Below, one piece after another: positions 1 through 50,926 of a stretch of DNA of 50,926 nt (position 1 is the first letter of the stretch; every line of letters starts with the position of its first letter). The translations under genes and the position numbers were made by a program. Source of the DNA: Nitrospirota bacterium (GTDB taxonomy: Bacteria; Nitrospirota; Thermodesulfovibrionia; UBA6902); contig JACRMS010000010.1 in the NCBI GenBank assembly GCA_016214845.1, forward strand, positions 1-50,926, read 5' to 3'. Below the pieces are notes generated by a model. That model was not told the origin of the DNA. It ran no database searches and saw nothing but the letters and a program-made list of their open reading frames with translations.

Positions 1-141
1 AAAGGCACGGTATGTTGCCTTGCCCTTCATCGCTAAATATTTTGTTATCGCCGCTGTCAAGGATGTCTTGCCATGGTCTACGTGACCGATCGTTCCTACG
101 TTGATGTGCGGCTTCGTTCTTTCAAATTTTGCCTTTGCCAT
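1..141 (-). CDS. tuf: Elongation factor Tu (N-terminal part, cut by window edge)
   Basis: This is the first 47 codons of EF-Tu, the GTPase that delivers aminoacyl-tRNA to the ribosome. The reverse strand reads [20 protein letters not shown] followed by [11 protein letters not shown], the G1/P-loop of EF-Tu. An AGGAGG-like ribosome binding site lies just upstream (145-150). The gene follows four tRNA genes on the same strand, the tRNA-tufB arrangement of E. coli, so it is probably co-transcribed with them. The rest of the gene lies outside the window. Confidence 0.97.
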
Positions 142-271
142 AAATCCTCCTGATTTTAGGTCATTAAAACATTTTTGTATATAAAATCAATGGGTCTTAA
201 ATTTCTTAAGTCCATTATACTATACGATTGCTTATGTATTACTCAATCAATTAATTTTTGCCTTTTGGCAA

Positions 272-344
272 AGCCCATGACCGGGATTGAACCGGTGACC
301 TCATCCTTACCAAGGATGTACTCTGCCAACTGAGCTACATGGGC
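272..344 (-). tRNA. tRNA-Thr (anticodon GGT)
   Basis: A full cloverleaf can be folded: 7-bp acceptor stem GCCCATG/CATGGGC, D-arm with AGCTCAG, anticodon loop TTGGTAA giving GGT, and T-arm with GGTTCAATCC. The 3' CCA is not encoded, unlike the other tRNAs of this cluster. It is the tRNA nearest tuf, matching thrT in the E. coli tufB operon. Confidence 0.97.
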
Positions 345-349
345 ACATA

Positions 350-427
350 AAGCTGTAAGCTCTAAGCAATCAGCATTTAGCAAAAAAACCAAAGCCATCC
401 AAGCTGATTGCTTAGAGCTTACAGCTT
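350..427. repeat. Perfect 25-bp inverted repeat between tRNA-Thr and tRNA-Gly
   Basis: Arms 350-374 and 403-427 are exact reverse complements (25 bp) around a 28-nt spacer. Word content (AAGCTGTAAGC, GCAATCAGC) matches the inverted repeats at 712-784 and 34963-35025, so it belongs to a dispersed intergenic family. Being inside a tRNA transcript, it could fold as a spacer hairpin that guides processing. Confidence 0.85.
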
Positions 428-439
428 ATTGCTGTCTTT

Positions 440-514
440 TGGAGCGGGAAACGGGATTCGAACCCGCGACCCTCAGCTTGGAAGGCTGACGCTCTACCAC
501 TGAGCTACTCCCGC
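440..514 (-). tRNA. tRNA-Gly (anticodon TCC)
   Basis: Cloverleaf with acceptor GCGGGAG paired to TTCCCGC, anticodon loop CTTCCAA (TCC), T-loop GGTTCGAATCC, and an encoded CCA end at 440-442. It corresponds to glyT in the E. coli thrU-tyrU-glyT-thrT-tufB order. Confidence 0.97.
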
Positions 515-523
515 ATCTCTCTA

Positions 524-606
524 TCCACAGATTTCACAGATTACACAGAATAAAATACATTCGACTTTTTTCTTCTCCCATCTGTGTCATCTGCGCAATC
601 TGCGGA
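524..606. repeat. Dispersed inverted repeat (CCACAGATT / AATCTGCGG family), copy 1
   Basis: The left arm reads CCACAGATTTCACAGATTA and the right arm ATCTGTGTCATCTGCGCAAT. Related copies occur at 4783-4853, 6310-6450 (interrupted), 32464-32620 (interrupted) and 48741-48845. All lie between genes and can form hairpins. No protein-coding potential is seen. Confidence 0.75.
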
Positions 607-622
607 TGATGCATTTATTCAC

Positions 623-707
<85 letters not shown>

Positions 708-711
708 GTTT

Positions 712-784
712 ATAAGCTGTCAGCAATTAGCTTTCAGTTTTCAGCTAAAATTTTTTTCTTCTTTACTGACTGCTGACAGCTTAT
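712..784. repeat. Inverted repeat of the AGCTGTCAGC family
   Basis: The ends ATAAGCTGTCAGCA (about 712) and TGCTGACAGCTTAT (771-784) are reverse complements. The segment fills the gap between tRNA-Tyr and tRNA-Thr. The words resemble those at 350-427, 3054-3084 and 34963-35025. Confidence 0.7.
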
Positions 785-802
785 GGCTGTTCACTGTCTT
801 TA

Positions 803-878
803 TGGAGCCGATGAAGGGATTCGAACCCCCGACCCTCTGATTACAAATCAGATGCTCTGCCAACTGAGCTACATCGGC
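803..878 (-). tRNA. tRNA-Thr (anticodon TGT)
   Basis: Cloverleaf with acceptor GCCGATG/CATCGGC, anticodon loop TTTGTAA (TGT), T-arm GGTTCGAATCC and encoded CCA at 803-805. It is the first gene of the tRNA-tuf transcript, as thrU is in E. coli. Confidence 0.97.
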
Positions 879-967
879 GCTTTTATTAATTAATTTAATC
901 TCAATTTTATTAGCGGCAGATGTGTATTGAGGCTTCCTTTATAACTTTTCTCGGCCGATCCCGACCT

Positions 968-1020
968 TCTATTCTATTAATAGAATAGATAATATAAATA
1001 ATTAGTTCCTATTTGGTCAA
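968..1020 (-). promoter_or_regulatory. Probable promoter of the tRNA-tuf operon with a 22-bp palindrome at the start site
   Basis: On the minus strand a TTGACC -35 box (1020-1015) and a TATATT -10 box (996-991) are 18 bp apart. Immediately downstream, 968-989 is a perfect 22-bp palindrome (TCTATTCTATT plus its complement), which would cover the transcription start. It could be an operator or a 5' hairpin. The remaining gap up to 1184 holds nothing recognisable. Confidence 0.5.
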
Positions 1021-1184
1021 CCAGTAATCATAACATTTATTTTTTTTCTTTTACAATGCCCCATGTTAAGAGCTCCGGACCAAACCCAAGATGACTTCTT
1101 TTGTCGTTCTCCGGCTAAGCGATCTGCCGATTCATTACAGAGAAAAATCAATGTGAGGGACGCCGGGGTAATATTAAAGAAGGG

Positions 1185-2204
1185 TTAATCAGCCTTTTCT
1201 TTGCCTGCCGAAAATTCACCGAAAGAGACATTTTCTTTAATGGCAAAGATTGCTCCCAGGACGACGGTAGTGCCCATTGATACGAACCATGAAACAATGC
1301 CGTAACTGAAAGCGACCTCTTGAGGGATGCCGAATATCCCGTGCAGGGCTGCCACACAAGCCAAATGGTATGATCCAAGAAACCCTGGAGTGGGAGCCGC
1401 TGTAATAAAAATGGCTACCGTTAAACAAAGTATTACAAGCGAGGAGACAATGGGCAGATCCGCTTCAATGCCGAATGCCAGATAGAGAGGATAATAGGTA
1501 ATGATAAATGAAGCCCATATTAAGATTGAAAGGAAGACCGTAGCCACAAATCCGCGTTTGTCTCTGATGATGCTAAGTCCGTCTGTAAATGAATGCACTA
1601 AACCGGTGATCTTTTCCTTCCACTTTTGCGGGAAAGGTTTAACGAAAAAACCCACAACCTTCATGGCCCAATCATTCTTAAACTGCAGAAAAGCGGAAAA
1701 CAATAGGATCAATACAAACAAAATCAAACTTGCCGAGCCAAAATAAATCATTTTGTTATGAGTATCACCTGTTCCAAAGGCGTCTCCCATGAAAAGCAAC
1801 ACCCAGCACAGCAAAAAAAGTATAAGTGCAAGATCAAAAAGTCTCTCTATAACAATGGAGGCGAATGACGCGCTGAAGCTGATGTTTTCTTTTTTGGAAA
1901 GGAGATAAGGCCTGACAACCTCCCCTGCCCTGGCAGGGAGCATGTTTGCCATAAAGCCAATCATCAATGGAGACAAGAGGTCCATTGTTTTAACTTCTTT
2001 TATCGAACGGACAAGATAGCGCCATCTCATGGCCCTGAGCAGATAACTTATAATAACCAGGACAATCGCGGGGAAGATGTATAAATAATGCACCGATTTG
2101 AGGGCAGTTACCAGTTTATTAAACTCAATATCCTTTGTGGCGTAGTATAAAGAGAAGACAATGATGACAATGCCGATGAGCAGATGAAGAAGTTTTTTGT
2201 GCAT
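1185..2204 (-). CDS. Flippase-like / lysylphosphatidylglycerol synthase transmembrane-domain protein
   Basis: A 339-residue polytopic membrane protein of the UPF0104 / LPG-synthase TM family (AglD, YbhN, MprF N-terminal half), thought to move lipids or lipid-linked intermediates across the inner membrane. Visible family marks are RAMRWRYL near residue 60, NMLPARAGEVVRPYLL near 90, and VIERLFDL near 120, with about eight hydrophobic segments. There is no C-terminal synthase domain, so it is the stand-alone flippase-like form. The substrate cannot be told. It may be expressed with the creatininase-like gene just upstream on the same strand. Confidence 0.85.
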   Translation of the reverse strand: MHKKLLHLLIGIVIIVFSLYYATKDIEFNKLVTALKSVHYLYIFPAIVLVIISYLLRAMRWRYLVRSIKEVKTMDLLSPLMIGFMANMLPARAGEVVRPYLLSKKENISFSASFASIVIERLFDLALILFLLCWVLLFMGDAFGTGDTHNKMIYFGSASLILFVLILLFSAFLQFKNDWAMKVVGFFVKPFPQKWKEKITGLVHSFTDGLSIIRDKRGFVATVFLSILIWASFIITYYPLYLAFGIEADLPIVSSLVILCLTVAIFITAAPTPGFLGSYHLACVAALHGIFGIPQEVAFSYGIVSWFVSMGTTVVLGAIFAIKENVSFGEFSAGKEKAD

Positions 2205-2241
2205 GAATTGTTGATAGTATAGCCGTTAAATAAATTAACAA

Positions 2242-2958
2242 TCAAGCCTTCTCCTTCGCCATATCGATAATTTCGATTACCCTGTCAACTATTAATTGGA
2301 TGACCTGTTCGCCCTTTGCCCTGCTTGCCTTTGCCGGGTTTCCCCACACACCGCCGCGCCAGTATTTAAGTTTGTCTTTCACAATAAACGGTCCCGGCAG
2401 CTTCGGATATTCTTCTTTTGAGCTTCCCTTTACAAGCTCAGGCGCAAGGTAAAGAACAAGAGACGTCTCGATTTCCCCCGCGTGTGAATCATTCGGAGTT
2501 TCCGCGATCGCTGAAAGCTCTTTGCGGAGGACGTCATAAGGGCAGAGTACCGCAATCTTCATTCCCTTTAACTCCTCAATCAGCGTTTCTGCCGCTTCCT
2601 TCAGGGCGTACGAATGCAGGCCTCCTCCATGGCCCGTGACAAGATAAAAGTTCCTGAGACCTTTTTTATATGCGTCTCTTACAATATCGCAGGTAAGTCT
2701 CCTCAGGGTTTCTGGAGTAATGCTTATCGTCCCCGGATGCTGGCTTGTAGAGGTACACACTCCGTAATAAATCGGCGGCGCGAGAAACACTTTTCTCTTC
2801 TGGACAACACGCTTGAGCGCTTCATATACGATCAAAGTGTCCGTGTTTAAGGGGAGATGATTGCCGTGCTCTTCAACCGTGCCGAACGGGAAGATCATGG
2901 TTTTCGTTTTCTTCAGATATTTTTTAAATTCAGCCATGGTAATATTTTCGAGCAACAT
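2242..2958 (-). CDS. Creatininase-family amidohydrolase
   Basis: A 238-residue metal-dependent amidohydrolase of the creatininase superfamily (creatininase, the riboflavin-pathway enzyme ArfB, MftE). Metal-binding motifs are clear: GTVEEHGNHLPLNTDT near the N-terminus, GHGGG in the middle and DSHAGEIETS further on. The ATG at 2958 is chosen because AGGAGG lies seven bases upstream (2964-2969); a longer frame to 3012 lacks such a site. No mycofactocin or F420 genes are adjacent, so the substrate remains open. Confidence 0.85.
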   Translation of the reverse strand: MLLENITMAEFKKYLKKTKTMIFPFGTVEEHGNHLPLNTDTLIVYEALKRVVQKRKVFLAPPIYYGVCTSTSQHPGTISITPETLRRLTCDIVRDAYKKGLRNFYLVTGHGGGLHSYALKEAAETLIEELKGMKIAVLCPYDVLRKELSAIAETPNDSHAGEIETSLVLYLAPELVKGSSKEEYPKLPGPFIVKDKLKYWRGGVWGNPAKASRAKGEQVIQLIVDRVIEIIDMAKEKA

Positions 2959-3097
2959 TGCCGCCTCCTGTTTGATAAATTGACTGGATTTATTATACTT
3001 GTTGTGAGGCATGAAATATCATTGCGGGTATTGTGGACCAATCCATTGTTCTGGCTTACAGCTGTTAGCTGATAGCTGCAAGCTTACTTTTTAATAC

Positions 3098-3844
3098 ATG
3101 AAACTTATTATTCTTGGAAGCGGCACCTGCGTGCCGTCCCTGAAAAGAAACGCCCCCGGATATTATCTGGAGGCAGAGGGTTTTCAAATTCTTGTCGAAT
3201 GCGGCAGCGGCACACTGCTTCAGCTTGAGAGGGCGGGGAAGAGTTACAAAAACATTGACGCCGTATTTATCACCCACAGGCACCCTGACCATTTCGCGGA
3301 TTTGATGCCCCTGATCCAGGCCCTTCTTGCCACTCCGAAATTTAAAAGGGAGAAGGACCTTTTTATCGTAGCGCCTCGCGGCTTCATCTCATATTATGAA
3401 AAGGCGATTGCCTCCATTTTGGGTAAACCGAAGGATTTCAACATTCAGCTTATAGAGATTGAGGACAAACTCGAACTCGGCCCCTTCAATATTTTTACCG
3501 CGGAAACCGTCCATTCATCAGACAGCATTTCCTTCAGGTTTGAACATGGAGACAAGGCCATCGTCTTTACAGGCGACGCGGATTATGATCAGGGGATTGT
3601 CGAGCTCTCAATCAAAGCCGACCTCTTGATCGCAGATTGTTCCTTCCCTGATTTAATGAAGGCAAAGGGGCATCTGACTTCAAAAGAATGCGGCCTTGTC
3701 GCAAAAAGGGCAGGCGTGAAAAAACTCCTCCTGTCTCACCTCTATCCCGCTGATGTACCCGATATTGAGAGAGTCAATGAAGCCCGGGAAGTCTTTGACG
3801 GGGATGTGTTACTGGCAGAGGACCTGATGGATATGGAGATTTAA
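3098..3844 (+). CDS. MBL-fold metallo-hydrolase, RNase Z-like
   Basis: A 248-residue metallo-beta-lactamase-fold protein. The N-terminus MKLIILGSGTCVPSLKRNAP and the HxHxDH motif (H60, H62, D64, H65 in THRHPDHFAD) are those of the RNase Z/ElaC branch. FTGDADYD near residue 155 supplies the bridging aspartate and LLSHLYP near 210 the last histidine. It lacks the exosite arm expected in a true tRNase Z, so it could be another phosphodiesterase. A HDAC-like gene follows 81 bases later. Confidence 0.85.
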   Translation: MKLIILGSGTCVPSLKRNAPGYYLEAEGFQILVECGSGTLLQLERAGKSYKNIDAVFITHRHPDHFADLMPLIQALLATPKFKREKDLFIVAPRGFISYYEKAIASILGKPKDFNIQLIEIEDKLELGPFNIFTAETVHSSDSISFRFEHGDKAIVFTGDADYDQGIVELSIKADLLIADCSFPDLMKAKGHLTSKECGLVAKRAGVKKLLLSHLYPADVPDIERVNEAREVFDGDVLLAEDLMDMEI

Positions 3845-3916
3845 ATGAAAAAATACGATATAGATTTTTTATTTGAGATGTTGATAATAAACCTGGTCTT
3901 ATTTAAAATTTGGTGA
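3845..3916 (+). CDS. Possible 23-residue small ORF
   Basis: An ATG directly abuts the stop codon of the MBL-fold gene, with GGAG six bases ahead. It encodes a short acidic-hydrophobic peptide starting MKKYDIDFLFEML. Coupled translation is possible, but the frame is too short to judge and may be chance. Confidence 0.2.
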   Translation: MKKYDIDFLFEMLIINLVLFKIW

Positions 3917-3925
3917 GGCTTAAGC

Positions 3926-4777
3926 ATGAAAATATTTTATTCCCCTAAGTGTCTTGAATATTCCCAGCCCGGCCATCCTGAGTCCCCTGAAAGGGTGCGC
4001 GGCACTTATGAGTATTTAGAACAGAAAGGTTATGAATTCACAGGCCCCAAACCCTGCACGGATGAAGATATTCTTCTGGCCCACTCGCAAACGCTTCTTG
4101 ACAGCGTCAGGAAAGAAAAATTCTTCGACTTTGACACCCCTTCATTTCCGGGCATCTTCGATATTGCCAAGCTGTCGGCGGGAAGCGCGATTGAAGCGGC
4201 CATGCATTGCCTGACAACGGGAGAAAACGCTTTCTCCCTTATGCGTCCGCCGGGGCACCACGCGACAAGGGGCAATCTCGGGGGGTTCTGTTATTTCAAC
4301 AATATCGCCATTGCCTCATTGAAGGCAAAAGAAAAAGCTGGGAAAGTGGCCATCGTGGATTTTGACTGCCACCACGGAAACGGAACAGAAGACATCCTGC
4401 ACGGCAAACAGGATTTCTTGTACCTCTCCCTGCATCAAAGCCCGCTGTATCCCGGCACTGGATTAAGGAGCAGGGAGAACTGCATTAACTATCCCATGCC
4501 TGCGGGCACAACGCCGAATGAATATCTCTCGGCATTTCAGGAAGGACTGCAGCAGGTTGAAGAATTCAGCCCCGATGTCCTGGCAATCTCCGCAGGTTTT
4601 GATACGTATAAACTCGACCCGATCACCAGCCTCACGCTTGAAAAAGATACTTACCGGAAAATAGGTACTTTGCTTGCAGATTTAAAGAAACCGGCCTTCG
4701 CTATACTTGAGGGCGGCTACAGCAAAGACCTTCCCGAATGCGTTTATCAGTTTTTAACCGGGCTGGGAGAAAGATAA
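3926..4777 (+). CDS. Histone-deacetylase-family protein (acetoin utilisation / class II HDAC-like)
   Basis: A 283-residue zinc deacetylase of the bacterial HDAC / acetylpolyamine amidohydrolase superfamily. Catalytic features are complete: PPGHHA (H111, H112), DFDCHHGNGT with zinc ligands D147 and H149, SAGFD with the third zinc-ligand aspartate, and LEGGYS with the transition-state tyrosine. The N-terminal HPESPERV motif is also typical. Substrates may be acetylated proteins, polyamines or small molecules; the sequence does not distinguish. Confidence 0.9.
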   Translation: MKIFYSPKCLEYSQPGHPESPERVRGTYEYLEQKGYEFTGPKPCTDEDILLAHSQTLLDSVRKEKFFDFDTPSFPGIFDIAKLSAGSAIEAAMHCLTTGENAFSLMRPPGHHATRGNLGGFCYFNNIAIASLKAKEKAGKVAIVDFDCHHGNGTEDILHGKQDFLYLSLHQSPLYPGTGLRSRENCINYPMPAGTTPNEYLSAFQEGLQQVEEFSPDVLAISAGFDTYKLDPITSLTLEKDTYRKIGTLLADLKKPAFAILEGGYSKDLPECVYQFLTGLGER

Positions 4778-4782
4778 TTTTC

Positions 4783-4853
4783 ATCCGCAGATTGCACAGA
4801 TCAAAGAAAATTAATTTAAGAAATCTGCGTGCATCTGAGTCATCTGTGGATTA
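4783..4853. repeat. Dispersed inverted repeat (CCGCAGATT / AATCTGTGG family), copy 2
   Basis: CATCCGCAGATTGCACAGAT on the left faces GTCATCTGTGGATTA on the right, filling the space between the convergent HDAC-like and pyruvate kinase genes. The hairpin could also end transcription in both directions, although there is no clear T-run. Confidence 0.7.
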
Positions 4854-4879
4854 ATTCCCTCTTGTTTCCCTCATTTATT

Positions 4880-6292
4880 TTACGCCCCCACCCTGTGCAG
4901 TTTCATGATGTTGCTTTTGCCGCCGAGGGCGAATGGAGAAGCGGCGATTATCGCGACCGTATCGCCTTTTTTTACGATGCCTTTTTTAAGAAGGGCCTTT
5001 TCCGACTCGGAGATCATTTCATCGGTGTTGTTCGGGAATTTCATGACAAGCGGAGTGACCCCCCAGTAAAGGTTCATCCTCCTGTAAATATTTTCCCTGT
5101 CGGTGAAACATATGATCGGAACACGGGGCTTGAACTTGGATACAAGCAATGCGGTAAATCCGCTCCTGCTGAAAGCAACTATTGTCTTCGCTTTTATGTT
5201 CATCGCGGATGAACATGCGGCCCCGGCGATAGCGTGCGCGAAAGAAGATAATCCCTCGCTCTCTTTCGGGAGAATAAAGGGATTGCTGTTTGCTTCGGTA
5301 TAACTGATTATCCTGTCCATCATCTTCACTGCCTCTACGGGATACTTGCCGGCGGAGGTCTCTGCGGAAAGCATGAGCGCGTCAGCGCCGTCAAGCACAC
5401 CGTTTGCAACGTCAGTCGCCTCAGCCCTTGTAGGACGCAAATGCCCTGTCATCGACTCCAGCATTTGGGTCGCAATGATCACAGGTTTCAGTGCGGAATT
5501 GCACATCGCTATCAGCCGCTTCTGGATTATCGGGACTTCCTCAGCCGGGACTTCCACCCCAAGGTCTCCCCTTGCGATCATAAGCCCATCCGAGGCGTCA
5601 ATGATCTCCTCTATATTATCAAGCGCCTGCCTGGTTTCTATTTTTGCGATTACGGGAATGCCGGCGTTCTGCTTTTTCAGGTACTGTTTGACTTTTAAAA
5701 CATCGCGTCCCGAACACACAAAAGAAAGCGCTGCATAGTCAACGCCGAGTTTTATCCCGTATGCGAGGTCAGCCATGTCTTTTTTGGTAAAAGTGCAGGT
5801 GGAAATTTTGACATCCGGAAGATTAACGCCTTTCTTCTCTTTCAACATCCCGCCCTCTATCACTTTTGTTATCAGCCTGTCTTTTTCCTTCCTGACGACT
5901 TTTAACTGGATCAATCCGTCGTCTATCAGGATTGCACTGCCGGTGTGTAAGTCCTTAATGAGATGCGGATACTGGACCTGTATTTGTTTGCTGTCGCCGG
6001 TGATATTCCTTGTAGTAACAGCAAGCGCGGAGCCCTTTTCGATTTTAACAGCGCCGCCTTCAACGGCCCCGATTCTTATCTTCAACCCTTTTAAATCCTG
6101 AAGTATCGTAACAGGGGATTTGTGCCGGCGCGCGCCTGCCTTAATGAGCTCAACCGCTTTTTTATGCGTCTCATAAGTCCCGTGCGAGAAATTGAGTCGC
6201 GCCACATTCATCCCTGATGCGATCATTTGATGAATAACTTGACTTGAACTGCTCGCCGGACCTATTGTGCAGACTATCTTTGCCTTGCGCAT
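4880..6292 (-). CDS. pyk: Pyruvate kinase
   Basis: A 470-residue glycolytic enzyme making pyruvate and ATP from phosphoenolpyruvate and ADP. The N-terminus RKAKIVCTIGPASSS, the substrate-loop region ARLNFSHGTYETH, the active-site segment VIAKIETRQALDNIEEII and MIARGDLGVEVPAEEVP are all canonical. The C-terminal allosteric domain is present and the length is normal. Confidence 0.97.
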   Translation of the reverse strand: MRKAKIVCTIGPASSSSQVIHQMIASGMNVARLNFSHGTYETHKKAVELIKAGARRHKSPVTILQDLKGLKIRIGAVEGGAVKIEKGSALAVTTRNITGDSKQIQVQYPHLIKDLHTGSAILIDDGLIQLKVVRKEKDRLITKVIEGGMLKEKKGVNLPDVKISTCTFTKKDMADLAYGIKLGVDYAALSFVCSGRDVLKVKQYLKKQNAGIPVIAKIETRQALDNIEEIIDASDGLMIARGDLGVEVPAEEVPIIQKRLIAMCNSALKPVIIATQMLESMTGHLRPTRAEATDVANGVLDGADALMLSAETSAGKYPVEAVKMMDRIISYTEANSNPFILPKESEGLSSFAHAIAGAACSSAMNIKAKTIVAFSRSGFTALLVSKFKPRVPIICFTDRENIYRRMNLYWGVTPLVMKFPNNTDEMISESEKALLKKGIVKKGDTVAIIAASPFALGGKSNIMKLHRVGA

Positions 6293-6309
6293 ATTATTGC
6301 TCCTCTAAG

Positions 6310-6450
6310 AACAATCCGCAGATTACACAGAGATTAAAAAGAAGTTGAGAGGATAAGAAGATAGGAAGCTGAGAAAAAGCAACTATTCTTCCTCATCTTC
6401 TTAATTTCCCAACTTCTCATCTTCTATTCTTCTCCATGTCCTCTGTGGTT
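6310..6450. repeat. Interrupted dispersed repeat between nadB and pyk
   Basis: Outer words of the CCGCAGATTACACAGA family (about 6310-6330, and CCTCTGTGG about 6436-6444) enclose an inverted repeat of another type (GTTGAGAGGATAAGAAGAT against CATCTTCTTAATTTCCCAAC and CTTCTCATCTTCT). This is one repeat family nested in another. Confidence 0.55.
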
Positions 6451-6467
6451 GTTTTTCGAAATTCCCC

Positions 6468-8072
6468 TCAATCGGTCCACTCTGGGATCTTGCCCCTCAA
6501 ACATGCTGTATGCCTCTGCCAGTTTTCGCCTTTATTTTTGAAATCGGAGCGGAAGTGCGCGCCGACGCTTCCTTTTCTTAGAAGGGCCGAATCGGTAATT
6601 AGATTTGCTACGGTCAAAATGTTTTTCAGTTCAAATCCACGCCTGTCATTAAATTGCGTGTCCATGAGAGAATGCTTCTTATCAAGCCATTTTCTTGCAA
6701 TGGAAAGCGATTCGTTACACCTGATGATCCCAACCTTGTTCCACATGATCTGCCTGATGGTGCTCCTTGTTTTTTCGATATCAATGGATGACAATGGCCG
6801 CGCCTCTTCATTAAACCCTTCATGCCCGACCTCGGCGGCGGCTGTATCAGTTTTTTCTTCCCCGACATACCTGATGGCCCTTTTCCCGGTCCTCGCACCG
6901 TACACAAGTCCCTCAAGCAGGCTGTTTGATGCGAGGCGGTTTGCCCCGTGAACTCCGGTGCAGGCGACCTCTCCCGCGGCAAAAAGCCCCTTGATGCTTG
7001 TTTCGCCTTCCGTATCGGTCTTGACGCCGCCCATGATGTAATGCGCAGCCGGGGACACGGGTATCATGTCCTCGGTAATATCAATGTCATACTGAAGGCA
7101 CGTGGCGTAAATCAGGGGGAACCGGTTTTCCACAAAATCCTTCTCAAGATGCGTGAGGTCGAGATAAACGTGCCTTGAATTTGTCTTGACCATTTCAGAG
7201 ACGATGGCCCTTGTCACCACATCCCTCGGGGCCAGTTCCGCCTTCTCATGATATTCGGGCATGAACCTTTTGCCGTGTATATTTTTTAATACCGCTCCTT
7301 CGCCCCTCATGGCCTCGCTTAGAAGGAACTGAGGTGCCGCAGGTGAATAAAGCGTGGTCGGATGGAATTGAATAAATTCCATATCGGAGATCAAAGCGCC
7401 AGCCCTGTAGGCTATCGCAATGCCGTCGCCTGTTGCGATCGTCGGATTTGTCGTCCTTGAAAAGACCTGGCCCGCGCCGCCCGTGGCGAGAATCACTGCC
7501 TTTGCGAAAATATTTATAAGCGCGTGGCCTCTCAGCACGGCAGCTCCGACACACCTGTTGCCTTCAATAATTAGATCGAGAGTAAACGCGTAGTCATATC
7601 TTGAGACGGAGCTGAAAGAACGGGCCTTGTTAATGAGTACGCGCTCGATCTCCTTGCCTGTTGCGTCACCATGGGAATGGAGGATCCTCCGCCTTGAGTG
7701 CGCGGCCTCCATTGTAAAAGCGAGTTTGCTCCCCTCTTTATCGAATTCAGCCCCCCACGATATAAGTTCAAGGATGAGGCCAGGGCCTTCCTCAACCAGG
7801 ATCCTTACCGCATTCTCCCCGCAAAGCCCGTCGCCCGCTTTTATTGTGTCTTCATAGTGGATGCCGACTTCATCTTCATCGCTGAGGGCGACTGCGACTC
7901 CTCCCTGCGCATAGCCTGTGCTGCTTTCAGTTACTTTGTCTTTGGTGAGGACGATCACGCTTCCTCTTGGGGCAAGTTCTATAGCGGCCCTGAGACCTGC
8001 AACACCGCCGCCGATTACAAGGAAATCCACCGTTTTTACGGAAGGCTTCATGATGGAAAGAATATAAAGCAT
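6468..8072 (-). CDS. nadB: L-aspartate oxidase
   Basis: A 534-residue FAD flavoprotein that oxidises L-aspartate to iminoaspartate, the first step of de novo NAD synthesis; it can use fumarate when oxygen is absent. The dinucleotide-binding motif VIGGGVAGLRAAIELA, STGYAQGGVAVAL, HSHGDATGKEIERVL and GEVACTGVHGANRLASNSLLEGLVYG-type segments identify NadB rather than the fumarate or succinate flavoproteins. The start could also be the internal ATG at 8051 (MKPSVKTVDF), which fits family length better; neither has a clear ribosome binding site. Confidence 0.95.
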   Translation of the reverse strand: MLYILSIMKPSVKTVDFLVIGGGVAGLRAAIELAPRGSVIVLTKDKVTESSTGYAQGGVAVALSDEDEVGIHYEDTIKAGDGLCGENAVRILVEEGPGLILELISWGAEFDKEGSKLAFTMEAAHSRRRILHSHGDATGKEIERVLINKARSFSSVSRYDYAFTLDLIIEGNRCVGAAVLRGHALINIFAKAVILATGGAGQVFSRTTNPTIATGDGIAIAYRAGALISDMEFIQFHPTTLYSPAAPQFLLSEAMRGEGAVLKNIHGKRFMPEYHEKAELAPRDVVTRAIVSEMVKTNSRHVYLDLTHLEKDFVENRFPLIYATCLQYDIDITEDMIPVSPAAHYIMGGVKTDTEGETSIKGLFAAGEVACTGVHGANRLASNSLLEGLVYGARTGKRAIRYVGEEKTDTAAAEVGHEGFNEEARPLSSIDIEKTRSTIRQIMWNKVGIIRCNESLSIARKWLDKKHSLMDTQFNDRRGFELKNILTVANLITDSALLRKGSVGAHFRSDFKNKGENWQRHTACLRGKIPEWTD

Positions 8073-8151
8073 TTATGAGGTGAAGTCAAATAAGCAAACA
8101 GCATTTCAAATAACATGAAGTTGCTTGACAGTTTTGTGGTAAAATTCTTTT

Positions 8152-10986
8152 ATGGTTGAAAAAGGGGATCCCTGCCGGAAGGTTTTAAACACTATTAAAA
8201 ATTTCGATAAAGAGCTGGCGCGCCTGCGCTTTTCAGAGATCACCCCGAGTGCATTAAGTTTTATCCAGCGACGGCTTGGAATTGAACACGCCTCGGTCGC
8301 CCTCCTTCAGGAAGAAAAAAACGGCTTTTTGATCTATGACGCTGTAACCGGGACCAAGACGCTGGGGTCCGGAGAATTTCTGCGTTTTACAGATACCCCG
8401 ATCACTGAAGCGGTCAAGCTTGCAAAACCGTTTTACTGCCCTGACATTAAAAAGCAGGACAGCAAATATGAGGTTGACAGGATACTTCTTCAGGCCGGCT
8501 TCAGGTCCTATTTCCTTGTCCCGCTCATTGTCAATGATAAATGCGCAGGCACTCTGAATACAGCATCTAAAAAAGTAAACGGTTTTTCTGATAGTAAACG
8601 CCAGGTCCTTCAGTTTCTCGCGCCCCGCCTTGCCCAGGCGATCCAGACCGCCTTATATATTGAGGAACTTGAGAAGAATAAGAATGCCCTGAAAGACTCC
8701 TTGTCCCAATGGCAGGCGACCTTTGACACCGTCACCGACAGCATTTGCCTGCTGGACAAAGAGCAGAAGATACAGCGCTGCAATAAGGCCATGCTGAATT
8801 TCCTGAATAAGAGCGAGGCAGAAGTAACAGGGCGGCCCTGCTGGGAGATCGTTCACGGCGTATCAAAACCGATACCTGAGTGTCCCTGCCTGCGGAAAAC
8901 ACGGCAGAGAGAATCTCTGGAGTTGAATGCCGGGGAGCGATGGCTTGAAATTACGGTTGACCCAATACTGGACAAATCCGGTTCCTTCACAGGGGCAGTT
9001 CATATTATCAGGGACATCACTAAACGCAAACGGGCGGAGGAGGCGCTGCTGGAAAGTGAGCAGCGATATAGAAAGCTCATCAGTTCAGTGACTGATTATA
9101 TTTATACTGTAGAGGTCAAAGACGGCAGGCCCGTTTCGACAAGACACGGGTCTGCCTGCGTTGCCGTGACCGGCTATACATCGGAAGAATATGAATCCGA
9201 TCCCTATCTCTGGTTCAGGATGGTGTATGAGGAAGACAGGGAACAAGTGATAAGGCAGGCGGAGAGAGTGCTTTCCGGCGAAGACATACAGCCTCTGGAA
9301 CACAGGATCGTCCATAAAAACGGCCAGGTCAAATGGGTGAGAAATACGCCCGTGCCGCTCTATGACCAGGAGGGAAGGCTTGTTGCATATGACGGCCTTA
9401 TTGTAGACATCACGGAACGCAAGAAGGCGGAAGAAGCGCTGCAGGCAAGTGAGAGAAAATTCCATTCCCTTTATAATTCCATGACCGAACTCATGGTGCT
9501 CCACGAGATAGTGTTTGACAGTTCAGGCAATGCCGTGGATTACCGCTTGCTGGACTGTAATCCGTCTTTCACGAAGATCACCGGGATCACACGGGAGAAG
9601 GCCGTCGGCGCTCTCGCATCACAACTTTACGGTTCAGGAGAAGCCCCTTACCTCGACATCTATGCGCATGTTGCTGAGACAGGCGAACCAGTGCATTTTG
9701 AGACCTATTTTCCCCCGATGAAAAAGCACTTCACGATCTCTGTTTTCTCCCCGGCTAAGGGATATTTCGCCACGGTTGCCAGCGATACCACCGAACGCAA
9801 GGAGGCCGAAGCAGAGAAGCTGAAACTGCAGGAGCAATTGATCCAGGCGCAAAAGATGGAAGCGATCGGAATGCTTGCGGGAGGGGTCGCCCATGACTTC
9901 AATAATATTCTTACGGCAATTATCGGTTACGGAAATCTTGTAAAAATGAAACTGGCAAAAGACGACCCGCTCAAAGTGAACCTGGACCACATCCTCGCTT
10001 CATCTGAGAGGGGCGCAAATCTGACGCAGAGCCTTCTCGCCTTCAGCCGGAAACAGCTCATCAGCCCGGCGCCCGTTGATCTGAACCAGGCCATGAGGAA
10101 CATGCAGAAGCTTTTGGGCAGGCTGATCGGTGAAGATATTGAACTGAAATTGGTCCTTGACGAAAGGCCTTTGACAATACTTGCGGACAGCGGGCAGATA
10201 GAGCAGATATTGATGAACCTCGCTACCAATGCGAAAGACGCGATGCCGGACGGGGGCTCGCTGATCATAAAAACGGAGATGACGGTTATTGACGAGCAAT
10301 TCATGAAAGAGCACGGGTTCGGTATCGAGGGGCCATACGCCATGCTATCAGTAACGGACAGCGGCACAGGGATGACGGAAAAGACCAGAGAGAGGATCTT
10401 TGAGCCTTTCTTTACGACAAAAGAAGTGGGCCGGGGCACAGGGCTTGGGCTGGCAATGGTGTACGGCGCAATAAAACAGAATAACGGTTATATCACCGCA
10501 GACAGCGAACTGGGGAAAGGCACGACGTTCAGGATTTACCTGCCGTTAATCAAAGCGGCCGGGAACGAGGAAAAAACCGCCGAACCTCTTGCCTTAATAA
10601 AAGGGGGCGCTGAAACCATACTGATGGCGGAGGATGATGAATCATTAAGAAAGCTTGTTAGCTCAGTGCTTCAGGAATTCGGTTATAGCGTTATAGAGGC
10701 GAAAGACGGCGCTGACGCAATAGAGAAATTCAAGGAACACAAAGAAGATATTAAACTTGCGGTCCTTGATGTAATAATGCCTAAAAAAAACGGAAGGGAA
10801 GTCTACGGAGAAATCAAAAAAATAAATCCCGGCATAAAGGCATTGTTCATCAGCGGCTATACCGCTGACTTGATGCATGTAAAAGGGATAATTGATCTAA
10901 ATCTGAATTTCCTCGCAAAACCTGTTTTGCCAAGCGAGCTATTAAAAAAGATCCGGGAGATTCTCGATGAAGCTGCAAAAAATTAA
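8152..10986 (+). CDS. Hybrid sensor histidine kinase with GAF, three PAS domains and a receiver
   Basis: A 944-residue soluble sensor. In order: GAF domain (about 30-170), PAS (about 185-297), PAS/PAC (about 298-428), PAS (about 430-545), coiled linker, HisKA with phosphoacceptor H581 in GGVAHDFNNIL, HATPase with NAKDAMPDGG, DSGTGM and GRGTGLGLA, then a receiver domain with D873 in LDVIMP and acidic residues in MAEDDES. No membrane segment is visible, so it should sense a cytoplasmic signal. It is divergent from nadB, stands alone, and has no DNA-binding output. Confidence 0.95.
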   Translation: MVEKGDPCRKVLNTIKNFDKELARLRFSEITPSALSFIQRRLGIEHASVALLQEEKNGFLIYDAVTGTKTLGSGEFLRFTDTPITEAVKLAKPFYCPDIKKQDSKYEVDRILLQAGFRSYFLVPLIVNDKCAGTLNTASKKVNGFSDSKRQVLQFLAPRLAQAIQTALYIEELEKNKNALKDSLSQWQATFDTVTDSICLLDKEQKIQRCNKAMLNFLNKSEAEVTGRPCWEIVHGVSKPIPECPCLRKTRQRESLELNAGERWLEITVDPILDKSGSFTGAVHIIRDITKRKRAEEALLESEQRYRKLISSVTDYIYTVEVKDGRPVSTRHGSACVAVTGYTSEEYESDPYLWFRMVYEEDREQVIRQAERVLSGEDIQPLEHRIVHKNGQVKWVRNTPVPLYDQEGRLVAYDGLIVDITERKKAEEALQASERKFHSLYNSMTELMVLHEIVFDSSGNAVDYRLLDCNPSFTKITGITREKAVGALASQLYGSGEAPYLDIYAHVAETGEPVHFETYFPPMKKHFTISVFSPAKGYFATVASDTTERKEAEAEKLKLQEQLIQAQKMEAIGMLAGGVAHDFNNILTAIIGYGNLVKMKLAKDDPLKVNLDHILASSERGANLTQSLLAFSRKQLISPAPVDLNQAMRNMQKLLGRLIGEDIELKLVLDERPLTILADSGQIEQILMNLATNAKDAMPDGGSLIIKTEMTVIDEQFMKEHGFGIEGPYAMLSVTDSGTGMTEKTRERIFEPFFTTKEVGRGTGLGLAMVYGAIKQNNGYITADSELGKGTTFRIYLPLIKAAGNEEKTAEPLALIKGGAETILMAEDDESLRKLVSSVLQEFGYSVIEAKDGADAIEKFKEHKEDIKLAVLDVIMPKKNGREVYGEIKKINPGIKALFISGYTADLMHVKGIIDLNLNFLAKPVLPSELLKKIREILDEAAKN

Positions 10987-11061
10987 TTCTAAAACCATTT
11001 TTTTTGTTATATAATTTTCAATAGAAAAGATGTCCTTCTAATTTATAGAAAGGAGCAGAAG

Positions 11062-11523
11062 ATGAAAACTTATGTATGCCGGGTTTGCAGTCACATTGCC
11101 TTTGATCAGGCGCCTGTTGATTGTCCTGTCTGCCGGATGCCGATAGAGAATTTTGAAAACGACCCCGACGCGGTCAAAAAACCGTCAGACCCCGAAAATC
11201 TCACTGAAGAAGACAGGAAACATCTTCCCGTGATACAAGTCAACAGGGAGTGCAGCTTGAACCCAGGCTCAGGATGCACGGACGTAAATATCAAGGTAGG
11301 CGAGATTGAACATGAAATGACCTCGGAACACCTTGTCAACTTTATAGATATATATTTAGATAAAAAATTCTTAATGAGGACGATGCTGACCCATCGCAGG
11401 GTCCATCCGGCAACGGCCCTGTGCTTAGCTGTAAATTCCGGGACACTTACGGTAATTGGAAATTGCACGATGCACGGAAGCTGGATGAAGAGGGTCAACC
11501 TTTCCTTACCCTTTACTGCCTAA
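11062..11523 (+). CDS. Superoxide reductase-like protein with N-terminal rubredoxin-like zinc ribbon
   Basis: The 153-residue protein starts with a four-cysteine knuckle (C6, C9, C21, C24 in YVCRVCS and CPVCRM). The rest resembles the iron centre of desulfoferrodoxin/neelaredoxin: VGEIEHEMTSEHLVNF carries His ligands and GNCTMHGSW the Cys and His of the CxxHGxW-type motif. Such proteins reduce superoxide to peroxide without making oxygen, typical of anaerobes. The rubredoxin-like knuckle replaces the desulforedoxin domain and may donate electrons or only bind zinc. RBS AAAGGAGC precedes the ATG. Confidence 0.75.
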   Translation: MKTYVCRVCSHIAFDQAPVDCPVCRMPIENFENDPDAVKKPSDPENLTEEDRKHLPVIQVNRECSLNPGSGCTDVNIKVGEIEHEMTSEHLVNFIDIYLDKKFLMRTMLTHRRVHPATALCLAVNSGTLTVIGNCTMHGSWMKRVNLSLPFTA

Positions 11524-12708
11524 CCACTCCATGGGATCAACAGGCCTCCCTTTGTATCTGATCTCAAAGTATAGCGTGGGCGTGTTGAAGAGCTTGGATC
11601 TGTTTACCTTCCCTATATCCATTCCTTTAATAAGGATGTCGCCTGTCACAAGCTGGGTCTCGGCAAGATTTCCGTAAACACTGTTATAGCCATTACCGTG
11701 GTCAATGACCAATAACATGCCGAACCCCTCAAACTTGTCGGCGTATATCACCCTTCCCCCCGCTATTGCCTTGGGCGTATCTCCGGATTTTGCCTCGATC
11801 TCTATGCCGTTTTTGACGACAGGCTTATTGAATACAGGGTCCTCATATTTCCCGTACGGCACTAACACCTTGCCGTCAACAGGCCAGGGGAGGGTTTTCT
11901 TTAAAGAGCTGAACCCGGCGCCGAGAACTACCTGCGGGATATCTTTTGTCTTCAGTCCCGAGATCATGTCCTGGAGTTTCCTGGAAGACTCTTCGAGCTC
12001 TTTGACATTGTTTTCAGATGAAATCCGTTTGCCTCTTACCGAGGCAAGCATCTCGTCTTTCTTTTTCCGCTCCGCCTGCAATTCTTTTTCTTTACCCCGC
12101 GCATATTCCTTATCAGCATTCAGGTTTTCATGCAGGGCTTCAAGTTCCTTCTTTTTCAGGCTTATCTCCTGCAATTCCTTACTGTACTTATTCAATATCT
12201 TGCTGTCATGGTAAGCAACGAGGCTGAGATACCTGCTCCTCTTGATCAGGTCCTGGTAGTCCTCCGCGGATATGAGTGCAAGCGCGTTGCCGCCGTACTG
12301 CTGCTTATATAAAGCGTTTATGTGGTCTTCGAGGTATTGCTTCCTGTTTCCCAATTTGTTTTTAAGCATGTCTATTTCTTCCGAGAGATTATTGATCTCC
12401 GATTGTGTCTGCGATATGCGCCTTTCGTAAAGCCTCAGTTCCCCTTCCTTTTTTTTGATGCCGTTGTTGATTTCCTCGATTTTTGAAAGGATGGACCCTT
12501 CCCTCTTTTCAGCGTCCTTGACCTTGCCCAGTTCATCAATAAGCTTCTGCTGGATTTCTGAAAGTTTATTTATCGGATTTGCAGCGTGAATGGAGGCGGA
12601 GGGCAGAGGGCAGAGGGAAAAAATTAATATAGAGCACAGAGCACAGAGCACAGGATTAATCCTTTGCCCTTTGCCCTCTGCTTTACGCTTTTTGCCCTTT
12701 GCTCTCAT
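11506..12708 (-). CDS. envC: EnvC-like murein hydrolase activator (coiled coil plus degenerate LytM domain)
   Basis: A 400-residue secreted protein: signal sequence (to about residue 42), long coiled coil (about 45-255) and C-terminal LytM/M23 fold. The usual zinc-binding residues are missing: the first motif reads KNGIEIEA where a peptidase has HxGxD, YGHL is YGNL, and HLHFE is TLYFE. A non-catalytic LytM domain is the mark of EnvC, which activates septal amidases under control of FtsEX. It lies one base after ftsX, giving ftsE-ftsX-envC. The N-terminus is built largely from low-complexity repeat words. Confidence 0.9.
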   Translation of the reverse strand: MRAKGKKRKAEGKGQRINPVLCALCSILIFSLCPLPSASIHAANPINKLSEIQQKLIDELGKVKDAEKREGSILSKIEEINNGIKKKEGELRLYERRISQTQSEINNLSEEIDMLKNKLGNRKQYLEDHINALYKQQYGGNALALISAEDYQDLIKRSRYLSLVAYHDSKILNKYSKELQEISLKKKELEALHENLNADKEYARGKEKELQAERKKKDEMLASVRGKRISSENNVKELEESSRKLQDMISGLKTKDIPQVVLGAGFSSLKKTLPWPVDGKVLVPYGKYEDPVFNKPVVKNGIEIEAKSGDTPKAIAGGRVIYADKFEGFGMLLVIDHGNGYNSVYGNLAETQLVTGDILIKGMDIGKVNRSKLFNTPTLYFEIRYKGRPVDPMEWLGSKG

Positions 12709-12709
12709 T

Positions 12710-13594
12710 TTAATACTTTATCTTCCCTACTGCTATAAAACTTCCCGCCACGCTTAAAAAGGCCCCGGCAAGAGGGATTTCAATATAAGCGCTTAACGGC
12801 AAAGAAGTCAGGTTTGATTTCATCGACGGCATGAACTCAACTATCTTTAAAGAAGCAAAAGAAGACGCTGCGGATATCAGCGCCACGCTGATGATGCCCC
12901 CTATCAGGCCGATAAAAATACCTTCAATAAGAAATGGAAGCCTGATGAATATCTTTGTTGCGCCTAACAATTTAAGCGTCTCGATCTCGTCCTTCCTTCT
13001 ATAAAAGAAGATCTTGATGGTGCTGAAAGTTATGAAGGTAATGGCCGCGAATACCGCGCACCCGAAAAATAAAGTGCCCACCTTCATGGCCTTTGAAATG
13101 GCGTACAGGGACGACAGCCATTTTTCTCCGTACTGGACTTCCTCAACACCCTGCATCTGTTTTATATGCGCCGCTTTTTTCCCGGCGAGCGCGGGGTCCA
13201 GCAAGTCGCTTTTTAATGTAAGTTCAAGAGAGGCCGGGAGCGGGTTTTCGTCAAGGCCTTCAAGGATGAGGGCGTCAGAACCCAAAGTATGTTTGACTTC
13301 ATCAAGGGCCTTGTCCCTTGATATGTATTTTACTTCTACGATATCGGTGTCCCGCTGGAAGTGTTGTTTCAACGATTCTTCCCTTCCCGGGTCCACCTTT
13401 TTGTCCAAATATACGACCATGCCGAAGCTCTTGGCCCAGCGCTGCACCACCGAGTCCGTGTTCCTCGATACCATCACGAATGAGCAGAGTATTGACAGCC
13501 CTATGCTGACGGAAAGGACCGTGAGAAAGTTGATCCACTTTTCACGCCAGATGCTGTTAAATGCGGTCTTCAGAGCATACCTTAGGATTATCAC
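12710..13594 (-). CDS. ftsX: Cell division protein FtsX
   Basis: A 294-residue FtsX with one N-terminal membrane segment (about 20-42), an extracytoplasmic domain (about 45-165) and three C-terminal membrane segments. KIFFYRRKDEIETLKLLGAT is the FtsX/MacB-type motif. It is the membrane half of the FtsEX complex that transmits ATP hydrolysis to EnvC-like activators. Its ATG overlaps the ftsE stop, and envC follows after one base. Confidence 0.93.
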   Translation of the reverse strand: MIILRYALKTAFNSIWREKWINFLTVLSVSIGLSILCSFVMVSRNTDSVVQRWAKSFGMVVYLDKKVDPGREESLKQHFQRDTDIVEVKYISRDKALDEVKHTLGSDALILEGLDENPLPASLELTLKSDLLDPALAGKKAAHIKQMQGVEEVQYGEKWLSSLYAISKAMKVGTLFFGCAVFAAITFITFSTIKIFFYRRKDEIETLKLLGATKIFIRLPFLIEGIFIGLIGGIISVALISAASSFASLKIVEFMPSMKSNLTSLPLSAYIEIPLAGAFLSVAGSFIAVGKIKY

Positions 13595-14253
13595 GCCACC
13601 ATCTCCTTCTCAATGTATTTATTGTTTATGTAAAAAACCCTGTTCCCGGTTTTGCGGAAGAGCCCCTCGTTATGCGTTGCGATAAGCACTGTTGTGCCCC
13701 TTGCGTTAATCTCCCTGAAAAGCTTCATGACCACCTCGGAATTGTCGTCGTCGAGATTGCCCGTGGGTTCGTCCGCAAGCAGGACGATCGGCTTTGCCAC
13801 CATGGCCCTTGCAACCACGACCCTCTGTTGTTCACCCCCGGAAAGGTGCGGGGGAAAAATGTTTGCCTTGTGTATGAGGTTTATCTCCCTCAACACCGCA
13901 TTCACGCGCTCTCTTATTTCATGGGGGTGTTTTTTGTGAATGGTCAATGCAAGGGCGATATTGTCAAACACTGTTTTGTTGTCCAGCAGCTTGAAGTCCT
14001 GAAAAACCACCCCGACATTTTGCCTCAGCGACGGGATGGCGTTTTGTTTCATCTTGCTAACTATCCAGTCCGAGACAACAATCTGCCCGGCGTCGGGGCG
14101 CTCCGCTCCGTAAATGAGTTTCAGCAGCGTTGTTTTTCCCGCCCCGCTCGGCCCCGTAAGAAATGCGAACTCTCCTCTTCCCATTGAAAAGGAAATATTT
14201 TTGAAGACGACTTCTTTATCGTATGTTTTTGTTACTTCGTCAAATAATATCAT
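13591..14253 (-). CDS. ftsE: Cell division ATP-binding protein FtsE
   Basis: A 220-residue ABC ATPase with Walker A GPSGAGKTTL, Q-loop VGVVFQDFKLLD, signature LSGGEQQRV, Walker B PIVLLADEPTGNLD and switch histidine in IATHNEG. FtsE-specific segments (start MILFDEVTKTY; VFDNIALALTI) and the coupled ftsX identify it. It is the first gene of the operon. Confidence 0.96.
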   Translation of the reverse strand: MILFDEVTKTYDKEVVFKNISFSMGRGEFAFLTGPSGAGKTTLLKLIYGAERPDAGQIVVSDWIVSKMKQNAIPSLRQNVGVVFQDFKLLDNKTVFDNIALALTIHKKHPHEIRERVNAVLREINLIHKANIFPPHLSGGEQQRVVVARAMVAKPIVLLADEPTGNLDDDNSEVVMKLFREINARGTTVLIATHNEGLFRKTGNRVFYINNKYIEKEMVA

Positions 14254-14406
14254 CTATATAAAACTCCTTTCTTCTGGCTCTATTTTAAAAATGAAAAAAT
14301 TTTCTTAATGTGATTGCCATCACTACCTGTTATCGGGTTCTTGTGTAAAATACTAAAATGAATTTGCGGTATGGAAGAATGGATTTTCATAGAGAGGAAC
14401 GGAGGA

Positions 14407-14481
14407 TGGTAGGCGATGCTGGGATTGAACCAGCGGCCTCTTCCGTGTGAAGGAAGCGCTCTCCCACTGAGCTAATCGCCC
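14407..14481 (-). tRNA. tRNA-Val (anticodon CAC)
   Basis: Cloverleaf with acceptor GGGCGAT/ATCGCCT (first pair G-U), D-arm AGCTCAG, anticodon stem CTTCC/GGAAG with loop TTCACAC (CAC), T-arm GGTTCAATCC, and encoded ACCA end. It lies upstream of ftsE on the same strand. Confidence 0.95.
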
Positions 14482-14526
14482 TCAGGGGAAATTATAAAAA
14501 AAATATGTTTATTAAAGCAAATGATG

Positions 14527-14535
14527 TGATATAAT
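14527..14535 (+). promoter_or_regulatory. Extended -10 promoter ahead of the pil genes
   Basis: TGATATAAT gives a perfect TATAAT box (14530-14535) with the TGn extension; no good -35 is seen. Transcription would begin near 14542, just ahead of the small ORF at 14556 and about 215 bases before pilM. Confidence 0.45.
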
Positions 14536-14555
14536 GTTGCCAAATAAAAGGATGC

Positions 14556-14717
14556 ATGCTTAATTTATTTAAGCAAAGCAGAACATGTGGATTAAAGTAT
14601 GTTTTGATTTTTGCCGAATGTATCCATTATAAATGGCAACGCAAACCATTTATCAGACAGGCGGGCGGGAAAGGTTATAAGATTTATGATTACTCTGATG
14701 CTAAAAGCAGCGAATAA
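14556..14717 (+). CDS. Hypothetical 53-residue small protein
   Basis: An open frame of 53 codons starts MLNLFKQSRTCGLKYVLIFA and ends KIYDYSDAKSSE. AAAAGGA lies three bases before the ATG, slightly close, and an extended -10 promoter lies just upstream. It ends 39 bases before the pilM ATG. The mixed composition looks protein-like and the frame is free of low-complexity runs, but no family is recognised. It could instead be pilM leader RNA. Confidence 0.4.
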   Translation: MLNLFKQSRTCGLKYVLIFAECIHYKWQRKPFIRQAGGKGYKIYDYSDAKSSE

Positions 14718-14756
14718 AATAAACCATATTATTTCAGCAGAGATAATTCATTGTCT

Positions 14757-15809
14757 ATGATTTTTGGCAAAAAAGGCATAGTGGGTCTTGATATCGGCTC
14801 CAAGAATATCAAGGCCGTGCAGCTTAAAGAGTCAAAAAGCGGTTACCAGCTTGAACGCCTGGGCATAGCCCCCCTCGAACCGGAATTAATAGTAGACGGT
14901 TCCATCCTCGACTCTTCCCGTGTTGTCGGGGCAATTAAAGGACTGATTTCAAGCACCGACATTAATACCAGGGACGTCACCCTCTCAGTATCAGGCCACT
15001 CATCCGTTATCATCAAAAGAGTATCGCTCACCCAGATGTCAGAGGATGAATTGGGCGAATCAATAAAATTTGAGGCGGAGCAGTACATCCCCTTTGATAT
15101 TGAAGACGTCAATCTCGACTTCCAGATACTTGGCCCGTCAGGGAAAGAAAACATGATGGACGTCCTCATCGTCGCAGTCAAAAAAGAGAAGATAAACGAG
15201 TACGTCACTGTTGTAAAAGATGCCGGGCTTAACCCGGTGATCGTCGACGTTGACGCCTTTGCCCTTGAAAACATGTACGAGCTTAACTATGAAATCAAGG
15301 AAAACGAGAATGTCGCGCTCGTTAACATCGGGGCGGGCATGATCAATATGAACATACTCAAAGGCGGAAGTTCGGTTTTCACCAGAGACAGCGCAGTAGG
15401 CGGGAATATGCATACCGAGGCCTTGCAAAAGGAATTTACCATTTCTTACGCAAACGCCGAAAAGCTGAAACTGGAAGGCTCCAAAGAAGGTATCTCGCCG
15501 GAGGACATGGCAGCGGCCCTTACCTCGGCCTCGGAAGACATCATCTCGGAGATCTCCAGGTCGTTTGACTATTTCAGGGACACTACAAATTATGAGAGCA
15601 TTAATGAAATAATCATCAGCGGAGGCGTGGCCCTGACCGCCGGTTTCGTTTCTCTGTTATCTGAAAGGTCGGGGATAAATGTCCGGGTTGCTGAACCGTT
15701 CAAAAGCATCCGTGTCCCTGAGACGTTTGATAAGGAATATTTAAAGAAAGTCGAGCCTGTTATCGCCATTGCCGTAGGCCTGGCATTAAGAAGGGTGGGA
15801 GACAGATAA
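14757..15809 (+). CDS. pilM: Type IV pilus assembly protein PilM
   Basis: A 350-residue actin-like cytoplasmic protein that ties the pilus inner-membrane complex (PilN-PilO) to the motor. The ATPase-fold motif VGLDIGSKNIKAVQL, the middle segment ENVALVNIGAGMINMNIL and the C-terminal INEIIISGGVALTAGF are characteristic. The ATG at 14757 (MIFGKKG) is preferred; a TTG two codons upstream is possible. First gene of a tight pilMNOPQ operon; its stop is followed at once by pilN. Confidence 0.95.
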   Translation: MIFGKKGIVGLDIGSKNIKAVQLKESKSGYQLERLGIAPLEPELIVDGSILDSSRVVGAIKGLISSTDINTRDVTLSVSGHSSVIIKRVSLTQMSEDELGESIKFEAEQYIPFDIEDVNLDFQILGPSGKENMMDVLIVAVKKEKINEYVTVVKDAGLNPVIVDVDAFALENMYELNYEIKENENVALVNIGAGMINMNILKGGSSVFTRDSAVGGNMHTEALQKEFTISYANAEKLKLEGSKEGISPEDMAAALTSASEDIISEISRSFDYFRDTTNYESINEIIISGGVALTAGFVSLLSERSGINVRVAEPFKSIRVPETFDKEYLKKVEPVIAIAVGLALRRVGDR

Positions 15810-16340
15810 ATGATAAGGATCAATCTGCTTCCCACAAAAAAGGCATTGAAGATACCTCCTGTTTTTATTTACGGCACAATGGCGACCGCTGCCCTGATCG
15901 TAGTGCTGATTATGTTTACATTTTATTTATTCGGCAAGGTCTCCGCGATGCAGACCGAAATATCCAAAAAGGAAAAAAGGCTGGAAGAGTTAAAAATAAT
16001 GATAAAGGAAGTCCAGAACTACGAGAAGGACAACGAGGAATTCAGGAAAAAAACCGAGATCATTGAACAACTGAAAAAGAACCAGATCGTGCCCTTGCGG
16101 CTGCTCGACGAGGTAAGCGGAATGCTCCCCAAGGGCGTATGGCTGACCATCCTTAACGAAAAGAGCGGCGTTACAAATATAGAAGGCTACGCGCATACAA
16201 ACAACGATCTTGTCACTTATGTCCAGAACCTGAAGGGTTCGAAATATTTGACAGACGTCATGCTGATCGAATCGCGGCAGACCACAATTGATGAGTTTGA
16301 GGTGTATAAATTTAAACTCACTTTTAAAATCAGGATATAG
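15810..16340 (+). CDS. pilN: Type IV pilus assembly protein PilN
   Basis: A 176-residue bitopic inner-membrane protein. The N-terminal MIRINLLPTKKALKIPP is the conserved PilM-binding INLLP motif, followed by a membrane segment (about 23-45), a coiled coil and a ferredoxin-like periplasmic domain. Starts at the base after the pilM stop. Confidence 0.95.
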   Translation: MIRINLLPTKKALKIPPVFIYGTMATAALIVVLIMFTFYLFGKVSAMQTEISKKEKRLEELKIMIKEVQNYEKDNEEFRKKTEIIEQLKKNQIVPLRLLDEVSGMLPKGVWLTILNEKSGVTNIEGYAHTNNDLVTYVQNLKGSKYLTDVMLIESRQTTIDEFEVYKFKLTFKIRI

Positions 16341-16345
16341 GATTT

Positions 16346-17002
16346 ATGACAGCGACCAATATCATAAACAGGCTAAAAAATCTTTCATCACGCATGCAGC
16401 TTGTCATAGCGATACTGCCCTCTTTACTGCTGCTCATTTTATTTGTCTTCCTTGTGCTGCTCCCTAAAAACAGCGAAATAAAAATACTCGATACCAAACT
16501 TACGAAGCTGAACCAGGAAATACAGAGCAGCGAGGCAAAGGTCAAAAAGCTTGATATGCTGATAGCCGAAAATAAATTATTGAAGGCAAAGCTTGCAAAA
16601 TTGCAGGAACAACTGCCTGAAGAAAAAGAGGTCTCCGTGCTGCTTAAACAGATATCCGATTCGGGACTGCAATCAGGACTTGAAATACTCTTGTGGAGAC
16701 CGGAGGCAAAAAAGACAAGCCCCGATAACCTGTATGTCGAAATCCCGGTCAAAGTTGAGGTCCAGACAGGCTATCACAACCTCGGGGTATTTTTCAGCCA
16801 TATCAGCCGGCTGCCGAGGCTTGTAAATATATCGGACATAGACCTTCGCGTTAAAGAAAAAAAGGGCAAGGAAGGCGCCGGTCTAATTGGCGCTACTTTT
16901 ACGGCACGCACCTTCGCGTCCATGAGTCCTGAAGATGTAGCTGAGCCGAAAGAGGAAAAAGCAAAAGGACAAAAAGAGCAGCCGAAGGAGAAAAAAGAAT
17001 AA
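16346..17002 (+). CDS. pilO: Type IV pilus assembly protein PilO
   Basis: A 218-residue partner of PilN: a membrane segment (about 22-45, rich in L, V and F), a coiled coil (about 48-95) and a ferredoxin-like fold with GYHNLGVFFSHISRLPRLVNI, the best-kept PilO segment. The C-terminus is lysine- and glutamate-rich. Five bases follow pilN and the last base overlaps pilP. Confidence 0.95.
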   Translation: MTATNIINRLKNLSSRMQLVIAILPSLLLLILFVFLVLLPKNSEIKILDTKLTKLNQEIQSSEAKVKKLDMLIAENKLLKAKLAKLQEQLPEEKEVSVLLKQISDSGLQSGLEILLWRPEAKKTSPDNLYVEIPVKVEVQTGYHNLGVFFSHISRLPRLVNISDIDLRVKEKKGKEGAGLIGATFTARTFASMSPEDVAEPKEEKAKGQKEQPKEKKE

Positions 17003-17529
17003 TGAAATTTTCAGCGTCTTTTTTTGCCGCGATAGCATTTATACTATTTGCCTTCTACGGCTGCAAGGAGCAGCCCGCTCCTCCCGCTAAGACAGCTAAG
17101 CCCAAGGCTGAGGCGGCCGCAAAAACAGAACCTGCCGCCGGGCAAACTCCGGTAGCTGCACAGGAGACCCCGCCGGAAGAAGGTTATGTGTACCAGCCGG
17201 GAGACAGGCGCGACCCTTTTGTGCCGCTCATAGTGACCACGAAAAAAACTGCGAGGAAGACTGCAGGGCGGCCCGGCACGCTTGAAAGCTATGATATAGG
17301 CGAATTCACGCTTCTGGCCGTTGCAAAAAAAGGAGACCAGTATTACGCGCTTCTTGTTACGCCTGACAACCGGTCCTTTTCAGTTAAAAGAGGGACCGTC
17401 ATCGGTTATAACAATGGGAAGGTCGAAGAGATCACAAAAAATAAAGTAGTGTTAGTGGAATATTCGAAGGATTTTAAAGGTGACCTCCAGCCCAAGAGAA
17501 TAACCTTAGAGTTTCAAAAGGAGAGATAG
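17002..17529 (+). CDS. pilP: Type IV pilus lipoprotein PilP
   Basis: A 175-residue lipoprotein with a signal peptide ending in FYGC (lipobox cysteine 21), an Ala/Pro/Lys-rich linker (to about residue 60) and the PilP beta domain starting at GDRRDPFVPL. PilP joins PilNO to the secretin PilQ. Three bases separate it from pilQ. Confidence 0.93.
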   Translation: MKFSASFFAAIAFILFAFYGCKEQPAPPAKTAKPKAEAAAKTEPAAGQTPVAAQETPPEEGYVYQPGDRRDPFVPLIVTTKKTARKTAGRPGTLESYDIGEFTLLAVAKKGDQYYALLVTPDNRSFSVKRGTVIGYNNGKVEEITKNKVVLVEYSKDFKGDLQPKRITLEFQKER

Positions 17530-17532
17530 ATA

Positions 17533-19272
17533 ATGCTAATCAGAAAATTTTTTCTACTTCTAACGGTCTTTCTTATTTGCAGCCAGGCGCTCTATGCCCG
17601 GGCTGAAGAGCAGGCTTCGGCAAAACCGGAAATTACCGGGATAAATGTAACGGACAGGAACGGAACAACGGAGATCGAAATAAAATGCAGCGCCCCTTTC
17701 AATTATACAATCTACAAGCCGTCCGACCCGTATCAGCTTATAGTCGAACTGCAGAATACGGAGCCGGGCCAATTCAATACAAAGCTGACCATAGACAGGG
17801 CGGGAGTTCTGGATATAGTCCCTGTAAAGGAAAAAGGCGCTGTTGACGTTACGAAAATCATGATTGCGCTCACAGTGCCCGTTGACGTAACTCCCGAATA
17901 CAAAGACAATGCCCTGATTATCGCCTTTAATAATCCCGAAGCAGGGGAAGCAGCCAAAGCAGAAGATAAAGCGACTGAAGAGGCCGCCCCCGAAGCTGCA
18001 AAATCCGACGCTGAACCGATTGCGCAAATGGAGTATTCAGGAGATAAAATATCCATCGATTTTCAGGACGCGGACCTTACACATATATTCAGGCTCATCT
18101 CAGACATAAGCGGATACAACATAGTCGTCAGCCCTGAAGTTAAGGGCAAGTTTTCAATGAAGCTCATTGACGTGCCGTGGGACCAGGCCCTCGATGTCAT
18201 TCTAAGGAACTACGGTTTATCAAAATCCGTTGAAGGCAACATCATCCGCATAGCTCCGACCTCGGTGCTGGCCAAAGAAGAGGAGGACATTGCCAGGGCC
18301 AAAGAGTCCCAGGAAAAATCAGGAGACCTTGTTACAAGAGTTTATCCGATCAATTACGCCAAGGTTGATGAAATAAAAAAGGCGATTGACACTGCCAAGC
18401 TTCTAACAGCAAGGGGCTTCATCAGCGTTGATGAAAGGACCAGCTCTGTCATAATAAAAGACGTTGATAAAAAACATGAAGAATACACAAGCATCATAAA
18501 AGCGCTCGATGTGCCTACGCCTCAGGTGAATATTGACGCAAGAATAGTCGAGGTAACGACAAACTTTTCCAAAGAGCTCGGCATCCAGTGGGGCGCTCTT
18601 ATAAAGCCTTCCCCTCAGACACAAATATCCGGCATCACTACTCCTTTGCCCGGCAATGTGGGCAGCGATGGCTTCTTTTCCAGTAACCCTTTGCTGGTAA
18701 ATCTTCCCGCCGCTGTCGGCCAGGGGGCCGGAGGCTCATTAGGCATCGGCTATATAAGCGCCAAGACACTGAGGGCGCTCGATATCCAGCTTTCCGCCAT
18801 GGAAGCCACAGGAAAAGGCAGGATAGTCTCCAACCCCAGGGTCATGACAATGGACCATCAAAAAGCAAAGATCCTGCAGGGCAAAAAGATACCTTACCAG
18901 ACCACCTCTCAGGAAGGCACACAGACGGCCTTTGTTGATGCGGCCATTGAACTCACAGTAACACCGCATATTACTCCCGAAGGGACCATCCTTCTGACTA
19001 TAGAGGCCAAGAAAAACGAGGCCGATTTCAGCCAGGTCTCTTTCAGCGGCGTGCCTACGATTAATACAAATGAGGTAACAACTCAGGTTTTGATAAAGGA
19101 CGCTGATACCCTGGCGCTTGGAGGGATATTTAAAACTACCATTTCCAAAAATAATGCGGGCGTACCAGCTCTAAGCAGAATACCCGGCCTCGGATGGCTT
19201 TTTAAAACCCAGAAAGACGTTGAAGATACAACCGAACTGTTGATCTTCATAACGCCGAGGATCGTGAAGTAA
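17533..19272 (+). CDS. pilQ: Type IV pilus secretin PilQ
   Basis: A 579-residue outer-membrane secretin: signal peptide (to about 24), one AMIN domain (about 32-140), a charged Ala/Glu linker, STN/N0 domain starting ISIDFQDADLTHIFRLISD (near residue 175), N1 domain (RVYPINYAKVDEI), and the secretin channel domain (VNIDARIVEVTTNFSKELGIQWG onward, near residue 340) ending TELLIFITPRIVK. Only one AMIN domain, fewer than in many relatives. Last gene of pilMNOPQ; no pilin or motor genes are in the window. Confidence 0.96.
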   Translation: MLIRKFFLLLTVFLICSQALYARAEEQASAKPEITGINVTDRNGTTEIEIKCSAPFNYTIYKPSDPYQLIVELQNTEPGQFNTKLTIDRAGVLDIVPVKEKGAVDVTKIMIALTVPVDVTPEYKDNALIIAFNNPEAGEAAKAEDKATEEAAPEAAKSDAEPIAQMEYSGDKISIDFQDADLTHIFRLISDISGYNIVVSPEVKGKFSMKLIDVPWDQALDVILRNYGLSKSVEGNIIRIAPTSVLAKEEEDIARAKESQEKSGDLVTRVYPINYAKVDEIKKAIDTAKLLTARGFISVDERTSSVIIKDVDKKHEEYTSIIKALDVPTPQVNIDARIVEVTTNFSKELGIQWGALIKPSPQTQISGITTPLPGNVGSDGFFSSNPLLVNLPAAVGQGAGGSLGIGYISAKTLRALDIQLSAMEATGKGRIVSNPRVMTMDHQKAKILQGKKIPYQTTSQEGTQTAFVDAAIELTVTPHITPEGTILLTIEAKKNEADFSQVSFSGVPTINTNEVTTQVLIKDADTLALGGIFKTTISKNNAGVPALSRIPGLGWLFKTQKDVEDTTELLIFITPRIVK

Positions 19273-19363
19273 TAATATAGTTAAGAGTAAAGAGTGAAAG
19301 AAATAAAGTTGATGAAAGTTTATGACGATAAATAATCATACACGCCAAGACGCAGGAGGACTA

Positions 19364-19828
19364 ATGAGAATTAATTTTTTCTTTCTAATGATAATAAGTC
19401 TGTTTTTTGTGTTGTCAGGCTGCGGAGGAGGCGACCCGCAGGGCGGTGGAAGCGTTGACGCGCCTGCAGATGGTACAATTACAGTTGGCCTGTCGAGCGC
19501 ATCCATCACCGACACAAGCGCTGCAACTTCAACAGAAACATTTTGTTGTCTTACTGTAGTTGTGAAAGATGCAAACGGCATCCCCCTTAGAGATGTAAAT
19601 GTATCCATTGCATTTCCTTTTGCTGTGCCTGATTCAACAGGACTGGTGCAGCTTCTTGACAGCAATACCCCAAAGGATTCTCCTTTGTCCGTGACAACGG
19701 ATGAAAACGGAGCATATTACCTCAGCTTCCAGTATAAAAGAGGCGGCGGGGCAAGCTATAAAGGTGATTTCCTGGTTACGTCGGGCGCATTGTCCGCAAC
19801 CGCGACATTTGAAGTAAAGGCCGAGTAA
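19364..19828 (+). CDS. Ig-like-domain lipoprotein
   Basis: A 154-residue lipoprotein: signal peptide with FVLSGC lipobox, a glycine-rich spacer, then an Ig-like beta domain (VVVKDANGIPLRDVNVSIAF ... VTTDENGAYYLSF), the pattern of invasin/Big_1 domains. The start at 19364 is chosen because GGAGGA precedes it and the signal peptide begins there. It follows pilQ by 91 bases and may be surface-exposed. A GACGATAAATAATCA word lies upstream (19323). Confidence 0.7.
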   Translation: MRINFFFLMIISLFFVLSGCGGGDPQGGGSVDAPADGTITVGLSSASITDTSAATSTETFCCLTVVVKDANGIPLRDVNVSIAFPFAVPDSTGLVQLLDSNTPKDSPLSVTTDENGAYYLSFQYKRGGGASYKGDFLVTSGALSATATFEVKAE

Positions 19829-19871
19829 CATATCGCCGTTTCCCCAAGCTGAAATAGATTTGCACTCTACT

Positions 19872-19920
19872 AAAGACTTCTTCTGAAATCTCTCTCAATT
19901 TCAGAAGAAGTCTTTTTCGT
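19872..19920 (+). terminator. Strong intrinsic terminator after the lipoprotein gene
   Basis: Arms 19872-19889 and 19898-19915 form a perfect 18-bp stem (AAAGACTTCTTCTGAAAT and its complement) with an 8-nt loop, followed by a short T-rich tail. It closes the pil-lipoprotein transcript. Confidence 0.85.
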
Positions 19921-20007
19921 ATTGCTTCATTCCTTAAATCATGATCTGCATTCCATTGTCACAAGCTAACGACCTATACAAAACAAAAGTCCTGCGCCAC
20001 GACTGTC

Positions 20008-20061
20008 ACTCCCGCTTGTCGGGAGTCCTTCCGCAATATAGATTCCGGACAAGCCGGAATC
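20008..20061. repeat. Paired hairpins of the CCCGCTTGTCGGGA family
   Basis: Two small hairpins, ACTCCCGcttgtCGGGAGT (20008-20026) and GATTCCGgacaagcCGGAATC (20041-20061), stand side by side. A relative occurs at 32544-32562 (ATTCCCGacaagCGGGAAT). These belong to a short palindromic repeat common in intergenic DNA of such genomes. Confidence 0.65.
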
Positions 20062-20131
20062 ACAAGGTTACAGTTTACATAGGACATCTACGGTCTTCAT
20101 TAATTCCGTGACGCAGGATACATAATTTTCT

Positions 20132-20168
20132 ATGCCCTCATACAGCTATTATCACTGTATGAGGGCAT
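20132..20168. repeat. Perfect 14-bp stem hairpin
   Basis: ATGCCCTCATACAG (20132-20145) and its exact complement (20155-20168) enclose a 9-nt loop. There is no T-run, so it is either a processing or stability hairpin or an operator. The rest of the 519-base gap 19829-20347 holds only this, the hairpins above, and two copies of GACGATAAGTAATCA (20212 and 20283). Confidence 0.7.
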
Positions 20169-20347
20169 GGAAAAATATCCTGCTGTTATTTAAGTTGCAG
20201 CCACATCCTGACGATAAGTAATCATGCAAAATGCAAGAAGCAAGAAAATGTATTAAGGACATTTAAGTTGAAGTGGGGTTTTGACGATAAGTAATCAACA
20301 AATAAATTTGGCAAGATGGCTGAATGGTATTTAAGGAGGATTGATTC

Positions 20348-22099
20348 ATGAAAAAAAGTTTTTATCTGGTATTCGTAATAATTATTTTTTTAACATATGC
20401 ATGCGGCGGGGGAGGCGGAGGCAGCAGCCTTCCGAAGAGCGGAGATACTGTAGGTGGCAGCACGGGTGACAGTACAGGCGGAGGCACAGGCGCAACTGCC
20501 CCGTCAAGCGTAAATGCCGTTGCTACACCGGCAACGATAACCGTACAAGGCACATCAAGCGTTTCCGTCACTGTTCTTGACAGCACCGGAGCAAATGTCC
20601 CTGATGGAACGGTGGTGACTTTTTCAACAACTTCCGGCTCTATTACACCTCAGGCAACTACTGCCAACGGCGTAGCTACCGCGACGTTTACAGCAGGAAG
20701 CACTGCGGGTAATATTACAATCACTGCAACCGCTGGAAGCAAAAGCGATCCTGTTACAATAACCATTTCAGCGCCGGACACAGGTAGTATTATGTTTACA
20801 TCTGCCACTCCTTCGGTTATAGGAATCAAGGGGTCAGGGCAAACAGAGGTATCACTTATTAAATTTTCAGTAAAAGACATTAATGGCAACGCAGTTGTAG
20901 ACGGGACGTCAGTTGATTTTGTCATGAGCGGCCCCGGAGGTGGCAGACTGCCTTCTAATGGAGGCGAATATATCGGCGATTCAGATACCTCGCCGACAAC
21001 AGCAAGCGCGTCAACGGTAAGCGGCGTAGCGTCTGTATATTTAAACAGCGGCATGATTGCCGGTCCCGTTATTATCACAGCTACAGTTGCAGGGACAACC
21101 ATGTCCTCTTCCTCTACTACTATATCTATAGGCGGCGGAGTCTCTAATGACGCTCACTTAACACTTGTTACAGACAAGTTCAACCTTGAGGGACTTGGAT
21201 GGGCAAACATTCAGGCAAATATATCTGTGTTCATGGCTGACAGGTTTGGAAACTATAACGTGCTTCAGGGCACTACGGTTTCCTTCTATTCCGAATCAGG
21301 CGCTATTGATAGAAACGACATAACAGACGCAAACGGTTCCACATCTGTAGTATTCAGGACCCAGAACCCGATTCCATATGACGTTGCGCCGGTGGCTTGG
21401 GAAAATACATTGTGCAACAGTTTAGAAACTACTTACGGCATAGATGTATATGACGCCGGAACGTCCAAGTGTAAATCTGGACATCCCAGAGACGGATGGG
21501 CGACTATTATGGTCACAACGAGAGGAGAAGAAGCCTTCAATGATACAAATGGAAACGGTATGTACGGCACTGGTGAAAGTTTCACAGATACATCTCAGGA
21601 GGCATATCTTGATGCGAATGATAATGACGCATGGGATGACGGTAGCAGCGATCCTGAAGAATTGTATATAGATGACAATGGAAATAGCACTTGTCAGGAT
21701 ACAGGCAACAGCTCATGGGATTCCGACAAAACTATATTCAAGTCTCTCAACTTGCTGATCACAGGCAGTCCGTATTATATGGATATTGCTCCAAATACCA
21801 TTACTGTTCCAAACGCCGGATCTCAATCATATAAATTCTTAGTGACAGATATAAACCTTAATTCTCCGATTGGCGGCACGAAGGTATCTATCTCAACAAG
21901 CAAAGGAACGCTTTCAGGAACTACTTCATACACCTTTCCCGATTTGCCTCCTGATACCAATGGTCCTATTGAACTTTCATTTACCCTTGAAGATTCAAAC
22001 AAGACAGATACCGATCTGCCGGAGTTTACCACAATCACGATAAAGGTTACATACAAGGGCGTTGATTATTACCTGCCTGTTACCGGCACTGTAGATTAG
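20348..22099 (+). CDS. Large Ig-like (Big_1/invasin-type) lipoprotein with Asp/Asn-rich calcium-type loops
   Basis: A 583-residue lipoprotein. Signal peptide with lipobox TYACGGGGGG, a Gly/Ser/Thr linker (about 20-55), then three to four Ig-like domains with TITVQGTSSVSVTVLDSTGA, DGTVVTFSTTSGSI and related blocks. Near residues 395-445 a stretch rich in DTNGNG, DANDND and DDNGN resembles calcium-binding loops. It is probably a surface adhesion or filament protein. RBS AAGGAGGA at about 20334. Ala/Thr/Ser-rich composition is common in surface proteins. Confidence 0.75.
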   Translation: MKKSFYLVFVIIIFLTYACGGGGGGSSLPKSGDTVGGSTGDSTGGGTGATAPSSVNAVATPATITVQGTSSVSVTVLDSTGANVPDGTVVTFSTTSGSITPQATTANGVATATFTAGSTAGNITITATAGSKSDPVTITISAPDTGSIMFTSATPSVIGIKGSGQTEVSLIKFSVKDINGNAVVDGTSVDFVMSGPGGGRLPSNGGEYIGDSDTSPTTASASTVSGVASVYLNSGMIAGPVIITATVAGTTMSSSSTTISIGGGVSNDAHLTLVTDKFNLEGLGWANIQANISVFMADRFGNYNVLQGTTVSFYSESGAIDRNDITDANGSTSVVFRTQNPIPYDVAPVAWENTLCNSLETTYGIDVYDAGTSKCKSGHPRDGWATIMVTTRGEEAFNDTNGNGMYGTGESFTDTSQEAYLDANDNDAWDDGSSDPEELYIDDNGNSTCQDTGNSSWDSDKTIFKSLNLLITGSPYYMDIAPNTITVPNAGSQSYKFLVTDINLNSPIGGTKVSISTSKGTLSGTTSYTFPDLPPDTNGPIELSFTLEDSNKTDTDLPEFTTITIKVTYKGVDYYLPVTGTVD

Positions 22100-22132
22100 C
22101 AGGTTAATTTTGATAAGACTCAACAATAAAGA

Positions 22133-22164
22133 ACACCCCCGAAGTTTAGGGGGTGTTTTTTATT
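22133..22164 (+). terminator. Intrinsic terminator after the Ig-like lipoprotein
   Basis: ACACCCCC (22133-22140) pairs with GGGGGTGT (22149-22156) around an 8-nt loop, followed by TTTTTTATT. A clear rho-independent terminator. Confidence 0.9.
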
Positions 22165-22243
22165 GTTTTATTTCTTTACTTCCCTTTCTTTTTTTAATAA
22201 CATAGTAGCATGAAAAAACTGGATGTCGAAAGTTACATCAACA

Positions 22244-23500
22244 ATGCTTGAAAAACTAAGATACCTCACATCAGGTGAATCACACGGACAGGCGCTGACA
22301 TGCATTATTGACGGCGTTCCTTCAAATCTTTCGCTGTCTTCAAAAGACATTGATAACGACCTTGCCAGAAGACAGAAGGGCCACGGCAGGGGCGGCAGGA
22401 TGAAGATAGAAACAGACCACGCGCAAATCCTCTCAGGAGTGCGGCACGGAAAAACCCTCGGCTCGCCGGTAACGCTTTTGATAGAGAACAAGGACTGGCA
22501 GAATTGGTGTGATGTTATGACCCCCGAACCTGCGGCACGGCGCGCCGTGTCCCTGCGTTCCCAATCCCCAATCCCCAATCCCCAATCCCTTTCTGTTACT
22601 CATCCGCGTCCGGGACATGCTGATCTCGCTGGCGCGATTAAATACAGCACGCACGATATACGGAATATCCTTGAACGTTCAAGCGCGCGGGAGACTGCCG
22701 CGAGGGTCGCCGCAGGCGCCGTGGCAAAGAAGTTCCTCTCTGAATTTAATATTCAAGTGATAAGTTATGTAACCGAGATAGGCGGGATCAGAAGACAGAA
22801 CACAGAAGACAGAGCACAGAGCACAGACATAAAAACAATTTTATCCTTATTCAAAAAAGCTGAGGCATCGCCTGTGAGATGTCCGGATGAAAGCGCTGAA
22901 AAAAAGATGATCAACAAAATAACTAATGCGATGAAAAAGGGAGACACCCTCGGCGGAGTGTTTGAAGTCATTGTGCTTGGCGTGCCTGCCGGGCTTGGCA
23001 GTCACACCCAGTGGGACAAAAGACTCAATGCGAAACTCGCTTCTTCAATAATGGGAATTCAGGCTATAAAGGGAGTCGAAATAGGGCTTGGTTTTGAGAT
23101 GAGCAAGAGGCACGGCTCGGAAGTGATGGATGAAATTTTCTACAACGCAAAGGGCAAAGGGCAAAGGGCAGAGAGCATGGGATTCTACAGGAGGACAAAT
23201 AACGCCGGAGGCATTGAGGGCGGGATGAGCAACGGGATGCCAATTGTGGTCAGGGCTGCGATGAAGCCGATACCGACATTGAAAACACCCCTCGCCTCAG
23301 TTGATATTATCAGCAAAAAACCCTTTAAGGCGGCATATGAAAGGTCCGATGTGTGCGCAGTGCCTGCGGCATCGGTCATCGGCGAAGCGGTTACAGCCCT
23401 TGCAATCGCTGATTCTTTCCTTTCCAAGTTCGGCGGCGACAGCATGGAAGAAGTGAAGAGAAATTATAAGGGATACCTGAAGCAGATAAGTGAATTCTGA
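22244..23500 (+). CDS. aroC: Chorismate synthase with three in-frame repeat inserts
   Basis: Chorismate synthase makes chorismate from EPSP, the last shikimate-pathway step, using reduced FMN. Family marks: [65 protein letters not shown] and GIEGGMSNG. At 418 residues it is longer than usual; the excess falls in three low-complexity inserts ([33 protein letters not shown]), each made of dispersed repeat words yet in frame. The start at 22244 matches the family N-terminus; an ATG at 22223 is possible. Confidence 0.95.
22558..22592 (+). repeat. CCCCAATC-type repeat inside aroC
   Basis: About four tandem copies of CCCAATC words, the same words as in the intergenic repeats near 28409-28436, 28833-28857 and 34800-34823. 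It encodes [11 protein letters not shown] in frame just before the conserved HPRPGHAD motif. A second insert (22791-22828, ACAGAAGACAGAGCACAGA words) and a third (23149-23177, AAGGGCAAAGGGCAGAG words) follow in the same gene. Confidence 0.85.
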
Positions 23501-23563
23501 AATGTATTTCATGGCCAATGACGACTAACCAATAACCTGCTATAATTTAATTCAAGGTAACTA

Positions 23564-25135
23564 ATGAAAATCGTACTTACAGGCTTTATGGGAACAGGCA
23601 AAACTTCTGTCGGCAAAGAGCTGAGCAGAAAGCTCGGATACCAGTTCATTGACACCGATGTGCTGATTGAGGAGCGTGAGAAAAAACCGGTCTCTCTCAT
23701 CTTCAAGGAAAGCGGCGAGGAGTATTTCCGCAAGGTTGAACAGGCCGCGGTTGAAGAAGTCTCCCGGATGAACAATGTTGTAATCGCCACAGGCGGCGGC
23801 GTTATCAAGAATAAAAAAAATGTAGAGAACCTCGGCAGAATGGGTATTATCTTCTGGCTTCAGGCAGACCCGAAGATTATTCTCAAGAGAGTAATGCTTG
23901 AGGGAGGCAAAAGGCCGCTGCTTGATGTTGAGGAGCCCCTGCAGGAGATCAACAAACTGCTAACAGAGAGACTTCCGCTTTATCAGCAGGCTGATGCCTC
24001 AATTGATACAAATTATATTACGCCTGAAGAGACCGCACACGAAATAATTGAAATGTTAGGGCTTGACACGCAGGTCGTCACCGTTGATCTGAAAGAAAGA
24101 AGTTACGACATTGTCATCGGGAGCAAAGTCCTCCGGAGACTTGGCCTCAGGGTGAAAGAATTCAGGCCGTCCAAGGTCGCCATCGTCAGCAACAAAACGA
24201 TCTTCCCTCTATATAAAGAAACGGTCCTTAAATCGCTGGAAGAGTGCGGCATAACGCCCACCGTCATTCTCATCCCCGACGGAGAGGAATACAAAGACTT
24301 CATGTGGACCTACCACATACACGGCAGGCTCCTAAAGGCAAAGTTTGACAGGGACGGACTGCTCATTGCCTTTGGCGGCGGGGTCATCGGAGACATTACC
24401 GGCTTTGTGGCGTCAACTTATATGAGGGGCATAAGGTGTATCCAGGTCCCGACTACCCTGCTTTCACAAGTCGACAGCTCGGTTGGCGGCAAGACCGGGG
24501 TGAACCATCCGCTGGGTAAAAACATGATAGGCACTTTTTATCAGCCGTCGCTGGTCATGATTGATATTGATACATTAAGGAGCCTCCCGAAAGGCGAGTT
24601 TTCATCCGGCCTTGCGGAGATTATCAAATACGGCGTTATCGCCGACAAGGAACTCTTTGACAGCCTCGAAAAAAACAGGGAGGACATCCTCACTCTCGGC
24701 GACAGCATTATAAAAACCATCAAACGTTCATGCGAGATCAAGGCCGGTATCGTATCAAAAGATGAAAGGGAATCCGGCCTGCGCGCGATCTTAAACTTCG
24801 GGCATACGATCGGCCACGCATTGGAAACCGCCACCGGCTATAAAAAATTTCTTCACGGAGAGGCGGTCGCAATCGGCATGTGCGCGGCAGCGGACCTTGC
24901 GGTAAAAATGGGTATCTTCAAAAAAAGAGAGGCGGGGCGGATCAAGGGCCTCGTTGAATTATACAAACTGCCGGGCGCAATACCCGATGGAATAAATGCC
25001 TCCGATCTCATCTCCGCCATGGAGCTTGATAAAAAGGCCAAGGCAGGCAATATCAGGTTTATCCTGCCGGAGTCCATAGGCAAAGTCAGGATAGTGGACA
25101 GTGTCGACATGGAATTGATTAAAGGTGTTTTGTAA
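23564..25135 (+). CDS. aroKB: Bifunctional shikimate kinase / 3-dehydroquinate synthase
   Basis: A 523-residue fusion. Residues 1-165 are shikimate kinase: GFMGTGKTSVGKEL P-loop, FIDTDVLIE, ATGGGVI and GKRPLL with the lid arginine. Residues about 172-523 are NAD- and zinc-dependent dehydroquinate synthase: AFGGGVIGDITGFVASTYMRG, PTTLLSQVDSSVGGKTGVN, ILNFGHTIGHALE and HGEAVAIGM. The two enzymes catalyse non-adjacent shikimate steps; the fusion order AroK-AroB is known from a few lineages. It follows aroC by 63 bases, with a possible promoter (TATAAT near 23532). Confidence 0.96.
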   Translation: MKIVLTGFMGTGKTSVGKELSRKLGYQFIDTDVLIEEREKKPVSLIFKESGEEYFRKVEQAAVEEVSRMNNVVIATGGGVIKNKKNVENLGRMGIIFWLQADPKIILKRVMLEGGKRPLLDVEEPLQEINKLLTERLPLYQQADASIDTNYITPEETAHEIIEMLGLDTQVVTVDLKERSYDIVIGSKVLRRLGLRVKEFRPSKVAIVSNKTIFPLYKETVLKSLEECGITPTVILIPDGEEYKDFMWTYHIHGRLLKAKFDRDGLLIAFGGGVIGDITGFVASTYMRGIRCIQVPTTLLSQVDSSVGGKTGVNHPLGKNMIGTFYQPSLVMIDIDTLRSLPKGEFSSGLAEIIKYGVIADKELFDSLEKNREDILTLGDSIIKTIKRSCEIKAGIVSKDERESGLRAILNFGHTIGHALETATGYKKFLHGEAVAIGMCAAADLAVKMGIFKKREAGRIKGLVELYKLPGAIPDGINASDLISAMELDKKAKAGNIRFILPESIGKVRIVDSVDMELIKGVL

Positions 25136-25136
25136 A

Positions 25137-28100
25137 TTACGCCTTAAACTTCCTTCTCTTCCAGATCAAATAAATAGCCGGATAAATTGTCAGTTCAAGT
25201 ATCTCAGAGGTGACAACGCCGCCGATCATCGGGGCGGCTATCCTTTTCATTATGTCCGAACCAGCGCCGTGGCTGAACATGATGGGGACAAGTCCGGCGA
25301 GTATCACGCTGACAGTCATGAGTTTAGGCCTTATTCTCTTGACAGCGCCGTGCATGATGGCGTCCTTAAGGTCTTCAAGGTTATTCATCCTTCCTTCTTT
25401 TTTCCACTGCTCATAAGCCAGGTCCAGATACAGGAGCATAACCACGCCTGTCTCCGCGTCCAGCCCGGCAAGGGCTATCATCCCGACCCAGACCGCGATG
25501 CTCATGTTGTAATTGAGCATATACAGAAACCAAAAGGAGCCCACCAGGGAAAAAGGCACGGCAAGAAAGACGATCATAGTTTTTGTCGTGGATTTTGTAT
25601 TTAAATACAGGAGCACGAATATTATTAGAAATGTAAGAGGGATTACGAGCTTGAGTCTTTCATGCATCTTGACGAGGTATTCATATTCCCCACTCCATAC
25701 AAGACGGTAACCGGCAGGCAGCGTTACAGCGGATGCCACTTTTTTTCTGGCGGTCTCGACATAGCCGCCGAGATCGCTACCTGAATAATCGACATAAATA
25801 TAATTTGTAAGAAGCCCCTCCTCGCTCCTGATAGTTGTGGGGCCTTTTGTAATATTAATGTCTGCAAGCTCGCCAAGAGGGACCTGAAGGGATTGGGGGT
25901 TAGGGGTTGGGGATTGGATAGACTGACCCATTCCTTCCTGCCCTTTGCCCTCTGCCCCTTGCCCCATCGCTACCGGGACCAGTATCCTCTTTATCTTTTC
26001 AATGTCATTTCTTAACTCTCTTGGATAGCGGATGTTGACAGTATACCGCTCCCTGCCTTCCACAGTGGAGGTAACATTCATCCCACCGATCGCAGTCTCT
26101 ATCATGTCCTGCACGTCGTCCATTGACAGGCCGTAACGCGCTATCTCTGTTCGCCTGGGCTTAATATCAAGAAAGTATCCTGTCGTTACCCTTTCGGCAT
26201 AAGCGCTTCTTGTGCCGGGGATGCTTTTGATCGCGTCCTCAACCTCCCTTGATATTTTCGCTATTTCTTCCAGGTGCGGGCCGATGACCTTCACCCCTAC
26301 ATTTGTTTTTATGCCTGTCGCATTCATGTCAATCCTTGCCTTGATAGGCATGGTTATGGAATTTGAAACTCCAGGGATGCTCAGCGCGTCGTTCATCTCG
26401 TTCCTGAGCTTAGTCATGTCCATCCCCTTCCGCCACTCTGATTCCGGCTTGAGATTTACAACGGTCTCAAACATTTCAAGAGGGGCCGGGTCCGTGGGGG
26501 TCTCCGCCCTTCCGGCCTTGCCGAAGACCTGGTACACTTCCGGGATACTCTTTAGAAGCTTGTCCTGGATCTGCAGGAGTTTTGAGGCCTCGGATACAGA
26601 CGCGCCGGGCACGGTAACAGGCATATAAAAGAGCGACCCCTCATTTAATGGCGGCATGAATTCCGTGCCGAGCTTCATGGAAGGAAAAACTGTAATGTCG
26701 AACATCGGCAATATGAATATAACGGCGGTAATGAGGACAATTATCAAAGAAAACCCAATGATGGTCTTGCTGTATCTCAGGGAAAATGCCACTCGCGGCC
26801 TGTACAGTTTACCCAGGAAATGGACAATAGGATTCTTTTCCTCCGGCCTTATTTTTCCTCTTATAAAAAGAGTCATCAGGACAGGCGTAAGAGTAATCGC
26901 GAGGAAGGATGAAAAGAGCATCGCAAAGGTCTTCGTATATGCGAGGGGCTTAAACAGCCTGCCAGCCTGCGCCTGAAGTGTGAACACCGGAAGAAAGCCC
27001 ACCGTGATCACGAGCAGCGAAAAGAACAATGACGGGCCGACTTCCTTAGCCGCCTCGATGATTACGTCGGCTCTTGTCTGTTTTCTGTCTTCTGTCTTCT
27101 GCCCTCTGCCCTCTGTCCTCTGTCCTTCATGTTCCCACTCCTCTAATTTCTTATGCGCGTTCTCAACCATTATTATTGACGCATCAACCATTGCTCCTAT
27201 CGCAATAGCGATGCCGCCGAGGCTCATGATATTGGAGGTGACGCCGAGGTAATACATGCAGATGAATGAAATGATGATCGCAACAGGCAAGGTTAGAATT
27301 ACGACAAGCGCGCTCGGAAGATGGAAGAGAAATACTATGCATACCGCGCTGACGGCGACGGAAAGCTTGATGATTTCCTCTTTGAGCGTGTCAATTGAGC
27401 GGTGGATGAGATCGGTCCTGTCATATGTTGTGATGATCTTCACTCCCTTTGGCAGGGAGGGCTGGATGTCCTTTTCTATCCGCTCCTTTACGCGCTCTAT
27501 AACGCTAAGGACATTTTCTCCGAAGCGGACCACGACGATGCCGCCTGTTACCTCGCCTTTTCCGTCAAGCTCGGCAATGCCTCTCCGTATCTCAGGGCCT
27601 AATTGTATCTGAGCTACATCACGAAGGAGTATGGGCGTGCCGGTGTTGTTTGTTCCGACAGAAATATTTTTCAGGTCATCTATGCTCTTTATATAACCGC
27701 GCCCTCTTACCATGTATTCGGCACCGGAGAATTCAATAACTCTGCCTTCAACGTCTTTGTTGCTCTTTCTGACAGCATCGATGACCTTCATGAGAGACAG
27801 GTTGTAAGCAGCGAGACGGTTAGGGTCTGTTGTTATCTGGTATTGTTTGACAAACCCGCCGACACTGGCCACCTGTGAAACCCCGGGGACGCTCTCAAGG
27901 GCAAGTTTTATATTGTAGTCCTGCATAGTGCGGAGCTGCGAAAGATCGTGGCTTGCGGATTCATCAACGAGCGCGTAACTGAAACCCCATCCAAGACTGG
28001 TGGCATCAGGCCCGAGCACGGGGTTTGCTCCTGCCGGCAGTTTCCCTTTTACGATCTGAAGATATTCGAGCAGGCGGCTCCTGGCCCAGTAGATGTCCGT

Positions 28101-28400
28101 CCCCTCTTCAAAGATCACATATATGAAGGAGCTGCCGAGAAATGAAAACCCGCGCACTGCCTGGACCTTTGGCGCGGCGAGCAAAGATGATGTTATCGGG
28201 TATGTTATCTGGTCTTCCACAAGGTCAGGGCTTCTGCCTTCCCACGACGTGAAGACTATGACCTGCGTGTCGCTCAGATCAGGGATGGCGTCGAGCGGCG
28301 TATTTCTAAGCGCCCAGTATCCCCACGCGCAGAGGAAGAATATCATAAGAAATATGATGAACTTGTTCCTTGCGCTGTATTCGATAATTTTAGAAATCAT
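25137..28400 (-). CDS. cusA: Heavy-metal efflux RND transporter, CusA/CzcA family
   Basis: A 1087-residue inner-membrane pump with 12 membrane segments and two large periplasmic loops. The N-terminus [56 protein letters not shown] and [26 protein letters not shown] are typical of the HME branch. It exports Cu(I)/Ag(I) or divalent metals with CusB and a TolC-type channel. About 45 residues above the family length come from two repeat inserts ([17 protein letters not shown], 27073-27128; [14 protein letters not shown] and following, 25889-25966). The start overlaps the preceding gene by ATGA. Confidence 0.95.
   Translation of the reverse strand: [1087 protein letters not shown]
25889..25966 (-). 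repeat. In-frame repeat insert in cusA (two word families)
   Basis: GGGATTGGGGGTTAGGGG words are followed by CCCTTTGCCCTCTGCCCC words. The translated insert ([20 protein letters not shown]) lies in the second periplasmic loop, before [9 protein letters not shown]. A second insert in the same gene, at 27073-27128, consists of TCTGTCTTCTGCCCTCTGCC words. Confidence 0.85.
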
Positions 28401-28798
28401 GATTTCCTGGGGGTTGGGGATTGGGGGTTAGGGTTTAGTTTTGAGACAAGACTTCTGATTTGTCTGCCAATCACGGTTATACGTTCTATAATTTTCTCTT
28501 TTGATTCTTCATCCATGTAACCTAATTCGCTTGCTATTATCATCTGTGTTTCCAATTCTGCTAAAGAACCTAATGCGATAAATAAAAATTGTTTAAATTC
28601 TGCTCTATGGTTTCTAATATGTCCTTCAGCAATATTAGATGGTACTGAAACAGCAGCACGACGAATTTGACTGGTTAAACCATAGGTCTCTGCGCTTGGA
28701 AAAGTTTTCGTTGTTTCATAGATAACTTTTACAAGTTTTATTGCATCCTGCCAAATTGTTAAATCCCTAAAACTTTGTATTTTGCTGTTTGTTCCCAT
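28397..28798 (-). CDS. Four-helix-bundle protein (23S rRNA intervening-sequence protein family)
   Basis: A 133-residue helical protein of the four-helix-bundle / S23 family, first noticed in intervening sequences of 23S rRNA genes. SFRDLTIWQDAIKLVKVIYE, YGLTSQIRRAAVSVPSNIAEG and FLFIALGSLAELETQ are the family motifs. Its biochemical role is unknown. It sits between cusB and cusA, flanked by inverted repeats, and its last residues (NPNPQSPTPRKS) are encoded by repeat DNA. The stop overlaps the cusA ATG, so translation may be coupled. A TTG two codons upstream is another possible start. Confidence 0.9.
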   Translation of the reverse strand: MGTNSKIQSFRDLTIWQDAIKLVKVIYETTKTFPSAETYGLTSQIRRAAVSVPSNIAEGHIRNHRAEFKQFLFIALGSLAELETQMIIASELGYMDEESKEKIIERITVIGRQIRSLVSKLNPNPQSPTPRKS

Positions 28799-28857
28799 AA
28801 CCAAGACCCAATCCTTTTTTTCTTTTCCGTCACCAACCCCTAACCCCCAACCTCTAA
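28398..28857. repeat. Inverted repeats flanking the four-helix-bundle gene
   Basis: Left words GGGGGTTGGGGATTGGGGGT (about 28409-28431) and right words CCCCTAACCCCCAACC (about 28837-28852) are in opposite orientation and enclose the whole small gene, as if it entered the cus operon as one repeat-bounded unit. Confidence 0.6.
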
Positions 28858-29996
28858 TCCCTTTTTTTAATCGGCGTTATTCCTTTCAACTGCGCTTCCG
28901 AATCAATGAGGAATGTTCCTGATGAGGCGACTTTTTCTCCTGCCTTTAATCCGTCAATGACCTCTGCCATTCCGTCAGCTTTCAGCCCTAATGAAACTTC
29001 CCTCGGCTCAAAATAGCCCTCTCCTTTATCAACATAAATTATCTGCCTTGCCCCTGTATCAATTACTGCGCTGTCCGGGATTACGAGCCTCTTGCCCATG
29101 TCGATCCTGATTTCAACATTTGTGAACATCTGGGGCTTCAGTTGAGCTGACGGGTTGTTTATGGTGAATCTCACCTTGGCCGTACGTGTTTCACCTGCAA
29201 GTGAAGGATAGATGTAATCGACAGATGATGAAAAGACCTTGCCGGAGAAATAACTGAGGCTGATGTCAGCGGCCTGCCCTATCTTGATAAACGGTATTTC
29301 ATATTCATAAATGTCCGATATGACCCAGACGCTTGATAAATCCGCAAGGTCAAAAAGTTTTTCACCCGGCATCACACGCATCCCCTGCAGCACGGCCTTC
29401 TGAACGACATACCCGTTTGCGGGGCTGTAAATCGTCAGGGTCCTTACCGGCTTTCCTGTTTCCTCTATCGTCTTTATCTGCTCATCGGTTATGTCCCATA
29501 ATTTCAATCTCCGCCGGGCAGCATCAACCAAACTTCCAGCATCTTTTGACAGCATTGAGCTGATTGCTGACTGCTGACCGCTGACCGCTGATTGGTTCCA
29601 CTTCAGCACATTTATAAATTCCTGCTGGGTCGCCACAAGCTCGGGGCTGTAGAGCTCCGCGAGCGGCTCGCCTTTCTTCACATACTTCCCGGTGTAATCA
29701 ATGTAGAGTTTTTCTATCCATCCTTCAATTTTTGTATTTACAGTGGTAAGCATTTTTTCGTTATATTCAACGCGCCCCACGGTCCTGATGATCTTCTGCA
29801 TCGGCTTCACAGCAGCCTCTGTTGTTTTAACGCCGATCAATTGCTGTTTTTCAGGCTCGATCTCAACAGCCGGGGCCTCCTCCTCTGCCTGCGGCGCTGC
29901 CGCTTCATGCTGGTGCTGGGAATATGATGGAGAGGTGCTGAGAAAGGCTAATAAAAAAATTATCAATCCGGGGATCATTAAGGCTTTTGTTTTCAT
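28854..29996 (-). CDS. cusB: Heavy-metal RND efflux periplasmic adaptor, CusB family
   Basis: A 380-residue membrane-fusion protein: signal peptide (to about 26), a His/Glu-rich stretch HQHE, barrel-sandwich hybrid (VGRVEYNEKMLTTVNTKIEGWIEKLYIDYTGKYVKKGEPLAELYSPEL), alpha hairpin, and beta-barrel and membrane-proximal domains. It links CusA to the outer-membrane channel. The helical hairpin contains a repeat-derived segment (SAVSGQQSAISS, 29553-29594). It lies 25 bases after cusC. Confidence 0.93.
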   Translation of the reverse strand: MKTKALMIPGLIIFLLAFLSTSPSYSQHQHEAAAPQAEEEAPAVEIEPEKQQLIGVKTTEAAVKPMQKIIRTVGRVEYNEKMLTTVNTKIEGWIEKLYIDYTGKYVKKGEPLAELYSPELVATQQEFINVLKWNQSAVSGQQSAISSMLSKDAGSLVDAARRRLKLWDITDEQIKTIEETGKPVRTLTIYSPANGYVVQKAVLQGMRVMPGEKLFDLADLSSVWVISDIYEYEIPFIKIGQAADISLSYFSGKVFSSSVDYIYPSLAGETRTAKVRFTINNPSAQLKPQMFTNVEIRIDMGKRLVIPDSAVIDTGARQIIYVDKGEGYFEPREVSLGLKADGMAEVIDGLKAGEKVASSGTFLIDSEAQLKGITPIKKRD

Positions 29997-30021
29997 TTTT
30001 CTTTTTCTCCTTTACTACCAA

Positions 30022-31362
30022 CTACGGGCTACTAACTACCGGGCTAATTACCGCCGTCAATGCCTCCAGCCTTGCAATTGTCTTTTCCCTCTCCGTGTAT
30101 TGTTTCCAGTAGAGCGCTTCATAGTCAATAAGTGATTTAAGTCTTGTTATGACGGTCAGGGCCTCAACTTTTCCGTTAGTGTATTCGGAAATGGCTGATT
30201 CAAAATCCTGGTAGGTCTTGGGTATCAAGCCGTTTTTATACAAGTCCATCAGTCTCTCCGAAGACTTGAGCATGGAGTAATTATCTCTTATGCCCGAGGA
30301 AAGCATGACTTTTGTGTCGGCAAGCTCATGCTCGGTCTCCTCAAATGACGCCTTCGCCTCAAGCACCGCCTGCCTTTGTTTCGTCTTATAAAAGATCGGG
30401 ACATTGAACGTAGCGGTCAGGCTCCACATGTCTTCAAAATATTTGTTTTTTGCGAAATAGCCCGCGTTGACCGTGAAATCCGGGTAGTATTCTTTTTCAG
30501 CCATGCGGACTTTTGTCTTTGCCCCTTCGAGCATTTTCCCCCTGGCCTTTATGAACGGAGAATTTTCAAAAGCTGTTTCAATAAGTTCATTCATCTCACG
30601 GTTGAATAAAGTGGGGGCGGCATCAGACGGCCTTCCGAGCGGTGAATTAATGTCCCTGCCGATTGCGGCATTAAGCATCGCCTCAAGGGACTGTATCTTT
30701 TGCTTCAGCATCTCCTCCTGTTCAAGAAGCATATATTTTTCGGTCTGCGCCATTATCACTTCCTGCTGCGGCGCCATCCCGGTTGAATACCTGGCAAGGG
30801 CCGCGCTTTCTATCCTTGAAAAAAGCGCTGTCTTGTCCTTGATGAGGTCGATATTCTTGTATGAAAAAAACAGGTCGTAATAAAGTTCTTTGACCCTCTC
30901 TATTGTTTTTAAACGGGCTGAGTCCGTCAGGGCCTTCAGGCTTTCCGAGTCCCTTGCAGCCATTTGGCCTTTTAATGAGAGCTTGCCGGGATACGGGAAC
31001 ATCTGCGAGACAGAGAACATCCACATGGAATCCGAGGCCATCTCCTCGTCAAAGGTGTACGGGTCCCTGATTCCGTCATTCTGGTAGCCGAACATGAACA
31101 TCGGGTCGGGAAGGCTCTCCGCCTGGGGTATCCTGAATCTTGAGGCGGATTCCCTCGCATTCAGCATGAGGACTTCATGATTGTTTTTCAGCGCCTCGTC
31201 GATCAGCGGCTGCAGTTGAAGCTCTTCGGCGAAGGCCTCAGGTAGAAGACAGAAGACAGATAACAGAAGACAGACAAAATTGCACACAAAGCAGATTGAG
31301 AAATCTGTGCTCTGTCTTCTGCCTTCTGACTTCTGTCTTCTGACTTCTGTTTTACTGTGCAT
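30022..31362 (-). CDS. cusC: TolC-family outer-membrane efflux protein (CusC role)
   Basis: A 446-residue TolC-type channel. Two repeated helical/beta halves are visible (LQPLIDEALKNNHEVLMLNARESASRFRIPQAESLPDPMF; later ALERA-like helices). The N-terminus is unusual: KTEVRRQKSEGRRQ followed by a hydrophobic FVCLLLSVFCLLPEAFA, all encoded by dispersed repeat words, which appear to provide the signal peptide. It overlaps the preceding gene by 11 bases, so it belongs to the metal-efflux operon. Confidence 0.9.
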   Translation of the reverse strand: MHSKTEVRRQKSEGRRQSTDFSICFVCNFVCLLLSVFCLLPEAFAEELQLQPLIDEALKNNHEVLMLNARESASRFRIPQAESLPDPMFMFGYQNDGIRDPYTFDEEMASDSMWMFSVSQMFPYPGKLSLKGQMAARDSESLKALTDSARLKTIERVKELYYDLFFSYKNIDLIKDKTALFSRIESAALARYSTGMAPQQEVIMAQTEKYMLLEQEEMLKQKIQSLEAMLNAAIGRDINSPLGRPSDAAPTLFNREMNELIETAFENSPFIKARGKMLEGAKTKVRMAEKEYYPDFTVNAGYFAKNKYFEDMWSLTATFNVPIFYKTKQRQAVLEAKASFEETEHELADTKVMLSSGIRDNYSMLKSSERLMDLYKNGLIPKTYQDFESAISEYTNGKVEALTVITRLKSLIDYEALYWKQYTEREKTIARLEALTAVISPVVSSP

Positions 31363-31750
31363 CTACGCTGAATTTGACTTTTGATGTCTTGTCGCCGCGG
31401 GTTATCTTTACAACGACATTCCATGAGCCGGACATTGAAAGGTCCATGACCGCCTTATATTTATTTTCCTTCAGCTCAGCATCGGCCTTGTAATCCATAG
31501 CGGGCATTCCCGGCATTGCCGGCATGGAGTATTCAACCTTCACCTTTACGTCTGTCACAGGCTTACCTGAAGCGTCTTTGACTTCAATTTCTATATTGTT
31601 TTTGCCAACCACCGGTGGATTTTTATCTATCTTGATAGCCACATCAAGATCGCCGGCCTTCTTCGTTACCTCATAATCTTTGGCGTAAGCTATTCCAAAG
31701 AGGAACAGTCCTGCCATCATGACCAGCAAAGCTTTTCTAATATGTTTCAT
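31352..31750 (-). CDS. YtkA/FixH-like periplasmic protein with Met-rich loop
   Basis: A 132-residue exported protein with a signal peptide ending near FGIAYA and one immunoglobulin-like YtkA domain (KNNIEIEVKDASGKPVTDVKVKVEYSMPAMPGMPAMDYKA). The four-methionine loop could bind Cu(I) or Ag(I), which fits its place at the head of the RND efflux operon. The start at 31750 is supported by AGGAGG seven bases upstream. A -10 box TATAAT lies at 31789-31794. Confidence 0.75.
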   Translation of the reverse strand: MKHIRKALLVMMAGLFLFGIAYAKDYEVTKKAGDLDVAIKIDKNPPVVGKNNIEIEVKDASGKPVTDVKVKVEYSMPAMPGMPAMDYKADAELKENKYKAVMDLSMSGSWNVVVKITRGDKTSKVKFSVDAQ

Positions 31751-31788
31751 TGTGACCTCCTTTTGTTTACATGCCATTAATAGGCACT

Positions 31789-31794
31789 ATTATA
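31789..31794 (-). promoter_or_regulatory. Probable -10 box of the metal-efflux operon
   Basis: TATAAT on the minus strand, about 40 bases before the first ATG; the -35 region is weak, as in activator-dependent promoters. No clear MerR-type dyad could be established by eye. Confidence 0.4.
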
Positions 31795-31856
31795 CCTTGT
31801 AAATCTCTATCAATCTACATAAATTATATAGCCGGAAAGTGAATAAAATATGAAAT

Positions 31857-32450
31857 TTACAGTTCTTTTCTGCCTTCGATGGATTTTGAGAGGGTGACCT
31901 CATCGGCAAATTCAATGTCTCCGCCGATGGGAAGCCCGTAGGCGATGCGGGATATTTTTACTCCAAGGGGTTTCAGAACCTGGGATATATACTGGGCTGT
32001 AGTTTCGCCTTTTGTGTTGGGGTTTGTCGCGATGATGACTTCTGTAATGCCGCCCTGCTTCACCCTTTCAACAAGCTCATTGATCTTGAGCCTGTCCGGG
32101 GTTATGCCGTCAATAGGGGAAAGCGCTCCGAGAAGCACATGATACAGCCCATTGAAGATTTTTGTATTTTCAATAACGATGAGGTTGCTCGGTTCTTCGA
32201 CAACGCAGATCGTGCTTCTGTTCCTCTGCGGGTTTTTACAGATGGAGCATATCTCGTCTTCAGTGATGTTAAAGCAGGTCCGGCAGAAGCGCGCCTTTTT
32301 CTTTATTTCAATAATGGCGTTAGCTATCGAGACCGCTTCCTCCTCCGGCATACCCAATATAAAAAAGGAAAGCCGCTGCGCGGTCTTCCTGCCGATACCC
32401 GGAAGCTTTGAAAGTTCGTTTATGAGATTTTCAACAACGCCGTTATTCAT
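31857..32450 (-). CDS. recR: Recombination protein RecR
   Basis: A 197-residue DNA-repair clamp that works with RecF/RecO to load RecA. Helix-hairpin-helix LSKLPGIGRKTAQRLSFFIL, zinc finger C-R-T-C...C-S-I-C (residues about 57-72) and a TOPRIM domain beginning ICVVEEPSNLIVIE. It is the last gene of the conserved dnaX-ybaB-recR cluster. Confidence 0.97.
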   Translation of the reverse strand: MNNGVVENLINELSKLPGIGRKTAQRLSFFILGMPEEEAVSIANAIIEIKKKARFCRTCFNITEDEICSICKNPQRNRSTICVVEEPSNLIVIENTKIFNGLYHVLLGALSPIDGITPDRLKINELVERVKQGGITEVIIATNPNTKGETTAQYISQVLKPLGVKISRIAYGLPIGGDIEFADEVTLSKSIEGRKEL

Positions 32451-32463
32451 AATTTAAAAATAT

Positions 32464-32620
32464 GGTCCGCAGATTACACAGATTTTTTTGTCATTGCGGC
32501 CTGTCCGCAATCCTTCTTTCAATCACAAAGGCGATAAAGAAAGATTCCCGACAAGCGGGAATGACAGGCAGTGCACTTATTACCTTTCAATAATCTGCGT
32601 CATCTGCGAAATCTGTGGAT
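32464..32620. repeat. Nested dispersed repeats between recR and ybaB
   Basis: Outer arms CCGCAGATTACACAGATT (32468) and AATCTGCGTCATCTGCGAAA (32591) belong to the CCACAGATT family. Inside them sits a complete GTCATTGCGG...CGGGAATGAC element (32490-32565) of the CCCGCTTGTCGGGA family, as if it had inserted into the first repeat. Confidence 0.7.
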
Positions 32621-32626
32621 AAAGCC

Positions 32627-32956
32627 TTACCCGAAGATATTTCCCAGGCCGGGAAGGTTCATGCCGCCTGTAATTTTTTTCATGTCTTCCGACACCAATT
32701 GCTGCGCCCCCCGGAGGGCCTCATTCACTGCTGCGACTATAAGGTCCTGAAGCATCTCAATATCGTCGGGGTTTACTACGTCGCGCTCGATCTTCAGGGA
32801 AACGATCTCCGTTGCGCCGTTGGCTGTAGCGACAACCATGCCTCCGCCTGCCGACGCCTCATATGTCTTCTTTTTTGATTCCTCCTGGACCCTTCCCATC
32901 TCCTCCTGCATCTTCTGCGCCTGCTTCATCAGGTCGCCTATCATCTTCTTATTCAT
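32627..32956 (-). CDS. ybaB: Nucleoid-associated protein YbaB/EbfC
   Basis: A 109-residue homodimeric DNA-binding protein: MIGDLMKQAQKMQEEMGRVQEE helix, GGGMVVATANGATEIVSLKI core and VAAVNEAL helix. Its place between dnaX and recR is conserved widely in bacteria. Confidence 0.95.
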   Translation of the reverse strand: MNKKMIGDLMKQAQKMQEEMGRVQEESKKKTYEASAGGGMVVATANGATEIVSLKIERDVVNPDDIEMLQDLIVAAVNEALRGAQQLVSEDMKKITGGMNLPGLGNIFG

Positions 32957-33015
32957 AAGACCTCCGTAATTTACGATTATTTTCAGCCCGCATAATTTAT
33001 AAACCTGCGGCCCTC

Positions 33016-34719
33016 TCAGTCACTGTTATCCGCCCCTTTGTCTTCTTCGAGCGATTTAACTTTTACCATGGAACCGTTAAAAATTCTCATCGCGTCCTGC
33101 ACAATCGGCTCGGAGAAAACCTTTTCCTTCATTTTATTGATATCATTTTTTATTTCTTTCTTGGGCAATGCAAGGATCTTTAATTTAATGCTGTGGCCGC
33201 TCAGTTTTTGAAGGATCGGGTTAATAACAGGGGCGCTCTTCCTTATTGAATCCGCAAGCACGGACATCCCCCCGTTGAAGCCGATCGACAGTTCTGCCGT
33301 TGTCATATTGATAAGCGTGGCCTCTGCAAGCTTGCAGGCAAGCAGATGGTCCTGCGAATCGAGATGTGCGATCAATTTCTGCCAGAGTTCTTCCTTGTCC
33401 GCTGTTACCGTTATGATGTCCGGGGCGGGTTGTTTAACCGGTTCTGTTTTTTTTTCTGCCGGTGGGGCCTCGGAAATTTCGGGTTTAGGGTTTCGGATTT
33501 CGGATTTGACCGGTGAGGGACTTTCCTGAGTGTTTTTTAATTTGTCGTGTGCCGGTTGTGGCCCTGATTCCCGTACATAATCCGCACCCTGTGGACCGCT
33601 GAGCATTTTCATGACGTCCCCTATGGAAGTCATCCCCTTCACAAAAGAAGTCCTGAGAAGCCCGAGTTCAAGTGTATATCTCGGATTGACGGCGTTCCGG
33701 ACCTCTCCCTCAAGCCTGAGGAGTTCGGTCAGGAGCAAAGTAAGTTCTTCAATGCTGACACCGGCTGCAAGCCCCCTCAGCCTTTCCGTGTCCTCTCTGG
33801 AAAATTCAAAGACGTCTTCAGCATCTTGTGTTATCTTCACGATGGTAATATTTCTGAATTGCTCGACAAGTTCCTTTGCTATCTGCCGCAGGTCGCTGCC
33901 CCTGTCAGTGAATTCCTTTATTATCGAAAGGGAGGAGGACGCGTCTCCCTTTAAAATAGCTTCCGAAAGATTGAAGATGACCTCCGCGTCAGGAAGGCCT
34001 AAAAGCGTCTGAAGCTCTTTTTCCGTTATGTCGTCGCTGAAAGAGCAGGCCTGATCAAGAAGGGTCAGGGCGTCTCTCATGCTGCCGTCAGCCGCCTTTG
34101 CTATCATCTCCAGAGCGGCCTCTTTGATATTTATCTGTTCCGCGTCGGTAATTTTCCCGAGCTGCTCTTTTATCCTGTTTTTGGTGACCCTGCGGAAAGA
34201 GTGGTGCTGACACCTGGAGAGAATAGTTGCCGGTATCTTTTTCGGTTCGGTTGTGGCAAAGATGAAGACCACGTGCGGCGGCGGCTCTTCGAGGGTTTTA
34301 AGTAGCGCGTTGAAGGCAGGCACGCTCAGCATATGCACTTCATCGATTATATAAATTTTATACTTACCGCCTGAAGGCGCGTATTTCACGGTCTCCCTCA
34401 GTTCACGCACCGCGTCAACGCCTGTGTTAGAGGCGCCGTCGATTTCAAACACGTCAACGGAATGGCCTTCGGTTATCGCCTTGCAGCTTTCGCATTGGCC
34501 GCATGGGTCGCTGCCGGTCCTTTGCAGACAGTTCAGCGCCTTGGCAAGGATGCGGGCGGAAGATGTTTTGCCAACGCCCCTGGGACCTGAAAACAAATAG
34601 GCGTGCACGATCTTCCCGCTTGACAGGGCATTCTTGAAGGTCTTAACAACCGTCTCCTGTCCAACAAGATCGTCAAAATTCTGGGGGCGCCATTTTCTTG
34701 CAAGTACAATGTAGCTCAT
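33016..34719 (-). CDS. dnaX: DNA polymerase III subunits tau/gamma with an A9 slippage site
   Basis: A 567-residue clamp-loader ATPase: Walker A GPRGVGKTSSARILAKAL, zinc-binding C-x8-C-x2-C-x2-C (CLQRTGSDPCGQCESC), DEVHML box and sensor-1/SRC region ATILSRCQHHSF. A linker (about 390-430) holds a repeat-derived segment (SEIRNPKPEIS, 33473-33507) and a run of nine A (33455-33447). One added A leads to a stop four codons later, giving a 428-residue gamma-like product; full reading gives tau. The C-terminal region is the polymerase-binding part. Confidence 0.96.
   Translation of the reverse strand: MSYIVLARKWRPQNFDDLVGQETVVKTFKNALSSGKIVHAYLFSGPRGVGKTSSARILAKALNCLQRTGSDPCGQCESCKAITEGHSVDVFEIDGASNTGVDAVRELRETVKYAPSGGKYKIYIIDEVHMLSVPAFNALLKTLEEPPPHVVFIFATTEPKKIPATILSRCQHHSFRRVTKNRIKEQLGKITDAEQINIKEAALEMIAKAADGSMRDALTLLDQACSFSDDITEKELQTLLGLPDAEVIFNLSEAILKGDASSSLSIIKEFTDRGSDLRQIAKELVEQFRNITIVKITQDAEDVFEFSREDTERLRGLAAGVSIEELTLLLTELLRLEGEVRNAVNPRYTLELGLLRTSFVKGMTSIGDVMKMLSGPQGADYVRESGPQPAHDKLKNTQESPSPVKSEIRNPKPEISEAPPAEKKTEPVKQPAPDIITVTADKEELWQKLIAHLDSQDHLLACKLAEATLINMTTAELSIGFNGGMSVLADSIRKSAPVINPILQKLSGHSIKLKILALPKKEIKNDINKMKEKVFSEPIVQDAMRIFNGSMVKVKSLEEDKGADNSD
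33447..33455 (-). promoter_or_regulatory. Homopolymer A9 slippage site in dnaX
   Basis: The codons GAA AAA AAA ACA (residues 422-425) contain nine consecutive A. Adding one A yields KKNRTG then TAA; losing one A gives a stop about a dozen codons on. A9 is the site used in Thermus thermophilus dnaX for slippage, and the predicted short form (428 residues) is close to E. coli gamma (431). Confidence 0.6.
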
Positions 34720-34736
34720 AATTAAGTAGTTGGTCG

Positions 34737-34823
34737 TTAGGGGTTAGGGATTAGTAAAAAAACTACCGCTCAATCTTTACTACTTCTTTTGCTTCCTTTA
34801 CTAACCCCCAATCCCTAATCCCC
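34737..34823. repeat. Inverted GGGGTTAGGGATTAG repeat between dnaX and SRP RNA
   Basis: GGGGTTAGGGATTAG (about 34739) faces CTAACCCCCAATCCCTAATC (34801-34820). This is the same word family that occurs inside aroC and cusA and around the four-helix-bundle gene. Confidence 0.7.
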
Positions 34824-34837
34824 GTCTTTTTTTAAAG

Positions 34838-34937
34838 CCGGGCCTTCAGGTTATCCTGCGGCACACAGGATAACTGCTTACCGTTGCTTCCTTCCGGACC
34901 TGGCGGGATTCACAGCATACTGTTGCACAGGGCCCAA
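34838..34937 (-). ncRNA. ffs: Signal recognition particle RNA, small bacterial (4.5S) type
   Basis: The minus strand contains the universal SRP domain IV sequence GGTCCGGAAGGAAGCAACGG with the closing strands CCCGCCAGG and flanking helices, and GGGCC at the 5' end pairs with GGCCC at the 3' end. Length about 100 nt, without an Alu domain. It lies directly upstream of dnaX, the classic position. Confidence 0.93.
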
Positions 34938-34962
34938 AGACCCGACCCAAAAATAGCTCTCG

Positions 34963-35025
34963 GCGATCAGCCTTCAGCAATCAGCTAACAGACCATAGCT
35001 GAAAGCTGACGGCTGATCGCTGTTC
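34963..35025. repeat. Inverted repeat of the AGCTGATTGCTGA family
   Basis: GGCGATCAGCCTTCAGCAAT on the left and GCTGACGGCTGATCGCT on the right form a long imperfect stem between SRP RNA and tRNA-Ser. Confidence 0.65.
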
Positions 35026-35029
35026 TTTC

Positions 35030-35120
35030 TGGCGGAGAGGGAGGGAGTCGAACCCTCGAGACGGTATTAGCGTCTACACGATTTCCAGTCGTGCTCCTTC
35101 GGCCACTCGGACACCTCTCC
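35030..35120 (-). tRNA. tRNA-Ser (anticodon GGA)
   Basis: Class II tRNA with a long variable arm: acceptor GGAGAGG/CCTCTCC, anticodon loop CTGGAAA (GGA), T-arm GGTTCGACTCC, encoded GCCA end. It borders the mobile island, and 12 bases of it (35087-35098) recur beside the integrase gene. Confidence 0.97.
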
Positions 35121-35229
35121 AGAAGCTTAAAAAAGCTAAATTAATATTATATATCAAATAGTTGTGCACATGAGGCCAATTTGTCAAAATTGTACAGAAT
35201 CGCTCGAAATGCCTCTTTTTTGTCATCAA

Positions 35230-35283
35230 TTTGCAGTCAAAATGCATACACAGAGACCTGTTGACTGCAAAAGTCGTGCTCCT
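35230..35283. other. Candidate attachment site beside the integrase gene
   Basis: AGTCGTGCTCCT at 35272-35283 repeats the sequence of the tRNA-Ser anticodon region (35087-35098). Just before it stands an 11-bp perfect inverted repeat (TTTGCAGTCAA at 35230-35240, TTGACTGCAAA at 35261-35271), as recombinase sites often show. No matching right end was found. Confidence 0.4.
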
Positions 35284-36295
35284 AAAATTTAAGGGTATTG
35301 ATCGCATCGCGTAAATGTTCCGCTATCAGTTTCGTATATATCTCGGTTGTCTTTACAGTGGTGTGTCCAAGAACCTCAGACACTATTTTTAACGGCACCC
35401 CCTTCAGCAGCATAAACGTTGCCGAGGTATGCCTCATGTCGTGTAGTTTAACATTTTTCAGTCCTGCATTATCAGCATACTTTCTGAATTTCTTGGATAC
35501 TTCCTTGGGGTGATAGTAACAGGAAGGAAATACCGGACCTATATGCTTTTTCCGGTAGAAGAGCAGTTCCTTCAAGTTATCTGCAAGGGGAATAATCCTG
35601 GTCTTGGTTTTACTCTCCTTAATATGAACCATCCATATGTCGTTGTTTTCCTTGAAATCCTGCCACTGTAGTCTTGCGATCTCAGTCCTGCGTCCTGCGG
35701 TGTACAAATAGGTAAGGAGAAGCTCTCTATCTTCCTGTATGCTGATTGCAGACAGCAGCTTTTCGATCTCCTGCTTGTTGCAGGCCCTCGGAAGGCTGTC
35801 TTTGAGCTTGATTTGCTTTACATATTCCCATGGGGTCTTATCAATATACTCCCATTCAACTGCCTTTTTAAAAGCTGCCTTAAGGTGCCTTATAGCGATG
35901 TTGATGGTGGTGGGTTTCAGGGTATTTCCCCTGAGATGATTAATAAATTCCTCGCATTGTTTTCTGGTAATAGAATTGATCAGTGTAGCACCACCGAGGA
36001 AATCAGTCAATTTGTCAAAAGATTCTTTGTCTAACCTTGTAGTATTCGATGCCTTGTTTTCTTCTCTATGTGCTATATATTCTTTTGAGAAATCAGCAAC
36101 AGAGCTATATGATTTTCGCTCCAACTGGATCAGTCTGCCGAGCAGAGCCTCTTTCTCTATCTGTTTAAGGAGCCTTTGGGCAAGAAGCTTGTCTTTTGTT
36201 TTCAGGCTCTTTGCTTGTCCTCGCCTGATTTCTACATAGTAGGTTCCATTTTTTCTTTTGAAAAGTCTCATGACAGGAAATTTTATTATATTCAT
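35282..36295 (-). CDS. int: Tyrosine recombinase (phage-type integrase)
   Basis: A 337-residue integrase. N-terminal DNA-binding segment (MRLFKRKNGTYYVEIRRGQ), core-binding SAM-like domain, and catalytic domain with arginine in YTAGRRTEIARLQW, HDMRHTSATF (HxxR) and LGHTTVKTTEIYTKL with the nucleophile tyrosine. It lies next to tRNA-Ser, pointing toward it, and its ATG overlaps the stop of the excisionase-like gene. Confidence 0.95.
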   Translation of the reverse strand: MNIIKFPVMRLFKRKNGTYYVEIRRGQAKSLKTKDKLLAQRLLKQIEKEALLGRLIQLERKSYSSVADFSKEYIAHREENKASNTTRLDKESFDKLTDFLGGATLINSITRKQCEEFINHLRGNTLKPTTINIAIRHLKAAFKKAVEWEYIDKTPWEYVKQIKLKDSLPRACNKQEIEKLLSAISIQEDRELLLTYLYTAGRRTEIARLQWQDFKENNDIWMVHIKESKTKTRIIPLADNLKELLFYRKKHIGPVFPSCYYHPKEVSKKFRKYADNAGLKNVKLHDMRHTSATFMLLKGVPLKIVSEVLGHTTVKTTEIYTKLIAEHLRDAINTLKF

Positions 36296-36579
36296 CTTAC
36301 AAATCGCAATGTTGACAAATGGATTTTTACCGGGTCTTGGAGCATGAAACTATCAATGCTTTCACGGTCAATATACCATTTGCCTCCGAGTCGTTTGGCA
36401 TATATGCAGCCATCTTTTTTTATATACTCCATAAGAGTGTTTTTCGACATCGAGGTGTAGGCGCAAGCGGCTTTTACGTCCATCCAGCGGGGGTAGCTGT
36501 TCTGACCGGAAAGATTAATAACCCGGCGCACAAGCTCTTTAAGCTCGTGGACGTCACAGCACAATTCTTTTTGATCCAT
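36292..36579 (-). CDS. Excisionase-like helix-turn-helix protein
   Basis: A 95-residue protein with a MerR/excisionase-type winged helix (about 33-78): WMDVKAACAYTSMSKNTLMEYIKKDG followed by AKRLGGKWYIDRESIDSFM. The ATGA overlap with int means the two are made together. The 282-base gap upstream (36580-36861) shows only a 12-bp palindrome TACTTCGAAGTA near 36748. Confidence 0.75.
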   Translation of the reverse strand: MDQKELCCDVHELKELVRRVINLSGQNSYPRWMDVKAACAYTSMSKNTLMEYIKKDGCIYAKRLGGKWYIDRESIDSFMLQDPVKIHLSTLRFVR

Positions 36580-36861
36580 CTGTTATGTATTACTTCTGGG
36601 AAGAATCCGGGGATGTTGGGCTGGAAGGATCGGGATATAGAAGTTATTGAATAAGAAGATGCCGGTTTCTTGTAAAAACCAGATATTCTATCAGCTCTAC
36701 GTTTTGCAACAAAGGCCGTGCTGGTTTTCTCAAAATTACAAATTTATTACTTCGAAGTAGGCAAGATAACCGAGGACAAGAAGTTCCTTAATTTCTGAGT
36801 TTCAGGCGCAAATTAAGCTGTAATATCAATACATTCCAAACATTATGCGCTGCTGGATGGC

Positions 36862-39129
36862 TCAAACATCATACTCAGTTAATAACCCGGCAAGGATTTC
36901 ATCGACAACGTCACTTATCGGTTTCTTCCATTGGAGGTAAGGATTGTCCGATAATTTTTTCTTTACGGTTGCTTTTAATTCCTCAAGTCTGAGTTTTTCT
37001 TTAAACTTTGGGAATATCTGTTTCAGAATTTCCTCTGTGCGTTCTTCAATCTTTGCCTCCCTGATAAGTTTGTCTCTGACCTTATCCTTTATCTTCTGTT
37101 CACCTTTGCTTTCAAACTCATTGGACAAGATATGATCTGGTGGAATAAGCTTGCCGTTTGCATAATCCTCCATCTTTTTATCCAGCCACTTAATAAAGGT
37201 AGGGGTATCCATTGCGTTTAACTCAATCCGGTTGGATTTGTACCATTTCTGCCATCGAACGGATACATAATCCGCACAGTTCTTTGGCTGCTTTTTCTTT
37301 AGCGTTTCAACCTGAAGTCCCATGTCAAGACCTTCTTCTGCTTCTAATCCCAAATTTACAACTCTGACTTTTCGTTGGGGCCTTATCCTTGTTGCTTCAA
37401 CAAGGGATTGATAAATGAGCGTTCCGTCAATATCCGCATCATGGATACAGAAAAAAAGAAGCTCTTCATCACTCTCCCCGATCAAATCCAATACATCTCT
37501 CGCAGCTCCGGTTGAGTAGCCTTTACTTGTCAGTAAAGCGCAATCATGCTTTTCAGGCCATTTTGCGCTCTTTAATATTTCAATAAAACCTTCCTTTTCA
37601 CAGTAAATGATTTTGTTAAAGGTCCATTCAGGCGTTTTATAGTTTTCGACACTTAAGGTGCCCAGCGTGATGGTTTCCTTAAGATGCGGATGATACAGAA
37701 CACCCCGGTCGTCTCTGTAAATATTCCGTAACTCAGAACCTTTCTCAGCCTCATGCCCGGTTATTATTTTTATGAAGTTTTTATACGTCAGATCTTTCCC
37801 CAATTCTCTGTTTACTATTGCTCTGGCAACGTAATAAATCTGCCTTTGAGAATATCTGTAGAGATAGTTATCGCTCGATTTAATCATTGCAACATCGAGA
37901 TTATCCAGCACTACTTGTTTTTGAGATATTTTCTTTTGCTTGGGGTTGCTTTGCTTGGACTTTGATTTTTTTATAGCGGCTGTAATTGCTGCTCCGATCT
38001 TATCGTTCAGAGCGGAAAAGTCCGGCGCCTTACTGTCAGAAGTGATAGGCATATAGGGGGTTATTACATTTACCAATATCTCTTTTGGTGTTTTTACATT
38101 TGCCCTGCAGTCAATCCCGCAGCCAAACAGCCAAACATCCTGAGGATACACATGAGTGTTGACATTCCCGGTTACAGGAGTCCTGTTCACACAAAAGGTT
38201 GAACGAAACTTATCAGAGTTTTTTACCCATACCTCAAGAACATAAGGCACGATAGGCTGTGACATTTGCTCCTCTAATCTTATTTCAAAGTTGCCGTGAG
38301 TTTTATGATAAACATCAAAGCCTTCGATATCGCCGACAAGCCCTAATCTCTCGGTACTAACCGGCTTTGCCAGCTTTCTCATCCTGAGCTGCAATCTCTC
38401 GATATCCACTCTGTTTAACTTTTTGACTTTCTTTACGTTGAATTCTTCAGCAATCTTCCATTTGATATCCCCTGAGAGGGAATCAAACTCTTCAACGAAT
38501 CTTGCAACCGTCAAGTCATCAGGAGACGACTTGACCAGTTCGTAGAAAAAGTCGAAATCATACCAATGAGGGGAAGTCTTGCCTTTATATCTATTGCCTC
38601 TGTTTAATTGAATCGCTTTATTGCTCCATTCAAAGACGTTGTTCAGATTAAAATTCGGAAGTGTCACTTCAATCCGGGTTCCGGTTTTATTATAATTTCC
38701 GGTCTGCCTGTAAAGGGTTTCACCGGCATCAAACTGCGGGAATAATTGAAGGCATCTTCCTCTCGTCATGACTTTTAAAGTGCCTTCGCTTACCAACACT
38801 GAAGCTGCTATTACTCTTGATCCATTGCCGACCGCGCCCCGTGTCGGCATCCTGTAATATTTTGTTGACCGTAATGGCCGATTGATTGAAAAGAGACTTG
38901 CTATTTCTTCATCAGTTCCGGAAATCCCTTTGCCGTAATCCTCAACAAAGAATCCATTCCCTTCCAATAAGCCGGTCTCGCAGTGTGAACTTGCATCTAA
39001 TGCGTTGTCTGTCAGTTCTTTTGCGACTAACTTCGGTAATAGGTGGATATCAACCCCTATAACCTGCTTCAATCCTTGTAACGTTCTGAAAAGGGTCCAA
39101 TGTTCTCTTTCATGAAAACTTGGGGCCAT
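36862..39129 (-). CDS. Single-chain type IIB topoisomerase, topoisomerase VIII-like
   Basis: 755 residues fusing B and A parts. GHKL ATPase: N-box LVAKELTDNALDAS (E38, N42, D45), EDYGKGI (63-69), GAVGNGSR (98-105) and GTRIEVTLP (150). The A part has a winged helix with RQIYY (429-433; catalytic tyrosine candidate Y432/Y433) and GVLYHPH, and a TOPRIM domain with E511 in YCEKEG and D564, D566 in HDADIDG, plus SKGYSTGAARD. Fused A-B chains of this kind, topoisomerase VIII, are known from free or integrated plasmids, which fits this island. It should cleave duplex DNA with ATP and may serve element replication; activity is unproven. Confidence 0.82.
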   Translation of the reverse strand: MAPSFHEREHWTLFRTLQGLKQVIGVDIHLLPKLVAKELTDNALDASSHCETGLLEGNGFFVEDYGKGISGTDEEIASLFSINRPLRSTKYYRMPTRGAVGNGSRVIAASVLVSEGTLKVMTRGRCLQLFPQFDAGETLYRQTGNYNKTGTRIEVTLPNFNLNNVFEWSNKAIQLNRGNRYKGKTSPHWYDFDFFYELVKSSPDDLTVARFVEEFDSLSGDIKWKIAEEFNVKKVKKLNRVDIERLQLRMRKLAKPVSTERLGLVGDIEGFDVYHKTHGNFEIRLEEQMSQPIVPYVLEVWVKNSDKFRSTFCVNRTPVTGNVNTHVYPQDVWLFGCGIDCRANVKTPKEILVNVITPYMPITSDSKAPDFSALNDKIGAAITAAIKKSKSKQSNPKQKKISQKQVVLDNLDVAMIKSSDNYLYRYSQRQIYYVARAIVNRELGKDLTYKNFIKIITGHEAEKGSELRNIYRDDRGVLYHPHLKETITLGTLSVENYKTPEWTFNKIIYCEKEGFIEILKSAKWPEKHDCALLTSKGYSTGAARDVLDLIGESDEELLFFCIHDADIDGTLIYQSLVEATRIRPQRKVRVVNLGLEAEEGLDMGLQVETLKKKQPKNCADYVSVRWQKWYKSNRIELNAMDTPTFIKWLDKKMEDYANGKLIPPDHILSNEFESKGEQKIKDKVRDKLIREAKIEERTEEILKQIFPKFKEKLRLEELKATVKKKLSDNPYLQWKKPISDVVDEILAGLLTEYDV

Positions 39130-39250
39130 ATTATTTACTTCTCCTGTTGGTAATCAGATTCAAGATGGCCATTGAACATCCTGTAATAAAATATCGGTTG
39201 TTTTTGCCGCTTAATTAAGTGAAGCCTTCTGCTCCTCGTTTAGAATGTTT

Positions 39251-39541
39251 TTATCGGTCGAATGCGTTTGCAAAGACAGTACCTAAATCGGGTGGTAAAT
39301 CCGGGTCAGATGCCTGACCTGCATTTGTCTTCTGCTTACCATTAATCATATTTGCCACAGCCGGATTTTTATCAGTCCTGTTGTCTGCTGACGACAACTT
39401 CCCAAGGACATTGCAGTAGTGAAATGCCGCCATTTTCAGGTATGCGCTTCTGTTCTTAACGTCTTCGAGAATTTTCATTAGCTCGGCTTCAGCCGGATTC
39501 TTTGAATTCAGTGTCACTTTGATAATCATTTTCCCATTCAT
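39251..39541 (-). CDS. Small ribbon-helix-helix-like protein
   Basis: About 96 residues. The N-terminal part MIIKVTLNSKNPAEAELMKI and following KNRSAYLKMAAFHYCN fits the strand-helix-helix pattern of plasmid partition or copy-control proteins (ParR/CopG-like): short beta strand, NP-rich turn, helix, S-x-Y-L-K helix. The tail is polar and probably disordered. The start at 39541 follows AGGAGG closely; a second start four codons later is possible. Annotation is inference from pattern only. Confidence 0.45.
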   Translation of the reverse strand: MNGKMIIKVTLNSKNPAEAELMKILEDVKNRSAYLKMAAFHYCNVLGKLSSADNRTDKNPAVANMINGKQKTNAGQASDPDLPPDLGTVFANAFDR

Positions 39542-39678
39542 GACCTCCTGTCTATTTACTGCTGTATTACTTTCAGATGGTTCCGAATGAGATACCATGT
39601 GGTTTCCGATCCTGCAGAAAATGCTTAATCAAACGTCTTCGGTTACCGGCTGGTACTTAAACGGTTGCAATCCAAATA

Positions 39679-39712
39679 AAAAAGCCCAGAGGTAAAACTA
39701 TGCCTCCGGGCT
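39679..39712 (-). terminator. Intrinsic terminator overlapping the end of the 214-residue ORF
   Basis: On the minus strand AGCCCGGAGG and CCTCTGGGCT pair, followed by TTTTTTATT. The TAG stop of the gene (39700-39698) falls within the loop, so the stem's first half is also coding. Confidence 0.8.
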
Positions 39713-40342
39713 AATCCAAACTTTATATATCTTCCTGCGGGTATTTAGACGCAGGTCGGCCTTTATTAAAGCAACCTGATGTTTGCGGGCCTGTTTTGCT
39801 GTCCACAAGGCAAGTCGCTTTTTTTGTTCTACAATACCGCTGAAAGCTGGTATGCCGTTGATCAAATTAAAAGTCTTGATAATGTCCCACCTGTTTTTTG
39901 TTTTCACAACATCTGCCATTACTGCCTTAAAGCCTGCATAAGTCTCTTTCGTAAAACGAACAGAGCAGACTTCGTTATTGACGTATATGACGAGCGAAAT
40001 ATTATCGCTCACCTTTACCGTCATTGGCTTCTCGCAAACATCCGAAAACCTGTCATCATACAGCACATGATCCGTAGAGCCATGCGTATGCATGATGATA
40101 GCAGTAGATTCATATCTCAGATAGAAGAAATTTGCGACGCGTTTTTCTTTCAGCCTGCACCGCTGGAACTTGGACTTTTCCGTCTCGTATTTCCTGATCA
40201 GCTTCCGGTCAATTCCCAGCCATTTGTCGCGCTTCCTTTCGGGCAGATCTGTAACGTGATAGAACAGGTACCCTCGTCCGATCAAGTACACTATCTCCTG
40301 AATGAATCCCTGCCAGCTCCCTGTTAGATAGTTATAAGCCAT
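39698..40342 (-). CDS. Hypothetical protein of the mobile island
   Basis: A 214-residue basic protein starting MAYNYLTGSWQGFIQEIVYL; GGGAGG eight bases upstream decides the start. No family is recognised. It is rich in Lys, Arg and Tyr, without signal or membrane segments, with alternating strands and helices (HVTDLPERKRDKWLGID; ANFFYLRYESTAIIMHTHG). Placed beside the RHH-like and topoisomerase genes, it may be a replication or transfer function of the element, but nothing in the sequence proves this. Confidence 0.6.
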   Translation of the reverse strand: MAYNYLTGSWQGFIQEIVYLIGRGYLFYHVTDLPERKRDKWLGIDRKLIRKYETEKSKFQRCRLKEKRVANFFYLRYESTAIIMHTHGSTDHVLYDDRFSDVCEKPMTVKVSDNISLVIYVNNEVCSVRFTKETYAGFKAVMADVVKTKNRWDIIKTFNLINGIPAFSGIVEQKKRLALWTAKQARKHQVALIKADLRLNTRRKIYKVWISPEA

Positions 40343-40440
40343 AAAATTACCTCCCGGTTTTTTATTAAGCTCGGCCTCCCGGCCAGCAGCTTTCCTAATT
40401 GATATCACTTAAATAGCAGCATCAATAAGTAAAGCCACTC

Positions 40441-41168
40441 CCAAAAAGGTTCAGCAAGGTGTAGTCTTTTACGCGCCGTATTAAACGGGATGTCATTCCC
40501 GTCCGGCATCGGGTCACCACTGCCTTGCAGTGACCCTCAACGCTATTCAACTACGCTCCTGATCCTCGCACGATTTCTCGCCGTTCGGACCGTGCCGCCT
40601 TAGATAATTGTGTTAAGGAAATGGTCAGGTCGCTCACTTCGACGGTTGTGTGCATATGCACGACCCCGAATATGGAAGCAGGTCCTTACTCGCTCCAGAG
40701 GAGTTTTCGGATACCCGTCGAAGATCAAAGCAGTTCGGCCTCGCCTCTCCATTTCCTTTTACCCGGTCGCATCCTCCTGAAACGGATAGGATGCTTTCCC
40801 GCCAGGCATCATTGGCGGACTTTAAGGGTTCAGCTATACACCAACCGGAATTACTTCCAGTCAGTTCCCCCTCCGGGTCAGGTGTTACGTCATTACTGAC
40901 GTCCCACTGGATGGATTTTCACCACTTCACAATTACCGTACCTTTCCCCTGAATGGCCGGGGAAAGATGATGTCGGCGTCGCCCATACTCAGCAAGGCAG
41001 TGGGTAGAAGACATCTTACAGCCAGCCCCCGTTACCACCGGACAAGCACGTCTCCATGCATCCGGCGATGCCTTATGTATCTGCATCACATGTGACTGTG
41101 TGAGTAGCTATACATAACCCTTCTCCTCTGCTGAATATTCAAAGTGAAGAGCCGCTGAACTTTCTTGG
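40441..41168 (-). ncRNA. Large structured RNA: candidate circularly permuted group II intron
   Basis: A 728-nt segment without convincing ORFs. Its ends (41168-41154 and 40455-40441) can pair over 15 positions with one mismatch and one G-U. Reading the minus strand, a hairpin (TTATGTAT/ATACATAA) is followed by a domain V (41068-41035) and then some 570 nt of hairpin-rich sequence with CTTTCCCC/GGGGAAAG, ACGTCA/TGACGT, CCGCCA/TGGCGG, GCATCCT/AGGATGC and GGGTCA/TGACCC stems, and a GGCGAGGCCGAACTG word recalling domain I. Domain V before domain I, with the closing stem in the place of domain IV, is the order of circularly permuted group II introns. Splice sites were not assigned; a repeat-bounded intron fragment is the alternative. 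Confidence 0.6.
41035..41068 (-). ncRNA. Group II intron domain V hairpin
   Basis: Exactly 34 nt: a 9-bp lower helix starting TCGCCGGAT with CGC at positions 2-4 (the triad, CGC being the form of class C introns), the G3-U32 wobble, a 2-nt bulge (TT) at 24-25, a 5-bp upper helix and a GAGA (GNRA) tetraloop at 15-18. This is the full architecture of catalytic domain V. Confidence 0.82.
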
Positions 41169-41597
41169 AAAAAAACTATCCTTTTGGATTTGATGTGGGA
41201 ATGAAACAAAAGAAAATACTCGCTTTTGAAATCCTTTAATTTTCAATCGGTTTTCCCCTGCGCAACTTCCATATAGAATATGGGCGTATAGCAGAGCAAA
41301 AAAAATAATCAGGGTGCAAAACCCGTCTTGGAATCCGCTTCACCAGCGGAGATAAGGTAAGTGCCGGATGTCCCGCGCGTAACCCAGCAATTAGAAGTTC
41401 GACTATCGGGGTTGTCTACTCGAAGTTAATAGTTGTCTGTATATTACCTTTTGATTGTCTGAATATGGTTCTGAATTCATAATTCACCAGTGCTGTTATC
41501 TTTACCAGCATCATTTAGCTGCCCATGTTACGGGTAAGAGCATGTCTTTTTTCCCCATTTTGTGGCCATACAATAAATCCGACTGTTCGAAAGACAT

Positions 41598-41627
41598 TTG
41601 ACAGTTAAAAAGTAATACAGCTATATG
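41598..41627 (+). promoter_or_regulatory. Promoter of the HD-domain gene
   Basis: Perfect TTGACA (41598-41603) and TATATG (41622-41627) with 18-bp spacing, 18 bases before the ATG; AGAGG lies between as ribosome binding site. Confidence 0.55.
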
Positions 41628-41644
41628 ATAAAAGAGGTCAAAAT

Positions 41645-42667
41645 ATGAAAGAAGAAACATCGCTTTCCGATTCTGTGAAACTGATCTTGGGCTGCTATAT
41701 TTACCCATACCGCGACATTTACGAGTTTCAAAACGCACTTGATATCGTTGCGGAACTTATAAAGCTGCTTGAGAAATACGGGGATTGCCCTTCTGTTGTG
41801 GCTACAGGGAGCGGTCCTGAGGCGGATACTTCACCAGCGGTAAAAGACAGACTTGCTGGCGTCACCCTCAGGGAGCATTCCTATGGAGTGACATTGAATA
41901 TGGTCAAGGCCCTTAAGAAGAGTATTACGGACTATGAAATGCACATGCCGAAGGCGGTAATCACCGGCCTCGCTCATGACATAGGAAAGATTCCCCATTT
42001 AATCTCGAATTCAGCCGGTGAGGTGTATGAACATCAGATAATTAGCGCCCGGTGGCTTGAGGGAATGTTTTATGGGAAAAATCAAACCCTCGCAAGCCAA
42101 GTGATAAACGCAGTAGGGAACCATCACATATGCCTGAGGAATGATTTGGCCTGCATGTTGAAAAAAGCTGATCAGGAAGCACGGCAATCAGAACTTGTGA
42201 GATTCTCACGGAATCCCAGGATAGCGTCCCTGGATACATGGTTTAGCATAGAGGATTTTTACTGGAGGATAAGGCCATATATCAATTTTCCAAAGTCAAA
42301 CTGGCAGGCATTTACATTCAGGGACCTTGTCTACTGCAAACCACAATTGATTTATGAAACAGCAAAGGCCCTCTGCGAAGAGGCAAATATTATTGACCCG
42401 CTATTTCGGAGCAAGTTGTCATATGATAGAGCGTTGCACGGGATTATTAGTTTCCTCAGGAATTATGATTTTATTCCCGATCTGTTCGAAAAAGGGAAAC
42501 CCCGGAGACTTTATGCAATCAAAACCGAATTGGGCTCAACTCACAAAACATATTTGATCCCTCTCAAACCAGTCGGCTTTTATCGATGGAATGAAATTGA
42601 AAGGAAAAAGACAGAGTTCTTTTTAAGAGATGTTAAATCTGTGTATCCGACCGGGAAAGGCGATTGA
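41645..42667 (+). CDS. HD-domain protein (possible MobH/TraI_2-like)
   Basis: A 340-residue metal-dependent HD-fold protein: H in LREHSYGVTLNM, the HD pair in VITGLAHDIGKIPH, H in VYEHQIISARWL, NHH in VINAVGNHHICLR, and D in KKADQEAR. This is a complete HD phosphohydrolase core, with a C-terminal half of unknown type. MobH relaxases of integrative elements also carry HD-type motifs, so a transfer function is conceivable; a nucleotide phosphohydrolase is equally possible. It is transcribed toward the 43-bp repeat array. Confidence 0.65.
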   Translation: MKEETSLSDSVKLILGCYIYPYRDIYEFQNALDIVAELIKLLEKYGDCPSVVATGSGPEADTSPAVKDRLAGVTLREHSYGVTLNMVKALKKSITDYEMHMPKAVITGLAHDIGKIPHLISNSAGEVYEHQIISARWLEGMFYGKNQTLASQVINAVGNHHICLRNDLACMLKKADQEARQSELVRFSRNPRIASLDTWFSIEDFYWRIRPYINFPKSNWQAFTFRDLVYCKPQLIYETAKALCEEANIIDPLFRSKLSYDRALHGIISFLRNYDFIPDLFEKGKPRRLYAIKTELGSTHKTYLIPLKPVGFYRWNEIERKKTEFFLRDVKSVYPTGKGD

Positions 42668-42683
42668 AGTAATTCGCTTATTT

Positions 42684-42917
42684 TCCAAAAAAGTTAAGGT
42701 TCCCGATTTGGTCGCAGGCTGTCACAAAAGCAGGAACCCCTGGTTCCTAATCTTGTTGCACGATGTTACAAAAGCAGGAACCTTGGTTCCATTTATTGTT
42801 TCACGTGTCACAAAATATAGAACCTGTGTTCCATTTATCGTTGCATATATTGCAAAACATGGAACTTGACTTCCCGCTTTTGTCGCATGTGCTAAAAAAG
42901 CGGGAAGTTAGATGAGG
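42684..42917 (+). repeat. Array of about five degenerate 43-bp tandem repeats (iteron-like)
   Basis: Units start near 42708, 42753, 42796, 42838 and 42880, with a partial unit before. Each has a GTTGCA...TGTTACAAAA dyad and a GGAACC-n-GGTTCC dyad followed by ATTTA. In the fourth unit TTGCATATATTGCAA is a perfect palindrome. Head-to-tail dyads at this period in a plasmid-like element suggest iterons of a replication origin or a binding array. The surrounding gap 42668-42982 holds nothing else. Confidence 0.75.
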
Positions 42918-42982
42918 ACATTTTGGCACATATTTTGGCCAGATGTATTTATTTCATAGCACATCACACTAAAAAAACAACC

Positions 42983-43288
42983 TTATAAGCCACCTGCAGC
43001 CTTAACCTCTTCAAATTGTTTTGCAATAGCATTGATGCGCTCTAATTCACCCGGCGCTTTTTCTTGTGCTTCATCCGGCGACATCCCGGAACGGACAAGG
43101 GCGTGGAAGATCTCAAGGAGTTCTTCCTCATAAGTCATGCCATCCTTCAAGGAGTAATAATAACAATCCACCGGCATTTCACAATGTTTGTCTTTATTTT
43201 TTTTCCTTGCATGGATAACAGCCTGATTTAATATCTTCAAGGCTCTTTCGGTTTGCCGTGAGTTTCTATTGTCTTTTGCTTCGCTCAT
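42983..43288 (-). CDS. Hypothetical protein of the mobile island
   Basis: A 101-residue acidic, helical protein (TYEEELLEIFHALVRSGMSPDEAQEKAPGELERINAIAKQF) with a basic N-terminus. RBS AGGAGG five bases before the ATG. No family recognised; the MSPDEAQ helix pattern is common in small element-borne regulators. Confidence 0.6.
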   Translation of the reverse strand: MSEAKDNRNSRQTERALKILNQAVIHARKKNKDKHCEMPVDCYYYSLKDGMTYEEELLEIFHALVRSGMSPDEAQEKAPGELERINAIAKQFEEVKAAGGL

Positions 43289-43460
43289 TAAGCCTCCTTT
43301 TGCGTGTTACATTGTCATATTAAATAATAATTATGCTTCTTGAATAATATTATATCGTTCTGAATCACACATGTCAAGGCAAAATAACATTTAAAATGAC
43401 ATTTTTATATTTTGTTTGATAATATAGTATTACTTTTAAGCTTGTTCTGAACGTAACGAT

Positions 43461-43661
43461 ATGATTAAGTGCCATTTATCAAGAATAATGGGCGAGAGAA
43501 AACTGAAGATCGCTGACGTTGCCCGGGACATCGACGTTCATAGAAATACCATTACCCTTCTCTATTACGAAAAGGCTCAGAGGATAGACTTTGAAGTTCT
43601 CGATAAGCTCTGTAAGTATTTTAATTGTAAGGTTGAGGATATTCTGGAATATAGAGAATAA
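43461..43661 (+). CDS. Cro/CI-type helix-turn-helix regulator
   Basis: A 66-residue single-domain repressor of the short XRE group (YozG-like): HLSRIMGERKLKIADVARDI, VHRNTITLLYYEKAQRIDFE and VLDKLCKYFNCKVEDILEY. It is divergent from the 101-residue gene, with a 172-base AT-rich space between them in which GTTCTGAA occurs twice (about 43369 and 43445). Confidence 0.9.
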   Translation: MIKCHLSRIMGERKLKIADVARDIDVHRNTITLLYYEKAQRIDFEVLDKLCKYFNCKVEDILEYRE

Positions 43662-43737
43662 TGTTCAGAAGTTAATACCCCAGTTCATGTTTTTTAGTAA
43701 CACGCATGTAAACATCGAGAGTACATTTGGTAGTTTT

Positions 43738-44583
43738 TTATATCGATATCCCCAACTTACTGAGTAACGCATTCACCCGCTCGTAAGCATCTCTCTGTAT
43801 GCGCTCCTGTTCATCGGGCCCGACTACTTCTTCAAAGTCTGCAACTGACTTCGGGCCGAAGGCTTTCTCTGAAGAGAACTTCCCAGCGATCTTCTGCAAG
43901 CCTTCCATAACGAGTCCATGATTCAGGTGTGGTTTAAATTCATCTACCAGCGCATCTATCCCGCCCGGATAATTCAGCAGGCAATAGTAAATGTCCCAGG
44001 CATCCTTTTCTTTCATGCGGGTTTCCATGGCCATCCCCTTCATCACAAAGAATGGCACAATAGAAGCAACGCGAACAGTAACTGAATCATGTGCTCCATT
44101 AGGAAGCGTCCCTTCGATCCTGATCTCTTTTGACATCTCAAAGGCGAGATCGCATCCTCTTACTTTACGAGCCTGTACTCCCTGTATTTTCTGGTGACGA
44201 TGACCTTTTGAAGTCCCCTCATATTCACCAGCCAAGAGGTCGATTTGTACCTTGACCTGCTGGTCTCCCACTTTCACATCTCTAAAAAAGATAAATGGCT
44301 GCTCTCCCTGCTGATATCCTCTACTCATAAGAAGATCCTGAATTTTCTTGTATCCGGCTTCCTGAATCTTCTGATGGTTTAGGGCGATGTCTACATCCAT
44401 GCTGCCAACATGTGGGCCGCTGAAATGGGGTAACAATACTTCAGGAATCCAGCCGCCGATGAGGACGATATCATCTTTATATTCACCCAGTAGATGAACC
44501 AGCTCTATGAGCACAGAGCGTGCAGCCTCTACCCCTTCGGCCGTATAATCTCTTCGAGTTACCATATTTAATTCTAATGTCAA
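43738..44583 (-). CDS. Nucleotidyltransferase-fold toxin, AbiEii-like
   Basis: A 281-residue nucleotidyltransferase: VLIGGWIPEVLL followed by GSMDVDIAL gives the GG...DxD metal-binding signature, with a further acidic residue in VQIDLLAGEY. It lies 31 bases after an AbiEi-like gene, the order of type IV toxin-antitoxin (AbiE) systems, in which the transferase blocks growth by nucleotide addition to RNA. Likely translated from the same message as its antitoxin. Confidence 0.78.
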   Translation of the reverse strand: MTLELNMVTRRDYTAEGVEAARSVLIELVHLLGEYKDDIVLIGGWIPEVLLPHFSGPHVGSMDVDIALNHQKIQEAGYKKIQDLLMSRGYQQGEQPFIFFRDVKVGDQQVKVQIDLLAGEYEGTSKGHRHQKIQGVQARKVRGCDLAFEMSKEIRIEGTLPNGAHDSVTVRVASIVPFFVMKGMAMETRMKEKDAWDIYYCLLNYPGGIDALVDEFKPHLNHGLVMEGLQKIAGKFSSEKAFGPKSVADFEEVVGPDEQERIQRDAYERVNALLSKLGISI

Positions 44584-44614
44584 CTAACGTTCATACATTG
44601 AACACAACTTACGA

Positions 44615-45676
44615 TCATTTGTTCATAGCTGTCCATTTTGTTTTTATTACATCTCTCAGCAAGACTTCCGCAGCTTCCTCGCCTCTGCCTTTATACCCTT
44701 TCAGGTCAAGATATGTCTGCAAAGGCGACACGATCCTGATATCTTCAATTATCTGATTCCCGTAAAAAACCCCTTCGTCATAAGGACCGAGGATAGTTAT
44801 ATTAGCCCCGCTCTCTACCTTTTTCAAATTCAGTAATGATGCCACATCCTCTCTGTCATTGTATACGTAAGCCATTGCACGTGAGTAGCGCACCGCAGGG
44901 GCATAGCGTGCTGCGCCGGAGAAACCTGTCAGCGCATACGCAACACCTTTCTCCTGGCAGATCTTTGAAATATCGGATTCTATTTCAGGAATGCTTTTCA
45001 GTGAATAATAATTGCACACTTCATTCTTCCGGTATGTATATACATTCGCCCATTCTTCAAGTAGCTTCCACGGGGCAGTCAGTGAGAATCCATCCTGCTT
45101 CGTGATCCACTCACGATCAAGAAGGAGTTTCTTCACGTTAGCGACCTGTCCTAAACTAACCATTGCTTCATCGGCGAGGTCCTGCGTCTTCCATACCCTT
45201 CCGGGATTGTTTAATAAGACCCGCAGCACGCGGGAAGACTTTGGAGAAAAGAGTGATACGAGGTCTCTTTTCGTCCGGAAGGGATTCGTCTTTCCTGTCT
45301 GCTCAATGTATACCTGTCCGAACGACATGAAACAGTTGCCGGCAAAGTCCAGATAACCAACACCATCTTTCATGCAGATCTCAGCTGACTGTGGAGATAT
45401 GAAGGGAGCCATGAAAATAAAGTACGCATCCGGGAAGGTATCACGGTAGCGAATTAACTGATTGACTGCATTGCGAGCCATGCGCGGTTGTCCGTTACTC
45501 TTCACTTCAATGATGAGCACCTGCTTCTTGTCATCAAGAGTTAGAGTAACCAGAAGGTCCACGCCGTCTTTCTCGCGCTCAATAGATTCAATCTTCAAAA
45601 AAGGTATCCTATCAAGGATACTTTTTATGGTATCTTGTGCTTTAATTTCTATGTCCGGCAGTTCTGTTTTCATCAT
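44615..45676 (-). CDS. AbiEi-like antitoxin / regulator with N-terminal nuclease-like fold
   Basis: A 353-residue protein. Residues about 30-130 have a PD-(D/E)xK-like pattern (GVDLLVTLTLDDKKQVLIIEVKSNGQ), then a winged helix (SSRVLRVLLNNPGRVWKTQDLADEAMVSLGQVANVKKLL) and an AbiEi C-terminal region (YALTGFSGAARYAPAVRY; VSPLQTYLDLKGYKGRGEEAAEVLL). Antitoxins of this type repress their own operon; two matching palindromes flank the promoter. Whether the nuclease-like part still cuts is unknown. Confidence 0.75.
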   Translation of the reverse strand: MMKTELPDIEIKAQDTIKSILDRIPFLKIESIEREKDGVDLLVTLTLDDKKQVLIIEVKSNGQPRMARNAVNQLIRYRDTFPDAYFIFMAPFISPQSAEICMKDGVGYLDFAGNCFMSFGQVYIEQTGKTNPFRTKRDLVSLFSPKSSRVLRVLLNNPGRVWKTQDLADEAMVSLGQVANVKKLLLDREWITKQDGFSLTAPWKLLEEWANVYTYRKNEVCNYYSLKSIPEIESDISKICQEKGVAYALTGFSGAARYAPAVRYSRAMAYVYNDREDVASLLNLKKVESGANITILGPYDEGVFYGNQIIEDIRIVSPLQTYLDLKGYKGRGEEAAEVLLRDVIKTKWTAMNK

Positions 45677-45684
45677 TTAAGCCT

Positions 45685-45704
45685 TTTTCAGCAATTGCTG
45701 AAAA
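45685..45704 (-). promoter_or_regulatory. Operator 1: 20-bp perfect palindrome at the toxin-antitoxin start site
   Basis: TTTTCAGCAATTGCTGAAAA lies just downstream of the -10 box and 9 bases before the antitoxin ATG. It matches operator 2 at 45763-45780. Confidence 0.75.
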
Positions 45705-45707
45705 CTA

Positions 45708-45736
45708 TTATTACACTGAAAAACGATGTTTGTCAA
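45708..45736 (-). promoter_or_regulatory. Promoter of the AbiE-like operon
   Basis: Perfect TTGACA (45736-45731) and TAATAA (45713-45708) separated by 17 bp on the minus strand. The two palindromes flank it, a good layout for repression by the AbiEi-like product. Confidence 0.7.
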
Positions 45737-45762
45737 GGAGATGTTTTCACTGTTTGCGGCAT

Positions 45763-45780
45763 TTTCAGCGTATGCTGAAA
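45763..45780 (-). promoter_or_regulatory. Operator 2: palindrome upstream of the toxin-antitoxin promoter
   Basis: TTTCAGCGTATGCTGAAA repeats the arms of operator 1 with a different centre. Centre-to-centre distance is 77 bp, so a looped or cooperative complex is possible. Confidence 0.7.
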
Positions 45781-45932
45781 GTTTTAATTATAATGAAAAT
45801 AATAATTAACTATTCAAAAAATAGAATTTTTAACTACAGTAGGTTGCGTTATGTGACTTTTTTTTGGGTGAGGGAACGTAAGAAAATTAATACATACGGT
45901 GCTCCGAGATCGTATAGTCACCGAAATTGTAT

Positions 45933-47417
45933 TCAATGGCTCTTTTGCGACAGACTCCTGATTCCTTCCAAAAGCACCCTCGTTGCAATACAGTCATCCT
46001 CATTATATTCGAGTATACGTTGGTGGATGGCCTGGTCTCCCGACTCAATCCAGCGGTGATACCATTCAATTGATGCTGCACCCGACGGATCAGGGTCACG
46101 CCATTTGAATCCGAGATAGTATGCCAGGGTCTTGATGGAATGATCATTTGTCGGCCATTCAGTGCATGGTTTTATTACGTGGTTATAGAGATCAACTGCT
46201 GTTTCAGGTGAAAACAGTTCATGCAACTGTTCTTCGGTCATAACATGAGGATAACGTTCCCGCAATTTACGCCACACTGTTCTTTCATAGGGCGAATAAT
46301 AATAAATGGCGCAGGGCCTTGATGATTGAATATATTCCCATGCCTGAGCAAATGCCTGCTCTTCATCTTCCGGGGTTGGAGAATCAGTAAAGAACGAGAC
46401 GTATCGTTCTGAACTGCCCCGTCGTTCAATAAAGCCATGGAGGTAACAGATGTCCCTCATTGGGTCAGTTTCAATATCGAAGAACAATTCAGTTTCAGCA
46501 TTCGGCAAAGTGAACTCTTTCTTGATATATGATCTACCGTCAGGTTGGATTAACAGCTTTGCCCGCGCCTGGAACTTCAGCAGGGAATCCGGTCCGATTC
46601 CCGGGAATAGAGTTTTTTTACCTTTGATAAGTCCGGAAATATCTGCGTTAGCCAGATCAGAAACCGTCCTGATGCTTGCAATCATAACATCCCTTTTTCC
46701 CCTCCCCAGTTCCGGAATCAGCGTCAAATCCTCGGATTCTTTCACTTCCTTCTTGCAAAGCGTTCTCCAACAGCATAACTTGCAGTTGGCTGCTAAAGCC
46801 GGGAGAGTCTTTATTGATTTCAGGCTTATGGCCCTTGCTTCCCCCATACAGGTTTCATAAAGGTCCCATAAGCTCTCCCTGTTTCTGACTCCCTGAGGAT
46901 CGTTAAGATCATATGCAACCTCTTCACCGTGAATGTCCCATACAAAAGGACACCGTCCTCCTGAACCCCCAAGCCTCTCCAGGATATCTGTATATAATGC
47001 CAATTGTACTGCATAATGCTTCTTCGGTTTTCCCTCAGACTCTTCGCTTGCCCCCTCTTCACCAGCGCCGCTCTTTATGTCACCCGCTATGTAAAATTTG
47101 CCGTGGCGTCTTAAAATATCCGGCTCACCGACCAAATCACCAGCAGTTATTCGCCCGCTGTAAATCAAGTTATCACCCCGCTCCATCGCCTCCCGGGTCA
47201 TGCGTTCTTTTTCTTCTCCTTTGAATTTGCTGAGGTCAGTAAAGGCTGTTTCCAGTCCTTCGATTACTTCTTTCTCAAAGGCACTACCTTTATCCCAGAG
47301 AAGTTGAACAAACGGGCTTACCGGATCACGGTCCTTATAATTACCAAAAAGATCCAGTGTGACCCTGTGAGGGCATTGGACGAGGTTGTATAACATTGAA
47401 GCGGTTATTTTGTTCAT
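45933..47417 (-). CDS. TM0106-type RecB-like nuclease with RNase H-like domain
   Basis: A 494-residue protein. The N-terminal half is a Cas4/RecB-type PD-(D/E)xK nuclease (GEPDILRRHGKFYIAGDIKSG ... YAVQLALYTDIL) with cysteines placed for an iron-sulfur cluster (C15 in LVQCPHR; C-x2-C and C in NCKLCCWRTLCKK). The C-terminal half is a DEDD exonuclease-like RNase_H_2 domain (ELFFDIETDPM ... YNEDDCIATRVLLEG). Such proteins accompany mobile and defence loci; the substrate is unknown. Confidence 0.85.
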   Translation of the reverse strand: MNKITASMLYNLVQCPHRVTLDLFGNYKDRDPVSPFVQLLWDKGSAFEKEVIEGLETAFTDLSKFKGEEKERMTREAMERGDNLIYSGRITAGDLVGEPDILRRHGKFYIAGDIKSGAGEEGASEESEGKPKKHYAVQLALYTDILERLGGSGGRCPFVWDIHGEEVAYDLNDPQGVRNRESLWDLYETCMGEARAISLKSIKTLPALAANCKLCCWRTLCKKEVKESEDLTLIPELGRGKRDVMIASIRTVSDLANADISGLIKGKKTLFPGIGPDSLLKFQARAKLLIQPDGRSYIKKEFTLPNAETELFFDIETDPMRDICYLHGFIERRGSSERYVSFFTDSPTPEDEEQAFAQAWEYIQSSRPCAIYYYSPYERTVWRKLRERYPHVMTEEQLHELFSPETAVDLYNHVIKPCTEWPTNDHSIKTLAYYLGFKWRDPDPSGAASIEWYHRWIESGDQAIHQRILEYNEDDCIATRVLLEGIRSLSQKSH

Positions 47418-47461
47418 ATTGAATTATTCGGTTTGAACAATGGGGGTGTCAAGTTAAAACA

Positions 47462-47519
47462 AGTGGTGTCGGGGCTACATTTTAGAGAAGTTTCTGAAGA
47501 ATGTAGACCTGACACCACT
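47462..47519. repeat. REP-like hairpin (AGTGGTGTC...GACACCACT)
   Basis: Arms 47462-47481 and 47500-47519 pair over 18 of 20 positions (AGTGGTGTCGGGGCTACATT against its near-complement). No transposase is nearby. It may be a short non-autonomous element of the kind mobilised by REP-associated transposases. Confidence 0.7.
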
Positions 47520-47608
47520 CATTCCTTATTGCCGTCGTCTCGGGAATCAGGATTAGGATTCTCGACTTCTCCATATCTCTTTCAGCGATTTCATTTTAAG
47601 TGCATCTG

Positions 47609-48472
47609 TCAACTAAATACTCCATATTCTCGACCACCCTGCATTTCATAAAAAGTTTTTTGTGTTAATGAAATCTTTTTCCATCCTCTTATTTCTCTCT
47701 TGCTCCCAAGCTTCAATGAAAATGAACCATCTGTCTGCCGAGTAAATAACAGTGTTTTATTGCTATAGCTTAACGGCCCTTCTATCCCTGGCCTTGGAAG
47801 ATTAAGTTTATCCATAAAGTTATTCCCAAAGCGCACACCACAATCAACAGACTTATTCTCATAATTTATTCGTACTCTACCCAGTGAAGTATTTGGCAAA
47901 ACTTTACCAACAGCAAAACCGAAAAATACACGTGTTCCTCTCTGCATGTCTATCTGGTTACCTGGCAACCCTTTCCCCCTATTTTTGACAACATATTTGA
48001 TATCAACCCAAAGGTTTAAGGCTGTGGCTAGTGCAACCGCTTTGGCAATCGGAACCTCTGACGCTCTTTGCTTGAGGCGTTTTACATGAAGGCTGTCATC
48101 TTCTGACGTAATTTGCTTTGGTTTAGGTCTTTTCTTTTCATAGCGATGGATCATTGCCTGATCTAATACAGTTGACATATCAAAAATGGAGTCAACTCGC
48201 TGAATTTCCTTAAAAAAAGAATGGAAGTACTTCCTGAAAGATAGAGGAGGCTGCTTTTTCCACATCATGGCCAACGAGTTTTCATATCCCATTGATAGCC
48301 CGCTCACGGTTAGATTAGCAGAACCTACAACCACTCCGAACGGCCCCTTATCATAATCGGAATTAGCGTCGAGAATTAATGTCTTTGCATGAAAACAAGT
48401 GATGGGACTAAAATTTCGCTCCATAACTTTTTCGAAGTAAGGAACACGTACCTCGGAATTTCTTAAAGACAT
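47609..48472 (-). CDS. Phospholipase D-like nuclease, 5'-truncated
   Basis: A 287-residue remnant with one HKD motif (CFHAKTLILDANSDYD then VVVGSANLTVSGLSMGYENS) and an unrecognised C-terminal region. PLD-like nucleases normally have about 100 residues before this motif. The frame stays open upstream to 48544 without a start, and the overlapping frame reads LISHKAGLPDFLSEIMDKQK up to an A7 run (near 48505-48511), as if a single-base shift separated the halves. No ribosome binding site fits the ATG at 48472. Probably a decayed or shifted gene at the island edge. Confidence 0.6.
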   Translation of the reverse strand: MSLRNSEVRVPYFEKVMERNFSPITCFHAKTLILDANSDYDKGPFGVVVGSANLTVSGLSMGYENSLAMMWKKQPPLSFRKYFHSFFKEIQRVDSIFDMSTVLDQAMIHRYEKKRPKPKQITSEDDSLHVKRLKQRASEVPIAKAVALATALNLWVDIKYVVKNRGKGLPGNQIDMQRGTRVFFGFAVGKVLPNTSLGRVRINYENKSVDCGVRFGNNFMDKLNLPRPGIEGPLSYSNKTLLFTRQTDGSFSLKLGSKREIRGWKKISLTQKTFYEMQGGREYGVFS

Positions 48473-48740
48473 TAATCCTATACCCGACAGCGCCTGTTTT
48501 TTTGCTTGTCCATAATTTCGGATAAAAAATCCGGCAAGCCAGCTTTATGACTGATTAGAGGACAGGTGGTATTTTACAATTATTATAATAGCAGAAGTGT
48601 CCCAGTGGAGGGATGTATTATCCCATGCGAATAGTTTATAATGAATCACACCGCCTTAGTTGTGAAACTTCCTGTTGTAGTTTCCCTGATAATTAACAAG
48701 GCAGCAGAGGATTGTCCGACAGCGGAATAAATTTAAGATT

Positions 48741-48845
48741 AACCACAGAGGACACTGAAAATAGAATAATTTTTCTATCCACAGATGTCGCAGATTGACA
48801 CAGATTAAATAAAAACATTTATAAAAAATCTGTGTAATCTGCGGA
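48741..48845. repeat. Dispersed inverted repeat (CCACAGATG / AATCTGCGG family) before typA
   Basis: CCACAGAGGACACTGAAAAT and ATCCACAGATGTCGCAGATT face AATCTGTGTAATCTGCGGAC. With this copy the family marks the return from island to core DNA. The rest of 48545-48879 holds nothing recognisable. Confidence 0.7.
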
Positions 48846-48879
48846 CAAGCTTTTCTCTGAGGTAAAAGAAAGAGGATTT

Positions 48880-50688
48880 ATGAAAAGAGAAGATATAAGG
48901 AACATCGCTATTATCGCCCATGTCGACCACGGCAAGACAACCCTTGTGGACTGCATGCTGAAGCAGGCGGGAATTTACCGCGCCAATGAAAGGGTGCAGG
49001 AAAGGGTCATGGACAGTAATGACCTTGAGAGGGAAAAAGGCATCACCATAATGGCGAAGAACACGGCCGTTGAATACAAGGGCGTGAAAATAAATATCCT
49101 GGATACGCCGGGGCACGCGGATTTCGGCGGCGAGGTGGAGAGGATAATGAAGATGGTTGACGGGGTGCTGCTTCTGGTTGACTCATCTGAAGGCCCTTTG
49201 CCCCAGACAAGATTCGTTCTCAGAAAGGCGCTTGAGCTAAACCTGCCGCCTATCCTTGTGATAAACAAGATAGACAGGCCGGATGCAAGGATACAGGAAG
49301 TGCTGAATGAAGTGTATGACCTGTTCATTGACCTTGACGCAACTGAGGAGCAGCTTGATTTTCCCATTATCTATACAAACGCGAAGGTGGGAATCGCCAA
49401 GCTTGATATGAATGACGCGTCAGAGGACTTAATGCCGCTGTTTGACATTATTCTGAGAACAGTCACTGCGCCTGAGTGCGACAGCAGCGGCGTTCTTCAA
49501 TACCTTGTCACAAACATTGACTACAACGATTATGTGGGCAGGCTTGCCATCGGCAGGATCTTTTCAGGGACCGTAAGGGTCGGAGATACGGTGGCCATGA
49601 TAAACGCAAGCGGAGAGGCGCTGAAGAGAAAGATCTCAACCATTTATACCTTCCAGGGACTGGAGCGGATCGACGTAAAGGAAGTGGCTGCCGGCGATAT
49701 TGTTGCGCTTGCGGGGATTGAAGGGATAAATATAGGCGACACGATCACTGACGTGGAGAACCCGAAACCCCTGCCGAGGATAAAGGTTGACGAGCCGACA
49801 ATTTCAATTGTCTTTTCCATTAACAACTCGCCTTTTGCGGGCAAAGAAGGCAAATACGTGACCTCAAGAAATCTCAGGGAAAGGCTCGAAAAGGAACTCC
49901 TCTACAATGTCTCCATCAGGGTTGATTTTGACGGCGCGTCCGATTCATTCAATGTAATGGGGCGCGGCGAATTGCAGCTTGCGATCCTCATTGAGATGAT
50001 GAGGCGCGAGGGATACGAGCTTTCCATTTCAATGCCTGAGACAATAACAAAGAAGATCAACGATGTTGTGCACGAGCCGATGGAGCAGCTCGTGATAGAC
50101 GTGCCGGAGGATTTTGTCGGCGTGGTGACACAGCAGGTCGGGATGAGAAAGGGCCGGATGCAGAAGATGCAGAACAACGGAAACGGCAGGGTGAGGCTTG
50201 AATTCAGGATCCCGTCAAGGGGACTGATCGGCTTCAGGTCGCAGTTCCTCACTGACACAAGAGGCACAGGGCTTCTCAATCATTTATTTGATGGATACGA
50301 GCCATGGCACGGCCATATATCAAAACGGCAGACAGGCGTGCTTGTCTCCGACAGGCCCGGCAAATCAAACACGTACGCATTATTTCATCTTCAGCCGAGG
50401 GGGACTTTGTTAATAAAAGAAGGGACCCCTGTTTACGAAGGGATGATCATCGGCGAAAATTCGAGGGAGAGCGATCTGGACGTCAATGTCACAAAGGAGA
50501 AAAAGCAAACCAATATGCGCGCATCAGGTACGGACGAAGCGCTGCTTCTGATACCTCCAAAAATATTAAACCTCGAACAGGCGATAGAGTTCATCAAGGA
50601 AGACGAGCTTGTCGAAATAACTCCTCAGTCAATCAGGCTCCGTAAGAGAGTGCTTGAGGCGAACAAAAGGCCGAGGACTAAAGGGTAG
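48880..50688 (+). CDS. typA: Ribosome-associated GTPase TypA/BipA
   Basis: A 602-residue translational GTPase of the EF-G group. G motifs: [15 protein letters not shown] (G1), the switch region ending [29 protein letters not shown] (G3), NKIDRPDAR (G4). Domains II, III and V follow, and the BipA-specific C-terminal part has [22 protein letters not shown]. It acts in 50S assembly and stress adaptation. RBS AGAGG precedes the ATG, and a terminator follows the stop after about 20 bases. Confidence 0.97.
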
Positions 50689-50707
50689 AACTTTTCTATT
50701 GTAAAAA

Positions 50708-50742
50708 AAAGCCCGCCTTCTAAAGCAGAAGGCGGGCTTTTC
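50708..50742. terminator. Bidirectional intrinsic terminator
   Basis: AAAGCCCGCCTTCT (50708-50721) pairs perfectly with AGAAGGCGGGCTTT (50727-50740) around a 5-nt loop. A-rich and T-rich flanks allow it to serve both typA and the convergent gene. Confidence 0.92.
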
Positions 50743-50752
50743 AATAACTTTC

Positions 50753-50926
50753 CTACTGCCAGCGTTGTTCTGCCGTCAGATTGGATGACAGGGCTTTCTT
50801 AACGCCTGCTTTCAGTTCCTCTATCTCTTTATTCTGCTTTTCAATGGTCTTCTGCTGTTCCTTGACAGCCTCGATAAGAAGAGGGATCATCTCGGTATAG
50901 ACAACACTCTTTTCTCCAGATGCACC
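50753..50926 (-). CDS. C-terminus of an S74 peptidase-domain (intramolecular chaperone) protein, partial
   Basis: The last 57 residues of a protein entering from the right edge. YTEMIPLLIEAVKEQQKTIE followed by a coiled coil is the end of the S74 (endosialidase-type) chaperone domain, which trimerises and cleaves itself off tail spikes and large fibrous proteins. It is likely a surface or fibre protein; the main part is outside the window. Confidence 0.75.
   Translation of the reverse strand, partial: GASGEKSVVYTEMIPLLIEAVKEQQKTIEKQNKEIEELKAGVKKALSSNLTAEQRWQ

Follow-up and report, generated by a model that had tools for sequence, protein, structure and literature searches.

The described system nearest to the locus reported here is the intervening sequence (IVS) of 23S rRNA that carries an S23p ORF. 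In Coxiella burnetii, this ORF, a member of PF05635 (23S rRNA-intervening-sequence proteins, IVP), is enclosed by a long stem of terminal inverted repeats, whose loop it occupies; it is preceded by tandem heptamers of the word GACAGAT, and belongs to what has been called a selfish element (PMC4990558). The homologous ORF, the stem and the heptamers are all common to the IVS and to an element located in the window, that is, the whole stretch of 50,926 nucleotides of Nitrospirota DNA that was analysed. In contrast to the IVS, the window element sits between two protein genes, whereas an IVS occupies helix 25 or 45 in 23S rRNA, no Rfam match was found between positions 25000 and 32000, and so it does not count as a 23S insertion. 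Neither word-protein specificity nor gene-free relatives, both treated below, are described for IVS in the literature that we found. The tie to 23S rRNA intervening sequences drawn in the original prediction is upheld by family membership and by the anatomy of the Coxiella IVS, with its S23p ORF after tandem heptamers and its inverted stem (PMC4990558).

Dispersed arrays of 7-8-bp units, as found here, have been described in several other bacteria. Xanthomonas carries GGGAATC arrays, partly as inverted pairs, and Nostoc carries GGGGA(C/T)T arrays, for which a quadruplex role was proposed (PMC4692102); Geobacter metallireducens has tandem hepta- and octanucleotides of four to five units, read as regulatory (PMC2700814); and TAACTGA repeats near gene starts in Beggiatoaceae were also read as regulatory, with a postulated repeat-binding protein (PMC4679880). 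By term search, none of these three papers names PF05635 as a partner of the arrays, and a literature search that was thin on subscription journals found no published link between PF05635 proteins and short tandem arrays. Proteins of this family have appeared as hits in CRISPR and diversity-generating retroelement (DGR) neighbourhood screens (PMC10910872, PMC10053308).

REP/REPIN-RAYT systems (PMC3116915 and general knowledge) likewise have one gene between inverted short repeats and gene-free palindromes spread in trans, and their repeat type follows the protein, as it does for the IVP elements described here. However, RAYT is a Y1/HUH transposase of the PF01797 type, whereas the window IVP protein matches only PF05635 and, weakly, an Avd-like family, and REP arms are single palindromes whereas those of IVP elements are tandem arrays; the window element is thus not of the REP/RAYT kind. 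Avd, a component of DGRs, is a pentameric four-helix bundle that binds reverse transcriptase (RT) and nucleic acid. It (PF22296, NF033474) is a distant homologue of the window IVP protein, which gave 25.4 bits against the Avd equivalog NF033474, far from its cut-off of 80, and a weak match to PF22296 (E=8.9e-8), below the cut-off of that family; neither an RT nor a template or variable repeat was noticed next to the IVP gene.

The IVP gene and its arms in the cus operon

As the original prediction had it, a gene bounded by oppositely oriented repeats lies between cusB and cusA, which both profile searches and the inverted arms bear out. The IVP gene (28397..28798, minus strand) encodes a four-helix-bundle protein of 133 aa within an ORF spanning 28397-28804, the start being most likely the ATG at 28798, with an in-frame TTG at 28804, and the stop the TGA at 28399-28397. 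In profile searches, the protein was a full-length member of PF05635 (E=5.2e-39) and TIGR02436 (E=5.5e-37), with 133 and 126 bits across the domain against curated cut-offs of 33.8 and 24, and it showed no domain match other than PF05635 and the weak bAvd one. It also matched in sequence the solved homologue 2GSC, a homopentamer (E=1.4e-27). Its neighbours were found by profile to be genuine CusB-type adaptor (28854..29996, minus) and CusA-type pump (25137..28400, minus) genes. Comparison with the closest homologue, at locus L074, gave a dN/dS of 0.09, near saturation, and the recent pair L054/L072 gave 0.12; values of about 0.1 indicate purifying selection on the gene, so the protein works.

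The arms are inverted GGGGRTT arrays, each with four units and part of a fifth. The upstream arm, 5' of the gene (28833..28862, minus), consists of the units AGGGATT, AGAGGTT, GGGGGTT and AGGGGTT followed by GG, reading AGGGATTAGAGGTTGGGGGTTAGGGGTTGG on the coding strand (28862-28833), and extends into the last codons of cusB; the 3' end of cusB is thereby truncated or extended, and the GHKH-type C-terminus that is frequent in relatives is missing. The downstream arm, 3' of the gene (28408..28438, plus), reads TGGGGGTTGGGGATTGGGGGTTAGGGTTTAG on the plus strand; it carries the same heptamers in inverted orientation and supplies the last IVP codons (NPNPQSPTPRKS). The inverted repeats had been correctly predicted, although their unit is not the GGGGTTAGGG first proposed but GGGGRTT/AGGGRTT heptamers, and the right edge of the element moved to ~28862. 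These arms are not due to chance: the inverted-arm score of the locus was 18, against a control median of ~9, and only 0-1/98 controls reached at least 14. In the predicted RNA fold of the element, the two arms pair with each other and enclose the entire ORF (z = -3.86; none of 100 shuffles was as stable), giving a stem of terminal inverted repeats like that of an IVS. The window thus holds an IVP gene between inverted 7-9-bp arrays, which is what we call an IVP element.

The IVP stop and the cusA start share bases as ATGA, so the predicted overlap, as well as the origin of the last codons in the repeat, was borne out. An identical ATGA overlap between IVP and cusA genes was found at L074. As cusA itself opens with ATGAT in the relatives read, and a frame entering one base off terminates at that TGA, the stop/start coupling is largely supplied by cusA.

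The cusB-cusA junction lacked the IVP gene in 19 relatives, in agreement with the predicted insertion into the operon; the gap there was of a few hundred bases at most and often contained other hairpin repeats. The window and its relatives are mostly draft assemblies, and the junctions of L020 and L028, where the automatic cusB stop was misplaced, were read by eye. In L019 and L026, cusB ends in similar AGGGATTAGGGGTT heptamers with no IVP gene. Apart from the window, the gene was found in one operon only, L074, at 71% identity and with GGGGRTT arms as in the window: the same gene with the same flanks thus occurs in one other lineage, at the same junction, and no cus operon was found that carried the gene without repeats. 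This arm match concerns a single junction, and the relation between word and protein described below therefore rests on other loci. The CusB and CusA proteins of L074 group with those of L027, which lacks the IVP gene. Those of the window give trees that disagree, CusB grouping with L018 and CusA with L021 (both without the IVP gene), a conflict that suggests recombination near the junction. The two occurrences of the gene may reflect a double entry at the junction, transfer between lineages by recombination, or several losses.

A different class of palindromic repeats, CCCCCCTTTGACAAAGGGGG-like and AGGGGCGGGG...CCCCGCCC, was seen in L018, L029, L031 and L034, in the cusA loop or the cusB-cusA gap. 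It has no short-period arrays and is dispersed at the same permissive sites.

Repeat words and proteins across the IVP family

Seven IVP genes were found in the genome of the window, most of them bordered by repeats of differing words (GGGGRTT, AAGGCTG, GAAGTGA, TTCGGAA, AGGCACAA and AGTGTCAA). For a wider survey, loci from many phyla were picked by profile or tblastn score only, and 250-bp flanks were searched for an inverted match between both flanks with a score of at least 14. Such a match was present at 76/98 IVP loci (55/65 from the phylum of the window and 21/33 of the others), against 0/98 and 1/98 at two control distances, 5% for mispaired flanks from different loci, 3/48 for cusB/aroC loci and 12/860 for small ORFs in the window genome. 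Chance proximity of arrays and IVP genes is ruled out by these position, gene and cross-locus controls. The arms are imperfect tandem repeats of 7-9 bp, their word varying between loci, and clear tandem arrays were present in both flanks at 86/112 IVP loci, with a period of 7, 8 or 9 in 83 of these 86. About one fifth of the IVP loci had no clear inverted arms, and in L011 the arms were in direct orientation. At the level of sequence, these counts show the inverted-array anatomy to be the rule for the PF05635 family across phyla. An A-rich stretch bordering the arms on their inner side, visible by eye in hairpins, was not clearly enriched at IVP loci and was dropped.

IVP copies on cyanobacterial plasmids have the same build, with AGGGTGT, AGGGAGT, GGCAGAA or ACAGGTG arms, and some are inserted at an nrdB-nrdA or a cas6-cas4 junction; within this set, no clear arms were seen by eye at L279. 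The cas6-cas4 copy (L280) lies in a type I-D CRISPR operon of plasmid pANA02 of Anabaena sp. 90. Plasmids 1 and 2 of Calothrix brevissima NIES-22 (L275 and L276) carry the same AGGGTGT-armed IVP gene behind an integrase gene, in what looks like one segment common to both plasmids.

The word followed the protein. Pairs of IVP proteins with more than 75% identity had the same word on the same strand in 14/14 cases, a proportion that was 70% at 60-75% identity, 10% at 50-60% and 0.5-4% at lower values. Among non-syntenic pairs, those of at least 60% identity shared a same-strand word in 20/32 cases (opposite strand, 3/32), and those below 50% shared a word in only 25/1583 (1.6%). The same word together with the same protein recurs at unrelated loci of different phyla, and the 9-mer AAAGTTTRT was found with related IVP proteins in Bacteroidales, Desulfocapsa and Patescibacteria MAGs. 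These comparisons show, within the loci surveyed, a word specific to the IVP protein subfamily.

Cores were counted as consecutive in-register 4-nt cores. At IVP loci, five was the most frequent number both in period-7 arms (39/88; four in 27) and in period-8 arms (15/32). Dispersed period-7 arrays also had a mode of five cores (43/94), and dispersed period-8 arrays peaked at four (8/19). As it is the core count that stays constant at IVP loci when the period changes, and not the array length, we propose one subunit per core and infer that each subunit of an IVP pentamer may read one repeat core.

That the arrays could be ordinary simple-sequence repeats or G-quadruplex features born of slippage, with an incidental IVP association, is very improbable on these data. 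The GGGGRTT family can indeed form G-quadruplexes, as argued for the Xanthomonas and Nostoc repeats (PMC4692102), but most words (AAAGTTTRT, GAAGTGA, AGCTATC, CGTGAAA) have the same anatomy without G runs, for which reason G-quadruplexes were rejected as a common cause. Moreover, only periods 7-9 are enriched (see below), the arms are inverted, the core count peaks at five, and the position controls are near zero.

Gene-free arrays and signs of movement

Arrays without an IVP gene were also detected. Within the window, these comprise a gene-free hairpin of the GGGGRTT family (34737..34824), a translated GGGGRTT array inside cusA (25888..25915, plus) and a translated array of the word GGGGATT inside aroC (22563..22590, minus), which is replaced by other words in other species and is absent from distant ones. 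In aroC (22223-23500), two loop sites hold different translated words according to the species, one of them being empty in distant relatives, and the words of the translated array at the cusA loop site differ between species in the same way. Across 851 kb sampled from this genome, array density was 110/Mb for 7-bp, 22 for 8-bp and 6 for 9-bp units, against 0-3.5 for other periods and 0 in shuffles. An artefact of codon phase was rejected, since the enriched periods are 7 and 8 and not multiples of 3. Within 160 bp, 47/118 arrays were accompanied by an inverted partner, mostly with a loop of <40 nt, and 6 by a direct one (control, 0).

The density of 7-9-bp arrays rises with the number of IVP genes in the genome (rho 0.64, p 0.0014, uncorrected for kinship among genomes), while that of other periods does not, and ~615 kb sampled from 11 genomes without IVP genes contained no 7-bp array. 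As exceptions, G144 and G178 had six IVP hits and no dispersed arrays in 60 kb. Several abundant words of the window genome, such as CAGAAGA, have no matching gene among its seven IVP genes, and for these a further source or a past loss must be assumed. CAGAAGA is the most abundant dispersed heptamer, with 26 arrays in the L151-L190 sample of this genome (G000).

Candidates for movement were L054 and L072, which share an arm-to-arm block of 441 bp with 94% identity and lie at non-homologous loci with no homology outside the block. The L072 site, a single site in a related genus, was found filled by the full element in G062, decayed in G054 (contig C104), where arms and the first IVP codons are followed by another repeat, and empty in G045, with 57 bp in place of ~470. 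Matches to the two stretches, nearly all of them in arms, numbered 85-121 in G054, whereas G062 and G045 had fewer (13-22 in one and 7-12 in the other). L055 and L112 (G040) were rejected as a clean within-genome transposition, as homology runs past the arms and both copies have an internal stop. These near-identical copies, with the same internal stop, adjoin what seem to be short regularly spaced repeats, perhaps CRISPR-like.

These data bear on the suggestion that the gene travels as a passenger, caught between pre-existing heptamer repeats that spread independently and are themselves mobilised by something else. The heptamer remnant kept without the gene at the cusB end of L019 and L026 would suit it, as would the abundant words lacking an IVP gene in this genome; however, a copy without the gene can be what is left of a decayed element, G054 being an example, the word depends on the protein, 76/98 IVP genes lie within arms and genomes without IVP genes have no 7-bp arrays. 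We thus largely disfavour this reading, and the passenger role originally predicted is probably wrong, given that most genes of the family, in many phyla, lie between such arrays. Since this association is widespread and protein and word covary, the IVP gene looks instead like the specificity factor of its own element.

The strongest rival, unlikely in our view, takes the IVP protein for an RNA-binding regulator encoded by an ordinary gene, its flanking arrays being autoregulatory operators and the dispersed ones a regulon spread by selection or slippage. Ring proteins that read tandem RNA words do exist, TRAP being one (general knowledge), and covariation of word and protein suits any kind of binding. 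Regulatory readings have also been given to the TAACTGA repeats of Beggiatoaceae (PMC4679880) and the arrays of Geobacter metallireducens (PMC2700814). Against this, the arrays in the coding loops of aroC and cusA are swapped for other words or absent in relatives, the gene-bearing form has filled and empty states, word and protein occur together at unrelated loci of different phyla, and no conserved target gene was seen.

The proposed IVP element and its possible reach

We consider it likely that the window feature is one copy of a selfish, recombinase-less IVP element whose protein would recognise the arrays of that element; both the binding and the chemistry of transposition are inferred from sequence. 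Such an element consists of a long hairpin that has a PF05635 gene as its loop and, as its arms, two inverted arrays in which a word of 7-9 nt recurs about five times. The protein, whose solved homologue 2GSC is a homopentamer, would bind its own array in such a way that each subunit takes up one repeat core. Its target could be single-stranded RNA or DNA, or a hairpin, because a spacing of 7-9 nt does not fit the DNA helical turn. Binding would help the element itself and its gene-free copies, in trans, to spread, and strand transfer would be carried out by host enzymes or a further partner, since the IVP protein has no known catalytic domain (nuclease, recombinase or RT). The copy between cusB and cusA may be tolerated by virtue of its position between genes and of the ATGA overlap, which would pass translation on to cusA.

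On a broader view, for which we see about equal grounds for belief and doubt, PF05635 proteins would form rings that read sequence, each subunit taking one core, and would serve a very common type of recombinase-less prokaryotic mobile DNA, with protein and word changing together; this would explain the rRNA IVS as well as the orphan heptamer arrays known from cyanobacteria, xanthomonads, Geobacter and other groups. If true, two old puzzles would be joined, namely, what makes the 7-8-bp tandem arrays of many bacterial genomes and what purpose the 23S-IVP family serves. It would also offer a simple and testable protein-word pairing, and, with operons and coding loops as its insertion sites, a candidate mobile element for which no recombinase is known. 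When neighbourhood screens (PMC10910872, PMC10053308) link IVP genes to CRISPR or DGR systems, these genes may be hitch-hiking elements. Comparison with about 100 relatives suggests that the IVP family and its repeats make up a single class of mobile DNA, widespread and little recognised, with a separate word for each protein.

What the first reader, a model, noticed from the sequence alone, without database searches (positions are those of the whole stretch)
40441..41168. Candidate circularly permuted group II intron in the mobile island
Seen: a 34-nt hairpin (41068-41035, minus strand) matching group II domain V in helix lengths, 2-nt bulge, G3-U32 wobble, GNRA loop and CGC triad. It is followed, not preceded, by some 570 nt of strongly hairpin-forming sequence, and the two ends of the 728-nt segment pair over 15 positions with one mismatch. 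No reverse transcriptase is present. Known: in ordinary group II introns domain V is near the 3' end; circularly permuted introns, reported in bacteria and able to make circular RNAs, have domains V-VI first and I-III after, with the permutation in domain IV. Inference: this segment has that permuted order, with the closing stem in the place of domain IV.
Basis: partly seen in the sequence, partly recalled or inferred. Interest (0 to 1): 0.85.

Follow-up and report, generated by a model that had tools for sequence, protein, structure and literature searches.

The report
Permuted self-splicing RNA with degenerate maturase
A bacterial mobile DNA island carries a rearranged self-splicing RNA predicted to cut out a tiny 14-letter RNA circle; the RNA belongs to a class described in 2021, and the protein encoded right behind it, whose function was unknown, looks like the worn-down helper protein of an ordinary self-splicing intron.

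Summary
The minus-strand RNA at 41168-40441 is a circularly permuted (CP) group II ribozyme, a class published in 2021 (Roth et al., PMC8637638). D5 and D6 come first. The splice sites are reversed and internal: ...CUACCCACU|GCCUUGCUGAGUAU|GGGCGAC... predicts a 14-nt circle. D1-D3 follow. Homologues from several phyla share the order; D5 covaries, and 98 of 136 consensus pairs of the whole RNA show compensatory changes. A D5-D6 model trained without it finds the biochemically active Polaromonas CP ribozyme (E 9e-11). It is a new member of a known class, in Nitrospirota, a phylum not named in that paper's main text.

The unexpected part is the gene behind it (40342-39698): AcpG, the class-associated protein that the paper could relate to nothing known. 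Two AlphaFold models, of AcpGs about 20% identical or less, match group II intron RT-maturases best. Profile comparison ranks RT-maturases first among 79 decoy families, with AcpG "FYLRYESTAII" on the RT motif "YVRYADDFVI"; the catalytic aspartates are gone. AcpG is most likely a MatK-like, RT-dead maturase, placed where a circular permutation of a whole intron would put its ORF. Function is not tested.

The parts
39674..41523 (-). Whole module: upstream region, CP group II RNA, acpG, terminator-like hairpin
   Evidence: the only long stretch of the window shared with the contig of the related genome G026 (88% identity), which otherwise has other flanking DNA
41154..41168 (-). 5' arm of the closing stem
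   Evidence: 14 of 15 pairs with 40441-40455; native versus swapped partners in 12 homologues 0 of 20,000
40441..40455 (-). 3' arm of the closing stem (in the place of domain IV)
41117..41147 (-). P1-like hairpin upstream of D5
   Evidence: consensus helix with compensatory changes; mapped
41087..41102 (-). P2-like hairpin CACA-CAGUCACA-UGUG; loop GUCA (41096-41093) can pair with UGAC at 40495-40492
   Evidence: loop-loop complementarity across 12 homologues, permutation p = 0.001, loops picked by hand
41035..41068 (-). Domain V (34 nt, CGC triad, 2-nt bulge, GAGA loop)
41001..41030 (-). Domain VI; candidate branch-point A at 41005
40985..40998 (-). Predicted circularised linker, 14 nt (GCCUUGCUGAGUAU), between 3' splice site (..CACU|) and 5' splice site (|GGGCG); IBS1 = 40990-40985
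   Evidence: published motifs NU and GGGCG; conserved in alignment A2
40980..40984 (-). 5' splice site motif GGGCG, start of D1
40596..40978 (-). Domain I, base helix 40978-40975 / 40599-40596
   Evidence: consensus structure of 11 homologues: 136 pairs, 98 with compensatory changes in the whole RNA
40668..40673 (-). EBS1 (AUAUUC), 6 of 6 pairs (one G-U) with IBS1
   Evidence: native versus swapped p = 0.003
40561..40591 (-). Domain II hairpin
40465..40536 (-). Domain III region with its loop hairpin and purine-rich strand (assignment by position; D2/D3 naming uncertain)
39698..40342 (-). acpG, 214 aa; ribosome-binding site GGGAGG at 40355-40350
   Evidence: AcpG family by iterated profile; AlphaFold model pLDDT 83.9
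40091..40135 (-). acpG segment ANFFYLRYESTAIIM, aligned with RT motif 5 (..YVRYADDFVI..) without the catalytic Asp pair
39782..39949 (-). acpG C-terminal three helices, aligned with the RT thumb / maturase domain X
39677..39712 (-). Terminator-like hairpin AGCCCGGAGGC..CCUCUGGGCUUUUUU overlapping the end of acpG; the same hairpin with changed bases in DeMMO3
   Evidence: read directly; not flagged by the simple terminator scan

Best explanation
The segment encodes a circularly permuted group II ribozyme followed by its dedicated protein AcpG, which I infer to be a reverse-transcriptase-dead descendant of a group II intron maturase. The closing stem holds the two ends of the RNA together where domain IV would be. 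The D6 branch adenosine attacks the 5' splice site that lies downstream of it (|GGGCG). The freed 3' end of the linker then attacks the upstream 3' splice site (..CACU|). This releases the 14-nt linker as a circle and leaves D5-D6 joined to D1-D3 by a 2'-5' branch. AcpG binds the RNA through its thumb-like (domain X) helices and palm remnant and promotes folding and branching, as maturases do for ordinary introns and MatK does in chloroplasts. Shown here: anatomy, covariation, class membership, adjacency of acpG, remote fold and profile similarity of AcpG to RT-maturases. Shown in the literature for relatives: the in-vitro reaction. Inferred: activity of this copy, the AcpG-RNA interaction, and what the host or element gains. 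The RNA-acpG block is found as one unit in unrelated genomic contexts, most likely carried by integrative elements and plasmids rather than by its own retrotransposition.
For: RNA: D5-D6 Rfam match; D5/D6 covariation, 34 cells with changes on both sides against 11 in shuffles; whole-RNA consensus with 98 of 136 pairs compensated; closing helix; EBS1-IBS1 and loop-loop tests; model R1, which contains no published example, finds pPNAP05 (9e-11), Comamonas (3e-9) and pTT8 (0.047, in place). AcpG: profile of the window-type family finds TTHC007 (3e-5), Polaromonas (1e-7) and Acinetobacter (4e-7) proteins; hhalign between the two types E 2.7e-14, probability 98%. Conversely, AcpG homologues on a cyanobacterial and a planctomycete plasmid led to CP RNAs just upstream. 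Maturase: models of AcpG from the window and from Acinetobacter both match group II RT-maturases best, Z 10.0 and 9.1, with Prp8 and other RTs next; hhalign to an RT profile E 2.8e-4 over 149 columns, above all 79 decoy families.
Against: No experiment on this copy. Pfam and PDB sequence searches do not recognise AcpG as an RT. The published-type AcpG set alone gives no profile match to RTs (E 0.36 and 0.48), and adding it to the window-type set lowers the signal to 1.7e-3. CP RNAs without acpG have been reported. Only 14 nt lie between the splice sites, 1 nt below the published range.
Confidence: 0.85

Rival explanations
1. The RNA is a CP group II ribozyme, but AcpG is an unrelated protein (for example a plasmid or partition factor) and its likeness to RT-maturases is a chance fold match.
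For: No sequence family recognises it; hhalign probability is only about 40%; AlphaFold has seen group II RTs in training.
Against: Two models of AcpGs about 20% identical or less converge on group II RTs and Prp8; the profile hit is the best against 79 decoys in both directions and covers RT4-RT5-thumb in one register; co-location with a group II ribozyme is what a maturase would show.
Confidence: 0.15
2. A scrambled, decaying remnant of an ordinary group II intron with no activity.
For: Such a decayed copy exists: G006 has lost most of D1 and of acpG.
Against: The window copy keeps D5, D6, both splice sites, EBS1 and an open acpG; pairs are kept by compensatory changes across phyla; there is no RT or maturase (RVT_1, GIIM) in the genome to be a source.
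Confidence: 0.05
3. An ordinary or split (trans-splicing) group II intron whose domain I lies upstream of 41168 or elsewhere in the genome.
For: D5-D6 are close in sequence to those of canonical introns (L020).
Against: A matching D1-D3 lies downstream in all full-length homologues; only one R1 match in the whole genome; shared DNA ends at about 41523 upstream; in the relatives GGGCGAC follows D6 directly.
Confidence: 0.02

Closest known systems
CP group II ribozymes ('T-large' RNAs), Roth et al. 2021 (PMC8637638)
   Same: Domain order D5-D6-D1-D2-D3-D4, reversed internal splice sites NU / GGGCG, short linker, branch A in D6, EBS1-IBS1, 5' stem-loops with loop-loop pairing, AcpG encoded nearby, plasmid or mobile context
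   Different: Nitrospirota host (main text names Deinococcus-Thermus, Firmicutes, Proteobacteria); CGC instead of AGC at the base of D5; 14-nt linker (published 15-86); acpG directly downstream on the same strand, whereas in pTT8 and in the other published-type loci examined here it is divergent upstream
MatK and other degenerate plant organellar maturases (review PMC4424553)
   Same: MatK aligns with RTs only over motifs 5-7 and keeps domain X; AcpG shows much the same retained region and lost YADD
   Different: Bacterial, smaller (about 210-290 aa), encoded beside a permuted ribozyme rather than inside domain IV of an intron; maturase function untested
Group II intron RT-maturases (PDB 6me0, 8t2r, 8t2s, 8fli, 6ar1) and spliceosomal Prp8
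   Same: RT palm-thumb fold, best structural matches to two AcpG models
   Different: AcpG lacks the fingers, the catalytic YADD, and D/En domains
Canonical bacterial group II introns, for example the one in viral contig L020
   Same: Very similar D5-D6 sequence
   Different: Domain order and position of the splice sites

Membership tests
CP group II ribozyme | D5-D6 located 5' of D1-D4 | tested here: met
CP group II ribozyme | D5 hairpin with NGC triad, five pairs, 2-nt bulge, GNRA-type loop | tested here: met
   the triad is CGC here, AGC in the published consensus; relatives that otherwise align carry AGC or CGC
CP group II ribozyme | D6 with bulged branch-point A | tested here: met
   A at 41005 in CUACCC, invariant in 9 sequences; function not tested
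CP group II ribozyme | Reversed internal splice sites NU and GGGCG separated by a short linker | tested here: met
   CACU | 14 nt | GGGCG; published linkers 15-86 nt
CP group II ribozyme | EBS1-IBS1 pairing | tested here: met
   6 of 6 pairs in the window; native over swapped p = 0.003, 4 to 6 of 6 in relatives
CP group II ribozyme | P2-D2 loop-loop pseudoknot | tested here: inconclusive
   P2-like loop pairs with a 3' hairpin loop, p = 0.001; whether that hairpin is the D2 of the published figure could not be checked (figures not held)
CP group II ribozyme | No ORF within the RNA | tested here: met
   acpG starts 99 nt after the closing stem; only unlikely antisense reading frames inside
CP group II ribozyme | Back-splicing to a circle and a branched RNA | not testable with these tools
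   needs in-vitro transcription and divergent RT-PCR
AcpG family | Homology to TTHC007 of pTT8 | tested here: met
   hmmsearch 3.4e-5; hhalign between types 2.7e-14; pairwise BLASTP alone sees nothing
Group II intron RT-maturase | RT palm and thumb / domain X fold | tested here: met
   two AlphaFold models, Z 10.0 and 9.1 to group II proteins; profile E 2.8e-4; models, not solved structures
Group II intron RT-maturase | Catalytic YADD motif and RT motifs 0-4 | tested here: not met
   YESTA and other non-DD residues at motif 5; fingers region absent; so it is not filed as an RT
Group II intron RT-maturase | Curated family score (Pfam RVT_1, GIIM) | tested here: not met
   no match
Canonical group II intron | Order D1 to D6 with splice sites at the ends | tested here: not met

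The most novel reading that the evidence does not exclude
AcpG is the intron's own maturase, degenerated in the manner of MatK or Prp8. CP group II elements would then be circular permutations of whole introns: cutting D1-D2-D3-[ORF]-D5-D6 between the ORF and D5 gives D5-D6-D1-D2-D3-ORF, the gene order seen here and in 15 other loci. Bacteria would thus hold a ribozyme plus RT-dead maturase that makes small RNA circles.
Probability: 0.7. Interest if true: 0.82.

Novelty: new member of a known kind. Interest (0 to 1): 0.62.

Why it matters
The RNA adds a Nitrospirota member, with cyanobacterial and planctomycete plasmid cases found on the way, to a ribozyme class whose biological role is unknown. 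The larger point is AcpG. The 2021 paper reported no homology for it and stressed that intron-encoded proteins are never seen near CP ribozymes. If AcpG is a degenerate maturase, both statements change: the protein partner, its likely job (helping D6 and D1 dock for branching) and the origin of the permutation become directly testable. It would also give, as far as I know, the first bacterial counterpart of MatK, and a simple two-component parallel to the Prp8-plus-RNA core of the spliceosome.

Tried and rejected
BLASTP of the 236-aa reading against TTHC007 found nothing and first suggested a new protein family; iterated profiles reversed that. hhalign of the first seven-sequence profile against TTHC007 alone was only suggestive. 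RNAduplex on long arms was too greedy to show the closing helix cleanly, though native beat swapped; a simpler helix score was used. Pfam, NCBIfam, PADLOC and PDB sequence searches gave no function for AcpG; PDB hits to gp41 are taken as chance helix matches. Viral contig scans gave mostly chance pattern matches and one canonical intron, plus one CP locus (L225); AcpG has no relative in the phage records. A search for an empty site with joined flanks in 37 family genomes found no uninterrupted flank, so the module's boundaries rest on comparison of occupied sites only. No convincing att repeats around the island. Rfam has no CP group II family that I met; the pTT8 RNA is not matched as Intron_gpII. 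The sigma-70 scan found no promoter above chance.

Full report
OBSERVATION. The 34-nt hairpin at 41068-41035 has group II domain V geometry. Rfam's D5-D6 model matches 41070-40999 with E 6.4e-5 but 36.1 bits against a curated cut-off of 40, so it is missed by default. The 728-nt segment is far more stable than shuffles (z -7.3). The ends pair over 15 positions with one mismatch.

WHAT IT IS: THE RNA. Roth et al. 2021 (PMC8637638) describe circularly permuted group II ribozymes: D5-D6 first, then a short linker bounded by NU (3' splice site) and GGGCG (5' splice site), then D1-D4. Five representatives made circles and branched RNA in vitro. The window has ..CUACCCACU|GCCUUGCUGAGUAU|GGGCGAC.. 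directly after D5-D6. A pattern scan of GTDB genomes for this arrangement returned many chance hits, but filtering on a foldable D5 left CP loci in Steroidobacteraceae, a deltaproteobacterium, Bacillus, Salirhabdus, Sporomusa and others. A Planococcus plasmid was reached through the neighbouring protein.

A covariance model of the first 101 positions (R1, nine sequences, no published example) gives 92-105 bits for the close group. It also finds, unseen in training, Polaromonas pPNAP05 (49.7 bits, E 9e-11; this RNA was shown active by Roth et al.), Comamonas (3e-9), Acinetobacter (5e-13) and, weakly but in place, Thermus pTT8 (E 0.047). A canonical intron scores 48.9 with the same model (L020), so the score does not separate the two classes; the GGGCGAC directly after D6 and the D1 downstream do.

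COVARIATION. D5 and D6 in nine sequences: all 185 cells pair, 10 pairs have two-sided changes, covariation 0.577 against 0.192 in shuffles and at most 0.085 in slid controls. Whole RNA in 11 sequences: 136 consensus pairs, 98 with at least one compensated change, including the base helix and arms of D1 downstream of D5. Closing helix: native arms beat swapped arms, reached in 0 of 20,000 permutations. The EBS1-IBS1 (p 0.003) and P2-loop to 3' hairpin loop (p 0.001) tests are supportive; those loops were chosen by hand.

DISTRIBUTION AND MOBILITY. In 396 Nitrospirota genomes only the window genome and G026 hold a strong match; G006 holds a decayed copy. Contig lengths identify G026 as a Thermodesulfovibrionia MAG (DeMMO3) and G006 as a groundwater Nitrospirae MAG, so the window is from the same family. 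G026 shares with the window only 39674-41523 (88%): the RNA, acpG and a terminator-like hairpin. Flanks are unrelated, so RNA and acpG appear to travel as one unit. Integrase genes lie near the copies in the window and G026. The mechanism of movement is not shown.

THE PROTEIN. The 214-aa gene starting 99 nt after the closing stem has no family in Pfam, NCBIfam or PADLOC. An ORF of the same family follows the RNA on the same strand in 16 CP loci. In pTT8, pPNAP05, Acinetobacter, Comamonas and Abyssibacter the related ORF is upstream and divergent, and in a Thermotogota contig upstream on the same strand. Profiles tie the two types together (TTHC007 3e-5; type against type 2.7e-14). So this is AcpG, the published CP-associated protein. 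As an independent test, AcpG relatives on a Leptolyngbya and a planctomycete plasmid were found first, each with a gene-free gap upstream; both gaps contain a CP-type D5-D6.

WHAT AcpG IS. The AlphaFold model of the window protein (pLDDT 83.9, pTM 0.78) has group II intron proteins as Foldseek's first three PDB matches (E 0.016-0.18). On realignment the first eleven are group II or group II-like RTs (best Z 10.0, 180 residues, 3.4 A), followed by Prp8, DRT9 and retron RTs. A model of the Acinetobacter AcpG (about 20% identical or less to the window-type rows of A5; pLDDT 79.8) again gives group II proteins as the first four (Z 9.1-8.3), although Foldseek's own order did not put them first.

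By sequence, 17 AcpGs against 24 RTs give hhalign E 2.8e-4 over 149 columns. No non-RT decoy family of 79 beats 0.097 against AcpG, and none beats 0.0066 (25 columns) against the RT profile. The register is sensible: AcpG ANFFYLRYESTAIIMHT lies on RT motif 5 (YVRYADDFVIL), EKPMTVKVSDNIS on motif 6, and KETYAGFKAVMADVV..LINGIPAFSG on the thumb. The catalytic Asp pair is absent in all members seen. The review PMC4424553 says of MatK that it aligns with RTs only over motifs 5-7 while keeping domain X: a very similar remnant. PMC10733145 shows thumb and DNA-binding domain contacts to the D6 branch helix and a switch to branching by the maturase. The window genome has no GIIM match at E 1e-8 and no RVT_1 match at E 0.01, so no canonical maturase is available to borrow.

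MECHANISM. Shown: anatomy, covariation, class membership, adjacency. Literature: chemistry of relatives. Inferred: branch A41005 attacks before G40984; the linker's new 3' end attacks after U40999, releasing a 14-nt circle; AcpG acts as maturase (about 0.7). The gene order is what one gets by cutting a whole intron between its ORF and D5, for example after tandem duplication and loss of the outer parts. What the host or element gains remains open; a trans activity of the branched RNA on IBS1-like targets, as Roth et al. suggest, is possible but untested.

NOVELTY. The RNA is a new member of a known class: Nitrospirota, CGC-type D5, a linker 1 nt shorter than the published range. The reading of AcpG is new as far as the held literature goes: AcpG in this sense occurs only in Roth et al., who report no homology.

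Noticed in passing
36862-39129: 755-aa protein with a C-terminal TOP6A/Spo11 Toprim domain and a weak N-terminal MutL-type (GHKL) match, looking like a fused Topo VI-type enzyme (Topo VIII of mobile elements, from memory) in the same island.
   Followed up: partly
34841-36295: Tyrosine integrase gene about 340 bp from the SRP RNA gene, suggesting integration near ffs; no convincing att repeat found. The island appears to lie between dnaX/SRP RNA and typA/bipA.
   Followed up: partly
42698-42889: Imperfect 42-44-bp direct repeats (at least four units) between the HD-domain gene and the next gene; G026 has a similar 80-bp stretch.
   Followed up: no
43738-45676: AbiEi-type regulator next to a 281-aa protein without a Pfam match, a likely type IV toxin-antitoxin-like pair.
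   Followed up: no
41645-42667: 340-aa HD-domain protein divergent from the CP RNA, with weak Cas3-HD-type matches.
   Followed up: no
L003 / L258 (G006:C55): Decayed copy of the CP RNA and acpG with most of D1 and of acpG deleted.
   Followed up: partly
L254 (Leptolyngbya pLBX), L255 (planctomycete pK2D_1), L047, L090, L095, L225: Further CP group II RNAs with AcpG in Cyanobacteriota, Planctomycetota, Methyloprofundus, Abyssibacter, a Thermotogota MAG and a viral contig; the planctomycete copy has AGCCAAC where others have GGGCGAC.
   Followed up: partly
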